NCBI GenBank assembly: GCA_003647065.1
Contig: QMMC01000007.1
Coordinates: 1-41,006 of the forward strand
Length of the DNA stretch: 41,006 nt
Source: Deltaproteobacteria bacterium
GTDB lineage: Bacteria > Myxococcota_A > Polyangia > Polyangiales > B10-G4
Direction: 5' to 3'
Shown: positions 1 to 41,006 of the stretch, piece after piece
Layout of the letters: the number at the start of each line of letters is the position of its first letter
How positions within the stretch are numbered: the first letter of the stretch is position 1
Notes under the pieces: generated by a model
What the model was told of the DNA's origin: nothing
The model's database searches: none
What the model saw: only the letters and a program-made list of their open reading frames with translations
Program-made: the position numbers and the translations under genes

Positions 1-38
1 CTCCTGGGTAATGCAATTAAGCAACCTCGCGTCCCCTG

Positions 39-845
39 TCATAGCAGGTAGGCGAGGCCCAGCCAGGCGCTGAGCATGGCCTGACTGTCGAAGAGGCCGT
101 CCGAGAAGCCGACGCCTCCGCGCATGTTCAGGAAGATCAGCGTGTCCCGGGACATCGCGGCCTCGACGCTCAAGGTGCCGACGATGCCGCCGATGGCTGA
201 GACCGGCGAGACGTTGCGGGACGGCGTGTGCACGTACCCGATCTGCCCTGCGGCCCCGAGGCTGACGGTGAAGGCGTCGCTCAGCTGGGCCCCGAGGACG
301 CCCCCGACGAGGCCGTAGATGCCGTAGCCGAAGCTGTCCTGGTAGATGCCGGTTTGGCCGACCAGCTGCCCCTCCCCGAGGACCACCCCGGGCTCGGCGG
401 TGAGCGAGAAGTCGAGGCTCCCGTCGCCCCAGAGGTGAAGGCGTATCGGCGCGGTGATGCCGAAGCCAGCTCCCGAGGAGAACCCCATGATGGGCGAGCC
501 GTAATAGACGTGGCCCTGGATGCCGATGCTCAGGGTCGAGCTCGGGGCGAGCCAGATGCCCGCCCAGATGCTCGGCCAGGCCACGCCCGCGGCGAGGGTC
601 GTATCGCCCTTCGAGATGGTGCGGCCGCTGAAGAGGGACAGATCGCCCGACGTCGGGCGGTCGGGCATCTCCCGCTCGGGTTCCTGCATGTGCTCGGCTT
701 CGCCGCCTTGGCTCGAGTCTTGGCTCGAGTCTTGGCTCGAAGTTTGGGCTCCCGCTCGCTCCGGCATGGCGGCGGCGGCCGCGAGGGTGAACGTGAGGGC
801 CGCCGCGGCGAGGGCGAACGAGGAGGGCGAAACATTGCGAGCCAT
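39..845 (-). CDS. Secreted/outer-membrane protein with signal peptide, hypothetical
   Basis: Minus ORF 39..1457; the plausible start is the internal MARNVSPSSFALAAAALTFTLAAAAA signal peptide (ATG at 845-843). Gly-rich beta-strand-like C-terminal part. The upstream part of the ORF is antisense to the GT2 gene. Confidence 0.75.
   Translation of the reverse strand: MARNVSPSSFALAAAALTFTLAAAAAMPERAGAQTSSQDSSQDSSQGGEAEHMQEPEREMPDRPTSGDLSLFSGRTISKGDTTLAAGVAWPSIWAGIWLAPSSTLSIGIQGHVYYGSPIMGFSSGAGFGITAPIRLHLWGDGSLDFSLTAEPGVVLGEGQLVGQTGIYQDSFGYGIYGLVGGVLGAQLSDAFTVSLGAAGQIGYVHTPSRNVSPVSAIGGIVGTLSVEAAMSRDTLIFLNMRGGVGFSDGLFDSQAMLSAWLGLAYLL
708..743. repeat. Three tandem 12-nt units (ttggctcgagtc), coding SSQD repeats
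   Basis: Read directly; encodes SSQDSSQDSSQG just after the signal peptide of the minus-strand CDS. Confidence 0.85.
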
Positions 846-893
846 CGAGGCGAGGGTAACACCCGGCTTCCGGTGTCGTATCCTTCGTCGCCG

Positions 894-1586
894 GTGCCCA
901 AGATCGACGTCATCATCCCCGCCCTCGACGAGGAGCGGGCTCTGCCCCGGGTCCTCGAGGAGATCCCCGGAGATCTCGTCCGTCGGGTCATCGTCGCCGA
1001 CAACGGGTCCCGCGATCGCACGGCGGAGGTCGCCCGGGCTGGCGGCGCCGAGGTGGTCTCGGAGCCGAACCGCGGCTACGGCGCGGCGTGCCTCGCGGCC
1101 CTCGCCCACCTCGCCGCCAACCCCCCGGATGTCGTGGTCTTTCTCGACGGCGACCACAGCGACCACCCCGCCGAGATGAACCGCCTGGTCGAGCCCCTCC
1201 TCTACGGCGACGCCGACCTCGTCATCGGCTCCCGGACCCTCGGTCGCCGCGAGCGGGGCAGCCTCACGCCCCAGCAGCTCGTCGGCAACGCCGTCGCCTG
1301 CGGAGTGCTCCGTGGGGTCTACGGGGCGCGCTACACCGACCTCGGGCCCTTCCGGGCGATCACCTGGAGCGCCCTCCGCGCCCTCGAGATGCGCGATCGC
1401 AACTTCGGCTGGACCGTCGAGATGCAGATCAAGGCGGCCCAGCTCGGGCTCCGCCACCTCGAGGTGCCGGTCGCGTACCGCCGGAGGATCGGCGAGTCGA
1501 AGGTCAGCGGCACGGTGAAGGGGACCGTCCTCGCGAGCGGCAAGATCCTCTGGACCCTGGCGCGCTACGCCCGGCCGGCTTCATGA
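894..1586 (+). CDS. Glycosyltransferase family 2
   Basis: GTG start; KIDVIIPALDEERALPRVLEEI..VIVADNGSRDRT..EPNRGYGAA..VVFLDGDHSDHP: typical GT2 fold motifs. Confidence 0.88.
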   Translation: MPKIDVIIPALDEERALPRVLEEIPGDLVRRVIVADNGSRDRTAEVARAGGAEVVSEPNRGYGAACLAALAHLAANPPDVVVFLDGDHSDHPAEMNRLVEPLLYGDADLVIGSRTLGRRERGSLTPQQLVGNAVACGVLRGVYGARYTDLGPFRAITWSALRALEMRDRNFGWTVEMQIKAAQLGLRHLEVPVAYRRRIGESKVSGTVKGTVLASGKILWTLARYARPAS

Positions 1587-2233
1587 CGACCACGCCCATC
1601 GCCGTCTTCCTCCGGCCGCCCCACCCCGGCACGACCAAGACCCGCCTGACCCCGTCCCTCGGCTCGGTCGGTGCAGCGACCCTCTACCAAGCGTTCGTCC
1701 AAGATGTGGTCGCGCGGTGCCGCGGTGCCCGGGGCCTCGAGCCCGAACTCTGGGTCGCCGGGGACGTCCACGACCCCTTCATCCGCGGCCTCTGTCCTGA
1801 GCTTCGCCGCGTACGTCAGCCCGACCTCGACCTCGGAGGACGCATGGCCACGGCTCTCGAGGCGGCGGTTCGAGCCCGGGGTCGCGGCCTGGTCATCGGG
1901 ACCGACGTGCCCACCCTGCCGGCCGCTTACCTGATCGCTGCCCGCGACGCCCTCGACTCCGCCGACCTGGTCCTCGGGCCCAGCGCCGACGGTGGATACT
2001 ATCTGGTCGGAGTTCGCGACAACGTCCCCGACGTATTCCGAGGCGTCCGCTACTCGACCCGCCATTGCCTCGCCGACACCCTGGAGCGAGCCCGCGCCAT
2101 AGGCGTGACCGTCGCCCTCCTGCCGCCCTGGTACGACGTCGACACCCCCCAGGACCTGCGCCTGCTTCGCCTGCACGTCGCCCTCGACCCCACCCGGGCC
2201 CGAGTCACGGCGGCGCGCCTCGGTGAGATGTGA
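1583..2233 (+). CDS. DUF2064 / TIGR04282-family glycosyltransferase
   Basis: ATGA overlap with the GT2 gene; FLRPPHPGTTKTRL..., VIGTDVPTLPAAYL, VLGPSADGGYYLVGV motifs. Confidence 0.88.
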   Translation: MTTTPIAVFLRPPHPGTTKTRLTPSLGSVGAATLYQAFVQDVVARCRGARGLEPELWVAGDVHDPFIRGLCPELRRVRQPDLDLGGRMATALEAAVRARGRGLVIGTDVPTLPAAYLIAARDALDSADLVLGPSADGGYYLVGVRDNVPDVFRGVRYSTRHCLADTLERARAIGVTVALLPPWYDVDTPQDLRLLRLHVALDPTRARVTAARLGEM

Positions 2234-2237
2234 TCCC
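2068..2237 (+). repeat. Direct repeat copy A (3' end of DUF2064 gene)
   Basis: Aligns to 4609-4778 at constant offset 2541 with 4 mismatches seen by eye; the core 2208-2233 also occurs at 3188-3213. Confidence 0.93.
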
Positions 2238-2338
2238 TGAGTCGTCCCGCGGCTAGGAAGGGCGGTCTTTGGCGAACGGTCTCTTGTCGCGAGACCGCAG
2301 GGCTCGTCGGTGCAGGTGTCAGAGAATGACTCGGCTGC

Positions 2339-2344
2339 TAGGGT
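2339..2344 (+). promoter_or_regulatory. TAGGGT box 7 nt before ATG (candidate leaderless -10)
   Basis: TAGGGT-tcatccc-ATG(2352). Confidence 0.5.
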
Positions 2345-2351
2345 TCATCCC

Positions 2352-3173
2352 ATGAAACGAGATTCACTTAACAGGCTCGGCTCACTCGTACTGATCGTCG
2401 TCGCCTCCATCACGACCGTGTCCTGCACCGAAGACGACCCTGCCGCCGAAGGCACGGGGCCCGGTCAGTGTACCGACCGCGTCGACAACGACGGTGATGG
2501 CCTCGTCGATTGCGTGGATCCCGGGTGCGCCTCTGGGCCTGACTGCGCCGCCGACGGTGGCACGGCTGACAGCGCGACGCCCCGTGACGGCGGCGCGAGC
2601 CCAACGTGCGAGCAGCTCTGCGGGAAGCTCTTCGAATGCGTCTTCCCCTTCTACGGGTCGGTCGACGAGTGTGTCGTGGCATGCGATATGGACGCGGCTG
2701 ACGCCCTCGCACAGTCCGCAACGTGCGGCGCGACATTGGGCGACTTCAATACATGCCTGGCGGGTCTCGCCTGCGTTGATTTCCGGACGCATCTCGAGCG
2801 TGCGGGGGGCGCCTTTGCGTGCCGCGTCGAGGAAGACGAGTTTACCGCCGCCTGCTTTGACGACAGGCCGGCCACCGAACAACACCTGTGTGCTGATTCG
2901 TGCGCCAAGACCGGCTTCTGCACGGCCGCCGACAGGATCGAGAAGTTCAACTGCACGCAGAGCTGCATCAACAAGTTCCGCACCACCGAAAGCCTCGATG
3001 GAGAAGCGTGTCGCAGCGCGTTCCAGGGGACCCGGGAATGCATCATCGGCTTGTCCTGTCCCGGCTTCAACGATTGGAGCGATGAGAACGGCGACCCCTA
3101 CCCGTGTAACGCCGAGGACGACGAGGTGCGGTCGCTGTGCGTCGAAAGCCGTGACCTGGTCGGCTATCGGTAG
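2352..3173 (+). CDS. Cys-rich lipoprotein, hypothetical
   Basis: MKRDSLNRLGSLVLIVVASITTVSC lipobox; CTDRVDNDGDGLVDCVDPGC motif typical of myxobacterial surface proteins; many Cys. Confidence 0.8.
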   Translation: MKRDSLNRLGSLVLIVVASITTVSCTEDDPAAEGTGPGQCTDRVDNDGDGLVDCVDPGCASGPDCAADGGTADSATPRDGGASPTCEQLCGKLFECVFPFYGSVDECVVACDMDAADALAQSATCGATLGDFNTCLAGLACVDFRTHLERAGGAFACRVEEDEFTAACFDDRPATEQHLCADSCAKTGFCTAADRIEKFNCTQSCINKFRTTESLDGEACRSAFQGTRECIIGLSCPGFNDWSDENGDPYPCNAEDDEVRSLCVESRDLVGYR

Positions 3174-3187
3174 CCGCCGCCCAGCCG

Positions 3188-3213
3188 CGGCGGCGCGCCT
3201 CGGTGAGATGTGA
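3188..3213 (+). repeat. Direct repeat copy B (core only)
   Basis: cggcggcgcgcctcggtgagatgtga identical to 2208-2233 and 4749-4774. Confidence 0.92.
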
Positions 3214-3246
3214 CTTCCTGAATCGACCGCGCATTGGGCGCCATCG

Positions 3247-4563
3247 TCAGGGGAGCCCGTGAGGTGGTTCGGTACATGCGTCCCACGAGATAGGAGTGCC
3301 GAACGCCCTGAGCGTTCCAGTGAAGGCGCTGTCGTTGTCCGCGACGATGTCCGACCGCCGGATGTTCGCGTCCCAGCCAGGGACAATGTCGCCATTCAGG
3401 GCGATGGCCCCGAGCTGGGTGCCGGTGCCCGCGATGTCGATGGACTGGATACCGGTGCCGTCGAAGCTTTCGCCCTCGAGGTCGAAGAGGATTCCGACGC
3501 GTGCGTTGTCGGAGAGACCGACGCGCTCCAGCGTGACTCCTGTGGTGGACCCGAGGAGCTCGATGCCGTCACCGAGGGTGGTGTTCGTGATCTCGGCCCG
3601 AACGAGGCTTACCCCGCTGGACGACAGAGCGGCGATGCCGGTGAGCCCGTTGTTGCGCACCACGCCGTTCGTGACCGCGAAGCCCCCGCTGTTCTGGACC
3701 AAGAGAGCGCCCTCTGCATTGGCCTCGGCGAGCAGATCGGTGTGCGTCACCGTCGCCTGAGATTGCAGAATGCCGACAGTCTCGCTGCCCGAGACGCTTA
3801 GGTTGCTCGTGTTGACGTCTGCGCCGCCGGCGAAAATCGCACCCTCGCGTGCCGCGCCGATCGTCACGTTGCGGAGGTCGGCGGTGCCACCAAAAACGAC
3901 GAGCCCTGCCTTGAAATTTGCCGTCATGTAGCTGTCGGTCAGCGCGAGGCCGCTACTGACGGCAAGCATGCCGGCGTGGGAGAAACCGCTGATGTCGACC
4001 TCCGACCCTTCGACCGATTCGACCAGTACGGCGACGACGCCGTGAGTCGGTACGACGGAGATGTCCGCCTCGGCGCACGCAAGGCCCGCGCTCACGGGCG
4101 TGACCGGGCCCCGGACGTCGACGTTGCGGAGGCGTAGCGCCGTCAACGATTCGACCCCGATGCCGGCGCCGGCGGTAGGGACGATGACTTCGAGATCGAC
4201 GAGGTTCACGTCGCCTGGACCAACGGCGCGGATGCCGTAGTCGCCGTTCGATTGAACCGAGAGCGTCGTGACGGTGGTGGGACGCGTCGCGTCCCCGGGG
4301 GTAAGCCGGAGCGTGGGTTGGCCTGGGGGGCCGACCAGGCGAGTCAGCCCGACTCCTGCGCCGCAGAGAACGACCCCGGCCGGTACATCGAACGAGCCTT
4401 CAAAGATCCCTTCAGGAAGGCAGACGCGCTCACCGGCTGTCGCGGAGGCCAAGACCCCCTGCAAGTCCTCGGGCGTGCTGATCGTCCCGCCTCCGCTGCA
4501 GCCCACGAGACAAGCGGTCAGGACGAGCGCCATCGAATCGAGAAGGCGCATGCCAAGGGCCAT
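3247..4563 (-). CDS. Right-handed beta-helix lipoprotein
   Basis: MALGMRLLDSMALVLTACLVGCSGG lipobox; repeated short beta-strand/turn coils (LRNVTI, LRLRNVDV, VNTSNLSVSGS, VSLVRAEI, VTLERVGLSDN). Confidence 0.8.
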   Translation of the reverse strand: MALGMRLLDSMALVLTACLVGCSGGGTISTPEDLQGVLASATAGERVCLPEGIFEGSFDVPAGVVLCGAGVGLTRLVGPPGQPTLRLTPGDATRPTTVTTLSVQSNGDYGIRAVGPGDVNLVDLEVIVPTAGAGIGVESLTALRLRNVDVRGPVTPVSAGLACAEADISVVPTHGVVAVLVESVEGSEVDISGFSHAGMLAVSSGLALTDSYMTANFKAGLVVFGGTADLRNVTIGAAREGAIFAGGADVNTSNLSVSGSETVGILQSQATVTHTDLLAEANAEGALLVQNSGGFAVTNGVVRNNGLTGIAALSSSGVSLVRAEITNTTLGDGIELLGSTTGVTLERVGLSDNARVGILFDLEGESFDGTGIQSIDIAGTGTQLGAIALNGDIVPGWDANIRRSDIVADNDSAFTGTLRAFGTPISWDACTEPPHGLP

Positions 4564-4569
4564 GATCCG

Positions 4570-4599
4570 AGGCTACCAAGTCACTATCGTGTTTGTCAG
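4570..4599 (-). promoter_or_regulatory. Candidate promoter CTGACA-N18-TAGCCT-N6-ATG
   Basis: On the minus strand: CTGACA (4599-4594), 18-nt spacer, TAGCCT (4575-4570), 6 nt, ATG at 4563. Confidence 0.6.
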
Positions 4600-4608
4600 C
4601 GTGCTCGT

Positions 4609-4778
4609 CCTCGCCGACACCTTGGAGCGGGCCCGCGCCATAGGCGTGACCGTCGCCCTCCTGCCGCCCTGGTACGACGTCGACACCCCCCAGGACCTGC
4701 GCCTGCTTCGCCTCCACGTCGCCCTCGACCCCTCCCGGGCCCGAGTCACGGCGGCGCGCCTCGGTGAGATGTGATCCC
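4609..4778 (+). repeat. Direct repeat copy C (near-full 170 bp)
   Basis: Copy of 2068-2237; three of the four differences are synonymous third-position changes in the DUF2064 frame, one is Thr to Ser. Confidence 0.93.
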
Positions 4779-4851
4779 CGCATCACGAGCGGGACACGAG
4801 GCTTCACCCAGCGTCACCGTCGGCCACAGATGGTGCTAGCCTGTGCCCGCA

Positions 4852-5211
4852 ATGACGACGGAGCAGGCTGAGTTCGAGGTCCGAATAGAGGTACGTGCGG
4901 GCTACGTATTCATTTGGCAGCGCGGGCTCGTGAGCTCGGCCGACCAGCTCGAGGCCATGCAGCGCGACATCGGCGCCGCCATGGATCGCGCGGGCACCCG
5001 ATCGGCGATGTTCGACAACCGCGACACCGAGCCCTCGGACGAGTGGCTCCGGGCCTCGATGTGGACCTGGCTCTGCGAACACGTCGATCGTGCGGCCCTG
5101 CTTCAGTCGGATCCGCGCAATATCGGCCGGGCCGAGCGCACGGGGCAACGAAATCGCATCCTCGTTCGGGCCTTCCACGAAGAGGCGGAAGCCGAAGCGT
5201 GGCTCGTCTGA
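4852..5211 (+). CDS. Small hypothetical protein, possibly STAS/SpoIIAA-like
   Basis: FEVRIEVRAGYVFIWQRGLVSSADQLEAMQRDIGAAMDRAG..; GTG at 4843 is an alternative start. Confidence 0.6.
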   Translation: MTTEQAEFEVRIEVRAGYVFIWQRGLVSSADQLEAMQRDIGAAMDRAGTRSAMFDNRDTEPSDEWLRASMWTWLCEHVDRAALLQSDPRNIGRAERTGQRNRILVRAFHEEAEAEAWLV

Positions 5212-5419
5212 ACCTGAGGTTCGCCCGGGCGAGTACGTGAAGGCCCCCTTGCGATGGCGGGGTCGTGACCCCCTCGGCGGTCACCCCGTCAGCCCCCCGA
5301 GGGGCTCCGCGGCCATCCCGTGGTCCCCGTGATTTCAACGGGTTACGGTTCGAAAGCGGCGAAATCGCCGTCGGACTGCCGGTGACTTTCGCGTCGCCCC
5401 ACCGATGGCTGCGGGTTCA

Positions 5420-5449
5420 TGGACATAGCTCTTTGGGCCGCGCTAGGAT
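5420..5449 (+). promoter_or_regulatory. Candidate promoter TGGACA-N18-TAGGAT, 9 nt before ATG 5459
   Basis: TGGACA 5420-5425, TAGGAT 5444-5449. Confidence 0.55.
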
Positions 5450-5458
5450 CGGTCGCTC

Positions 5459-6112
5459 ATGTCGGATGGTGACCAGCTCTTCGCGCGCTTCGGAAAGCAG
5501 TGTCCAGCGGGCACGGTGCTTTTTCGAGAGGACGACGTCGGCGACAAGCTCTACGTCATCCAAACCGGCCGGGTGAAGATCACCAAGGCCGTCCACGACC
5601 AGACCAAGACCCTGGCGATCCTCGGGGCCGGGGAGTTCCTCGGCGAGATGGCCATCCTGAATCAGAAGCCGCGCACGGCGACCGCCGAGGTCGTCGAAGA
5701 CGCCGAGCTCCTGGTCCTCGACGGCAAGACTCTCCAGCAGATGGTCGTCAGCAACGCTGAGATCGCCGTCCGGCTCATCAAGAAGCTCGCCCGGCGCCTC
5801 GACGGGGCCAACCAGCTCATCGAGATCCTCATGCACGAGGATCCGAAAGCCCGGGTCATCCTCGGCCTCTCCCGGGAGGCCGCGGTCTCCGGGGTGAAGC
5901 GCGACGACGGGACCGTCAGCGTGCCCCTCGACTCGGCGGGTCTCGCTCAGCAGGTGGGCTTGCCCGTCTCCGCCGTCGACGGTGTGCTCAACCGCGTCGT
6001 GCGCCTCGGCATCATCGTCAAGCACCCCGACTCGATCGAAGTCTCCGACGTCGAACGGCTGCACGAGTTCCTCGAGTTCCTCGAGATGCAGCAGAAGTAC
6101 GGGGACGCCTGA
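5459..6112 (+). CDS. Crp/Fnr-family cyclic nucleotide-binding regulator
   Basis: FREDDVGDKLYVIQTGRVKITK..ILGAGEFLGEMAILNQKPRTATAEVVEDAELLVLDGKTL cNMP-binding fold; C-terminal HTH-like SAGLAQQVGLPVSAVDGVLNRVVRLGII. Confidence 0.92.
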   Translation: MSDGDQLFARFGKQCPAGTVLFREDDVGDKLYVIQTGRVKITKAVHDQTKTLAILGAGEFLGEMAILNQKPRTATAEVVEDAELLVLDGKTLQQMVVSNAEIAVRLIKKLARRLDGANQLIEILMHEDPKARVILGLSREAAVSGVKRDDGTVSVPLDSAGLAQQVGLPVSAVDGVLNRVVRLGIIVKHPDSIEVSDVERLHEFLEFLEMQQKYGDA

Positions 6113-6876
6113 TGGAGTTGAAGGTCCTCGGCTGCCACGGTGGAGAGACGCCGAAGCATCGGACGTCGAGTTTCCTGGTCAACGACCGCCTCGCCCTCGA
6201 CGCCGGCGCGCTCACCAACACCTTGACCCTCGACGAGCAGCAGAGGATCGAGGCCGTCGTGGTGAGCCACGCCCACATGGACCACGTCCGTGACCTGGCC
6301 ACCATCGCCGACAACCGATGTCAGCAGGATGGCCCGCCGCTGACCATCGCTGGTACTGCCGCGACCATCGGCGCGCTGCGAAAGCACTTCTTCAACGACC
6401 TGCTCTGGCCGGACTTTGCGAACATCGACACGTCTCAAGGGCCGACGATTCGGTGGCAGATCATCAAGCCCGAGGAGACGGCCGAGTTCGCCGGCCTCGA
6501 GATCACTCCGGTGCTCGTGTCTCACACCATCGAGACCGCGGGGTTCGTGGTGGCGGACGGCACCTCGTCCATCGCTTACAGCGGGGATACCGGCCCGACC
6601 GACCGTTTCTGGGAGGTACTCCGGGAGCGCGACGACCTCCGGGCCATCTTGATGGAAGTGAGCTTCCCGAGCGACCAGACGGATCTCGCCCACGTCTCCG
6701 GCCACCACACCCCGAAGACCCTGGCCAAGGAGCTCTCGAAGCTCCCCGCCGAAGACATCCCGGTGCTGCTCTTTCACATCAAGCCCGTGTTCCAAGGCCC
6801 CGTCGAACGCGAGCTGGCGAAGATCAAGCGGCGCAACCTCAACGTCCTCCAGCTCGAAGACCAGTTCCTCTTCTGA
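6112..6876 (+). CDS. MBL-fold class II 3',5'-cyclic-nucleotide phosphodiesterase-like
   Basis: VVVSHAHMDHVRDL metal motif, AYSGDTGPTD, LMEVSFPSD, LFHIKPVFQ: PDEase_II-like; start overlaps the regulator stop by 1 nt. Confidence 0.85.
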   Translation: MELKVLGCHGGETPKHRTSSFLVNDRLALDAGALTNTLTLDEQQRIEAVVVSHAHMDHVRDLATIADNRCQQDGPPLTIAGTAATIGALRKHFFNDLLWPDFANIDTSQGPTIRWQIIKPEETAEFAGLEITPVLVSHTIETAGFVVADGTSSIAYSGDTGPTDRFWEVLRERDDLRAILMEVSFPSDQTDLAHVSGHHTPKTLAKELSKLPAEDIPVLLFHIKPVFQGPVERELAKIKRRNLNVLQLEDQFLF

Positions 6877-6981
6877 GGGCCCGACGCTTGTCGAAAACTT
6901 GGCGCCCCGCGCTCCATCAGGCTTCTCTCATTCGTCGGCGCGTCGCTGACGGGCATTGGGCGAGAAGCGAGGGAGGGCGTC

Positions 6982-7296
6982 ATGGCGAGACGAAGGAGAG
7001 ACAAGCTGCAGCTACGGATGGCCGTTCCCCCCGAAGACTCCCCCACCGATCTCTTGCGACGTCGCGCCAGGAAAGCGTCGAAGCGAGGAGAGCACCGCAA
7101 GGCCGCCCTCGTCTTCCGAGAGCTCATCGCCCACGGCGGTGACGCCAAGACCTGGACCCTCCTCGGCGACAGCCTCCGCCGCGCCCGGCGCCCCGCCGAA
7201 GCCGCGAACGCCCTCAAACAAGCCCTCTACCTGCACCGCCAAGCCGGCGCCCCCCTCCGCGCCCGCACCGTCGCCCGCCTGCTCACCGAGATCTGA
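6982..7296 (+). CDS. Small TPR-like protein
   Basis: KRGEHRKAALVFRELIAHGGDAKTWTLLGDSLRRARRPAEAANALKQALYLHRQAG. Confidence 0.7.
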   Translation: MARRRRDKLQLRMAVPPEDSPTDLLRRRARKASKRGEHRKAALVFRELIAHGGDAKTWTLLGDSLRRARRPAEAANALKQALYLHRQAGAPLRARTVARLLTEI

Positions 7297-7329
7297 CTCG
7301 GCGTCGATCTCGGCCTGACGCGCCGTCCA

Positions 7330-7359
7330 TCGACTGCGCCTGGCCAATCGCGGTAGCCT
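7330..7359 (+). promoter_or_regulatory. Candidate promoter TCGACT-N18-TAGCCT, 6 nt before ATG 7366
   Basis: Same layout and spacing as upstream of the paralog at 9312. Confidence 0.6.
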
Positions 7360-7365
7360 ATCGAC

Positions 7366-9231
7366 ATGCTTCGCCTGAAGCTCAGCCTGACGGTCGCGGC
7401 ATTGTCGCTGACAATCGGTTGCGCAGACGACGTGTCGCCTCCGGCCGACTCCGGTGCGCCGGACAGTGGATCCGTTGATGGAGGTATGGAGGACGCGACT
7501 CTGGGGGCGACACCGGACCCCCCGGCCCTTCCCGTACTCACCCCCTGCCCCGCCGGCTGGGCGAGCGTCGACCTAGGCGACGGGTCGCCGGTCACCTGTG
7601 ACCCCTTCCCGTCGCCCCCCGCCGAAAACTGCGGCCCCGGCGAGGCGCACTTCGTGGGAGAAGAAGGATGCGCCGCGATCGGCTCCGCGTGCCCCACCGA
7701 TGGCTGGCCCGCGGACCTGCCCACGGATCGTCCCGTGCTCTACGTGCGCGCCGACGCCGCCCCGGGAGGCGACGGCACGATGGCAACACCCTTCGTCTCC
7801 CTCAACGATGCGATCGGTGTCGCCGTTTCCGGTACGGTCATCGCCGTCGCCCCGGGGCGATACGTCGGTCGCCACTCGGTGACCAATCTCGGCCTGTCGA
7901 TTCGCGGCGCATGTCTCGAGACGATCCTCGAAAGCGACAGCATCTTGCCGGCGGTCGAGATGCTCAACACCACGAGCGAGTTGCGCAACTTGACCATCGT
8001 CGGCGGTGGGTATGGCCTGGAAGCCGTGGACTCGACGGTCGATCTTTCTTTCGTAGAGATCCTCATGGGCCCGGCGCGGCCGGTTTTCGCCGCCGTGGCG
8101 TTGCTCAATACGACCCTGACCGGTGATTCGGTCGTCATCCGTGACCCGCTGGTCAAGGGACTGAGGGCCGGTCGCGATTCGACGGTAGACCTCCGCCGCA
8201 TCGTCATCGAGGGCGAAATGCAAACCGGTGTGGTCGTCTCCGACGCGACCTTTCGTGGCGACTCGATCGTCATTCGCGGCTTTGGTTCGGCCTCGGGGGA
8301 TGGAGAAGGTGTCTTTGTCGTCGGCACGAGCGAACTCACCCTCACGCAATCGGCCATCGTCGATGGGTTCGGCCAGCCGGTTCTCGCCACCGACGACTTC
8401 ACCGTGACCCTCCGTGACTCGCTGGTCCGCGGTCCCCCGGTGACGACCACGGCCGTGGCAGGGGCCATCGCCGTGATTGGAGCCGGGTCCCTCACCCTCG
8501 AACGGGTTTCGATCTCGCAGCTTCGTAATAACGGGATCGTCGCAGCCGTGGGCACCCGCTTTGCGGCGACCGATGTCGTGATCGTCGAAACCGTCGCCCC
8601 GGTGGATACGGGGGTGGGCTATGGGATCGAGCTTGCCGCCGCAGCGACCGCAACCATGGAGCGCGTCTTCATCGACCGCTCCACCGCCCTCGGCCTCCTC
8701 GTCGATGGTCGAGATACGCTGGTCGACGCGACGGACCTCACCATCGCCAGAACGCGTGGCGATCGAATCGGCACTTTCGGCCGCGGCATTCAGGTGCAGC
8801 GCGGAGGCGTCCTGACGTTGAATCGGGCCGAGCTCCGAGACAACCGCGAGGTCGCCATCGCCGTCGCGAGGTTTCGCTCCTCCCTGACCGCCACGGACCT
8901 TCGCCTGGTCGATACGCGGCAGCGACAGTGTGCCGAAGACGGCGGTGAGTGCGCGGCGGCGGGCATCGGTATCGGCGCCTACGAAGAGGGCGCGGTCTCG
9001 GTCGACCGATTCCTCGTCGCCGGCAACTTCCTCGCGGGCGTGCAGATCGCGACCGACGGCAGCCTCGATCTCTCCAACGGCGTCGTCGAACGAAACCCCG
9101 TCGGCGCCAACATTCAAGTGCCGGGCTACGACGTCACGCGCTTGACTACGAACGTCCTCTACCGAGACAACGGCGCAAACCTCGACTCGGCCGAACTGGT
9201 GGTCCCAGCGCCGGACGTCACCGTCCGCTGA
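7366..9231 (+). CDS. Right-handed beta-helix lipoprotein, family copy 1
   Basis: LTIGCADD lipobox, Ser/Asp/Pro linker, Cys motif (CPAGW..CDPFP..CGPGEAHF.GEEGCAAIG..CPTDG), beta-helix coils, conserved C-terminal YRDNGANLDSAEL. Confidence 0.9.
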   Translation: MLRLKLSLTVAALSLTIGCADDVSPPADSGAPDSGSVDGGMEDATLGATPDPPALPVLTPCPAGWASVDLGDGSPVTCDPFPSPPAENCGPGEAHFVGEEGCAAIGSACPTDGWPADLPTDRPVLYVRADAAPGGDGTMATPFVSLNDAIGVAVSGTVIAVAPGRYVGRHSVTNLGLSIRGACLETILESDSILPAVEMLNTTSELRNLTIVGGGYGLEAVDSTVDLSFVEILMGPARPVFAAVALLNTTLTGDSVVIRDPLVKGLRAGRDSTVDLRRIVIEGEMQTGVVVSDATFRGDSIVIRGFGSASGDGEGVFVVGTSELTLTQSAIVDGFGQPVLATDDFTVTLRDSLVRGPPVTTTAVAGAIAVIGAGSLTLERVSISQLRNNGIVAAVGTRFAATDVVIVETVAPVDTGVGYGIELAAAATATMERVFIDRSTALGLLVDGRDTLVDATDLTIARTRGDRIGTFGRGIQVQRGGVLTLNRAELRDNREVAIAVARFRSSLTATDLRLVDTRQRQCAEDGGECAAAGIGIGAYEEGAVSVDRFLVAGNFLAGVQIATDGSLDLSNGVVERNPVGANIQVPGYDVTRLTTNVLYRDNGANLDSAELVVPAPDVTVR

Positions 9232-9275
9232 GCGTCCCCGCTTTGGGATAGTGCCCTCGGCGGTGCGGGCGATCG

Positions 9276-9305
9276 TCGACGCCGACCGGCTCGCCGCGGT
9301 AGCCT
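9276..9305 (+). promoter_or_regulatory. Candidate promoter TCGACG-N18-TAGCCT, 6 nt before GTG 9312
   Basis: Duplicated version of the 7330-7359 promoter. Confidence 0.6.
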
Positions 9306-9311
9306 GTCGCC

Positions 9312-11180
9312 GTGGGGTGTGTGCGCATGAGCGTCGCTGGGGCGGCCCTCTGGCTGATGTTTGGTTGCGCCGACGACATGTTGCCGGCGGTCGACTCGGG
9401 GTCGCCGGACAGCGGCGCGATCGACTCTGGGGTAGTAGAGGACGCGAATCTCGGGACGATGCCGGACCCCCCGCTCCTCCCGGTACTCACTCCCTGTTCT
9501 CCGGGTTGGGTGGCCGTGGATCTGGGCGACGGGTCGCCGGTTACCTGCGACCCGTTTCCTTCGCCCCCCACGGAACCTTGCGGCCCCGGCGAAGCTCAGT
9601 TTCCGGGTGAAGAGGGGTGCGCGGCGATCGGACCCGAGTGCCCCGCTGACGGATGGCCCGCCGAACTGCCGACGGACCGGCCGGTGCTCTACGTGCGCGC
9701 CGACGCCGCCGCCGGAGGCGACGGAACCCTGGCAGCCCCCTTCGTTTCCATCACCGATGCTGTCGACGTCGCCGCGTCCGGTTCGGTCATCGCGGTCGCC
9801 CGTGGGCGATACGTCGGCGCTGTCGACGTGTTTTCCATCGACATCTCGATTCGGGGCGCGTGTCTCGAGACCTTCATCGAGAGTGGCGGCACCGCGGCGG
9901 CGGTCACGATGCGCAGCACGACGAGCGACTTGCGCAACATGAGCCTCGTCGGGCCTTCGAATGGCCTGATCATCTCCGGCGCGACGGTCGACCTCACCTC
10001 CGTGGAGATCGCGCTAGTCGCCACGGACCGCCGCTTCACCGGTGCGACGCTGCGCAACTCGACGCTGACCGGCGAATCGGTGGTGATGCGTGGCCCGATG
10101 CTCAATGCGGTCTTTGCCCACCAGGGCTCGACGATCGGGGTCCGCCGAGCGGTCCTCGAGGGGGCCCGGGAACAGGCCGTCAGCCTCTCGGATTCGATCT
10201 TTCGCGGCGAGTCCTTGGTGATCAATGGCTTTGGTTCGACCTCGGCGGATGGGCAGGGCTTCTACGCCCTCGGCCCGGGCGAAATCACGCTCACGCGGTC
10301 TGCGATCATCAATGGGATCGGTTCTCCGGTGCTGACCGCGGACCCAATCCGCGTGACCTTCCGTAACTCACTGATCCGCGGTCGTCCTACAGCCGAGTTG
10401 ACCCCCGCCGGCGCCCTCGCTGTGATTCGAGGCGGCGTGCTCACCCTGGACCGCGTGTCGATCTCTCGGATGCGAACTAACGCGATCGTGGCCGCGGGGG
10501 CTGCGCGTCTCGAGGCGACCGATGTGTTCATCACCAATACGGTCGGCTCCCTGGACTCGCCCGTCGGGTATGGGATCGAGCTCGCCGAGGCGTCGACGGC
10601 GAGCATGCGCCGCGTCTTCATCGATCGCTCCACCGCGGTGGGCCTCCTCCTCGACAGTCGGGACACGGTGGTCGATGCGACGGATCTCACCATCGTTCAC
10701 ACGCGTGGTGATGGGGGCGGGACCTTCGGCCGCGCCATCCAGGTCCAGCGCGGGGGCGTCCTGACGTTGAATCGGGCCGATCTCCGAGACAACCGAGAGG
10801 TAGCCATCTCCGTCGCGAGGACTAGCTCCTCCCTGACCGCCACGAACCTTCGCCTCGTCGATACGCGGCAGCGCCAGTGCGCCGAAGACGGCACGGAGTG
10901 CGCCGCGGCGGGCATCGGCATCGGCGCCTACGAAGAGGGCGCGGTCTCGGTCGACCGATTCCTCGTCGCCGGCAACTTCCTCGCCGGCGTGCAGGTCGCG
11001 ACCGACGGCAGCCTCGACCTCGCCAACGGCGTGGTCGAACGAAACCCCGTCGGGGCGAACATCCAGGTGCCCGGCTATGACGTCACCCGCTTGACCACGA
11101 ACGTGCTCTACCGAGACAACGGCGCAAACCTCGACTCGGCGGAGTTGACGGTGCCGGCGCCGGACGTCGGGATCCGCTGA
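9312..11180 (+). CDS. Right-handed beta-helix lipoprotein, family copy 2
   Basis: Tandem paralog of 7366..9231; GTG start aligns with the ATG of copy 1; WLMFGCADD lipobox. Confidence 0.9.
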   Translation: MGCVRMSVAGAALWLMFGCADDMLPAVDSGSPDSGAIDSGVVEDANLGTMPDPPLLPVLTPCSPGWVAVDLGDGSPVTCDPFPSPPTEPCGPGEAQFPGEEGCAAIGPECPADGWPAELPTDRPVLYVRADAAAGGDGTLAAPFVSITDAVDVAASGSVIAVARGRYVGAVDVFSIDISIRGACLETFIESGGTAAAVTMRSTTSDLRNMSLVGPSNGLIISGATVDLTSVEIALVATDRRFTGATLRNSTLTGESVVMRGPMLNAVFAHQGSTIGVRRAVLEGAREQAVSLSDSIFRGESLVINGFGSTSADGQGFYALGPGEITLTRSAIINGIGSPVLTADPIRVTFRNSLIRGRPTAELTPAGALAVIRGGVLTLDRVSISRMRTNAIVAAGAARLEATDVFITNTVGSLDSPVGYGIELAEASTASMRRVFIDRSTAVGLLLDSRDTVVDATDLTIVHTRGDGGGTFGRAIQVQRGGVLTLNRADLRDNREVAISVARTSSSLTATNLRLVDTRQRQCAEDGTECAAAGIGIGAYEEGAVSVDRFLVAGNFLAGVQVATDGSLDLANGVVERNPVGANIQVPGYDVTRLTTNVLYRDNGANLDSAELTVPAPDVGIR

Positions 11181-11375
11181 TGGTTGGGCCCTTGGGCCCG
11201 AGACACCGTCGCCCGAGTGGAGGGGCGGGCGATGAGCTCCAGGTGTCCCGTGCATGTCGCATGGGTGGCCGAGCGACCGGCCACCGGAGGAGCCGCCGGC
11301 GCCCGTAAATACACCAGAACCTCGGCCCGGCTGGCGGGCACCAATATTGCGCAGCGCGGGGGCGAAGGACCCGCC

Positions 11376-12551
11376 ATGACCCGCACCCACGCTACTCGCC
11401 CCACCGCTTTGGCCGCTCTGCTGGCCCTGCTGGCCCCACTGGCCTTCGGTTGCGCCGCCGACGTGGACAATGCCGACCCCGAGCTCGCCTTCGCCACCGG
11501 GAAGGCCGACTTCGACGAGGCGCGGCCAGTGGCCTACGGAGAATCCATCGGCGGGTCGGTGAGCGGTCACGCATTCAGCCTCTTTTCGCTGTCCGCCGAC
11601 GCTGGGGACCGCTTCGAGCTCCAGGTGAGCCGTACGGCCGGCGACTTCGACCCGCGCTCCGTCATCTACGACTCGGGCTTGAGCCCCATCGCCCACGTCA
11701 CGGGGAGCTTCGAGGCCACCGCCGACGGGAATCGCAAGGCCTTCGAGGCCGGTGACGACGCGGCGCGTCTCTTCGTGGTGGTTCGGGCGGACCGCTACCG
11801 CGGCGCCGGCGACTTCGAGCTGACGGTGACCTGCCTCGGCGGCCCCTGCGCCGGTACCACTCCGGTCGCCGCGACCGAGGCGGAGAGCGTCGCTGGGTGT
11901 ATTGGCCGCGCCCGACTCTGCGCATTTGCTCAGCTCGACACGGTGCCCGCCGGTGACCACCTGGCTGCATCTAACGTCGTCGAGAACTGCCTCGACGCCG
12001 ATCCCGAATGCTCGCCGATGACGTGTGAGGTCTCCTCCGGCGGGGATGTCACGCCGCGCGACCTCTGCGATTCCCTGGCCGAGTCGGTCGCGTTCTACGC
12101 CGGCGAGAACGCGGCCTGCCGTTCCGAATACGAGGGCTGCATGGAGAGCTGCACCTACGCCGAGGGCTACAGCACCTACCTCGACCTCGAAGACGACGAG
12201 TTCGAGTTCTGGATGACCGTCGAAGCCGTCTGCTCAAACAATCCCTTCGGTGCGTCTTGCGACGAGGTCGCCCGGGGCCACGAGAGCTGCGGAGGTGCCG
12301 AGTTCCGGTACGTCGGTGGCACCGAGACCATGAATACCTGCGTCGCCACCTGGCGCGCGACCGATGGGGCCTGGCTGGAGTACGAAGACGACAACCTCGA
12401 CTGCTACTTCGTCTGCGACGAGGTCGACGCCGCCTGCATGACGACCTGTGAAGCGGGACCCGCCGGCGACTTCGCTGACTGCTTCCAGCAGTGCACGACC
12501 GAGCATCCGCTGATCATCGACGGTGACGACTACGCGATGTGTGACTTCTGA
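11376..12551 (+). CDS. Cys-rich lipoprotein, hypothetical
   Basis: MTRTHATRPTALAALLALLAPLAFGCAAD; pre-peptidase-like N-terminal domain (RFELQVSRTAGDFDPRSVIYD) then a Cys-rich C-terminal half; GAAGGA Shine-Dalgarno-like site. Confidence 0.82.
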   Translation: MTRTHATRPTALAALLALLAPLAFGCAADVDNADPELAFATGKADFDEARPVAYGESIGGSVSGHAFSLFSLSADAGDRFELQVSRTAGDFDPRSVIYDSGLSPIAHVTGSFEATADGNRKAFEAGDDAARLFVVVRADRYRGAGDFELTVTCLGGPCAGTTPVAATEAESVAGCIGRARLCAFAQLDTVPAGDHLAASNVVENCLDADPECSPMTCEVSSGGDVTPRDLCDSLAESVAFYAGENAACRSEYEGCMESCTYAEGYSTYLDLEDDEFEFWMTVEAVCSNNPFGASCDEVARGHESCGGAEFRYVGGTETMNTCVATWRATDGAWLEYEDDNLDCYFVCDEVDAACMTTCEAGPAGDFADCFQQCTTEHPLIIDGDDYAMCDF

Positions 12552-14062
12552 GGTCGCCCGGGAAAGAGCCGACGGATCGCCGCCCGGGCCTCGTCGACGG
12601 GTACATTGGGCACGGCGACGCGCGCGCCGCCGCCGGCGATGGCGATGAGGGTAGCGACGCCGTGCCATCGGTCGAAGGGTGACTGCACGATGTTGAGGGC
12701 CTGCATGCGTGACGCCGGGGCCACCACCAAGGAGCGGCGGAAGACCCCTCGCCAGACAGCGAGACCCTCGTGGTCATGGGCCCAGGTGAGCGTGCGCAAG
12801 GTGGCGACGCCCCAGATCGCCCCCAAGAGCGCGATTGCGACCGGTGCGGCGAGAGCCCAGAGCCCGACGGACCCGTAGAGCCCAGCCCCGAGGGCGCTGC
12901 CCAGCAACGCGCCCCGGCTCGCGCTGCGCCGCACGATGCGCGGTGAGGTGCGTGTCCAGTGGTACCGGGAGACATCGGCCTCCGGCAGAACCCGCGGTAA
13001 GAGCGCTGTCAGGGACGCACGCGAGGCGATGGGCACGAACACGTCGGTGCCCTGGGCTTCGGCGGTCTTCGCCTCGGCGCCGGCCCCCATGTCGTCGGTC
13101 CGGAGCTCGGCGAGACCGAGGAGGCGGCGCAGGAGTGTCTGGCGTAGGCGTACGACCTGGATGCGCACCCGCGGCAGCGCATGCACGCGTTTGGTGAAGA
13201 GGCCGTAGCTTCGAGAAAAGACTCCTCGGTCTTCGCGGAGAGTGAATCCGTAAAATCGCATCACGTTGAGGGCCGCCGATCCGACCCATCCGGCGAGTAC
13301 AAAGACCGCCACCACCGTAGCGACGAACACCGCGATCGCGAAGGTGCCCTGGCCGGCGATCGGCGCGAAGAGGCGTCGTCCATGCTCCCACGCCTTCACG
13401 AAAAACGAGAGGTCGTCGTCCGGCATCGCCTGCGAGAGGAAGCCGACGAGGCCGGCGAGGATCAGCCCCGCCCGGTTGTCGGTGAGTCCCCGGAGGATGA
13501 GCGCAAAGACACCAACCGAGAGCAGCGCCGGCGCAGTGCTCGCTCCCTCGCCCGCCGCCTCGATCGGCGCGTGGCCCGGGGACACCGCCCCTCCGAGGGA
13601 CCGCAGCGCATCTCGCAGGGCGTCACCCTGCTCCCGAGTGATCACATCGAGCTTGGCCTCGGCCCCCTCGGTTCCCGAGGTTTGGACGGACACCACGACT
13701 ACCCCCAGAAGTCGATGGAGGGGCCCGGCTTCGAAGGAGAGATCTTGTACCCGGGTGACCGGGATGCGCCGCTGCTGTCGGCGGATGAAACCGCTGTCGA
13801 TGGCGAGCTCTCGGGAGGTGAGCCGGTATCGATAGCGCAGCCACTGGACCACCGGCCCCACCAAAGACATCACCGTGACGAGGGCCATCAACCACAGGGT
13901 CGTGACGACACGTTCGAAGGAGTCTGCCGTCACGGCCTGAAATGCGATGATGGCCAGCCAGAACGCCGTGCGCCGGAGACCGGCGAGGAACGCGAAGAAG
14001 ATCGACGCCGGGTGAAGGCGCCCCTCGAGGATCAACGCGGCGTCGTCGGCTTCAGCGTGCAT
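12530..14062 (-). CDS. PH domain-containing membrane protein, YdbT-like
   Basis: Repeated bPH2-like segments (YRLTSRELAIDSGFIRRQQRRIPVTRVQDLSFEAGPLHRLLGVVVVSVQT; YGFTLREDRGVFSRSYGLFTKRVHALPRVRIQVVRL) with multiple TM stretches. Confidence 0.85.
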   Translation of the reverse strand: MHAEADDAALILEGRLHPASIFFAFLAGLRRTAFWLAIIAFQAVTADSFERVVTTLWLMALVTVMSLVGPVVQWLRYRYRLTSRELAIDSGFIRRQQRRIPVTRVQDLSFEAGPLHRLLGVVVVSVQTSGTEGAEAKLDVITREQGDALRDALRSLGGAVSPGHAPIEAAGEGASTAPALLSVGVFALILRGLTDNRAGLILAGLVGFLSQAMPDDDLSFFVKAWEHGRRLFAPIAGQGTFAIAVFVATVVAVFVLAGWVGSAALNVMRFYGFTLREDRGVFSRSYGLFTKRVHALPRVRIQVVRLRQTLLRRLLGLAELRTDDMGAGAEAKTAEAQGTDVFVPIASRASLTALLPRVLPEADVSRYHWTRTSPRIVRRSASRGALLGSALGAGLYGSVGLWALAAPVAIALLGAIWGVATLRTLTWAHDHEGLAVWRGVFRRSLVVAPASRMQALNIVQSPFDRWHGVATLIAIAGGGARVAVPNVPVDEARAAIRRLFPGRPQKSHIA

Positions 14063-14588
14063 CGTCCGCGATGGCGAGGACCTGGCCGCGCATTTCTTCG
14101 GCCCGAGTCGGCGTGAGCCCGGGGATGCGAAACGTCGCGGCGCGTCCTCCCGAGGTGAATACCGAGAGGCTCGCCAGGCCGAAGAGCCGCTCGAGGGGGC
14201 CGCGGTCCACGTCGAGGTGCTGGAGCCGGGTGATGGGGATCGTCTTTTCCCGGTGGACCAGCACGCCATGGCGAACCCTGAGATTCACAGCGTCGATGGT
14301 GAATTCGAGGCGGCGGTAGCGGAGGCGGGTGGTGACGAGGACCCAGGTGATGCGCAGCGCGCCGAGGACCCCCGCGACGCCTACGATGCCGAGGCCGACC
14401 TCGGGGTTGTCCGCCCACAGGAAGAAGAGCCCCTGGAAAGCGATCATGCCGAAGAGAATCAGGGCGCTCACGATGCCCGAGATGCGCCAGTAGGCGACGA
14501 CCGCCGGCTCGGGTTTCTCCATCGCAGGTCGCGGAACGGTCTCAGAATCTTCGGTTTCCGGGGCCGCCATCGGCGCCGAGTCTCGCAC
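14052..14588 (-). CDS. PH domain-containing protein, YdbS-like
   Basis: RLRYRRLEFTIDAVNLRVRHGVLVHREKTIPITRLQHLDVDRGPLERLFGLASLSVFTSGG; overlaps the YdbT-like gene; start may be ATG at 14570. Confidence 0.83.
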   Translation of the reverse strand: MRDSAPMAAPETEDSETVPRPAMEKPEPAVVAYWRISGIVSALILFGMIAFQGLFFLWADNPEVGLGIVGVAGVLGALRITWVLVTTRLRYRRLEFTIDAVNLRVRHGVLVHREKTIPITRLQHLDVDRGPLERLFGLASLSVFTSGGRAATFRIPGLTPTRAEEMRGQVLAIADDAR

Positions 14589-14615
14589 GAATGTTCTCCG
14601 AGGAGCGGCCCGTGG

Positions 14616-15041
14616 TCACTCCGTCGGGGGACGAGGACCGCCGTAAGCCGGCACCGGTGGCGGTTCGGCTATCGGCTCACCGGGGTCGGCTTCGTTTTGC
14701 TCGTCGCCTTCGTTCACCGGTGGCGGTGGCTCGGGCGGGGGAGGAGGCCCGCCGTAGGCCGGTACCATCAAATCACGATCCACCGGCGGTGGGTTAGGCT
14801 CCGGGTCGGCCTCGTTCTGCTCATCGCCCTGGTCCGCCGGAGGGCCACCGTAGATCTCGGCCCCGCGCGACTGCACGTCGTCGGCGCAGGCTGAGGCCGA
14901 GAGGATCGCCGCAGCGGCTGCCACGTTGCGCACGCCGCGCAGCAGGCTGGGGGTGCGCGCCCCACAGAACGGGCACGACCTCTCTTCGGATCGCACGTGG
15001 CGATGACAGGCGCGGCATGGGTTCAACACGGGGCCAACCAT
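14616..15041 (-). CDS. Short zinc-ribbon / hydrophobic / Pro-rich AYGGP-repeat protein
   Basis: CRACHRHVRSEERSCPFCGA, AAAAAILSASACADD, then two GDEQNEADP...PAYGGP repeats. Confidence 0.72.
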   Translation of the reverse strand: MVGPVLNPCRACHRHVRSEERSCPFCGARTPSLLRGVRNVAAAAAILSASACADDVQSRGAEIYGGPPADQGDEQNEADPEPNPPPVDRDLMVPAYGGPPPPPEPPPPVNEGDEQNEADPGEPIAEPPPVPAYGGPRPPTE

Positions 15042-15084
15042 AGCAGCATCACGTCACCGCCTGCGACGTACCTGGGCTGGCGCA

Positions 15085-16512
15085 TCAAAACCCGAGGGTG
15101 CCCATCGCTTGGTCGTGGACTTGGCGTTGAATTTGCTGGCGGTCCTCGGCGGGCATCGCAGGAGCGGGCCGCGGTTCGTGAGCTTCCTCGGCCTCGGGCT
15201 CGGCATCGTCGCTCCCTTCGGCGGAGGCCGCGGTTCCGACGGTTGGGGGAAGCGAGTTCCGGAGCGACGCCATCGACGAGACCTGGGCTTCCAGCACCTC
15301 GTCACCGTCCAGCGCATATCCGTTGGCCTCCTGCTCGGCTCGTTCGAGCATGGCCCGGGCCTCGGCGACGTTGCCGTTGCGGTTCAGACGGATCGCCTGC
15401 ACCGTGGCCGCGGCCGCCTGCATGCGCGCCGCTTCGCTTTCGAGCTCGGCGTCGCGGCCGCGGGCGATCTCTTCGTCGTCGTCCGATGCCTTGGCTCCGA
15501 GGAAGACCCGTCGCTCGAGGTGTCCGGCTTCGGCGACCGCGTCATCGAAGCCGAGGTGCACGTCCATCAACTCCACCGTCGCTCCGGCACGGCGCCCTTC
15601 GGCGGTCGCGCGCACGATGAGGTCCCGGTGCTCGCCCTCGTGAAGGTCACCGAGGTGAACCTCGACGAAGCCGCCGACGTGCTGGACGTTTTGCCCTACG
15701 ACGTTCTGGATCGTGACTCCCGGCCCCGGCTGCAGACGCACGACGGCGTTCCGACCGAAGACCCGCTGCATGCGCATCACCTCGTCACGGAAGAGCGTCG
15801 CCACCTGCTCGGACTCTTCGACGTAGTGAAACTGCCCGCCGCTCACCTGAGCGACGTCGCCCATCAAGGTCTCGTTGTAGTCGAGGCCGAGGCCGATTGC
15901 CGTCACCGTCATGCCCCGCTCCCCGGCGGCCTGGGCCATGGCGACGATGCCCGCCTCTTCGTTGGGCACTCCGTCGCCGAGCAATACCACCCGGTTCACG
16001 CCGTTCGGCTCGTAGTGAGTCATGAGCTCGGTGAGCCCCGCCTGGAGGCCGCCGGCCATGTCGGTCGTGCCCTGGGCCTCCATTTCGGCGATGCGCGCTC
16101 GGAGTTCGGCGAGGTTGTCTTCGATCACCGTCGACGGCAGCAAGACCTCCGCCGAGCTGTGGAAGGCCACCACGCTGAGTCGGTCACCTTCGCGAAGAAG
16201 ATCGACGATGGTGAGCGCCGCGTCTCGGGCATCTTCGATGGGCTCACCGGCCATGGAGCCCGAGGTGTCGATCACCAGGGCGAGGTTGAGCGGCGGGCGT
16301 CCAGTCCCATCCACGGGCTGGGTGCTGATCCGGATGCGCGCCAGCACCTCACCGTTTTGCCCCGCCGGCACGAAGGCGTTGCCCAGGCTGCCGCTGAGGG
16401 AGATCACCCCCGGATCTTCGTTTTCCGTCGTCGACGTACCGCCGCAGCTCGCCCCGAAAGCGAGCACCGCAACTACCCCGAGCACACCCAGCACCGTCAT
16501 CGTTTTCGTCAT
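15085..16512 (-). CDS. VWA domain lipoprotein
   Basis: VVAVLAFGASCGG lipobox; LNLALVIDTSGSMAGEPIEDAR MIDAS motif; VVLLGDGVPNE. Confidence 0.92.
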   Translation of the reverse strand: MTKTMTVLGVLGVVAVLAFGASCGGTSTTENEDPGVISLSGSLGNAFVPAGQNGEVLARIRISTQPVDGTGRPPLNLALVIDTSGSMAGEPIEDARDAALTIVDLLREGDRLSVVAFHSSAEVLLPSTVIEDNLAELRARIAEMEAQGTTDMAGGLQAGLTELMTHYEPNGVNRVVLLGDGVPNEEAGIVAMAQAAGERGMTVTAIGLGLDYNETLMGDVAQVSGGQFHYVEESEQVATLFRDEVMRMQRVFGRNAVVRLQPGPGVTIQNVVGQNVQHVGGFVEVHLGDLHEGEHRDLIVRATAEGRRAGATVELMDVHLGFDDAVAEAGHLERRVFLGAKASDDDEEIARGRDAELESEAARMQAAAATVQAIRLNRNGNVAEARAMLERAEQEANGYALDGDEVLEAQVSSMASLRNSLPPTVGTAASAEGSDDAEPEAEEAHEPRPAPAMPAEDRQQIQRQVHDQAMGTLGF

Positions 16513-16638
16513 CGAGCCCTCTCCCGCCTCACCGGCTTCTTGCGCTTCTTGCGCGTCCGGTCGGGGCGAAGACGTCTGGCGATTCGAGTCGGTCTAGGAA
16601 AATTCGCCACCGCCCCTGGCGTCGACGAATTCGAGCCT

Positions 16639-17032
16639 TAGGCTCAATCGGTCCTTCGAATCACTCGATCCGGGGGGCGTACGATATGCGATGGATGGGT
16701 CTCAGCCCCGGAATGCTCCGAATTCCCGATGGGAATCGCATCGCTTTCATCCGGGGGTTCGTCTCGTGATCTCGTATCGCGGGGCACCGTGCCCCCCCAA
16801 CTGGAACACCCAGATAGTGGCCCGGCGCCATTTCGAGGCCGGTGTGTCCCTGGGTGCCGGCGCGAGCCGGGGAGACAAGAACGCATGAACGAAACCTGTA
16901 TCGTTGGCCTCTCGACGGAGGTGGGAGCGAGTTAGCTTCCTATGTGAGCCCTGTGCTCCCCGCTCCATCAGGAGAGGCCAGCGCGGAACGTGGGAGGGTG
17001 GTGACATAGGTGTCATCGCCCTCCTTTTTTTT
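16639..17032 (+). ncRNA. Candidate structured non-coding RNA, class unknown
   Basis: Perfect stems by eye: 16722-16727/16731-16736; 16781-16786/16790-16795; 16807-16813/16850-16856 enclosing 16822-16826/16838-16842; 16857-16861/16866-16870 with GCGA loop; 16902-16913/16972-16983 (one GU) enclosing 16924-16929/16961-16966; then a terminator. TAGGCT box at 16639. The 5' end is a guess. Confidence 0.42.
16993..17032 (+). terminator. Intrinsic terminator, 14-bp stem + T8
   Basis: GGAGGGTGGTGACA-tagg-TGTCATCGCCCTCC-TTTTTTTT; fully paired stem with two GU pairs. Confidence 0.88.
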
Positions 17033-17059
17033 CTTCGGTGCGTGCTTACATAGGCCGTC

Positions 17060-17581
17060 ATGTCGAACGCGCGTTGTCACATCTTCACCGAGAAGGATGG
17101 CCTCCTCTCGAAAGTCGCCCATGACCTCCGGATCCGCGTCGACCGCTTCGACGTGAAGGTCGAGGGCGCTGGCGATGGACGGCAGGTGACCGCGACCTTC
17201 GACCCCGGGTCTCTCGTCGTCGAGACGGCGATCTCGAAGGGCGCCGACAATCCGAGCGCGCTGAGCGCAAAGGATCGGGCGAAGATCGAAAAGTCGATTC
17301 AGACCGACGTCCTCGATGTGCGGCGCAACGCCGAGATCCGGTTCACGTCGAAGAGCATCGAGGAAAGGGGTGCGGGTCTGGTCGTCACAGGCGATCTCAC
17401 GCTCCACGGCCGCACCCGGTCCCTCACCGTCGAGGCCCGTGACGCCGGGGACGCTTGGGAGGCGTCGGTCACGCTCCATCAGCCGGACTTCGGCATCAAA
17501 CCCTTCTCCGCCATGATGGGCACCCTCAAGGTGAAGCCCGACCTGCGCGTAGAGATCTCCGTCCCGAAGAGCGACGGCTGA
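17060..17581 (+). CDS. YceI-like protein
   Basis: IFTEKDGLLSKVAHDLRIRVDRFDVKV..LDVRRNAEIRFTSKSI..VTGDLTLHGRTRSLTVEA. Confidence 0.82.
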   Translation: MSNARCHIFTEKDGLLSKVAHDLRIRVDRFDVKVEGAGDGRQVTATFDPGSLVVETAISKGADNPSALSAKDRAKIEKSIQTDVLDVRRNAEIRFTSKSIEERGAGLVVTGDLTLHGRTRSLTVEARDAGDAWEASVTLHQPDFGIKPFSAMMGTLKVKPDLRVEISVPKSDG

Positions 17582-17604
17582 ACGGGCCGCCTCGGCCGCT
17601 GCGC

Positions 17605-18708
17605 TCAATGAAGAGCGATAGTGATCGTATCGACGTCGATCGTCGGGACCTCGTCGTGGCGCGCGTCGAGGCCCAAGGCATCGAGGGTATCCCAGCGCAC
17701 CGCCCGGAGACGGAGCGTCGCCGTGATCGACGTGGCGCCCTCGGGGATCGCCACGCGGGCTTGCCGTGAATCTCCCGCCGAAAGGCTCCGAGACACGACC
17801 TCGTCCGCGTCGGTGATCAGCGCGACCGGTGCGCCGTTCAGGGTCATCTCCGCCCCGAAGGACAAGACCCGGCGAGGATTTCCGTCGCTCTCACCGTCTG
17901 GGCCGTGCGAGGAGACATCCACCCATACGTCACGGAGAAAGGCCGCTCCGGTCGGCACGGAATGCCCGGCGCCTATATTCGTGACCGTGATGATGGCGTC
18001 GCCGCCGACTCGCTCGACCTCGAGGGTCACCGCATCCCGGAAGAGCTCTCGGGCGTCATTCGCGGCGCGCTGGGCTTCTTCTTCGCTCGCGCCCCACGGC
18101 GGGTCGAGGCCAACGAAGCGGTGCTCTCCTTCGGGCATGTGGCAGGTCGCGCACGAGATGTCTGCCTCGGCGAAGTCGCTCGCGCGGTGCTCGGTGAGGG
18201 TCGGCTCGTCGAGGAGCCCAGGGCCCGTCACCTCGTGGCAGGTGCCGCAGAGCGACGCCGAGGTCAGGAACCCCGTCGTTCGGATTTCATGGGCGCCGTT
18301 GCTGCCTTCGCCGGTCGGACCGATCAGCGGAAGGCCCCAGTCGACGCGCAGGCGTCCGTCGCGCTCGCCGGTATTGCCGGTGGCGGCGTGGCAGGAGACG
18401 CAGCCGATGCCCATCTCTCCGTCGGGCCCCCCGTGGCTGGGCTGATGGCAATCGATGCAGGCGTCGCGAGCGCTCACGCCCCACGCACCCTCGACCTCGA
18501 CGAGGAGGGCCTCGAAGACCGGCGACGTACCGCTCGTCGCGTGGGGGCTCGTCGCCCACGCGGCGTACTCTTCTTCGTGACACGTCCCGCAGCTCTCGGC
18601 CTCCGGCCCGAAAGGAAGCGCCGCGCTCTCTTGCGAGCATCCGCCTATGGCGATGAGGGCGATGAGGGCGACCGGTGCCCACCGAATGCCGAAGCCGAAG
18701 CGGTTCAT
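17605..18708 (-). CDS. Multiheme c-type cytochrome lipoprotein (5 CxxCH)
   Basis: IALIAIGGCSQ lipobox; CGTCH, CIDCH, CVSCH, CGTCH, CATCH. Confidence 0.88.
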   Translation of the reverse strand: MNRFGFGIRWAPVALIALIAIGGCSQESAALPFGPEAESCGTCHEEEYAAWATSPHATSGTSPVFEALLVEVEGAWGVSARDACIDCHQPSHGGPDGEMGIGCVSCHAATGNTGERDGRLRVDWGLPLIGPTGEGSNGAHEIRTTGFLTSASLCGTCHEVTGPGLLDEPTLTEHRASDFAEADISCATCHMPEGEHRFVGLDPPWGASEEEAQRAANDARELFRDAVTLEVERVGGDAIITVTNIGAGHSVPTGAAFLRDVWVDVSSHGPDGESDGNPRRVLSFGAEMTLNGAPVALITDADEVVSRSLSAGDSRQARVAIPEGATSITATLRLRAVRWDTLDALGLDARHDEVPTIDVDTITIALH

Positions 18709-19358
18709 AGGCTGAAATGCACCTGAGCGCCGAGGCTCGCCTGCACCACCGCGAAGGTCCCGTACTCCTCCGACACTTCACCGGTCCATCCATGGGAGCT
18801 CCGGTCGTGGCCGAGGTAGCCCGTCGCCTGCACATCCAAGAAGACCGAGAAGTATCGCTGTGGGGACCACTCGACGCCGGCGCCTCCGTGAATGCCGAAG
18901 AGCACGTCGTCGGCCCGGGGTGCGCCGTCCTGGGCGGGCTCGATCATGCTGAACACGGCGCAGAAGCCGAAGAGCGGACGGATGCGAAAGCTCGGCGTGA
19001 GCTCGATGGGTATGTAGAGATTGAACCCGATCGAGTGGTCGTGGCGCAGCCCGCCGCCGGGGTTGTCGACGATGAGACTCTCCGCGAAGAGGTCGAGACC
19101 CAGCATGTCAAAGGGCTCCCAGCGCAGGCGCCCGCCGCCGCCGACGCCGGGATAGGCCCCGGCCCAGGCCGTGCCGTAGACGCCGAGGGCGAGGTCCTCG
19201 TCGAAGGCCGCCGACGGGCCAGACTCGTTGGATTCGTCGGACTCGACGCGCGTCTCTGGCGCATCCGGTTCTTCTTGGCCCAGAGCGGCGCCGGTAAACG
19301 AGAGGGTGACGGCCAGAAGAGTGAGGCAAACGAGGCAAAACATTCGAGTCATGGCCAT
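18705..19358 (-). CDS. Outer-membrane beta-barrel-like protein
   Basis: MAMTRMFCLVCLTLLAVTLSFTGAALGQ signal peptide; alternating strands ending in ..QASLGAQVHFSL; ATGA overlap with the cytochrome gene. Confidence 0.78.
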   Translation of the reverse strand: MAMTRMFCLVCLTLLAVTLSFTGAALGQEEPDAPETRVESDESNESGPSAAFDEDLALGVYGTAWAGAYPGVGGGGRLRWEPFDMLGLDLFAESLIVDNPGGGLRHDHSIGFNLYIPIELTPSFRIRPLFGFCAVFSMIEPAQDGAPRADDVLFGIHGGAGVEWSPQRYFSVFLDVQATGYLGHDRSSHGWTGEVSEEYGTFAVVQASLGAQVHFSL

Positions 19359-19481
19359 GGGTGGGAGCAGGCCGGGCCTTTTCTGATTCTTTTTTGTCTT
19401 TGCGTCCGATTTCCCGGGTCTCTCGCGGTCGATTGACCGCATGAATGCCCGTCCGGCCGGCCCCTGTGTCATCCTTGTCCG

Positions 19482-21281
19482 ATGCGTAGTCTGTCCTTGC
19501 TCGCGATGCTCCTCATCGGCGCTTGCTCGGACCCACCGTCGTCGATGGACGCAGCGGTCGACGCCGCAACGGACAGCGCTCCGCCGGACTCACTGCCCCC
19601 GATCGAGCCGACCGAACCGACCCCCGTCGCAGCTCCGGCACCCCCCGAACTCGGCCCCTGTCGGACGGGGTGGCGCGCGGTCATGGGGCCCGATTTCATG
19701 GAGTGTGATCCGTGGCCCGAGGGGGGCCAAGAGGTCTGCGGCCCCGACGAAGCGCACTTCCCTGGCGAGGCCGGCTGCCGGCGAATTGGCGATGCCTGTC
19801 CCGTCGACGGCGTGCCAAGGGATCTGCCTCCGGATGCGATTCACGTCCGTGCCGGCGCGACTGACGGAGACGGGACTATCGGTGCGCCGTTTGGGACGAT
19901 CGCAGAAGCCCTCGCGATCGTAGGGTCTGACGCCGTGATCGGCCTCGCGGTCGGTACCTATCCCGAAGAGTCGTTCATCCGTGATCCGTCCCTCACGATC
20001 GTCGGGGCCTGCACCGATACCGTCATCGGGCCTGTTGGCGGGACCGCCTTCTTTGCCTTCGGTGGAACCCTGACCCTCCGGAACATGCGGATTCGAGAGG
20101 CGACCGGCGGCGTGATCGCCCGAGACGGCGTGGTGAACCTCGACTCGATCATCTTCGAAGACCTCACGGACTCGGCCGTGTCGACGGGCGGTGACGCCTC
20201 GGTCGTGGGCCAGGACCTCCTCGTTCGGCGTGCCGGAGGCGATGGAGTCTTCCTCGGGGGCGGACAGGCGGTGTTCGACCGATTCGTCCTCGAAGACATC
20301 CGAGGTCATGCGTTGACCGCGGTCCGGGCGGAGCTCCATGCGAGCTCGATCGCCATCGACGTCGTGGCGGGGCTCTCCGCGGTCTTCGTCTCGGCGGTCA
20401 GCGCCACGGTGACCGTCGAGGGAGCGGTGATGACGAGCGATCCCCTCGCCATGCTCATCGCGACGGACTCGTCGGTCCACGTCGCGGACGCGGTTCTTTC
20501 GGCGCCGCCTGGTTCGAGTCCCTCTGAAGACCAGGTGACCGTTCTCGCCCTCGACGCATCGGAGCTCGAACTCCAACGCGTCGTGCTCACGCGGCCGACC
20601 GGCCTCGCCATCGGTGTCGGCGGTACGGGAAGCACCGCGATGATGCGGGACGTAGTCGTTCGAGAAATGGTCGGCGAAGGCCACGGCATCGAAATTGGCG
20701 ATGGGGCCCAGGCAGATCTCGGCCGGGTTTGGGTCGACCACGCCGGACGCAACGCCATGCTCTTCTACGGCGCCGGGACCACGGCCGTGGCCCAGGACCT
20801 CCACGTCCTTTCGTCGCAGCCTGATTCGACCGGGCGGTGGGGGAGGGGGATCGGTGTCCAGACCGGTGCTGACCTGACGGCCGACCGAGTGCTCCTCGAG
20901 GAACATCACGAGGTAAGCCTCGTCGTTGCATCCATCGGCACCCGGGCCGCGTTCACCGACCTCACCATCCGCGATACTCGCGAACGACCTTGCGGGGCCT
21001 CTGGATGCCCGACCGGCGGCATCGGAATGGGCGCGTACCTCGGCGGGTCCGCGCAGGTCGAACGCTTTCACATCGAACACAACGCCCTCCTGGGTTTTCA
21101 GGTGGCGACCGGGGGCATTCTCGAGCTCGCCGACGGAGTCGTGTCTCACAATCCAATCGGCGTGAACATTCAGAGCGTCGAGTACGACATCCAGCTTCTC
21201 ACCGACCGCGTCGAGTATCGAGACAACGGCCAGAACCTCGACTCGACCGAGCTCTTCGTCCCGGCGCCGGCTACGCTCTGA
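19482..21281 (+). CDS. Right-handed beta-helix lipoprotein, family copy 3
   Basis: LLIGACSDPP lipobox; CRTGW..CDPWP..CGPDEAHFPGEAGCRRIGDACPVDG and C-terminal YRDNGQNLDSTEL as in copies 1 and 2. Confidence 0.88.
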   Translation: MRSLSLLAMLLIGACSDPPSSMDAAVDAATDSAPPDSLPPIEPTEPTPVAAPAPPELGPCRTGWRAVMGPDFMECDPWPEGGQEVCGPDEAHFPGEAGCRRIGDACPVDGVPRDLPPDAIHVRAGATDGDGTIGAPFGTIAEALAIVGSDAVIGLAVGTYPEESFIRDPSLTIVGACTDTVIGPVGGTAFFAFGGTLTLRNMRIREATGGVIARDGVVNLDSIIFEDLTDSAVSTGGDASVVGQDLLVRRAGGDGVFLGGGQAVFDRFVLEDIRGHALTAVRAELHASSIAIDVVAGLSAVFVSAVSATVTVEGAVMTSDPLAMLIATDSSVHVADAVLSAPPGSSPSEDQVTVLALDASELELQRVVLTRPTGLAIGVGGTGSTAMMRDVVVREMVGEGHGIEIGDGAQADLGRVWVDHAGRNAMLFYGAGTTAVAQDLHVLSSQPDSTGRWGRGIGVQTGADLTADRVLLEEHHEVSLVVASIGTRAAFTDLTIRDTRERPCGASGCPTGGIGMGAYLGGSAQVERFHIEHNALLGFQVATGGILELADGVVSHNPIGVNIQSVEYDIQLLTDRVEYRDNGQNLDSTELFVPAPATL

Positions 21282-21297
21282 GCAAGAGTCGCCAGAG

Positions 21298-22146
21298 CTA
21301 CTGCGCGAGGAGCCGCTCGATGCGCCGGAGTTGGCTCGAGCCCGGGTTGACTGCGCGAAACCGGCTGGCGCGAGCCTCGGCGTCGGACCGGCGGCCGAGG
21401 CGCAGGAGGGCATCGACGGCCACGACCTCTCGCTCCTGAGCGAGCGCTCCCCGGGGGTAGTCCCGAGCGTGGCGGTCAGCGAGGGCGAGGGCCGAACCGG
21501 GGGCGCGACCGAGGGCGTCCTGGGCTTGCTGAAGCAGGGTGAGCTCCGGGATGCGCTCGGGCGCCTCGTCGTCGGTTGCGGCAGGCGCGCGCGGTCTCGT
21601 GGCTTGTTTGGCGGGCGCGTGCTCTTGCCCCTCGGTGTGCCCTCTCGGTGCTTCCGGAACGCCAAGCGTCTCCTCGGGAGTGTCGAGCCCCCGTGGAACC
21701 TCGGCGGCTTCGCTCGCCTGAGCCGCTTCGGGCTCGGCCGCCGCGTTCTCGCTCTGGGTCGTGCTCGACCCTCCCCCGCTCCCTACGATGTGCTCCACTC
21801 GGCGTCGATCGGTGACGACCCCCCAGGTGGCGATGCTCGCGACCAGCACAGCGCCTCCCAGCATGCCGACGATCAGCTTCGTTCCGCCGGTGACCCCGGC
21901 CGCCGTGGCGCTGCCGCCTACCGAACCTGTCGAGCCGGCGCCCGCCGAACCGGTGCCACCGCTTCCCGGACTGCCGGGGCCCCCCGCTCCCCCCGGACCC
22001 CCACCACCGAGCAGCGGCCCGAGCTTCGTGGCCAAGGCGGCTACTTGCTCGTCCGACGGAAGATCCTCTCGCGCATCACGGAGCGCGGTGGCGATCCCCT
22101 CGAACGCCTCGGGGTCATCGACCCACTTCAGGAGATCGTCGCTCAT
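21298..22146 (-). CDS. Single-TM sigma-factor partner (anti-sigma-like) with TPR-like C-terminus
   Basis: Gly/Ser linker, TKLIVGMLGGAVLVASIATWGVV TM segment, C-terminal helical repeats; 4-nt overlap with the upstream sigma gene. Confidence 0.72.
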   Translation of the reverse strand: MSDDLLKWVDDPEAFEGIATALRDAREDLPSDEQVAALATKLGPLLGGGGPGGAGGPGSPGSGGTGSAGAGSTGSVGGSATAAGVTGGTKLIVGMLGGAVLVASIATWGVVTDRRRVEHIVGSGGGSSTTQSENAAAEPEAAQASEAAEVPRGLDTPEETLGVPEAPRGHTEGQEHAPAKQATRPRAPAATDDEAPERIPELTLLQQAQDALGRAPGSALALADRHARDYPRGALAQEREVVAVDALLRLGRRSDAEARASRFRAVNPGSSQLRRIERLLAQ

Positions 22147-22658
22147 CGCACGCTCCTCTCGAAGTGCCGCTGCACGACATCGCGGGCGGCGTAGAGGCGT
22201 GAGTACGCCGTCTGGAGCGGACAGCCAATGGACTCGGCCACCTCGTTCATCGTCAGGTCTTCGATCTCGAAGAGCACGAAGACCGCGCGCTTGTCTTCGT
22301 CGAGGGTCTCGAGGGCCGAGTCGAGGAGAGCCCGGGCCTGGCGCCGGGCGAGGTCCTTGGCCTGGGGCGCCGACTCCCGGCCCTCGGGGACCCGGTCGGT
22401 GACCACCTCTTTGCGTACTCGGGCCCGGCGCCGGTGGTCGGACGCGGTGCGTACGCAGATGCCGTAGAGCCAGGTGGTCAGCGCGCTGCGCCCCTCGAAC
22501 TCGGGCAGCTTTCGATGAACGACCACGAATACTTCCTGGCAGAGGTCTTCGACCTCGGCTTCGGGGACCCCGAGCTTCCGGAGCACACGCCAGACGTAGG
22601 GCGCGTGGTCACGGAAGACCGTCCCGAGGTCGTGGGCCTGAGTGTGCTGCACGGTCAT
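22143..22658 (-). CDS. RNA polymerase sigma factor, sigma-70/ECF type
   Basis: VPEAEVEDLCQEVFVVVHRKLPEFEGRSALTTWLYGICVRTASDHRRR (region 2) and LDEDKRAVFVLFEIEDLTMNEVAESIGCPLQTAYSRLYAAR (region 4). Confidence 0.92.
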   Translation of the reverse strand: MTVQHTQAHDLGTVFRDHAPYVWRVLRKLGVPEAEVEDLCQEVFVVVHRKLPEFEGRSALTTWLYGICVRTASDHRRRARVRKEVVTDRVPEGRESAPQAKDLARRQARALLDSALETLDEDKRAVFVLFEIEDLTMNEVAESIGCPLQTAYSRLYAARDVVQRHFERSVR

Positions 22659-22683
22659 GAGTGGGCGCTCGGGTCCGAGCTTA

Positions 22684-23760
22684 TCAATCGAATATCCAAC
22701 CCACGCCGAGATCGAAGATCCCGGCGACGGTTTCCGGGGTGTATCCGGCCGTCGCGGTCGGGCTGGTGGCATAGCCGTAGGGGTCGGTTGCCGGGTTGAT
22801 GGCCAAGGTGGGGCGCGTCCAGACGACGAGGCCCTTCCACGGGCGATAGGCGAGGCGCGCCCGGACGAGCACGTGGCCGACGATGTGGTCCTGGGGTGGG
22901 TCGACGACGCCCCCGATGCGCAGGAAGCCAATTTCTCCTCCGGCACAGCCCCGGAGGCCGATGGCGCCCAGACCGAGCTCGGCGGTGCAGAGCAGGAAGC
23001 CGCCGAAGGCCGTGAGCCAATGCACGTCGCCGGTGCCCACGCTCTGGGGTGAGTAGGGGTAGAGCGAAGCGTTGAACTCGGCCGCGATGAACCACGGTGT
23101 TTGGATCACGATCGCGCCGAAGCCGCCGATGGTGGGCTCCGGGACCAGGCCGACGGCGACGCCGAGGCCCCCGTCGATCTCGCCGGACCATCCGGAGAGG
23201 GCTGCCTCGTCGGTGATCCGGGGCTCTTGGTTCTGCTCTTGGTTCTGCTCTTGGCCGTTGCCTGCCGCCGCCGCCGCTGCCGCGTCGGTCTCGACCGGAG
23301 GCTCTGCCTCCGATGGTGCGGTGTCTGGCTCCGGAGCGTCACGCTCTTCAGCGTCCGGGTCGATCATCACGGCGACTACGAACGCGACGGTCGCGGTCAG
23401 CTCGCTGCAGTCCTCGGACTCGGTCCCCAGTTCACGCTCCCCGAGGACTTCGCCGCCGGCGGTCGCGACGGCGAACGTGGCCGTGAAGCCGCCTCCATCT
23501 CCCGGCGCGACGCGCCCCTCGACGCTGAGTTCGGCGTTGCGCGGCGCGACGAAGACCTCACGGCCGAGGCGGGCTTCGACCGCGCGGGCGAGCTCCGGGG
23601 CGGTCGCGCAGTCCTCGGCGCCAGGCAGCCGCACCCAGCTCAACGACGACGTCCTGCTCGCGGTGCTCGCTTGGGCCTCCGGCCCGCCCTGAGCCAGAGC
23701 TGGGGCGGCCGCAAGACCGACCGTCGCCGCCATCGCCAACAACTTCGAGAGGCCGAGCAT
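22684..23760 (-). CDS. Secreted/outer-membrane hypothetical protein
   Basis: MLGLSKLLAMAATVGLAAAPALAQ signal peptide; QEQNQEQNQEP repeat; Gly-rich beta C-terminal region. Confidence 0.78.
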   Translation of the reverse strand: MLGLSKLLAMAATVGLAAAPALAQGGPEAQASTASRTSSLSWVRLPGAEDCATAPELARAVEARLGREVFVAPRNAELSVEGRVAPGDGGGFTATFAVATAGGEVLGERELGTESEDCSELTATVAFVVAVMIDPDAEERDAPEPDTAPSEAEPPVETDAAAAAAAGNGQEQNQEQNQEPRITDEAALSGWSGEIDGGLGVAVGLVPEPTIGGFGAIVIQTPWFIAAEFNASLYPYSPQSVGTGDVHWLTAFGGFLLCTAELGLGAIGLRGCAGGEIGFLRIGGVVDPPQDHIVGHVLVRARLAYRPWKGLVVWTRPTLAINPATDPYGYATSPTATAGYTPETVAGIFDLGVGWIFD

Positions 23761-23821
23761 CGCGTCCCGGTGTAGCAGACGCGCGGGATTCCGCGGAGCC
23801 TGAGGCTCAGGCCCGCCCCAT

Positions 23822-25684
23822 TCACCGCCTCCGTCGGCGCCCCGAAAGCATAGCGAGGACGATCAGGAGGGCGGTCGGGGCGCCGTCTGCGAGCGGCGTC
23901 GCCCTACAGCCGCAGCCCCCGTCGCCCCCCGGAGGGGTCACGCCCCCGTCGAGGCCCGTGCCGCCGTCGGGCCCCGGTCCTGCGTCGGGGGTGGTTGGCG
24001 TCCAGGGCAGCGCCGCGCGCGCCAGCGGCGAGACGTTGTCGAAGCCGGTCGTACCGTCTTTCAAGAAACGACCCATCCAATACGCGGCGTGAAACCCGCC
24101 GCCGGGGTTCAGGCGCGCACCGCCGCCGCCGTTGACCTTGTGGGGGTCGGTGCGCCACTCGTAGTTGCTCGGCGGGCGCAGGCGCTTCGGGAGCACGTCG
24201 ACGGCGACGACGGAATCGCCGCGACCGGGGTCGGTGGCGAGTATCAACGTCGTCGTGCCATCGATGGCGGTGCAGCGAAGGGCGCTGATCTCCGCGGCAT
24301 CGCAATTGATGACCTCGGGGTTCCAATAGGGCGGCGAGGGGAACTCGGTGAGGTTCCGGACACCTTCGGCGACGGCGGCCGTGCCGAGGGCGCGGTCTCC
24401 ACTCTGGAAGCCTGCGTAGATGACGTCGAAGAGCGCCTGTCCGAGGCCATCGGCCTGGCGAGGCTTGCCCGGGGAGAAGAGGTGGTCCTGGAGGATGGTG
24501 CGGATGCGCGGGGCGATGCGCCCGTCGGTCTCGTAGCGGAGCACCCCGTAGGCGGCGACGAAGGCCATGTTCACGTTCGAGAAGTTCGTCTGCTCGCTGA
24601 AGTACATCACCGCGACGGACTCTTCGATCGAGGTCATGTAGTCCCGGGCGCCGACCATCTCGTCGTAGTAGAAGCGGCCGATCGTCTCGTCGCCCGTGAT
24701 GTGAAAAATGGTGCGCAGGATGCCCATCGACATCAACGCGTTGAAGCCGTTGATCGCCGGCATGCCCGGCAATACCCCTCCGGGAGCCAACTCTTCGGCG
24801 GACAGGTCGTGGTGCGTCGTCGGGCGCCCGTCGGCGTCTTGGATCACCAGGTCGACGACGATGCCCGGGGCCACCTCGACCTCTTCGAGGAGGGAGCGGC
24901 CGATGGCGAGGGCATCGGCGACGAGGCGGTCGATCTTGTCTCGAGGGATCGACGAGTCCATGGCGGTGACGTCGTAGATCGCCCCGAGAGCGAAGATGTA
25001 GCCATCGAGCTGGTCCTTGCTGTTGTCATCCATCCAAATCAGGAAGGGCAGCTCCCCCGAGTTGTCGGCGCGCCAGGTAGGCACCTTGTCGATGGGTTGG
25101 GGGTCGCCGGCGGCGTCGAAGAGGGGCACCGTCGTCGGGATTATCCCGGGCAGGGGTGGTTCTCCGGCCTCCGGAAGGGCTCGCCGGATGCCCCGGGCGA
25201 GGATTCCGGCCTCGCCGGTGATCTGGGTTTGCCAGTGCAGCCCGTCCATCGCCCGGAGCAGCGCGGTGCGGGCTGCTTCGATCTCGGTCGCCGGGGCGCC
25301 GGAGTCCCGGAGCACCGCGTAGCGGAAGGCGTCACCGGCCGCTTGCACGCCGCCGAACATACCGAGGTCGCCGTGCTCGCCATAGGCGGACAACGCCTCG
25401 TAGGGGTGGAGACCTGTGTGGGCCTCGAAGTCGGTCGCGCCGGAGGACAGGAAATCTTCGATCGCGCTGCGGCTATCCGAATCGCTGACGGCCCCCTCGA
25501 GGCCGAAGCCCAAGGGGACCGAGAGCAGCGCCTGCTGCTGTCGAACGAAGGCGTCGGCCTTGGTCCCGAGGGCCGCATCGTACCCTGCCTCTGCTGGACC
25601 GGGGATCAATGACTGGGCCCGGGCGAGGTTTGCCCCCCCGAGGAGGACCATGAGGACCATCAGGCTCACCAAGATTCGCGCCAT
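23822..25684 (-). CDS. Secreted protein with MYXO-CTERM-like C-terminal tail
   Basis: MARILVSLMVLMVLLGGANLARAQ signal peptide; C-terminus GGDGGCGCRATPLADGAPTALLIVLAMLSGRRRRR (Cys + TM + Arg cluster). Confidence 0.82.
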   Translation of the reverse strand: MARILVSLMVLMVLLGGANLARAQSLIPGPAEAGYDAALGTKADAFVRQQQALLSVPLGFGLEGAVSDSDSRSAIEDFLSSGATDFEAHTGLHPYEALSAYGEHGDLGMFGGVQAAGDAFRYAVLRDSGAPATEIEAARTALLRAMDGLHWQTQITGEAGILARGIRRALPEAGEPPLPGIIPTTVPLFDAAGDPQPIDKVPTWRADNSGELPFLIWMDDNSKDQLDGYIFALGAIYDVTAMDSSIPRDKIDRLVADALAIGRSLLEEVEVAPGIVVDLVIQDADGRPTTHHDLSAEELAPGGVLPGMPAINGFNALMSMGILRTIFHITGDETIGRFYYDEMVGARDYMTSIEESVAVMYFSEQTNFSNVNMAFVAAYGVLRYETDGRIAPRIRTILQDHLFSPGKPRQADGLGQALFDVIYAGFQSGDRALGTAAVAEGVRNLTEFPSPPYWNPEVINCDAAEISALRCTAIDGTTTLILATDPGRGDSVVAVDVLPKRLRPPSNYEWRTDPHKVNGGGGARLNPGGGFHAAYWMGRFLKDGTTGFDNVSPLARAALPWTPTTPDAGPGPDGGTGLDGGVTPPGGDGGCGCRATPLADGAPTALLIVLAMLSGRRRRR

Positions 25685-25839
25685 GGCCCCACGATGAGGG
25701 GCCCCGGTCCTGATGTCGACCGTGGCGCTCCGCCGGGCCCTTCCTCCGGGCCCCTTCCGCGCGGTTTGCAGGGCGGTCCTCGAGGTCGCGGTGTTTCACT
25801 CCTTGACCCGGCGCGCACCGCGGGAAACGATGATTATCA

Positions 25840-26418
25840 ATGGTCGGTGAATCCAGCCCATCTCCCGCAGTCCCGACGGTCGACGATCTCATCGATGAGG
25901 TGCGCGAGAAGACCGTCGAGCAGTGGGAGAAGACATTTGGGCGCGCCGTCCTCGTGGGTCCCAGGCCCCTGACCAAGGACGACTACGGCGGGGACCTCGA
26001 TGAAGAAGAAGAGGAGGAGGCGGAGAACCCCTGGTCCTTCCAGACCCTCGCCGCGGGGATCATTCCCAAGACCGGGGACGATCCCCTGACGTCATTCCGC
26101 ATCGGTGAGGTCTACGGCCTCAAGAAGGCGACCAAGGGCGCCTTCGCCACCACTCTCTTGGTGGGACGGGCGAGCTCCAACGACGTGACCATCGACGACA
26201 ACAGCCTCTCGAAGCTGCACGCGCGCATCAAGCTCGCCGACGACGGAACCATGACCATCAGCGACTCGGGTTCGATGAACGGCACGGTGCTCAACGATGA
26301 AGCCGTAACCTCGACTCCCGTGGTCCTCGCCAACGGTGACATCCTCCAGCTGGGTAACCGCACCTTCCGGGTGTACGAGATCGCCCACTTCCATCGCCTC
26401 GTTGGCCGTCTCCCGTAG
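25840..26418 (+). CDS. FHA domain protein
   Basis: LLVGRASSNDVTIDDNSLSKLHARIKL..ISDSGSMNGTVLNDE..LANGDILQLGNRTFRVY. Confidence 0.9.
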   Translation: MVGESSPSPAVPTVDDLIDEVREKTVEQWEKTFGRAVLVGPRPLTKDDYGGDLDEEEEEEAENPWSFQTLAAGIIPKTGDDPLTSFRIGEVYGLKKATKGAFATTLLVGRASSNDVTIDDNSLSKLHARIKLADDGTMTISDSGSMNGTVLNDEAVTSTPVVLANGDILQLGNRTFRVYEIAHFHRLVGRLP

Positions 26419-26445
26419 CCGGAAACGTAGCGGCGCCACCAGTCT

Positions 26446-27744
26446 CTAGTTGCAGCTCCCGTCGGCCCGCTTCACCCGCACGTGGAAGTGGTTGGTGTGG
26501 CCGGTCACGGTGCGCATGAAGCGGCTGCGCCAGGGCGTGTACGAGAACCTCGACGCGAAGTAGGCGTTCACCTCGGCTTGCACCGCCGTGTCGTTGAAGA
26601 GGATGCCGCAGACGGCGCCGGTATCGACGAGGATCTTGGCCAGGTCGACGGCGGCCGAGTTATCGGCGCAGGAGACCTGGGTGCCGCAGGTGACGGTCAG
26701 GTCGACGTGGGTGCCGTCGTTGTGCGTCGCGTGGTCGACGGTGCTGCAGGACCCCTCGTTCATGTCACGTACGTTGAGGTGGGGGAGGTCCGATCGTTCG
26801 CTGCTCCACCTGAGCGCTGCGGTGTAGATGACGTCGACGAGCAATCGCGATCCCCTCGAGCACGCGTCGGCTTTTCGTGAATAGAGCCCCGTGGGATCGG
26901 CCGGCGGCAGGAGCGAGTAGCCGCCGACGACGTTGCTCGCATCGAAGTTCGGCGGGCTGAAGAGCGTGGTCGCCCCCGGCGCGCACTCGTTGTCGATGGT
27001 GACTCGGTAAGAAGCGTCGGTCGGAAGGCGTTGGACGAAATCGTCATCCCGGTTGGTCCAGGAGGTGAGCATCACCGTGAAGGTCCGGTCCGTGTCGGTG
27101 ACGATGGACAGCGACGCCGCGCTCCCGCCGCGCCCGGCGACGACACCTTCGACCAGGACAGCGGCCGTGCTGAGACCCCGGGCGCCGTCGTGAACCGTGG
27201 TACCGCTCTCGTCGAGGACGAGGAGCGCCGGCGACCAACTTCCGGCCGTGCGCTGGGCAGCGAGCCGGGTGCGCACTCCAGCGGCAAGACGGACGGTGTA
27301 GGCGTGGACGCCGTAGCGCCCCGAGGCGAAGTTCTCGGAGACCGACCATTCGCCGCAGGCGGCGGTGAGGGAACCTGCCATCCAGCAGAGGTCCGACGGA
27401 CATGCCGCCGAGATGTCGGTGGGGGCGGGCGGGGGGGCGGGCGGCGTCGGGGTCGACGGCGGCGAGCCGGCGTCCTCGGGAGGCGAGCCGGCGTCATCGA
27501 TGGGCACGCTCGCGTCGTCGGGGGGCGGTTCTGTGTCACCGAGGGGCGCCCCCGCGTCATCGAAGACCGGGTCAGTGTCGCCATTTGGTGACACTGGATC
27601 GCCATACCCCAAACCGGCGTCGTCATCCGATTCGTCGGCCCGACCCGTATCCATCGGCGCCTGGCACCCGGCGCCGAGGCAGATCAGAAGAGTCGCGACC
27701 AGGGTCGTCGCCGGTGCGTGCGGGTGAAAGCTTTGTGAGGTCAT
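26446..27744 (-). CDS. Lipoprotein with penicillin-insensitive murein endopeptidase (M74)-like C-terminus
   Basis: LICLGAGCQ lipobox; HNDGTHVDLTV and GHTNHFHVRV metal-ligand motifs; Asp/Pro-rich linker repeats. Confidence 0.72.
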   Translation of the reverse strand: MTSQSFHPHAPATTLVATLLICLGAGCQAPMDTGRADESDDDAGLGYGDPVSPNGDTDPVFDDAGAPLGDTEPPPDDASVPIDDAGSPPEDAGSPPSTPTPPAPPPAPTDISAACPSDLCWMAGSLTAACGEWSVSENFASGRYGVHAYTVRLAAGVRTRLAAQRTAGSWSPALLVLDESGTTVHDGARGLSTAAVLVEGVVAGRGGSAASLSIVTDTDRTFTVMLTSWTNRDDDFVQRLPTDASYRVTIDNECAPGATTLFSPPNFDASNVVGGYSLLPPADPTGLYSRKADACSRGSRLLVDVIYTAALRWSSERSDLPHLNVRDMNEGSCSTVDHATHNDGTHVDLTVTCGTQVSCADNSAAVDLAKILVDTGAVCGILFNDTAVQAEVNAYFASRFSYTPWRSRFMRTVTGHTNHFHVRVKRADGSCN

Positions 27745-27899
27745 CGAGTCACATCCACCGCAACTTCCGCGCCCGACGAAATCCCCCTCAATTTACGGCG
27801 TTAACGGCGATGTGCAGACTCTGATGGGCTTCCATGGAGCAGTCGTCGAGACAGTGCGCCGGGCACTTGGTCAGAATCTGGTCAGGTCGGTGACTAGCT

Positions 27900-28277
27900 T
27901 CACTCGTCCCGTGAGGCGTGTAATTCCTCGGTTTCCGATGCCTCTTCGCTGACCAGCATGTAGCGACCCGCCGACGAGCGGCGGGTTCGGCGAGGGGTCT
28001 CTTCGAGGGGCGGGACCGAGAGCGGCGGCGGCCGGTTGGACGGAGACGCCATCATCTCGGCCAGCTTTTCGGGGCCCGTCACGCTGTCCTCGAGGGCCGC
28101 CTTCACCTTCCGGCTGTGGGCGATCATCTCCAATACGTTCTGCGCCCGCGCGTATTTGCGGCGCAGCGTCGCGAGCTCTTCACGCGCTTCCGCGAGCGTG
28201 CGCTTGGTGACCTCGAGCTCTTCTTTGAGGTCGGTGATGCGCGCGACGTCGGCGTCGCCTTGGTTGCGATAGACCAT
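27900..28277 (-). CDS. Small coiled-coil protein, hypothetical
   Basis: ITDLKEELEVTKRTLAEAREELATLRRKYARAQNVLEMIA heptad-like region. Confidence 0.6.
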   Translation of the reverse strand: MVYRNQGDADVARITDLKEELEVTKRTLAEAREELATLRRKYARAQNVLEMIAHSRKVKAALEDSVTGPEKLAEMMASPSNRPPPLSVPPLEETPRRTRRSSAGRYMLVSEEASETEELHASRDE

Positions 28278-28371
28278 GGGAGTTGCGGCTCAGCTGACCA
28301 CGAACTCTAGCGCCAGGCTCGTGGAAGATGTCCACCCGAGCCTCCTAGCGTGCGAGCGGACGTAGTTGAAT

Positions 28372-28421
28372 GTAACTAAGTGGTTGTAGTTACTTGCTTA
28401 GTATCATAAGCGGACTAAGCT
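28372..28421 (+). promoter_or_regulatory. AT-rich operator/promoter with inverted repeats before the TA-like pair
   Basis: GTAACT(28372)..AGTTAC(28388); CTAAG/CTTAG/CTAAG at 28376, 28397, 28415; TAAGCT 28416-28421, 8 nt before ATG 28430. Confidence 0.55.
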
Positions 28422-28429
28422 AATTCGTC

Positions 28430-28696
28430 ATGGACGAGAAGGTTCGAGCGTATCTCTCCTCGATCGGAGCCCGAGGAGGTCGGAAGAGTCGGCGAAAGCT
28501 CGACCCCGACCAGGCCCAGGCGATGGTGCGGGTTCGCCAGGCGAGACGGGCCTATCGGCAGTTCCACGCCTCGTGTTTCTGGTCCTACGACCCCGAGTAC
28601 CGGGTGACCCTCGCGGACGTCCCCTGGGTGGCCGAGCAGCTCATGAAGCACGGCGGGCGTGACGCATGGGAGAAGGCCGCGAAGCTGTGCCCCTAA
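28430..28696 (+). CDS. Small basic protein, putative antitoxin/partner of AbiEii-like toxin
   Basis: MDEKVRAYLSSIGARGGRKSRRKLDPDQAQAMVRVRQARRAYRQF; overlaps the downstream nucleotidyltransferase gene. Confidence 0.7.
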   Translation: MDEKVRAYLSSIGARGGRKSRRKLDPDQAQAMVRVRQARRAYRQFHASCFWSYDPEYRVTLADVPWVAEQLMKHGGRDAWEKAAKLCP

Positions 28697-29484
28697 CGGA
28701 TTTCCAGGCCGAGGTCGCGGGTCTTCTGGCGAGCCATCGGACCGAGGAGAGCCACCTCGCCGGGGGAGCGGCTCTGCATTTGGAGCCCAACAGTACGCGT
28801 TACAGCAACGACCTCGACTACTTCCACGACTCCGAGGAGCGCGTGGCCGAGGCGTTCTCCGCGGACACGAGGTTGCTCGAGGATCAGGGCTACTCGGTCC
28901 ACACCGAGATGAACCAGGCAGGCTACGTGCGCGCGGTCGTCTCCCGGGACGGCGAAGCCACCAAGGTCGAGTGGGCTCACGATTCGGCGTGGCGCTTCAT
29001 GCCGACCGTCGCGGATCCGCGCGTGGGATATCAGCTTCATCCCGTCGACCTCGCCGTCAACAAGGTGCTCACCCTCGCGGGCCGAGAGGAGCCCCGGGAC
29101 TTCCTCGACATCGTTCACATCCACGACACCATCCTGCCCCTCGGCGCGCTTTGCTGGGCGGGGGCCGGCAAGGACCCGGGGTTCACCCCACGTTCGCTCC
29201 TCGAACTCTTGCGGCGCCGGGGCAAGTACCGCCCCGAGGACTTCGCCCGGCTTCGGCTCGTCGCGCCAGTGGACGTTCAGGCCCTCAAAGTGAAGTGGTT
29301 AGGCATGCTGGACCAAGCCGAGGCCTTCATCGCGTCACGTCCCGCGGACGAACTCGGCTGCCTCTACTACTCGCGCTCCCAAGGCCGCTTCGTCGAGCCG
29401 GCCACCGGTCCGTTGCCCAACGACATCGCGCCCCACCACGGCCGACCCGGCGGTGTATTGCCCAGGGCTCTCGAAGAGCGCTAG
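28687..29484 (+). CDS. AbiEii/AbiGii-like nucleotidyltransferase toxin family
   Basis: HLAGGAALHLEPNSTRYSNDLDYFHD (GG..DLDYF) and later HPVDLAVNKVLTLAGREEPRDFLDIVHIHD; GTG start at 28687 or ATG at 28666. Confidence 0.75.
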   Translation: MPLTDFQAEVAGLLASHRTEESHLAGGAALHLEPNSTRYSNDLDYFHDSEERVAEAFSADTRLLEDQGYSVHTEMNQAGYVRAVVSRDGEATKVEWAHDSAWRFMPTVADPRVGYQLHPVDLAVNKVLTLAGREEPRDFLDIVHIHDTILPLGALCWAGAGKDPGFTPRSLLELLRRRGKYRPEDFARLRLVAPVDVQALKVKWLGMLDQAEAFIASRPADELGCLYYSRSQGRFVEPATGPLPNDIAPHHGRPGGVLPRALEER

Positions 29485-29542
29485 CGGGCTTGTGGGGAAT
29501 TTCCCCTCACGCGGGATTGAACGGCGTGAGAGTCTCGCGAAC

Positions 29543-30289
29543 ATGTTTGGTGTAGTGCGCGAGATCAGCGCTCCAGCGTCTCCCCGTTTTCAGCTCAGCT
29601 CAGCTCAGCTCAGCTCTAGGCTAGTGGTCCTGGCGGGAGTGCTCCTCGCGGCGGCGACGTTCACCTCGGGCTGTGCGCATACAGTCGGCGCCGTCGAGGT
29701 TGCGGGTCGAGCGGTGGTCGAGTTCGACTGCCACGCGGACCACCTCTACGTGCAAACGATCTCCCGGAATCACTATGCCGTCGCGGGCTGCGGCAGCCGC
29801 GCCGTGTTCATCTGCCGCTCCGGCGCATGCGAGCGGGACTCGGAGACCATGGCCGTAGGAGACGATTCTCGCGCCATCATGGATGGCCGTGCCGCCCACG
29901 CCGCGCTCGGGGCAGCGAGAGAAGCGGTCCTCGAGTGTACCGAAGGCGAGTCGTTGATCGTGGAGGCGCTCTTCGATTTGGACGGCGATCCGTCATTGGA
30001 CTTCGAGGCACCGCGCGGCAAGCAACGCAGGCAGTGCATCGCTCGCGTCCTCGGTGACATCGAACTGGAAGCGGGTCCGGAGTATCCGACCTATGTGCGC
30101 CACGTCTTCTCGGAGACTCCCTGGGCGCCCGCAGAGTTTGCTTCAGTCCCTCACGCCGAAGACGAGGCCGCTCCCGAGGAGGATTCATCCCCGGAGGCAC
30201 TGGAGGCGCCGGAGGTCCCGGTCGATGCGCCCGTTCAGGCTGACGACGCCGTGACGGCCGGCGCGGCTGACGAACCCGAAGCGCTCTAG
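29543..30289 (+). CDS. Lipoprotein, hypothetical (N-terminus contains a pentanucleotide repeat)
   Basis: LVVLAGVLLAAATFTSGCAHT lipobox; acidic C-terminus. Confidence 0.68.
   Translation: MFGVVREISAPASPRFQLSSAQLSSRLVVLAGVLLAAATFTSGCAHTVGAVEVAGRAVVEFDCHADHLYVQTISRNHYAVAGCGSRAVFICRSGACERDSETMAVGDDSRAIMDGRAAHAALGAAREAVLECTEGESLIVEALFDLDGDPSLDFEAPRGKQRRQCIARVLGDIELEAGPEYPTYVRHVFSETPWAPAEFASVPHAEDEAAPEEDSSPEALEAPEVPVDAPVQADDAVTAGAADEPEAL
29591..29615. repeat. Simple sequence repeat (CAGCT)x5
   Basis: cagctcagctcagctcagctcagct read directly. Confidence 0.97.
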
Positions 30290-30852
30290 CGCGGGTCCGT
30301 GCCGAGCTTCGAGAAGATCAGGTCGTCGTGGCGTGCGCCGTCGACGACCCAGGCGTCCCGCCTGCGCCCGTCTAGCTGGTATGCGAGGCGTTGGGGAATG
30401 CCCAGGCTTCGCTCGTTGTGCGAGCTGCAGCGAATCTCGATGCGGTGGAAGCCGGCCTCGAAGCAGGCTCTTTCCAGGGCCGCGATCGCCTCGGTGACGA
30501 GGCCACGTCCCTCGAACTCGCCGGCGATCCAGTAGCCGAGCTCGCACGTACGATGCTCGCGGGAGATGTTGAAGACGCCGCAGCCGCCGACGAGTCTGCG
30601 CGAGTCGTGCTCTTCCAGCAACGCGATGCCAAAGGCGTAGACGGTGCCTTCGGCCCGCGTCTTCTCCTTCTTGTCGAGGTCGGCGACCTCATCGTCGAGC
30701 GTTCGGATCTTCCGGAACGCGACCTGCGTCCGGACGAGCCTTTCGCGGTCGCCGTCGATGAGGGCGAACATCTCCTCGGCGTGGTCGACTGTCAGAGCGA
30801 CGAGCGCGACGTGCTCGGAGATGAGCTCATTGGGCAAGACCATCGAGGTCAT
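30286..30852 (-). CDS. GNAT-family N-acetyltransferase
   Basis: RLVGGCGVFNISREHRTCELGYWIAGEFEGRGLVTEAIAALERACFEAGFHRIEIRCSSHNERS. Confidence 0.9.
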   Translation of the reverse strand: MTSMVLPNELISEHVALVALTVDHAEEMFALIDGDRERLVRTQVAFRKIRTLDDEVADLDKKEKTRAEGTVYAFGIALLEEHDSRRLVGGCGVFNISREHRTCELGYWIAGEFEGRGLVTEAIAALERACFEAGFHRIEIRCSSHNERSLGIPQRLAYQLDGRRRDAWVVDGARHDDLIFSKLGTDPR

Positions 30853-30867
30853 GGACCCTCCCCCGAA

Positions 30868-31977
30868 CTAAACGTTGAAGCGGAAGTGCATGACGTCGCC
30901 GTCTTTGACGACGTACTCCTTGCCTTCGATGCCCATCTTGCCGGCCGATTTGACGGCGGCCTCGCTGCCGAGGTCGATGAGGTCTTTCCAGTGCATGACC
31001 TCGGCCTTGATGAAGCCGCGCTCGAAGTCCGTGTGGATCTTGCCCGCGGCGCCGGGGGCTTTGGTGCCGCGGGTGATGGTCCAGGCGCGGACCTCGACCT
31101 CACCGGCGGTGAAGTAGGTGATGAGGTTCAGCATGCCGTAGCCGGTGCGGATCACGTCGTTGAGGCCCGGCTCTTCGAGGCCCACGGACTCGAGGAACTC
31201 GCCTCGGTCCTCGGCGTCGAGCTGCATGATCTCGGCTTCGATGGCGGCGCAGATGGGCACGACGGGGACGCCGCGCTTCTCGCCCACCTCGTTCACCGCT
31301 TGCACGTGGGCGTTCTTGCTCGGCTCCGCCGCGTCGTCTTCGCTGACGTTGGTGACGTAGAACATCGGCTTGCTGGTGAGCAGGCAGAGGTCGTAGACGA
31401 TGCTTCCTTCGTCGGTGTCGTCGGGGTTGGGCTCGAAGTTCGACGCGAGGTCTCCGCCGTCGAGGATCTTTTCGAGGGCCTCACAGACCACGACGGCCTT
31501 CTTTTCGATCGGGTCCTTGCCCTTCGAAGCTCTGCGCGCCTTGTCGAGGCGCTTCTGGACCGTCTCGAGGTCTTTGAGGATGAGCTCGGTCTCGATGGTC
31601 TCGATGTCTGCCACGGGGTCGATGCGGCCATCGACGTGGACGATGTTGTCGTCCTCGAAGCAGCGCACGACGTGGGCGACGGCGTCGACGTCGCGGATGT
31701 GGCTGAGGAACGCGTTGCCCTTGCCCTCACCTTTCGAGGCCCCCTTCACCAGTCCGGCGATGTCGATGAACTCGACGGTCGCGGGGACCTGCTTCTTGGG
31801 CACGACCTTTTCGACCAGGGCGTCGAAACGCACGTCCGGTACCGGGACCACGCCGACGTTCGGCTCGATGGTGCAAAACGCGTAGTTGGCTGCCTCGGCC
31901 TGGGCCGACGAGAGCGCGTTGAAGAGCGTGGACTTGCCGACGTTCGGGAGCCCGACGATGCCTACCTTGAGTGTCAC
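30868..31977 (-). CDS. ychF: Redox-regulated ATPase/GTPase YchF
   Basis: MTLKVGIVGLPNVGKSTLFNALSSAQAEAANYAFCTIEPNVGVVPVPD; C-terminal TGS region AWTITRGTKAPGAAGKIHTDFERGFIKAEV. Confidence 0.96.
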   Translation of the reverse strand: MTLKVGIVGLPNVGKSTLFNALSSAQAEAANYAFCTIEPNVGVVPVPDVRFDALVEKVVPKKQVPATVEFIDIAGLVKGASKGEGKGNAFLSHIRDVDAVAHVVRCFEDDNIVHVDGRIDPVADIETIETELILKDLETVQKRLDKARRASKGKDPIEKKAVVVCEALEKILDGGDLASNFEPNPDDTDEGSIVYDLCLLTSKPMFYVTNVSEDDAAEPSKNAHVQAVNEVGEKRGVPVVPICAAIEAEIMQLDAEDRGEFLESVGLEEPGLNDVIRTGYGMLNLITYFTAGEVEVRAWTITRGTKAPGAAGKIHTDFERGFIKAEVMHWKDLIDLGSEAAVKSAGKMGIEGKEYVVKDGDVMHFRFNV

Positions 31978-32128
31978 CGGCCCCGATTAGCGCGGCCCGC
32001 CGGGGGGCGCAATGGGCCTGATCCGGCCCGCGGCGGGATGGCAAAAACTCAAGTGTTTTAGCCAGTTGCGACGACGACACGCTCACGTCACAGTGTGGGG
32101 CGTCCTCTCGGGGTAAGGATCTCTCACG

Positions 32129-32869
32129 ATGCGCGGACACATCCTCGTAGTCGAAGACGAAGCCGACCTGGCCGAGTTGGTCTCTTTCAACCTCAAGCAG
32201 GCCGGCTACACCACGTCGATCGCCGGGGACGGCGCCGCGGCCCTCGCCGCCGTCGCCAGCCGCAAACCGGACCTCGTCGTCCTCGACCTCATGCTCCCGG
32301 ACATCTCCGGTACCGAGGTGTGTCGGCGGATTCGAGCCTCCGACGAATGGCGGGACATTCCCGTCGTGATGCTGACGGCGCGCGGTGAAGAAGTGGACCG
32401 GGTGATGGGCTTCGAGGTCGGCGCCGACGACTACATCGTCAAGCCCTTCAGTCCTCGGGAGTTCGTGCTCCGAGTCAGCGCGGTGCTTCGTCGCGCATCA
32501 CCGCCGCCCTCGTCGCCGCCCCCGCCCATCGCTTCTGCCGCCGACGATGACGCGAGCATCACCATCGGCGCGATGACCATCGACGTGCCCCGCCACGAGG
32601 TCCGCATCGACGGGGCGACCATTCCTCTCACCGCCCTCGAGTTCAAGCTCCTCCTCGACCTCGCCAGCCGCAAGGGACGGGTGCAGTCCCGGGACTCACT
32701 CCTCGACAGGGTTTGGGGCTACACCCCGGGTATCGAGACCCGGACCGTCGACACCCACGTCAAGCGCCTGCGCGAAAAGCTCCGGGGCGCGTCCCACTAC
32801 ATCGAGACCGTGCGCGGCGTCGGCTATCGCATGCGCGACGACGTCGCGGCCCTATCCCCCACCAAGTAA
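32129..32869 (+). CDS. OmpR/PhoB-type response regulator
   Basis: ILVVEDEADLAELVSFNL..LVVLDLMLPDISG..VVMLTARG..GADDYIVKPFSPRE receiver; winged-helix TALEFKLLLDLASRKGRVQSRDSLLDRVWG. Confidence 0.94.
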   Translation: MRGHILVVEDEADLAELVSFNLKQAGYTTSIAGDGAAALAAVASRKPDLVVLDLMLPDISGTEVCRRIRASDEWRDIPVVMLTARGEEVDRVMGFEVGADDYIVKPFSPREFVLRVSAVLRRASPPPSSPPPPIASAADDDASITIGAMTIDVPRHEVRIDGATIPLTALEFKLLLDLASRKGRVQSRDSLLDRVWGYTPGIETRTVDTHVKRLREKLRGASHYIETVRGVGYRMRDDVAALSPTK

Positions 32870-35635
32870 GGCTCCGGAATCTGACCGCGGCCCCGAGTGG
32901 CGTCCGAGCCACAAGCGGCGCACCAGCTTGTCGAGCTCGACGACGACGAACAACGACAACGCGATCCCGAGGAGCAGCACCCAGAGGCTCCCGGACACGG
33001 GCTCGACCGCGAGGACGTCCCGCAGCCCCGGTGTATGCATCGCCCCGATGTGCAGGAGCTGGGCGATGATCGTCCCGACCAGGAGAGTTGGATTGCGCAA
33101 AGGGCTCAGTCGAAGCAATGAGCGGTGCTCGGACCGAGCGTTTCCGGCTTGAACGTTCTCGAAGAGAACCAGCAACAAGAGCAATACGTTGCGCGCCGAA
33201 TCGACGGCCCAGCCCTGCCCGATCATCCAATCGAAGGCCATGAAAGCCGCGCCGCCCATGACGACCGCGGAGAGCGCCGTCCGCCAGAGCATCAGCCCGT
33301 CGAAGATCGGTTCCCGGGGTGACCTCGGGGGCCGAGCGAGCTCGCCGCCCTCGGCGGGTTCGAAAGCGAGGGCGACGTCCTGGATGCCGTTCGTGACCAG
33401 ATTCAGCCAGAGGATCTGGGCGGGGCCCAGGGGCAAGGGCAAGCCCGTGACGATCGACAGGGTGAAGAGCACGAGCTCCGCCGCGCCGCTCGAGATGAGC
33501 AGGAAGATCACCTTGCGCACATTGCCATAGGCAACGCGGCCCTCCTCGATGCCGGCGACGATCGAGGAGAAGTCGTCGTCCGTGAGGATGAGCTCACCGG
33601 TCTCTTTGGCCACGTCGGTGCCCCGCTGACCCATGGCCACCCCGATGTGCGCGGCTCGCATCGCCGGCGCATCGTTGGCTCCATCTCCGGTCACCGCTAC
33701 GAAGTGCCCCGCGCGAATCAGCGATTGCACGATCTCCAGCTTCTGCTGAGGTTCGACCCTCGCGAATACCCGGGACCGCGCCACCAGTTCATCGAAGCGC
33801 GATGAGTCGTCTCCGTCCGCATCCAGCGCCTCCCGGAGGGCGGGGCCGGTGACCACCTGGTCACGTCCCGTCGCGAGGCCGAGGGACGCTGCGATGGCAA
33901 GCGCCGTCTCGGGGTGGTCGCCGGTCACCATGGCGACCTCGATCCCGGCGTCGCGGCAGGCTCGAATGGCGGCCGGCGCCTCGACCCGGAGCGGATCGAT
34001 CATCCCGACGAAGCCGAGGAAAACCAAATCGGTCAGGCGGGTCGAGTCCACCTCTCCGTCGTCCCGGAGGCTGCCCTCACCGGCTGCGATCGCGAGCACT
34101 CGATACCCGGCCGCCGCGAGCTCGTCGGCCCTCGCTTCGACGGTGACGCGGTCAAGAGCCACGTCGCCTTCGCGGGTGGCCATGCGGGAGCACATGGGCA
34201 GCACTCGTTCCCCCGCTCCTTTGACCGAGAGCAAGAGGGCCCCGGCGGACGCGTTCAGCGTCGCTGCGAACTGCCTTTCTGCTTCGAAGGGGATGGACCC
34301 TCGTCGCGGTGCCTCGACCTCCGCCGCCGCCCGAGAGACCCCGAGCTTTTCTGCCAGGACCAGCATCGCCACGTCGACCGAGTCCCCGTGGCTGGTCCAG
34401 CTCCCGTCCTTCTGTGCGAGAACCGCGTCGTTCGCGAGGGCGACGGCCGTCCGCATGCGGTGCAGCTGGTCCGCATACTGCTCGTGTTCGCGTGCCTGCC
34501 CCGGCACCACCACGTCTCCGGTCGGCGTGATGCCTTCGCCGGTGACCTCCAGGAGCGGCGCCCCGGGCAAGAGCACGCGCTTGACCGTCAGCTCGTTCAT
34601 GGTGAGCGTTCCGGTCTTGTCCGAGGCGATGAAGGTGCACGACCCGAGGGCTTCGACGGCGGCGAGGCGCCTCGCGATGACGTTCCTCCGGCTCATCCGC
34701 CGGACGGCGATGGCGAGGGCCACGGTCATCGCGACGGGGAGGCCCTCGGGGATGACCGATACGGCGAGGGTTACCGAGGCGAGAAAGACCTCATGGGCGC
34801 TCGCTCCCCGAACCAGCATCAGAGTGCCGAGGCCGAGGACCGCGACCGCTAGGGCGAGGGCGATCTTCCGCGTGAAGCCCTCCATGCGCACGAGCAGCGG
34901 CGGCTTGGCGGTATCGGTCGTCGACAGGGATGAGGCGATGCGCCCGAGTTGGGTAGACGACGCGGTGGCGACGACGACCCCGTAAGCGCGGCCCCGGGTC
35001 ACCATCGTGCCGGCGAAGGCCATCGTTTCCTGGTCTCCGAGGGGCGCGTCCCGGGCGACCGCGGCATCGGCGCGCTTCAGCACCGGGAGCGACTCGCCGG
35101 TGAGCAGCGACTCGTCGATCTCGAGGCCGCCCGAGACCAGGCGAAGATCGGCGGGCACCTTGGCCCCCGACTCGATCACGGAGATGTCGCCGGGGACGAG
35201 GTCACGGGCGTCGACCTCGAGCTCTTCGCCGTCCCGGAGTACGTGGGCACGAATCGTGACCAGCGATCGAAGAGCCTCGGCGCTGCGCTCCGCGCGGAAC
35301 TCCTGAAAGGCCCCGATCGTCGCGTTCAAAGCTAGGACGACGAGGATGAACCCCGCGTCTTTCAGATCGCCGATGGCGGCGGAGACCAACGCCGCGGCCA
35401 AGAGGATGTAGATGAGGGGATTGGTGAATTGACGCAGGATCACCTGCATCGGGCTCGCCGGCTTCCCCGTTGGAAGCGTATTGGGCCCGTGCAGCCGCAG
35501 CCGCGTCGCCGCTTCGTCGGAGTTCAGCCCACCGCGCTCGGCTCCGAGGTCGTCGAGCGCCTGGGCGACCGTTCGCGCGTAGGGGGCCCTCTTCTGGGGA
35601 TCTTGGCGCGTGGATTGGGTGTCGCGTTCAGTCAT
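32852..35635 (-). CDS. Cation-transporting P-type ATPase (P2-like)
   Basis: ASDKTGTLTMNELT, MVTGDHPETA, TGDGANDAPAMRAAHIGVAMG. Confidence 0.94.
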   Translation of the reverse strand: MTERDTQSTRQDPQKRAPYARTVAQALDDLGAERGGLNSDEAATRLRLHGPNTLPTGKPASPMQVILRQFTNPLIYILLAAALVSAAIGDLKDAGFILVVLALNATIGAFQEFRAERSAEALRSLVTIRAHVLRDGEELEVDARDLVPGDISVIESGAKVPADLRLVSGGLEIDESLLTGESLPVLKRADAAVARDAPLGDQETMAFAGTMVTRGRAYGVVVATASSTQLGRIASSLSTTDTAKPPLLVRMEGFTRKIALALAVAVLGLGTLMLVRGASAHEVFLASVTLAVSVIPEGLPVAMTVALAIAVRRMSRRNVIARRLAAVEALGSCTFIASDKTGTLTMNELTVKRVLLPGAPLLEVTGEGITPTGDVVVPGQAREHEQYADQLHRMRTAVALANDAVLAQKDGSWTSHGDSVDVAMLVLAEKLGVSRAAAEVEAPRRGSIPFEAERQFAATLNASAGALLLSVKGAGERVLPMCSRMATREGDVALDRVTVEARADELAAAGYRVLAIAAGEGSLRDDGEVDSTRLTDLVFLGFVGMIDPLRVEAPAAIRACRDAGIEVAMVTGDHPETALAIAASLGLATGRDQVVTGPALREALDADGDDSSRFDELVARSRVFARVEPQQKLEIVQSLIRAGHFVAVTGDGANDAPAMRAAHIGVAMGQRGTDVAKETGELILTDDDFSSIVAGIEEGRVAYGNVRKVIFLLISSGAAELVLFTLSIVTGLPLPLGPAQILWLNLVTNGIQDVALAFEPAEGGELARPPRSPREPIFDGLMLWRTALSAVVMGGAAFMAFDWMIGQGWAVDSARNVLLLLLVLFENVQAGNARSEHRSLLRLSPLRNPTLLVGTIIAQLLHIGAMHTPGLRDVLAVEPVSGSLWVLLLGIALSLFVVVELDKLVRRLWLGRHSGPRSDSGALLGGG

Positions 35636-35748
35636 CGGTCTGATGTCGGCACCCGGCCCTGGCCAGGTGTACCTTCATGTAGGCCCCGTCGTTGACGTGA
35701 GCCAGTCGCTGTTCACATTCTCTCGGTACATCGCTTTGGAGGTCCGTC

Positions 35749-36369
35749 GTGAAGAAGATCTGTCTCGCCACCCTCACCATGCTCGCACTGGGTCCCTTGC
35801 CCCTCGCCGCCTGTGGCGGTGATGACACCGTCGCCGATTCGGGTACTGCGGATACCGGAACCGGTGACGCTGGGGCCGCCTGCGTCATCGACGGTACCTC
35901 CAACCTCGAGGGTGTGACGATCACGTTCCCAGACCAACCCTGCGTCTTCACCCTGGCCGAGGCGGCGGCGGGCATCTCCATCGCCTACCAGGTCGAGGTC
36001 GCCTCGGAGCGCCCGGGCATCATCCCCCTGCCCCAGGATGCGGGGGGCTGCGACGGTCCGGAGGCCAGCGGCCTCATCCTCCTCGAGCGGATCGGCGGTG
36101 ACGGCCAGAGCTACTGCTTCTGCGACTCGGGACTTTGTGCGGACCCCAGCCGGACACCGGTCACCATCGCCGCTGGTAACTACCCGGGCACCATGGGCTG
36201 GACCGGTCTCAACTGGGGCGGCCCCAGCGACACGGGCAACCCCATGGGTGAGCCATTCCCGGTGGGCACCTACGTGGTCACCATCAGCACCGCGGGAGAG
36301 CAGCCGGCGGGCGACGGAACCGAGCCCTTCCGCGTCGAAGGCACCTTCGAGATCACCCTCGTCGAATAG
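35749..36369 (+). CDS. Lipoprotein, hypothetical
   Basis: GTG start after GGAGG; LALGPLPLAACGGDD lipobox. Confidence 0.78.
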   Translation: MKKICLATLTMLALGPLPLAACGGDDTVADSGTADTGTGDAGAACVIDGTSNLEGVTITFPDQPCVFTLAEAAAGISIAYQVEVASERPGIIPLPQDAGGCDGPEASGLILLERIGGDGQSYCFCDSGLCADPSRTPVTIAAGNYPGTMGWTGLNWGGPSDTGNPMGEPFPVGTYVVTISTAGEQPAGDGTEPFRVEGTFEITLVE

Positions 36370-36436
36370 ACGCCGTCACCCCGATGATCGCCCTCTTGAT
36401 AGCGCCAATCCCATCGAGGGCCGGTAGGGTTCACCC

Positions 36437-36781
36437 GTGACTGCGCTGGACGTCGAGCAGCGGAGGGACGAGCAGCGACGCCGGTGGGCCGTCGCCGCCC
36501 TCGCGTTCGCCGTCGTCGCGCCCCTCGCGTACATCGCTCAGCGTCTGATCGACCACGCCCTCACTGGCGACACCGATGCTCTCTCGATGATTCGCCAGGC
36601 CCGAGCGGCGTATCCGTGGCGGGCGGCGACCGCCGCGTTCTGGGGAGGGCTCGCGGCGATCGTGGCCGCGTCCCCGGCGACCGCTTCGTCGCTTCCGAGG
36701 AGTCACGTTGGCCGCTACGCCATGGCCGCGGCCGGGGCCCTCGGCGCCACCGTTCTCGTGCTGGCGTGGCTCTTCCCGTGA
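36437..36781 (+). CDS. Small membrane protein, hypothetical
   Basis: GTG start; TM-like segments; TAGGGT box 6 nt upstream (36425-36430). Confidence 0.68.
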   Translation: MTALDVEQRRDEQRRRWAVAALAFAVVAPLAYIAQRLIDHALTGDTDALSMIRQARAAYPWRAATAAFWGGLAAIVAASPATASSLPRSHVGRYAMAAAGALGATVLVLAWLFP

Positions 36782-37221
36782 CCGTTCTCCGCCTCCTCGA
36801 GAGCATTCATGGTCACCTCGGCGTCCTCGCGGTCGCGGCGCTGCTCCATCCGGCTATCCTCCTCCGCCGCGGGCGCCCTCTCTCCCGGGGGCTGCGTTGG
36901 TCCATCGGCCTGACGACGGCCCTGGTCGCCCTCGCCTTCGCCACCGGGCTTACCATCTACGACGGCTACCGGGAGCATGTGCGGCCTCAGCTCCTCCTCG
37001 AGCACTACGATACGGCTCTCCTCTTCGAGACCAAGGAACACATCGCCTGGGCCGTACTCACCTTGGCCCTCGGCGCCGGGGTCGCGGCGCTGGTGAGCCC
37101 CCGGGACGCCAAGGCGATCCGTCAGGCAGCGGCGGCGTTTTATGCCGTGGCGGCATTGTTGTGCCTGGTCACGGCCAGCCTCGGTACTTGGATCACCGCG
37201 GTCGGCGGTTTTCCGCAGTAG
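36778..37221 (+). CDS. Membrane protein, hypothetical
   Basis: GTGA overlap with the previous gene; VTVLRLLESIHGHLGVLAVAALLHPAILL and several TM segments. Confidence 0.72.
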   Translation: MTVLRLLESIHGHLGVLAVAALLHPAILLRRGRPLSRGLRWSIGLTTALVALAFATGLTIYDGYREHVRPQLLLEHYDTALLFETKEHIAWAVLTLALGAGVAALVSPRDAKAIRQAAAAFYAVAALLCLVTASLGTWITAVGGFPQ

Positions 37222-37292
37222 CCCTCCCCGCGGGGCTTGCTCCCTTTCGCGGTGCTTCTATCATCCGGCTATCGGTGGCGGGGGCCACCACC

Positions 37293-39956
37293 ATGACTGG
37301 CTTCGCGCGCTACCCGATCACCTTCGGCATTCTGGCTTTACTGGCCTCGCTTTCCATGGCGTCGCCGGTCGTGGCTCAAGAAGAGGGTGAAGAGAGCGAA
37401 GAGAGCGAAGATGCGGCGCCGGTCGTCACTCCCCCGCGCCTCGTCGAGTTCATCGAGGCCGACTACCCCGCCGAGGCTGCCGCCGAAGAGCTCACCGCCA
37501 CCGTCGAGCTCGCCATCACCATCGCGACCGACGGCACGGTCACCAACGTCGTGGTCGTCACCTCGGCGGGCCACGGCTTCGACGAGGCTGCGGTCGCTGC
37601 CGCCGAGCGCTTCCGGTTCGAGCCCGCCCGCCGCGACGGCGAGGCGATGGCGTCACGCATTCGCTATCGCTACGTCTTCGAGCTTCGCGACATCACGCCG
37701 GACGATCCCCTGCCCGACGACATCCCGCCCGATGAAGTCGACCCCCGAGACCTGCCGATGGGGCGCCTCTCCGGGGTGATCCTGACGGCCGAAGACGCCG
37801 AGCCCGTGGGCTCGGCCGAGGTGATCATCGAGTCCGCTGACGGTCGGGTCCGCCGCCGCGTCGTCGCGGGCCCCGACGGTACGTTCCGCTTCGACGACCT
37901 GCCCGCCGGGACCTATTCGGTGCGCATCCTCGCCGATGAGTTCGGTGAACAGCTCGACGAGGAAGAGGTCGGCGCCGGTGAAGCGACCGAGGTGACCTAC
38001 CACGTCACGGGCATCGCCGGGACCGGCACCGAATTCAGCGCGACGGCCGAAATCGAGGCCCCGGCTCGGGAGGTCGTACGGCGGACCATCACCCGGGACG
38101 AGTTGGTGTCTGTCGCCGGCACCCGCGGCGACGCCCTGCGCACCGTCGAGCTCCTCCCCGGGGTGGGGCGTCCGCCCTTTGCCAGCGGCCAGCTAATCGT
38201 CCGTGGTTCGGCTCCCGGGGACAGCCAAGTCTTCCTCGACAGCGCGCCGGTGCCCCTGCTCTATCACTTCGGCGGCCTGACCAGCTTCTACAACTCCCGC
38301 CTCCTCGACCAGATCGACTTCTACCCGGGGAACTTCTCGGCCCGCTACGGCCGAGCGATGGGCGGCATCCTCGAGGTCTCGACCCGCGATCCCGCGACCG
38401 ACCGCTTTCACGGTGTTGCCGACGTCAACCTCCTCGACGCCTCGATCCTCGTCGAGGCTCCCCTCGGGGACAACGTCTCCTTCGCGGTCGCCGCTCGGCG
38501 CAGCTACATGGACGTGTGGTTCGAGAGCGTGATTCCCAAGGACGCCTTCGATGTCGTCTCGGCGCCGGTCTACTACGACTACCAGGCCACCGTGGCGTGG
38601 CGTCCCTCGGACGAGGACCGCATTCGCTTCAACGTCTACGGCTCGAGCGACCAGCTCAGCCTCATCTTCAGCCAGCCCCCGTCGGACCCGAACATCCGCG
38701 GCGACTTCAACCTCGAGACCCAGTTTCACCGCGGGTTCATCGGGTGGGAGCGCAAGCTCTCACCGAACGTCGACCAGGAGATTCAGTTCGCCGCCGGGCC
38801 GACCAATCTCGCCGCGAACCTCGGCAGCGACCTCGGCTTCGACGCGCAGTTCATCCAGATGAACGGCCGCGCCGAGTGGCGGGGGCGCCTGAGCGATACC
38901 GTGCGCATCATCGGCGGCCTCGACATGGACATCGTGCCCTTCGAGATCGCCTATCGAGGCCCCACGGTCGGCCAGTCCGAGGGCGGGTCTCCGGGCGACC
39001 GGTGCGGGGCCTTGTCGTGCGAAGAGAACATCGCCATCACCAGCGATGGCTCGGTCTTCCGCCCGGCGGCCTACGTCGAAACGGATCTTCGACCCATCGA
39101 CCCGGTGCAGGTCATCATGGGCCTGCGCCTCGACTACTACGACGAGATCAACCGGTGGACCTTCGACCCCCGGGTTGTGACCGTGGTGACGGTGAACGAG
39201 ACGCAGCGGGTCAAGGCCGGCATCGGCGTCTTCAGTCAGCCGCCGGCGTTTCAGGAGTCCCTTCCCGAGACCGGGAACCCAAACCTCTTGCCCCAGCACG
39301 CCCTGCATACCGACGTCGGCTGGGAGTGGGACCTCAGCCGGGGCATCCGTGTTGGTGCAGAGGGTTTCTTCAAGTACCTCTGGGACCGCCCCGTCGCGAC
39401 CTTTGGCGGCGCCGGGGCGCGCTTCACCAACGACGGCATCGGGCGCATCTACGGCCTCGAGCTCTCGGGCCGCGTGCAGCCGATCGGCCGGCGCTGGTTC
39501 GGCTTCCTCTCCTACACGCTCAGCCGGAGCGAGCGCCTGGACGGGCCCGACCAGGAGTGGCGCCTCTTCGACTTCGACCAGACCCACATCTTATCCGTCG
39601 CGGGGGTCTACCGTTTCGGTCGCGGATGGGAGGCCGGCGCGACCTTCCGGCTCATCTCGGGCAACCCGATGACGCCGATCAACGAGGGTGTCTACGACGC
39701 GATCACCGGCATAGCCAATCCCGTCCCCGGCGCGACCAACAGTGAGCGGTCCGCCTTCTTCCACCGCCTCGACCTGCGCATCGAGAAGAAGTGGGACATC
39801 AGCGAGTGGTTCAAGTTCGCCATCTACCTGGACATCCAGAACGTCTACAACTCGACGAACTCCGAAGGCACCATCTACGACTACCGCTATCGCACCAACA
39901 CCAACATCCCCGGCTTGCCGTTCCTCCCGTCGCTCGGGATTCGGGCGGAGATCTGA
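37293..39956 (+). CDS. TonB C-terminal-like domain fused to TonB-dependent receptor
   Basis: PPRLVEFIEADYPAEAAAEELTATVELAITIATDGTVTNVVVV (TonB_C-like), carboxypeptidase-regulatory-like segment, plug (LIVRGSAPGDSQVFLDSAPVPLLYHFGG) and barrel. Confidence 0.92.
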   Translation: MTGFARYPITFGILALLASLSMASPVVAQEEGEESEESEDAAPVVTPPRLVEFIEADYPAEAAAEELTATVELAITIATDGTVTNVVVVTSAGHGFDEAAVAAAERFRFEPARRDGEAMASRIRYRYVFELRDITPDDPLPDDIPPDEVDPRDLPMGRLSGVILTAEDAEPVGSAEVIIESADGRVRRRVVAGPDGTFRFDDLPAGTYSVRILADEFGEQLDEEEVGAGEATEVTYHVTGIAGTGTEFSATAEIEAPAREVVRRTITRDELVSVAGTRGDALRTVELLPGVGRPPFASGQLIVRGSAPGDSQVFLDSAPVPLLYHFGGLTSFYNSRLLDQIDFYPGNFSARYGRAMGGILEVSTRDPATDRFHGVADVNLLDASILVEAPLGDNVSFAVAARRSYMDVWFESVIPKDAFDVVSAPVYYDYQATVAWRPSDEDRIRFNVYGSSDQLSLIFSQPPSDPNIRGDFNLETQFHRGFIGWERKLSPNVDQEIQFAAGPTNLAANLGSDLGFDAQFIQMNGRAEWRGRLSDTVRIIGGLDMDIVPFEIAYRGPTVGQSEGGSPGDRCGALSCEENIAITSDGSVFRPAAYVETDLRPIDPVQVIMGLRLDYYDEINRWTFDPRVVTVVTVNETQRVKAGIGVFSQPPAFQESLPETGNPNLLPQHALHTDVGWEWDLSRGIRVGAEGFFKYLWDRPVATFGGAGARFTNDGIGRIYGLELSGRVQPIGRRWFGFLSYTLSRSERLDGPDQEWRLFDFDQTHILSVAGVYRFGRGWEAGATFRLISGNPMTPINEGVYDAITGIANPVPGATNSERSAFFHRLDLRIEKKWDISEWFKFAIYLDIQNVYNSTNSEGTIYDYRYRTNTNIPGLPFLPSLGIRAEI

Positions 39957-40918
39957 TGCGCGCCTCTCTCATCACGTCCCTCGCCCTCTTGGTCTTTCCG
40001 GCCTTCGGCCTGGGGTGCATCGACGATCTCGAGTTGCCCCAGGTCGTCATCGATACCCGGCCCCTCGGCGCGCGCATGGAGATCGCCGGCGATCCGGGCC
40101 GTGCCTGGCCCGTGTCCGGGGACACCGGCACCCTCACCTGGCTCGTCGTAGACCCCACCGAAAGCACCCCCCGGGGATGGGGCTTCGTCGTTTGCCCGGC
40201 GATGTCGCTGCCGACGGGTCTCAAGATCTGCAGCGCCCAGCCGACCCAGGTCATCTTGCAGGAGACCCCGACCCTCGACCCGGCGGTGATCACGATTCCC
40301 TTTACCGAAGCTGATTACGCCGGCGTTGACGACGTCCTGATCCAGGGCGTGTTTTGCCCCGACGGCTCACCGGTCGTCGACCTCGTCACCCCCGATGTCA
40401 CCTGTACCGGCGTGACCGAACCGCGGCAGTTGGTCACCTACACCGTGCGTATCGCTCGCGGTGATCTCGTTCCCAATCACAACCCCACCATCGCGGCCGA
40501 CGCCCTCACCTTCGAAGGAGCGCCGTGGGAAGAGGCGACGACCGTGCCCCCCGAAACGGGCTGCGCGGCGATGGCCGGTACGCCGTCCTTGCCGCTCTTC
40601 AGCCGCGGCACCGCGGAGGACCCGGCCGAGGCGATCATCACCGTCACCGGAGATCAGGACGACCGAGAAGAATACCCCGTGGGTGACGCGACCAGGCAGG
40701 AAGACTTGGTCTTCGCCCACTACGCGACGGTCGGCGAGCCCGCCCGGCAGTTCTCGGTGATCGACGAGGTCGAAACCGTCGCCGAATTGAAGTGGGCGAT
40801 GCCCGTCGAGGCATCGGAGATCGCCGCGGACGGCACGCTGGCGCGGTGGTGGATCACCGTCATCGACCAGCGCGGCGGCACCGACTGGACGCGGCGCTTC
40901 GCGTGTGTGGTTCCGTAG
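39956..40918 (+). CDS. Lipoprotein, hypothetical (coupled to the TonB-dependent receptor)
   Basis: LLVFPAFGLGCIDD lipobox; TGATG overlap with the receptor gene. Confidence 0.8.
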   Translation: MRASLITSLALLVFPAFGLGCIDDLELPQVVIDTRPLGARMEIAGDPGRAWPVSGDTGTLTWLVVDPTESTPRGWGFVVCPAMSLPTGLKICSAQPTQVILQETPTLDPAVITIPFTEADYAGVDDVLIQGVFCPDGSPVVDLVTPDVTCTGVTEPRQLVTYTVRIARGDLVPNHNPTIAADALTFEGAPWEEATTVPPETGCAAMAGTPSLPLFSRGTAEDPAEAIITVTGDQDDREEYPVGDATRQEDLVFAHYATVGEPARQFSVIDEVETVAELKWAMPVEASEIAADGTLARWWITVIDQRGGTDWTRRFACVVP

Positions 40919-40924
40919 GTTTCC

Positions 40925-41006
40925 GTTCCCGTTCCCGTTCCCGTTCCCGTTCCCGTTCCCGTTCCCGTTCCCGTTCCCGTTCCCGTTCCCGTTCCCGTTC
41001 CCGTTC
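40925..41006. repeat. Hexanucleotide tandem array (GTTCCC), more than 13 copies, runs off the window
   Basis: Perfect repeats read directly, starting 6 nt after the stop codon at 40918. Confidence 0.98.

Follow-up and report, generated by a model that had tools for sequence, protein, structure and literature searches.

Copies of a DUF2064 gene end border two single genes: a candidate case of stepwise insertion by homologous recombination

It is often unclear by which route a single gene that carries no mobility functions gets into a chromosome. The minimal mobile elements of Neisseria are small cargo located between conserved genes and exchanged without an integrase. Prophage e14, located in icd, and the cis-mobilizable elements are integrase elements, which regenerate the 3' end of the gene in which they insert. 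In conjugation experiments with Escherichia coli, part of the target gene end was duplicated in 56 of 60 clones; in the 14 that were sequenced the duplicated stretch ranges from 109 to 950 bp, and it was explained by one crossover of a molecule that had closed into a circle again (PMC3240628). The displacement model for rhs genes involves homologous recombination through a circular intermediate, with the old gene end kept and shunted downstream (Jackson et al., 2009, PMC2935791). For the immunity-gene arrays of the Vibrio cholerae type VI secretion system (T6SS), homology-facilitated illegitimate recombination (HFIR) has been proposed (Kirchberger et al., 2017, PMC5361080). The locus described here shows two single genes behind a DUF2064 gene, each of them bordered by copies of the 3' end of that gene. 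Most likely, ordinary recombination, with no dedicated mobile element, has on two occasions placed a foreign gene behind the conserved enzyme gene of this chromosome. The type of recombination is probably one already known, though the setting is less familiar.

Gene content of the locus and copies of the gene end

The window, that is, the whole stretch of DNA that was analysed (41,006 nucleotides), belongs to a 7.08-Mb host assembly of 594 contigs, which is 86% complete, and the locus is close to the end of its contig. It shows the following features, in order:

1583-2233, plus strand: intact DUF2064 gene (CofC/nucleotidyltransferase-like; PF09837, E 3.6e-29), which carries the repeated 3' end
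2068-2237, plus strand: copy A, the 3' end of the intact DUF2064 gene (repeat search; homologous to copy C)
2352-3173, plus strand: LIPO, cargo 1, a putative lipoprotein gene with no Pfam family
3180-3213, plus strand: copy B, a short gene-end remnant with stop codon (exact 26-nt core at 3188-3213)
3247-4563, minus strand: HELIX, cargo 2, encoding a right-handed beta-helix, lipoprotein-like (PF13229)
4609-4778, plus strand: copy C, a putatively displaced gene end of 55 codons including the stop, followed by the native downstream side
4852-5211, plus strand: small gene between copy C and the CRP-family gene, not next to DUF2064 in relatives
5459-6112, plus strand: CRP-family regulator (PF00027), the ancestral neighbour of DUF2064, adjacent to it in 15 same-order loci

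The DUF2064 gene, the lipoprotein-like gene and the minus-strand beta-helix gene agree with the initial annotation, which placed the latter two between the copies. The only matches of LIPO in its own genome or in relatives are short repeat-like stretches, and among the genes of the sampled genome its GC content is at the 9th percentile and its codon score at the 14th. HELIX has five relatives at other places of the genome, with at most 51% identity, and its GC content and codon score are unremarkable for the genome. A tandem pair of paralogous beta-helix genes is found at 7366-11180 of the window, together with the repeat blocks named D1 and D2.

The insert lies between direct copies of the target gene end (A and C), and an identical 26-nt core is present at every border (A, B and C). 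Copies A and C were found by the repeat search as previously described, at a constant offset (2541), and show four mismatches in 170 nt (about 98% identity). Copy A comprises the last 166 nt of the DUF2064 gene plus 4 nt; the similarity between A and C ends 4 nt past the stop codon, and from there the sequences differ. Copy C continues to score as coding sequence. The third copy of the core, also present in the initial annotation, is an exact match: the same 26-mer, stop codon included, starts at 2208, 3188 and 4749, and 100 shuffled windows contain no copy of it. The whole-genome search that had been suggested for the core was made with its inner 23 nt and allowed up to three mismatches; the host assembly contains no site other than these three, and the core is not widespread. 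Ungapped, copy B aligns with copy A over 34 nt (91%); with gaps, the alignment covers 49 nt (86%) and runs 14 nt beyond the stop codon. The left edge of B is CGGCGGC, which also forms the right arm of a hairpin that may exist directly after the LIPO stop codon; this hairpin is not significant, as 17 of 200 shuffles are equally good. CGGCGGC at the start of B could be a microhomology join, as is typical of HFIR. Two other identities of the borders are not supported by a test that consisted of folding and an Rfam search: the borders fold no better than shuffles, contrary to integron attC sites, and they show no Rfam match, either as attC sites or as RNA elements. At 14-36 of the window, on the minus strand, there is a palindrome-forming repeat, GGGGACGCGNGGTTGCTTAATTG, of which the assembly contains 70 at no more than one mismatch, often in inverted pairs about 75 bp apart, like a REP family; the assembly also contains one Y1_Tnp transposase match above the cut-off (C169).

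Orthologues of DUF2064 are found in 80 of 184 genomes of the same order. The conserved run contains, in order, an upstream glycosyltransferase gene, DUF2064, the CRP-family regulator and a phosphodiesterase gene. The distance from the DUF2064 stop to the CRP start ranges from -10 to 65 bp in 15 same-order loci (L006, L008, L009, L011, L012, L016, L020, L022, L024, L025, L028, L055, L297, L298 and L303), and is 3.2 kb in the window; L055 comes from a different collection and could duplicate the genome of another of the 15 loci. The target site is thus empty in these relatives, which are order level at the closest, with no same-family genome among them. Since DUF2064 is directly before the CRP gene in the 15 loci, LIPO, HELIX, copies B and C and the gene at 4852-5211 are considered derived here. 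No second DUF2064 end was detected in the examined flanks of the relatives. Conservation of the three-copy layout in all relatives had been named beforehand as an observation against insertion, and the layout is not conserved in the 15 same-order loci. The initial annotation also proposed to look for empty sites in which DUF2064 is joined directly to the gene at 4852: empty sites exist, but in them DUF2064 abuts the CRP gene and the gene at 4852 is not its neighbour. This small gene is perhaps an older insertion without a remnant.

Gene-end copies at other loci

The census of gene-end copies covers 2.32 Mb of the same genome, with genes called by codon usage, and a hit is a gene-end repeat in DNA outside genes of at least 120 aa, within 6 kb. 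Its counts are descriptive, the filters having been adjusted after first looks at the data. The class of 3' ends copied downstream on the same strand contains 15 hits, from 8 loci and 12 genes. Its mirror image, in which 5' ends have copies upstream, contains three hits, and 3' ends with upstream copies account for two, one of which is the reflection of an overlapping neighbour. Several hits are weak or messy. The bias toward 3' ends downstream is suggestive, the sign test of the 8 loci against the 3 of the mirror class being not significant. Among the remnants at other loci of this genome are older, decayed ones, with 80-92% identity. The control contains 64 loci from other genomes (0.82 Mb, mixed MAG and isolate, fetched around DUF2064 genes) and shows three hits of the same class, 3' ends downstream. 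Densities per Mb in the control and in the own genome are 3.7 versus 6.5 for hits and 3.7 versus 3.5 for loci. Because the density in other genomes is comparable, the pattern is not a speciality of this organism.

Locus L199 shows a gene (112-1263) with three remnants of its own 3' region, located at 2590-2633, 3275-3325 and 4215-4269. The stretches of the gene that the remnants match, listed by their position in the gene, are 1147-1197, 1204-1247 and 1210-1264; their extents differ. They surround a minus-strand gene, a possible gene at about 2700-3134 and a gene encoding an AbiEii-like nucleotidyltransferase. The tested neighbours are absent from the fetched flanks of the relatives of the host gene, and an empty site is not definable at L199. 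A second AbiEii-like nucleotidyltransferase gene (PF08843) is located at 28666-29484 of the window. Locus L060, which belongs to an unrelated MAG, contains on its reverse strand, between about 5951 and 7928, a Lar_N lactate-racemase-like gene, a HicA toxin gene whose small upstream ORF shows no Pfam match, and a gene-end remnant. This remnant has 265 nt, is 88% identical to the gene's own end and has its own stop codon. Locus L194 shows tandem lipoprotein genes (13217-17206); between them, at 14334-14445, pieces of the ends of two neighbouring genes are fused, a mosaic that looks like a local rearrangement. Locus L196 (18051-19273) has two copies, at 18325-18376 and 19077-19128 (90%), of the junction at which a gene end meets the end of a convergent lipoprotein gene, and the two copies flank a small gene that reads as encoding a cold-shock protein.

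Three of the four differences between copies A and C are silent in the DUF2064 frame, as the initial annotation had counted, and 0.98 are expected; four differences are too few to prove separate descent. Pooling the 16 pairs of the own genome, doubtful pairs included, 34 of 96 changes are silent against 22.9 expected (P 0.0055). Such an excess can also come from a local duplicate with later selection on the intact copy. The remnant of L060 shows 17 silent changes and 15 that are not, with 9.1 silent changes expected (P 0.001). Because silent changes are in excess, this comparison of sequences indicates that for some or all of its history the remnant was under evolution as coding sequence.

Possible origins of the arrangement

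Stepwise insertion behind the conserved gene by homologous recombination, with the old gene end displaced, is the probable origin of the arrangement, though far from certain. It is supported by the repeats, the empty sites in relatives, a window with no Pfam-recognisable recombinase and the further loci with the same anatomy; the donor, the order of the events and the recombination route are what we infer. DNA of a related strain would bring a 3'-end allele of DUF2064 joined to a different downstream gene. If this DNA was a small circle, a single crossover within the gene end would be enough for its entry; if it was linear, one side could enter by homology and the other by an illegitimate join (HFIR). 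The imported end would complete the gene and carry the new gene behind it, and the resident 3' end would be shunted downstream as a remnant. In the first event HELIX would have arrived and C would have been displaced; in a later event LIPO would have arrived, and the then-resident end would have been trimmed to B. Copy C would thus be the displaced resident end and copy A the arrived allele that now completes the gene. The initial annotation had taken C as the arriving copy; since C adjoins the native CRP side, it is more naturally read as the displaced resident end. From the same annotation, which proposed successive insertion with a regenerated gene end, the insertion is retained, and the order A-LIPO-B-HELIX-C fits it, but a site-specific cassette core is not needed, given the varying extents at L199. 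Regarding the entry of DNA, Ku was not found in the genome, which leaves non-homologous end joining of the Ku type without support, and ComEC is present only as a gene fragment; uptake and end joining therefore have no independent support.

Local duplication, either tandem duplication plus deletion or template switching, would leave gene-end fragments among neighbouring genes and does not require a donor. The mosaic of L194, which brings together a duplicated lipoprotein gene and pieces of two genes beside it, is in its favour. At the DUF2064 locus it is nevertheless unlikely, as neither LIPO nor HELIX duplicates a nearby sequence and the empty sites lack both. Moreover, the similarity between A and C stops just past the stop codon: random endpoints would often run on, whereas two alleles followed by different genes should part at the stop. 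The silent excess of L060 also indicates that some of the divergence, at least, arose while the two copies descended separately as coding sequence.

Site-specific integration at the gene 3' end, in which A, B and C represent the attL, the internal att and the attR of two small elements with the gene end as their attachment site, as in e14 and icd, and with an integrase that was lost or acts in trans, is quite improbable. The terminal 26 nt, stop codon included, are common to all three copies as an att core would be, and the near-identical end of 170 nt, in which most changes are silent, is reminiscent of integrated elements by which a gene end is regenerated. However, no recombinase is recognised in the 41-kb contig: in agreement with the initial annotation, which saw no integrase in the window, the Pfam scan, which covered all called genes but three short ones, recognised neither integrase nor transposase. 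The genome-wide search, which covered recombinases of the tyrosine type, yields just three matches in the 86%-complete genome (C90, C369 and C581), all outside the window, which may or may not be of the IntI type. Of these three, the census covers the first 18.5 kb of C90, which show no hit. The remnants of a single gene at L199 vary in extent, unlike a fixed att core.

An assembly artefact, with the contig joining strain variants of the metagenome at short shared sequences, would suit a locus near a contig end of a fragmented, incomplete assembly (594 contigs, 86% complete) and copies 98% alike, which is what strain mixtures give, but is very improbable, because B requires real DNA with a gene end after LIPO, the decayed remnants (80-92%) at other loci of the assembly are not made by strain mixing and the same anatomy is present in the unrelated MAG of L060.

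Stepwise insertion by homologous recombination may have a wider reach. Gene-by-gene growth of bacterial chromosomes behind conserved genes, in which gene-end alleles and the cargo linked to them are imported again and again, is conceivable, though doubtful, as a general recombinase-free route across phyla, in which displaced ends would form a readable trail at housekeeping loci. If displaced ends mark entries, one genome sequence is enough to tell where an insertion took place, which allele was resident and which event preceded which, and the share of plain homologous recombination in gene gain becomes countable across bacteria.

Comparison with known systems

The minimal mobile elements of Neisseria, like the locus described here, show small cargo and no integrase, but displaced copies of gene ends are not a defining feature of them. 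Elements of the e14/icd type share with this locus a gene end duplicated at both borders; they differ in that no integrase is recognised here and that the extents of the remnants vary at comparable loci. The displacement of rhs C-terminal tips shows the same succession of an intact gene followed by displaced gene-end fragments downstream. In rhs, a variable toxin tip is displaced, whereas at this locus an enzyme gene exchanges its end for a near-identical one, with unrelated genes between. The gene itself is not an rhs or polymorphic toxin gene: it belongs to DUF2064, its displaced end is 98% identical and it shows no variable tip. In the T6SS immunity arrays, successive insertions push earlier gene 3' ends downstream, as is proposed here; those arrays consist of effector-immunity modules at one weapon locus, while this locus contains single genes behind a metabolic gene. 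The conjugation experiments in E. coli used a laboratory construct, and classical HFIR usually deletes recipient DNA and involves no duplication; however, in those experiments, as at this locus, the target gene end is duplicated in part and the foreign DNA lies between its copies (PMC3240628).

Follow-up and report, generated by a model that had tools for sequence, protein, structure and literature searches.

An RNA gene that appears to be previously undescribed, and that is almost certainly real and conserved, lies between a VWA-domain gene and a YceI-like gene in the window (the whole 41,006-nucleotide stretch of DNA analysed here, contig C7 of a draft genome of 7.1 Mb in 594 contigs). Its predicted transcript carries a tiny ORF which is very probably translated, and the best reading of its conservation is that selection acts on the act of translation rather than on the peptide. 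What could such a translation event be for? The best fit to the sequence data, to which a probability of about 0.5 is given, is a regulatory RNA switched by the ribosome, which would translate the tiny ORF and then be held at its stop.

The initial annotation had described the gap as a candidate novel noncoding RNA made of a series of stems. Every stem it named is found in the sequence and has been assigned coordinates (Table 1), and its terminator is real: a 15-pair hairpin at 16992-17025 with a T8 tract running to 17032. The conserved, structured, terminator-ended plus-strand RNA of about 340 nt without an Rfam family stands; the word noncoding is not supported, and neither is the statement that no convincing plus-strand gene precedes the terminator, as a reading frame lies in front of it. 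Folding energies alone would have given a smaller object. The 3' part (16880-17032) has a folding energy of -75.5 kcal/mol (z -6.04; none of 200 shuffles equal), a z-score among the strongest in a scan of the 41-kb window, while the 5' part (16639-16880) folded alone has the stability of its shuffles (z -0.17). Folding stability by itself would thus have supported an RNA of only ~150 nt and the 5' stems, in a part no stabler than shuffles, required comparative support, which reaches most of 16692-17031. Two other low-energy spots (31001-31120, which falls inside the YchF gene, and 6201-6320) became less extreme when refolded in longer stretches (z -3.1 and -2.4).

Table 1. Features of the RNA locus and flanking genes (window coordinates).
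Feature	Position	Strand	Remark
VWA-domain gene	15085-16512	minus	left flank of the gap
Predicted promoter -10 element TACGAT	16680-16685	plus	predicted from TANNNT clustering in relatives
Proposed RNA, ~340 nt	16692-17031	plus	covariation, class-wide homologues, terminator
5' hairpin CGG-AATGCT-CCG	16709-16720	plus	loop AAUGGU in most relatives
Hairpin ATTCCC/GGGAAT	16722-16727/16731-16736	plus	sequence; similar hairpins at the corresponding position of relatives, no formal count
Hairpin GGGGCA/TGCCCC	16781-16786/16790-16795	plus	sequence; look-alikes in relatives, no formal count
Conserved GGAAC motif	16803-16813	plus	continues into the 5' strand of P1'
Helix P1' CACCCAG/CTGGGTG	16807-16813/16850-16856	plus	7/7 pairs with compensatory change (35 sequences)
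Hairpin P1 CCGGC/GCCGG	16822-16826/16838-16842	plus	inside P1'
Hairpin P2 CCGGC-GCGA-GCCGG	16857-16870	plus	directly after P1', against the Shine-Dalgarno
Shine-Dalgarno GGGGAG of the tiny ORF	16869-16874	plus	
Tiny ORF, 16 codons + TAG	16885-16935	plus	MNETCIVGLSTEVGAS
Helix P3 CGTTGGCCTCTC/GAGAGGCCAGCG	16902-16913/16972-16983	plus	12-bp stem of the initial annotation
Internal Shine-Dalgarno-like GGAGG	16917-16921	plus	11 nt 5' of the stop codon
Intrinsic terminator	16992-17032	plus	15-pair hairpin + T8
YceI-like gene	17060-17581	plus	right flank of the gap
Multihaem cytochrome c554-like protein gene	17605-18708	minus	adjoins YceI
YchF gene	30868-31977	minus	14 kb from the RNA

How widely does this RNA occur? 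The closest relatives compared share only the order with the source genome. Plain blastn against 179 genomes of that order returned the window's own copy only, the regions upstream of 31 YceI homologues held no comparable terminator, and local blastn and nhmmer gave weak matches only; the idea of a cis-element belonging to YceI was rejected on these grounds. As these approaches gave little, a covariance model was adopted. The first model (R1) was built from the single window sequence 16890-17028, which excludes the ribosome-binding site and the start codon, and it matched over its full length in 14 genomes of f5, a family other than that of the source genome (E 3e-7 to 0.01). Several of these matches share contig and strand with a YceI gene, lying 54 nt upstream of it in G030, ~640 nt away in G061 and ~4.4 kb away in others. 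A second model of 14 sequences (R2), including the Shine-Dalgarno (SD) and ATG, matched 29 of the 34 f5 genomes at E up to 1, plus several further families; two of its matches (G245, G274b) were judged false on reading. In the Polyangia, a class of soil bacteria, the third model (R3; 35 sequences, spanning the GGAAC motif to the ORF and again including SD and ATG) had matches with E no higher than 0.01 in 166 of the 310 genomes sampled, and all but one of these genomes have a single copy. The rest of the class sample, about half of it, gave no match. Beyond the class, the phylum sample yielded only three matches, of which one is convincing; members lacking an SD or ATG are under-sampled in these counts, as R2 and R3 contain both. 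A motif search allowing two mismatches recovered members in families f1 and f5, plus apparent chance matches without the SD-ORF arrangement (L075, L092-L100). The element is single copy in the source genome, by which paralogues or a dispersed repeat were rejected, and the SD-ORF pattern had no match in IMG/VR, so viral spread was rejected too.

The paired regions carry the comparative case for the RNA class and its helices P1', P1 and P2, all of which are established at the level of sequence. Over 35 sequences, 17 of the 21 pairs in these three helices have compensatory changes. Doubly changed cells number 85 (27.9 in shuffles), and the covariation score is 0.319, vs 0.155 shuffled and at most 0.106 when the partners are slid. 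A lack of covariation among homologues was one of the outcomes that the initial annotation had named as able to refute it, a strong Rfam match being another, and the RNA reading survives both checks. Taken individually, P1 in the relatives is paired in 73% of cells and has compensatory changes in 9/9 aligned pairs (the P1 of the window aligns poorly with theirs), and P2 is paired in 96.6% of cells with one compensated pair. Further downstream, where 14 sequences were compared, P3 is paired in 95.5% of cells with two compensated pairs, and the terminator has five. P3 pairs the second half of the ORF with the sequence after it, enclosing the stop codon. As such it is shown for the f1/f5 set; class-wide, exact complementarity between the ORF end and the following sequence averages 5.8 nt, barely above the 5.4 of shuffles, and CCTCC-like motifs within 12 nt 3' of the stop are enriched (48/117 members vs 10.3 expected). 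A terminator-like 3' end is present in 68 of the 102 members compared, vs 3 in shuffles.

At the other end, the 5' hairpin loop motif with its three flanking pairs occurs in 39/104 members (shuffle mean 1.6), and these pairs exchange GC, CG, AT and TA among members. A TANNNT sequence clusters 30-39 nt 5' of this hairpin in 17 of the 39 relatives; in the window the corresponding TACGAT lies at a distance of 28 nt. It is better placed than the TAGGCT at 16639 previously suggested as promoter. It has no good -35 and a sigma-70 scan reports no site there. From the 5' hairpin and the position of TANNNT in relatives we infer a transcript start near 16692 and a length near 340 nt, and the exact ends likewise.

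The tiny ORF is where the RNA departs from a purely structural element. All the members found by R1 have an SD (GGGGGAGG or, in the window, GGGGAG), an ATG, 15-16 codons and a stop, and across all members the length varies between 13 and 23 codons. GGAG at the upstream SD position is nearly invariant, mostly 9-10 nt from the ATG. Among the 110 members with a recognisable P2 and SD, 104 have an ATG at ribosome spacing where 12.7 are expected, a share somewhat inflated by the inclusion of SD and ATG in R2 and R3 (the R1 set is unaffected). When the ATG is picked independently of the stop position, an in-frame stop follows at 12-24 codons in 103/104; the two remaining frames reach 29 and 14. This test is not obviously affected by the content of R2 and R3. 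Furthermore TAG, TAA and TGA are all in use, and alignment gaps up to GGAGG are multiples of three. Start, frame and stop are thus conserved in the sequences compared, a strong signature of conserved translation of the ORF.

Is the peptide conserved as well? Judged from its codons, hardly. Close pairs have 116 nonsynonymous and 43 synonymous changes, independent pairs 35 and 16, and random changes give a ratio of 2.4-3.1. The residues which do recur, M-x-S-T near the start and an E five from the end, track conserved nucleotides, namely the AGT serine codons and the GGAGG from which the E derives. AGT makes up 40% of the serine codons in the tiny ORFs compared with 1.8% in six window genes, an excess by which the nucleotides seem to matter as such; AGT is rare in these genomes, and the conservation of AGT-ACC hints at a separate constraint on the nucleotides, which may be pairing or slow decoding. 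The strongly conserved AGT near the ORF start, in the context AGT-ACC, can be seen for example at loci L245, L251 and L255.

A second SD-like sequence lies inside the ORF. GGAGG, exact or one base off, is found 8-12 nt 5' of the stop in 95/103 ORFs (12.7 in codon shuffles), and distances of 11 and 8 nt are preferred. Could the ribosome restart there? Translation restart at this site was rejected, as start codons are depleted after it: a start codon at positions 4-13 after GGAGG occurs in 4/99 ORFs vs 24.7-29.0 expected, the lowest of 500 trials being 16. Sequence comparison thus shows both the internal SD and the scarcity of start codons behind it, that is, a strong ribosome-binding sequence kept at fixed spacing to the stop with initiation apparently selected against, this last because start codons are depleted. 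Ribosome geometry offers a possible explanation. When the ribosome reads the stop codon, 8 or 5 nt separate GGAGG from the last sense codon, which is the usual distance from an SD to the P site, and for this reason a held terminating ribosome is proposed. The internal GGAGG could instead be a protein site or a structural partner.

In the proposed mechanism, a ribosome would initiate at the SD set against the stacked P1' and P2 and, while translating, would unfold the structure of the second half of the ORF (P3 in the window). At the stop its anti-SD would pair with the GGAGG inside the ORF, in most members 8 or 11 nt upstream, and the terminating ribosome would be held, with the near absence of start codons after GGAGG blocking re-initiation. 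Two states would follow: a ribosome-free state in which P3 is formed and the internal SD hidden, and a ribosome-held state in which the 3' region is open. Such a switch could set the stability of the RNA or expose a regulatory surface. Transcription itself is inferred, as are the holding of the ribosome, the switching and any target. More tentatively still, and with somewhat less than even odds, the effector may be the ribosome itself, so that this class-wide RNA would sense ribosome termination or recycling. To our knowledge no RNA family is known with a tiny ORF and a second SD holding the terminating ribosome. A natural test of SD-like pausing at stop codons, which is debated, would be at hand if the second SD does hold the ribosome. 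In any case the selection pattern, which covers start, stop, length and two ribosome-binding sites and leaves out the peptide, separates translation from its product unusually cleanly.

The main rival to a ribosome-held RNA is that the 13-23-residue peptide is the product, the RNA being a dual-function RNA or the mRNA of a microprotein. Start, SD, frame, stop and the recurrent residues would all be expected in that case, and a function based on length or charge could hide behind loose sequence conservation, but the substitution ratio equals random expectation and the recurrent residues follow the nucleotides as described above, which makes this reading rather unlikely. Known dual-function small RNAs such as SgrS/SgrT, RNAIII, SR1/SR1P and VcdRP/VcdP (PMC5521070, PMC8672173) encode conserved functional proteins. 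As predicted from sequence, the RNA described here resembles them as a stand-alone, terminator-ended RNA with a short ORF (whose translation is read from its sequence signature) and differs in its hardly conserved peptide, in having a second SD before the stop and in having no known base-pairing target; with the changes at a random ratio, the conserved functional peptide of that group was not found. Less probable again is that the RNA controls YceI as a leader-peptide attenuator by terminator read-through. YceI starts 28 nt downstream of the T-tract, with little room for a promoter of its own, and the gene order is the same in G030. In most relatives, however, the next gene is a different one, often convergent (in nearly all genomes of g5), and the 31 YceI homologues lack such a terminator, so a conserved co-directional gene 3' of the terminator is missing; where the next gene is convergent, this reading is excluded. 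The trp leader is an attenuator with a leader peptide. The speF leader also belongs to the leader-peptide/upstream-ORF attenuators (PMC6386406). As in these leaders, translation of a tiny ORF seems to matter rather than its product, and the ORF overlaps alternative structures and is followed by a terminator; unlike them, the RNA has no conserved downstream gene.

If the RNA were a sponge that captures CsrA/RsmA or another RNA-binding protein, the conserved GGA motifs would serve as its sites, and GGA indeed stands at conserved places (GGAAC, GGGGAG, CGGAGG). But GGA is common in GC-rich RNA, in the model it lies beside helices or within the ORF and not clearly in loops, and a sponge would not lead one to expect a fixed GGAGG-stop distance, scarce start codons or a conserved ORF; it is judged about as improbable as the attenuator. 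As for a known housekeeping RNA in disguise or a chance structure, the length, the mostly single copy and the internal ORF recall tmRNA, and the 5' half alone has a z near 0; the covariation, the taxonomic spread and a tmRNA at a locus of its own refute this reading, and the Rfam results speak against it too. No Rfam 15 family reaches its gathering score in the window, relaxed settings add only a chance-level match at 16612-16683 (22.4 bits vs a gathering score of 49), Rfam on 20 related loci finds unrelated tRNA only, and ARAGORN finds no tRNA or tmRNA in the window. Of 20 carrier genomes tested, 17 have their tmRNA, scored above its cut-off, at a different locus, and the 6S RNA (RF00013) of the source genome is elsewhere (G000:C147:13556-13673, L043; 51.1 bits). 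With tmRNA (RF00023) the RNA shares a length of about 350 nt, usual single copy and an internal short ORF; it differs in its SD and ATG start, absent Rfam match, terminator end and the separate tmRNA locus in the same genomes. In prfB, the ribosome is made to shift frame into a long ORF by an internal SD that lies ~3 nt from the shift site. Both have an SD-like sequence within an ORF near a stop codon, but here GGAGG precedes the stop by 8 or 11 nt in most cases and no conserved continuation is seen. Another small RNA of myxobacteria, Pxr of Myxococcus, is reported to have emerged in Cystobacterineae, another suborder, and is described as non-coding (PMC11928866); it is on this description that Pxr is set apart from the present RNA. 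In the open literature searched, the element is nowhere described. Although widespread in the class, mostly as a single copy, the RNA thus appears to be undescribed: gene callers pass over so short an ORF, and no Rfam family fits the sequence.

The genes around the RNA vary. Downstream genes differ among relatives and are often convergent, and on this genomic evidence the RNA is a stand-alone unit; YceI, by which the initial annotation would have defined homologues, is its neighbour in some lineages only. Genes that recur next to the RNA encode a class-II cAMP phosphodiesterase together with a cyclic-nucleotide-binding protein, or YceI, or the GTPase YchF, a recurrence that looks like ancestral gene order and not an operon. 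At L101-L112 (g5 genomes) the gene of the cyclic-nucleotide-binding protein and then that of the class-II cAMP phosphodiesterase are located just 5' of the RNA, and genes of these types recur near it in other families too. YchF, a ribosome-associated GTPase/ATPase, is found near the RNA in several families (loci L102, L151, L153 and L161); a functional link between it and a ribosome-binding RNA is speculative. On the far side of the gap, 5' of the VWA gene (16513-16603), a 31-base stretch has 90% identity to G027 and G018, two genomes of the same order.
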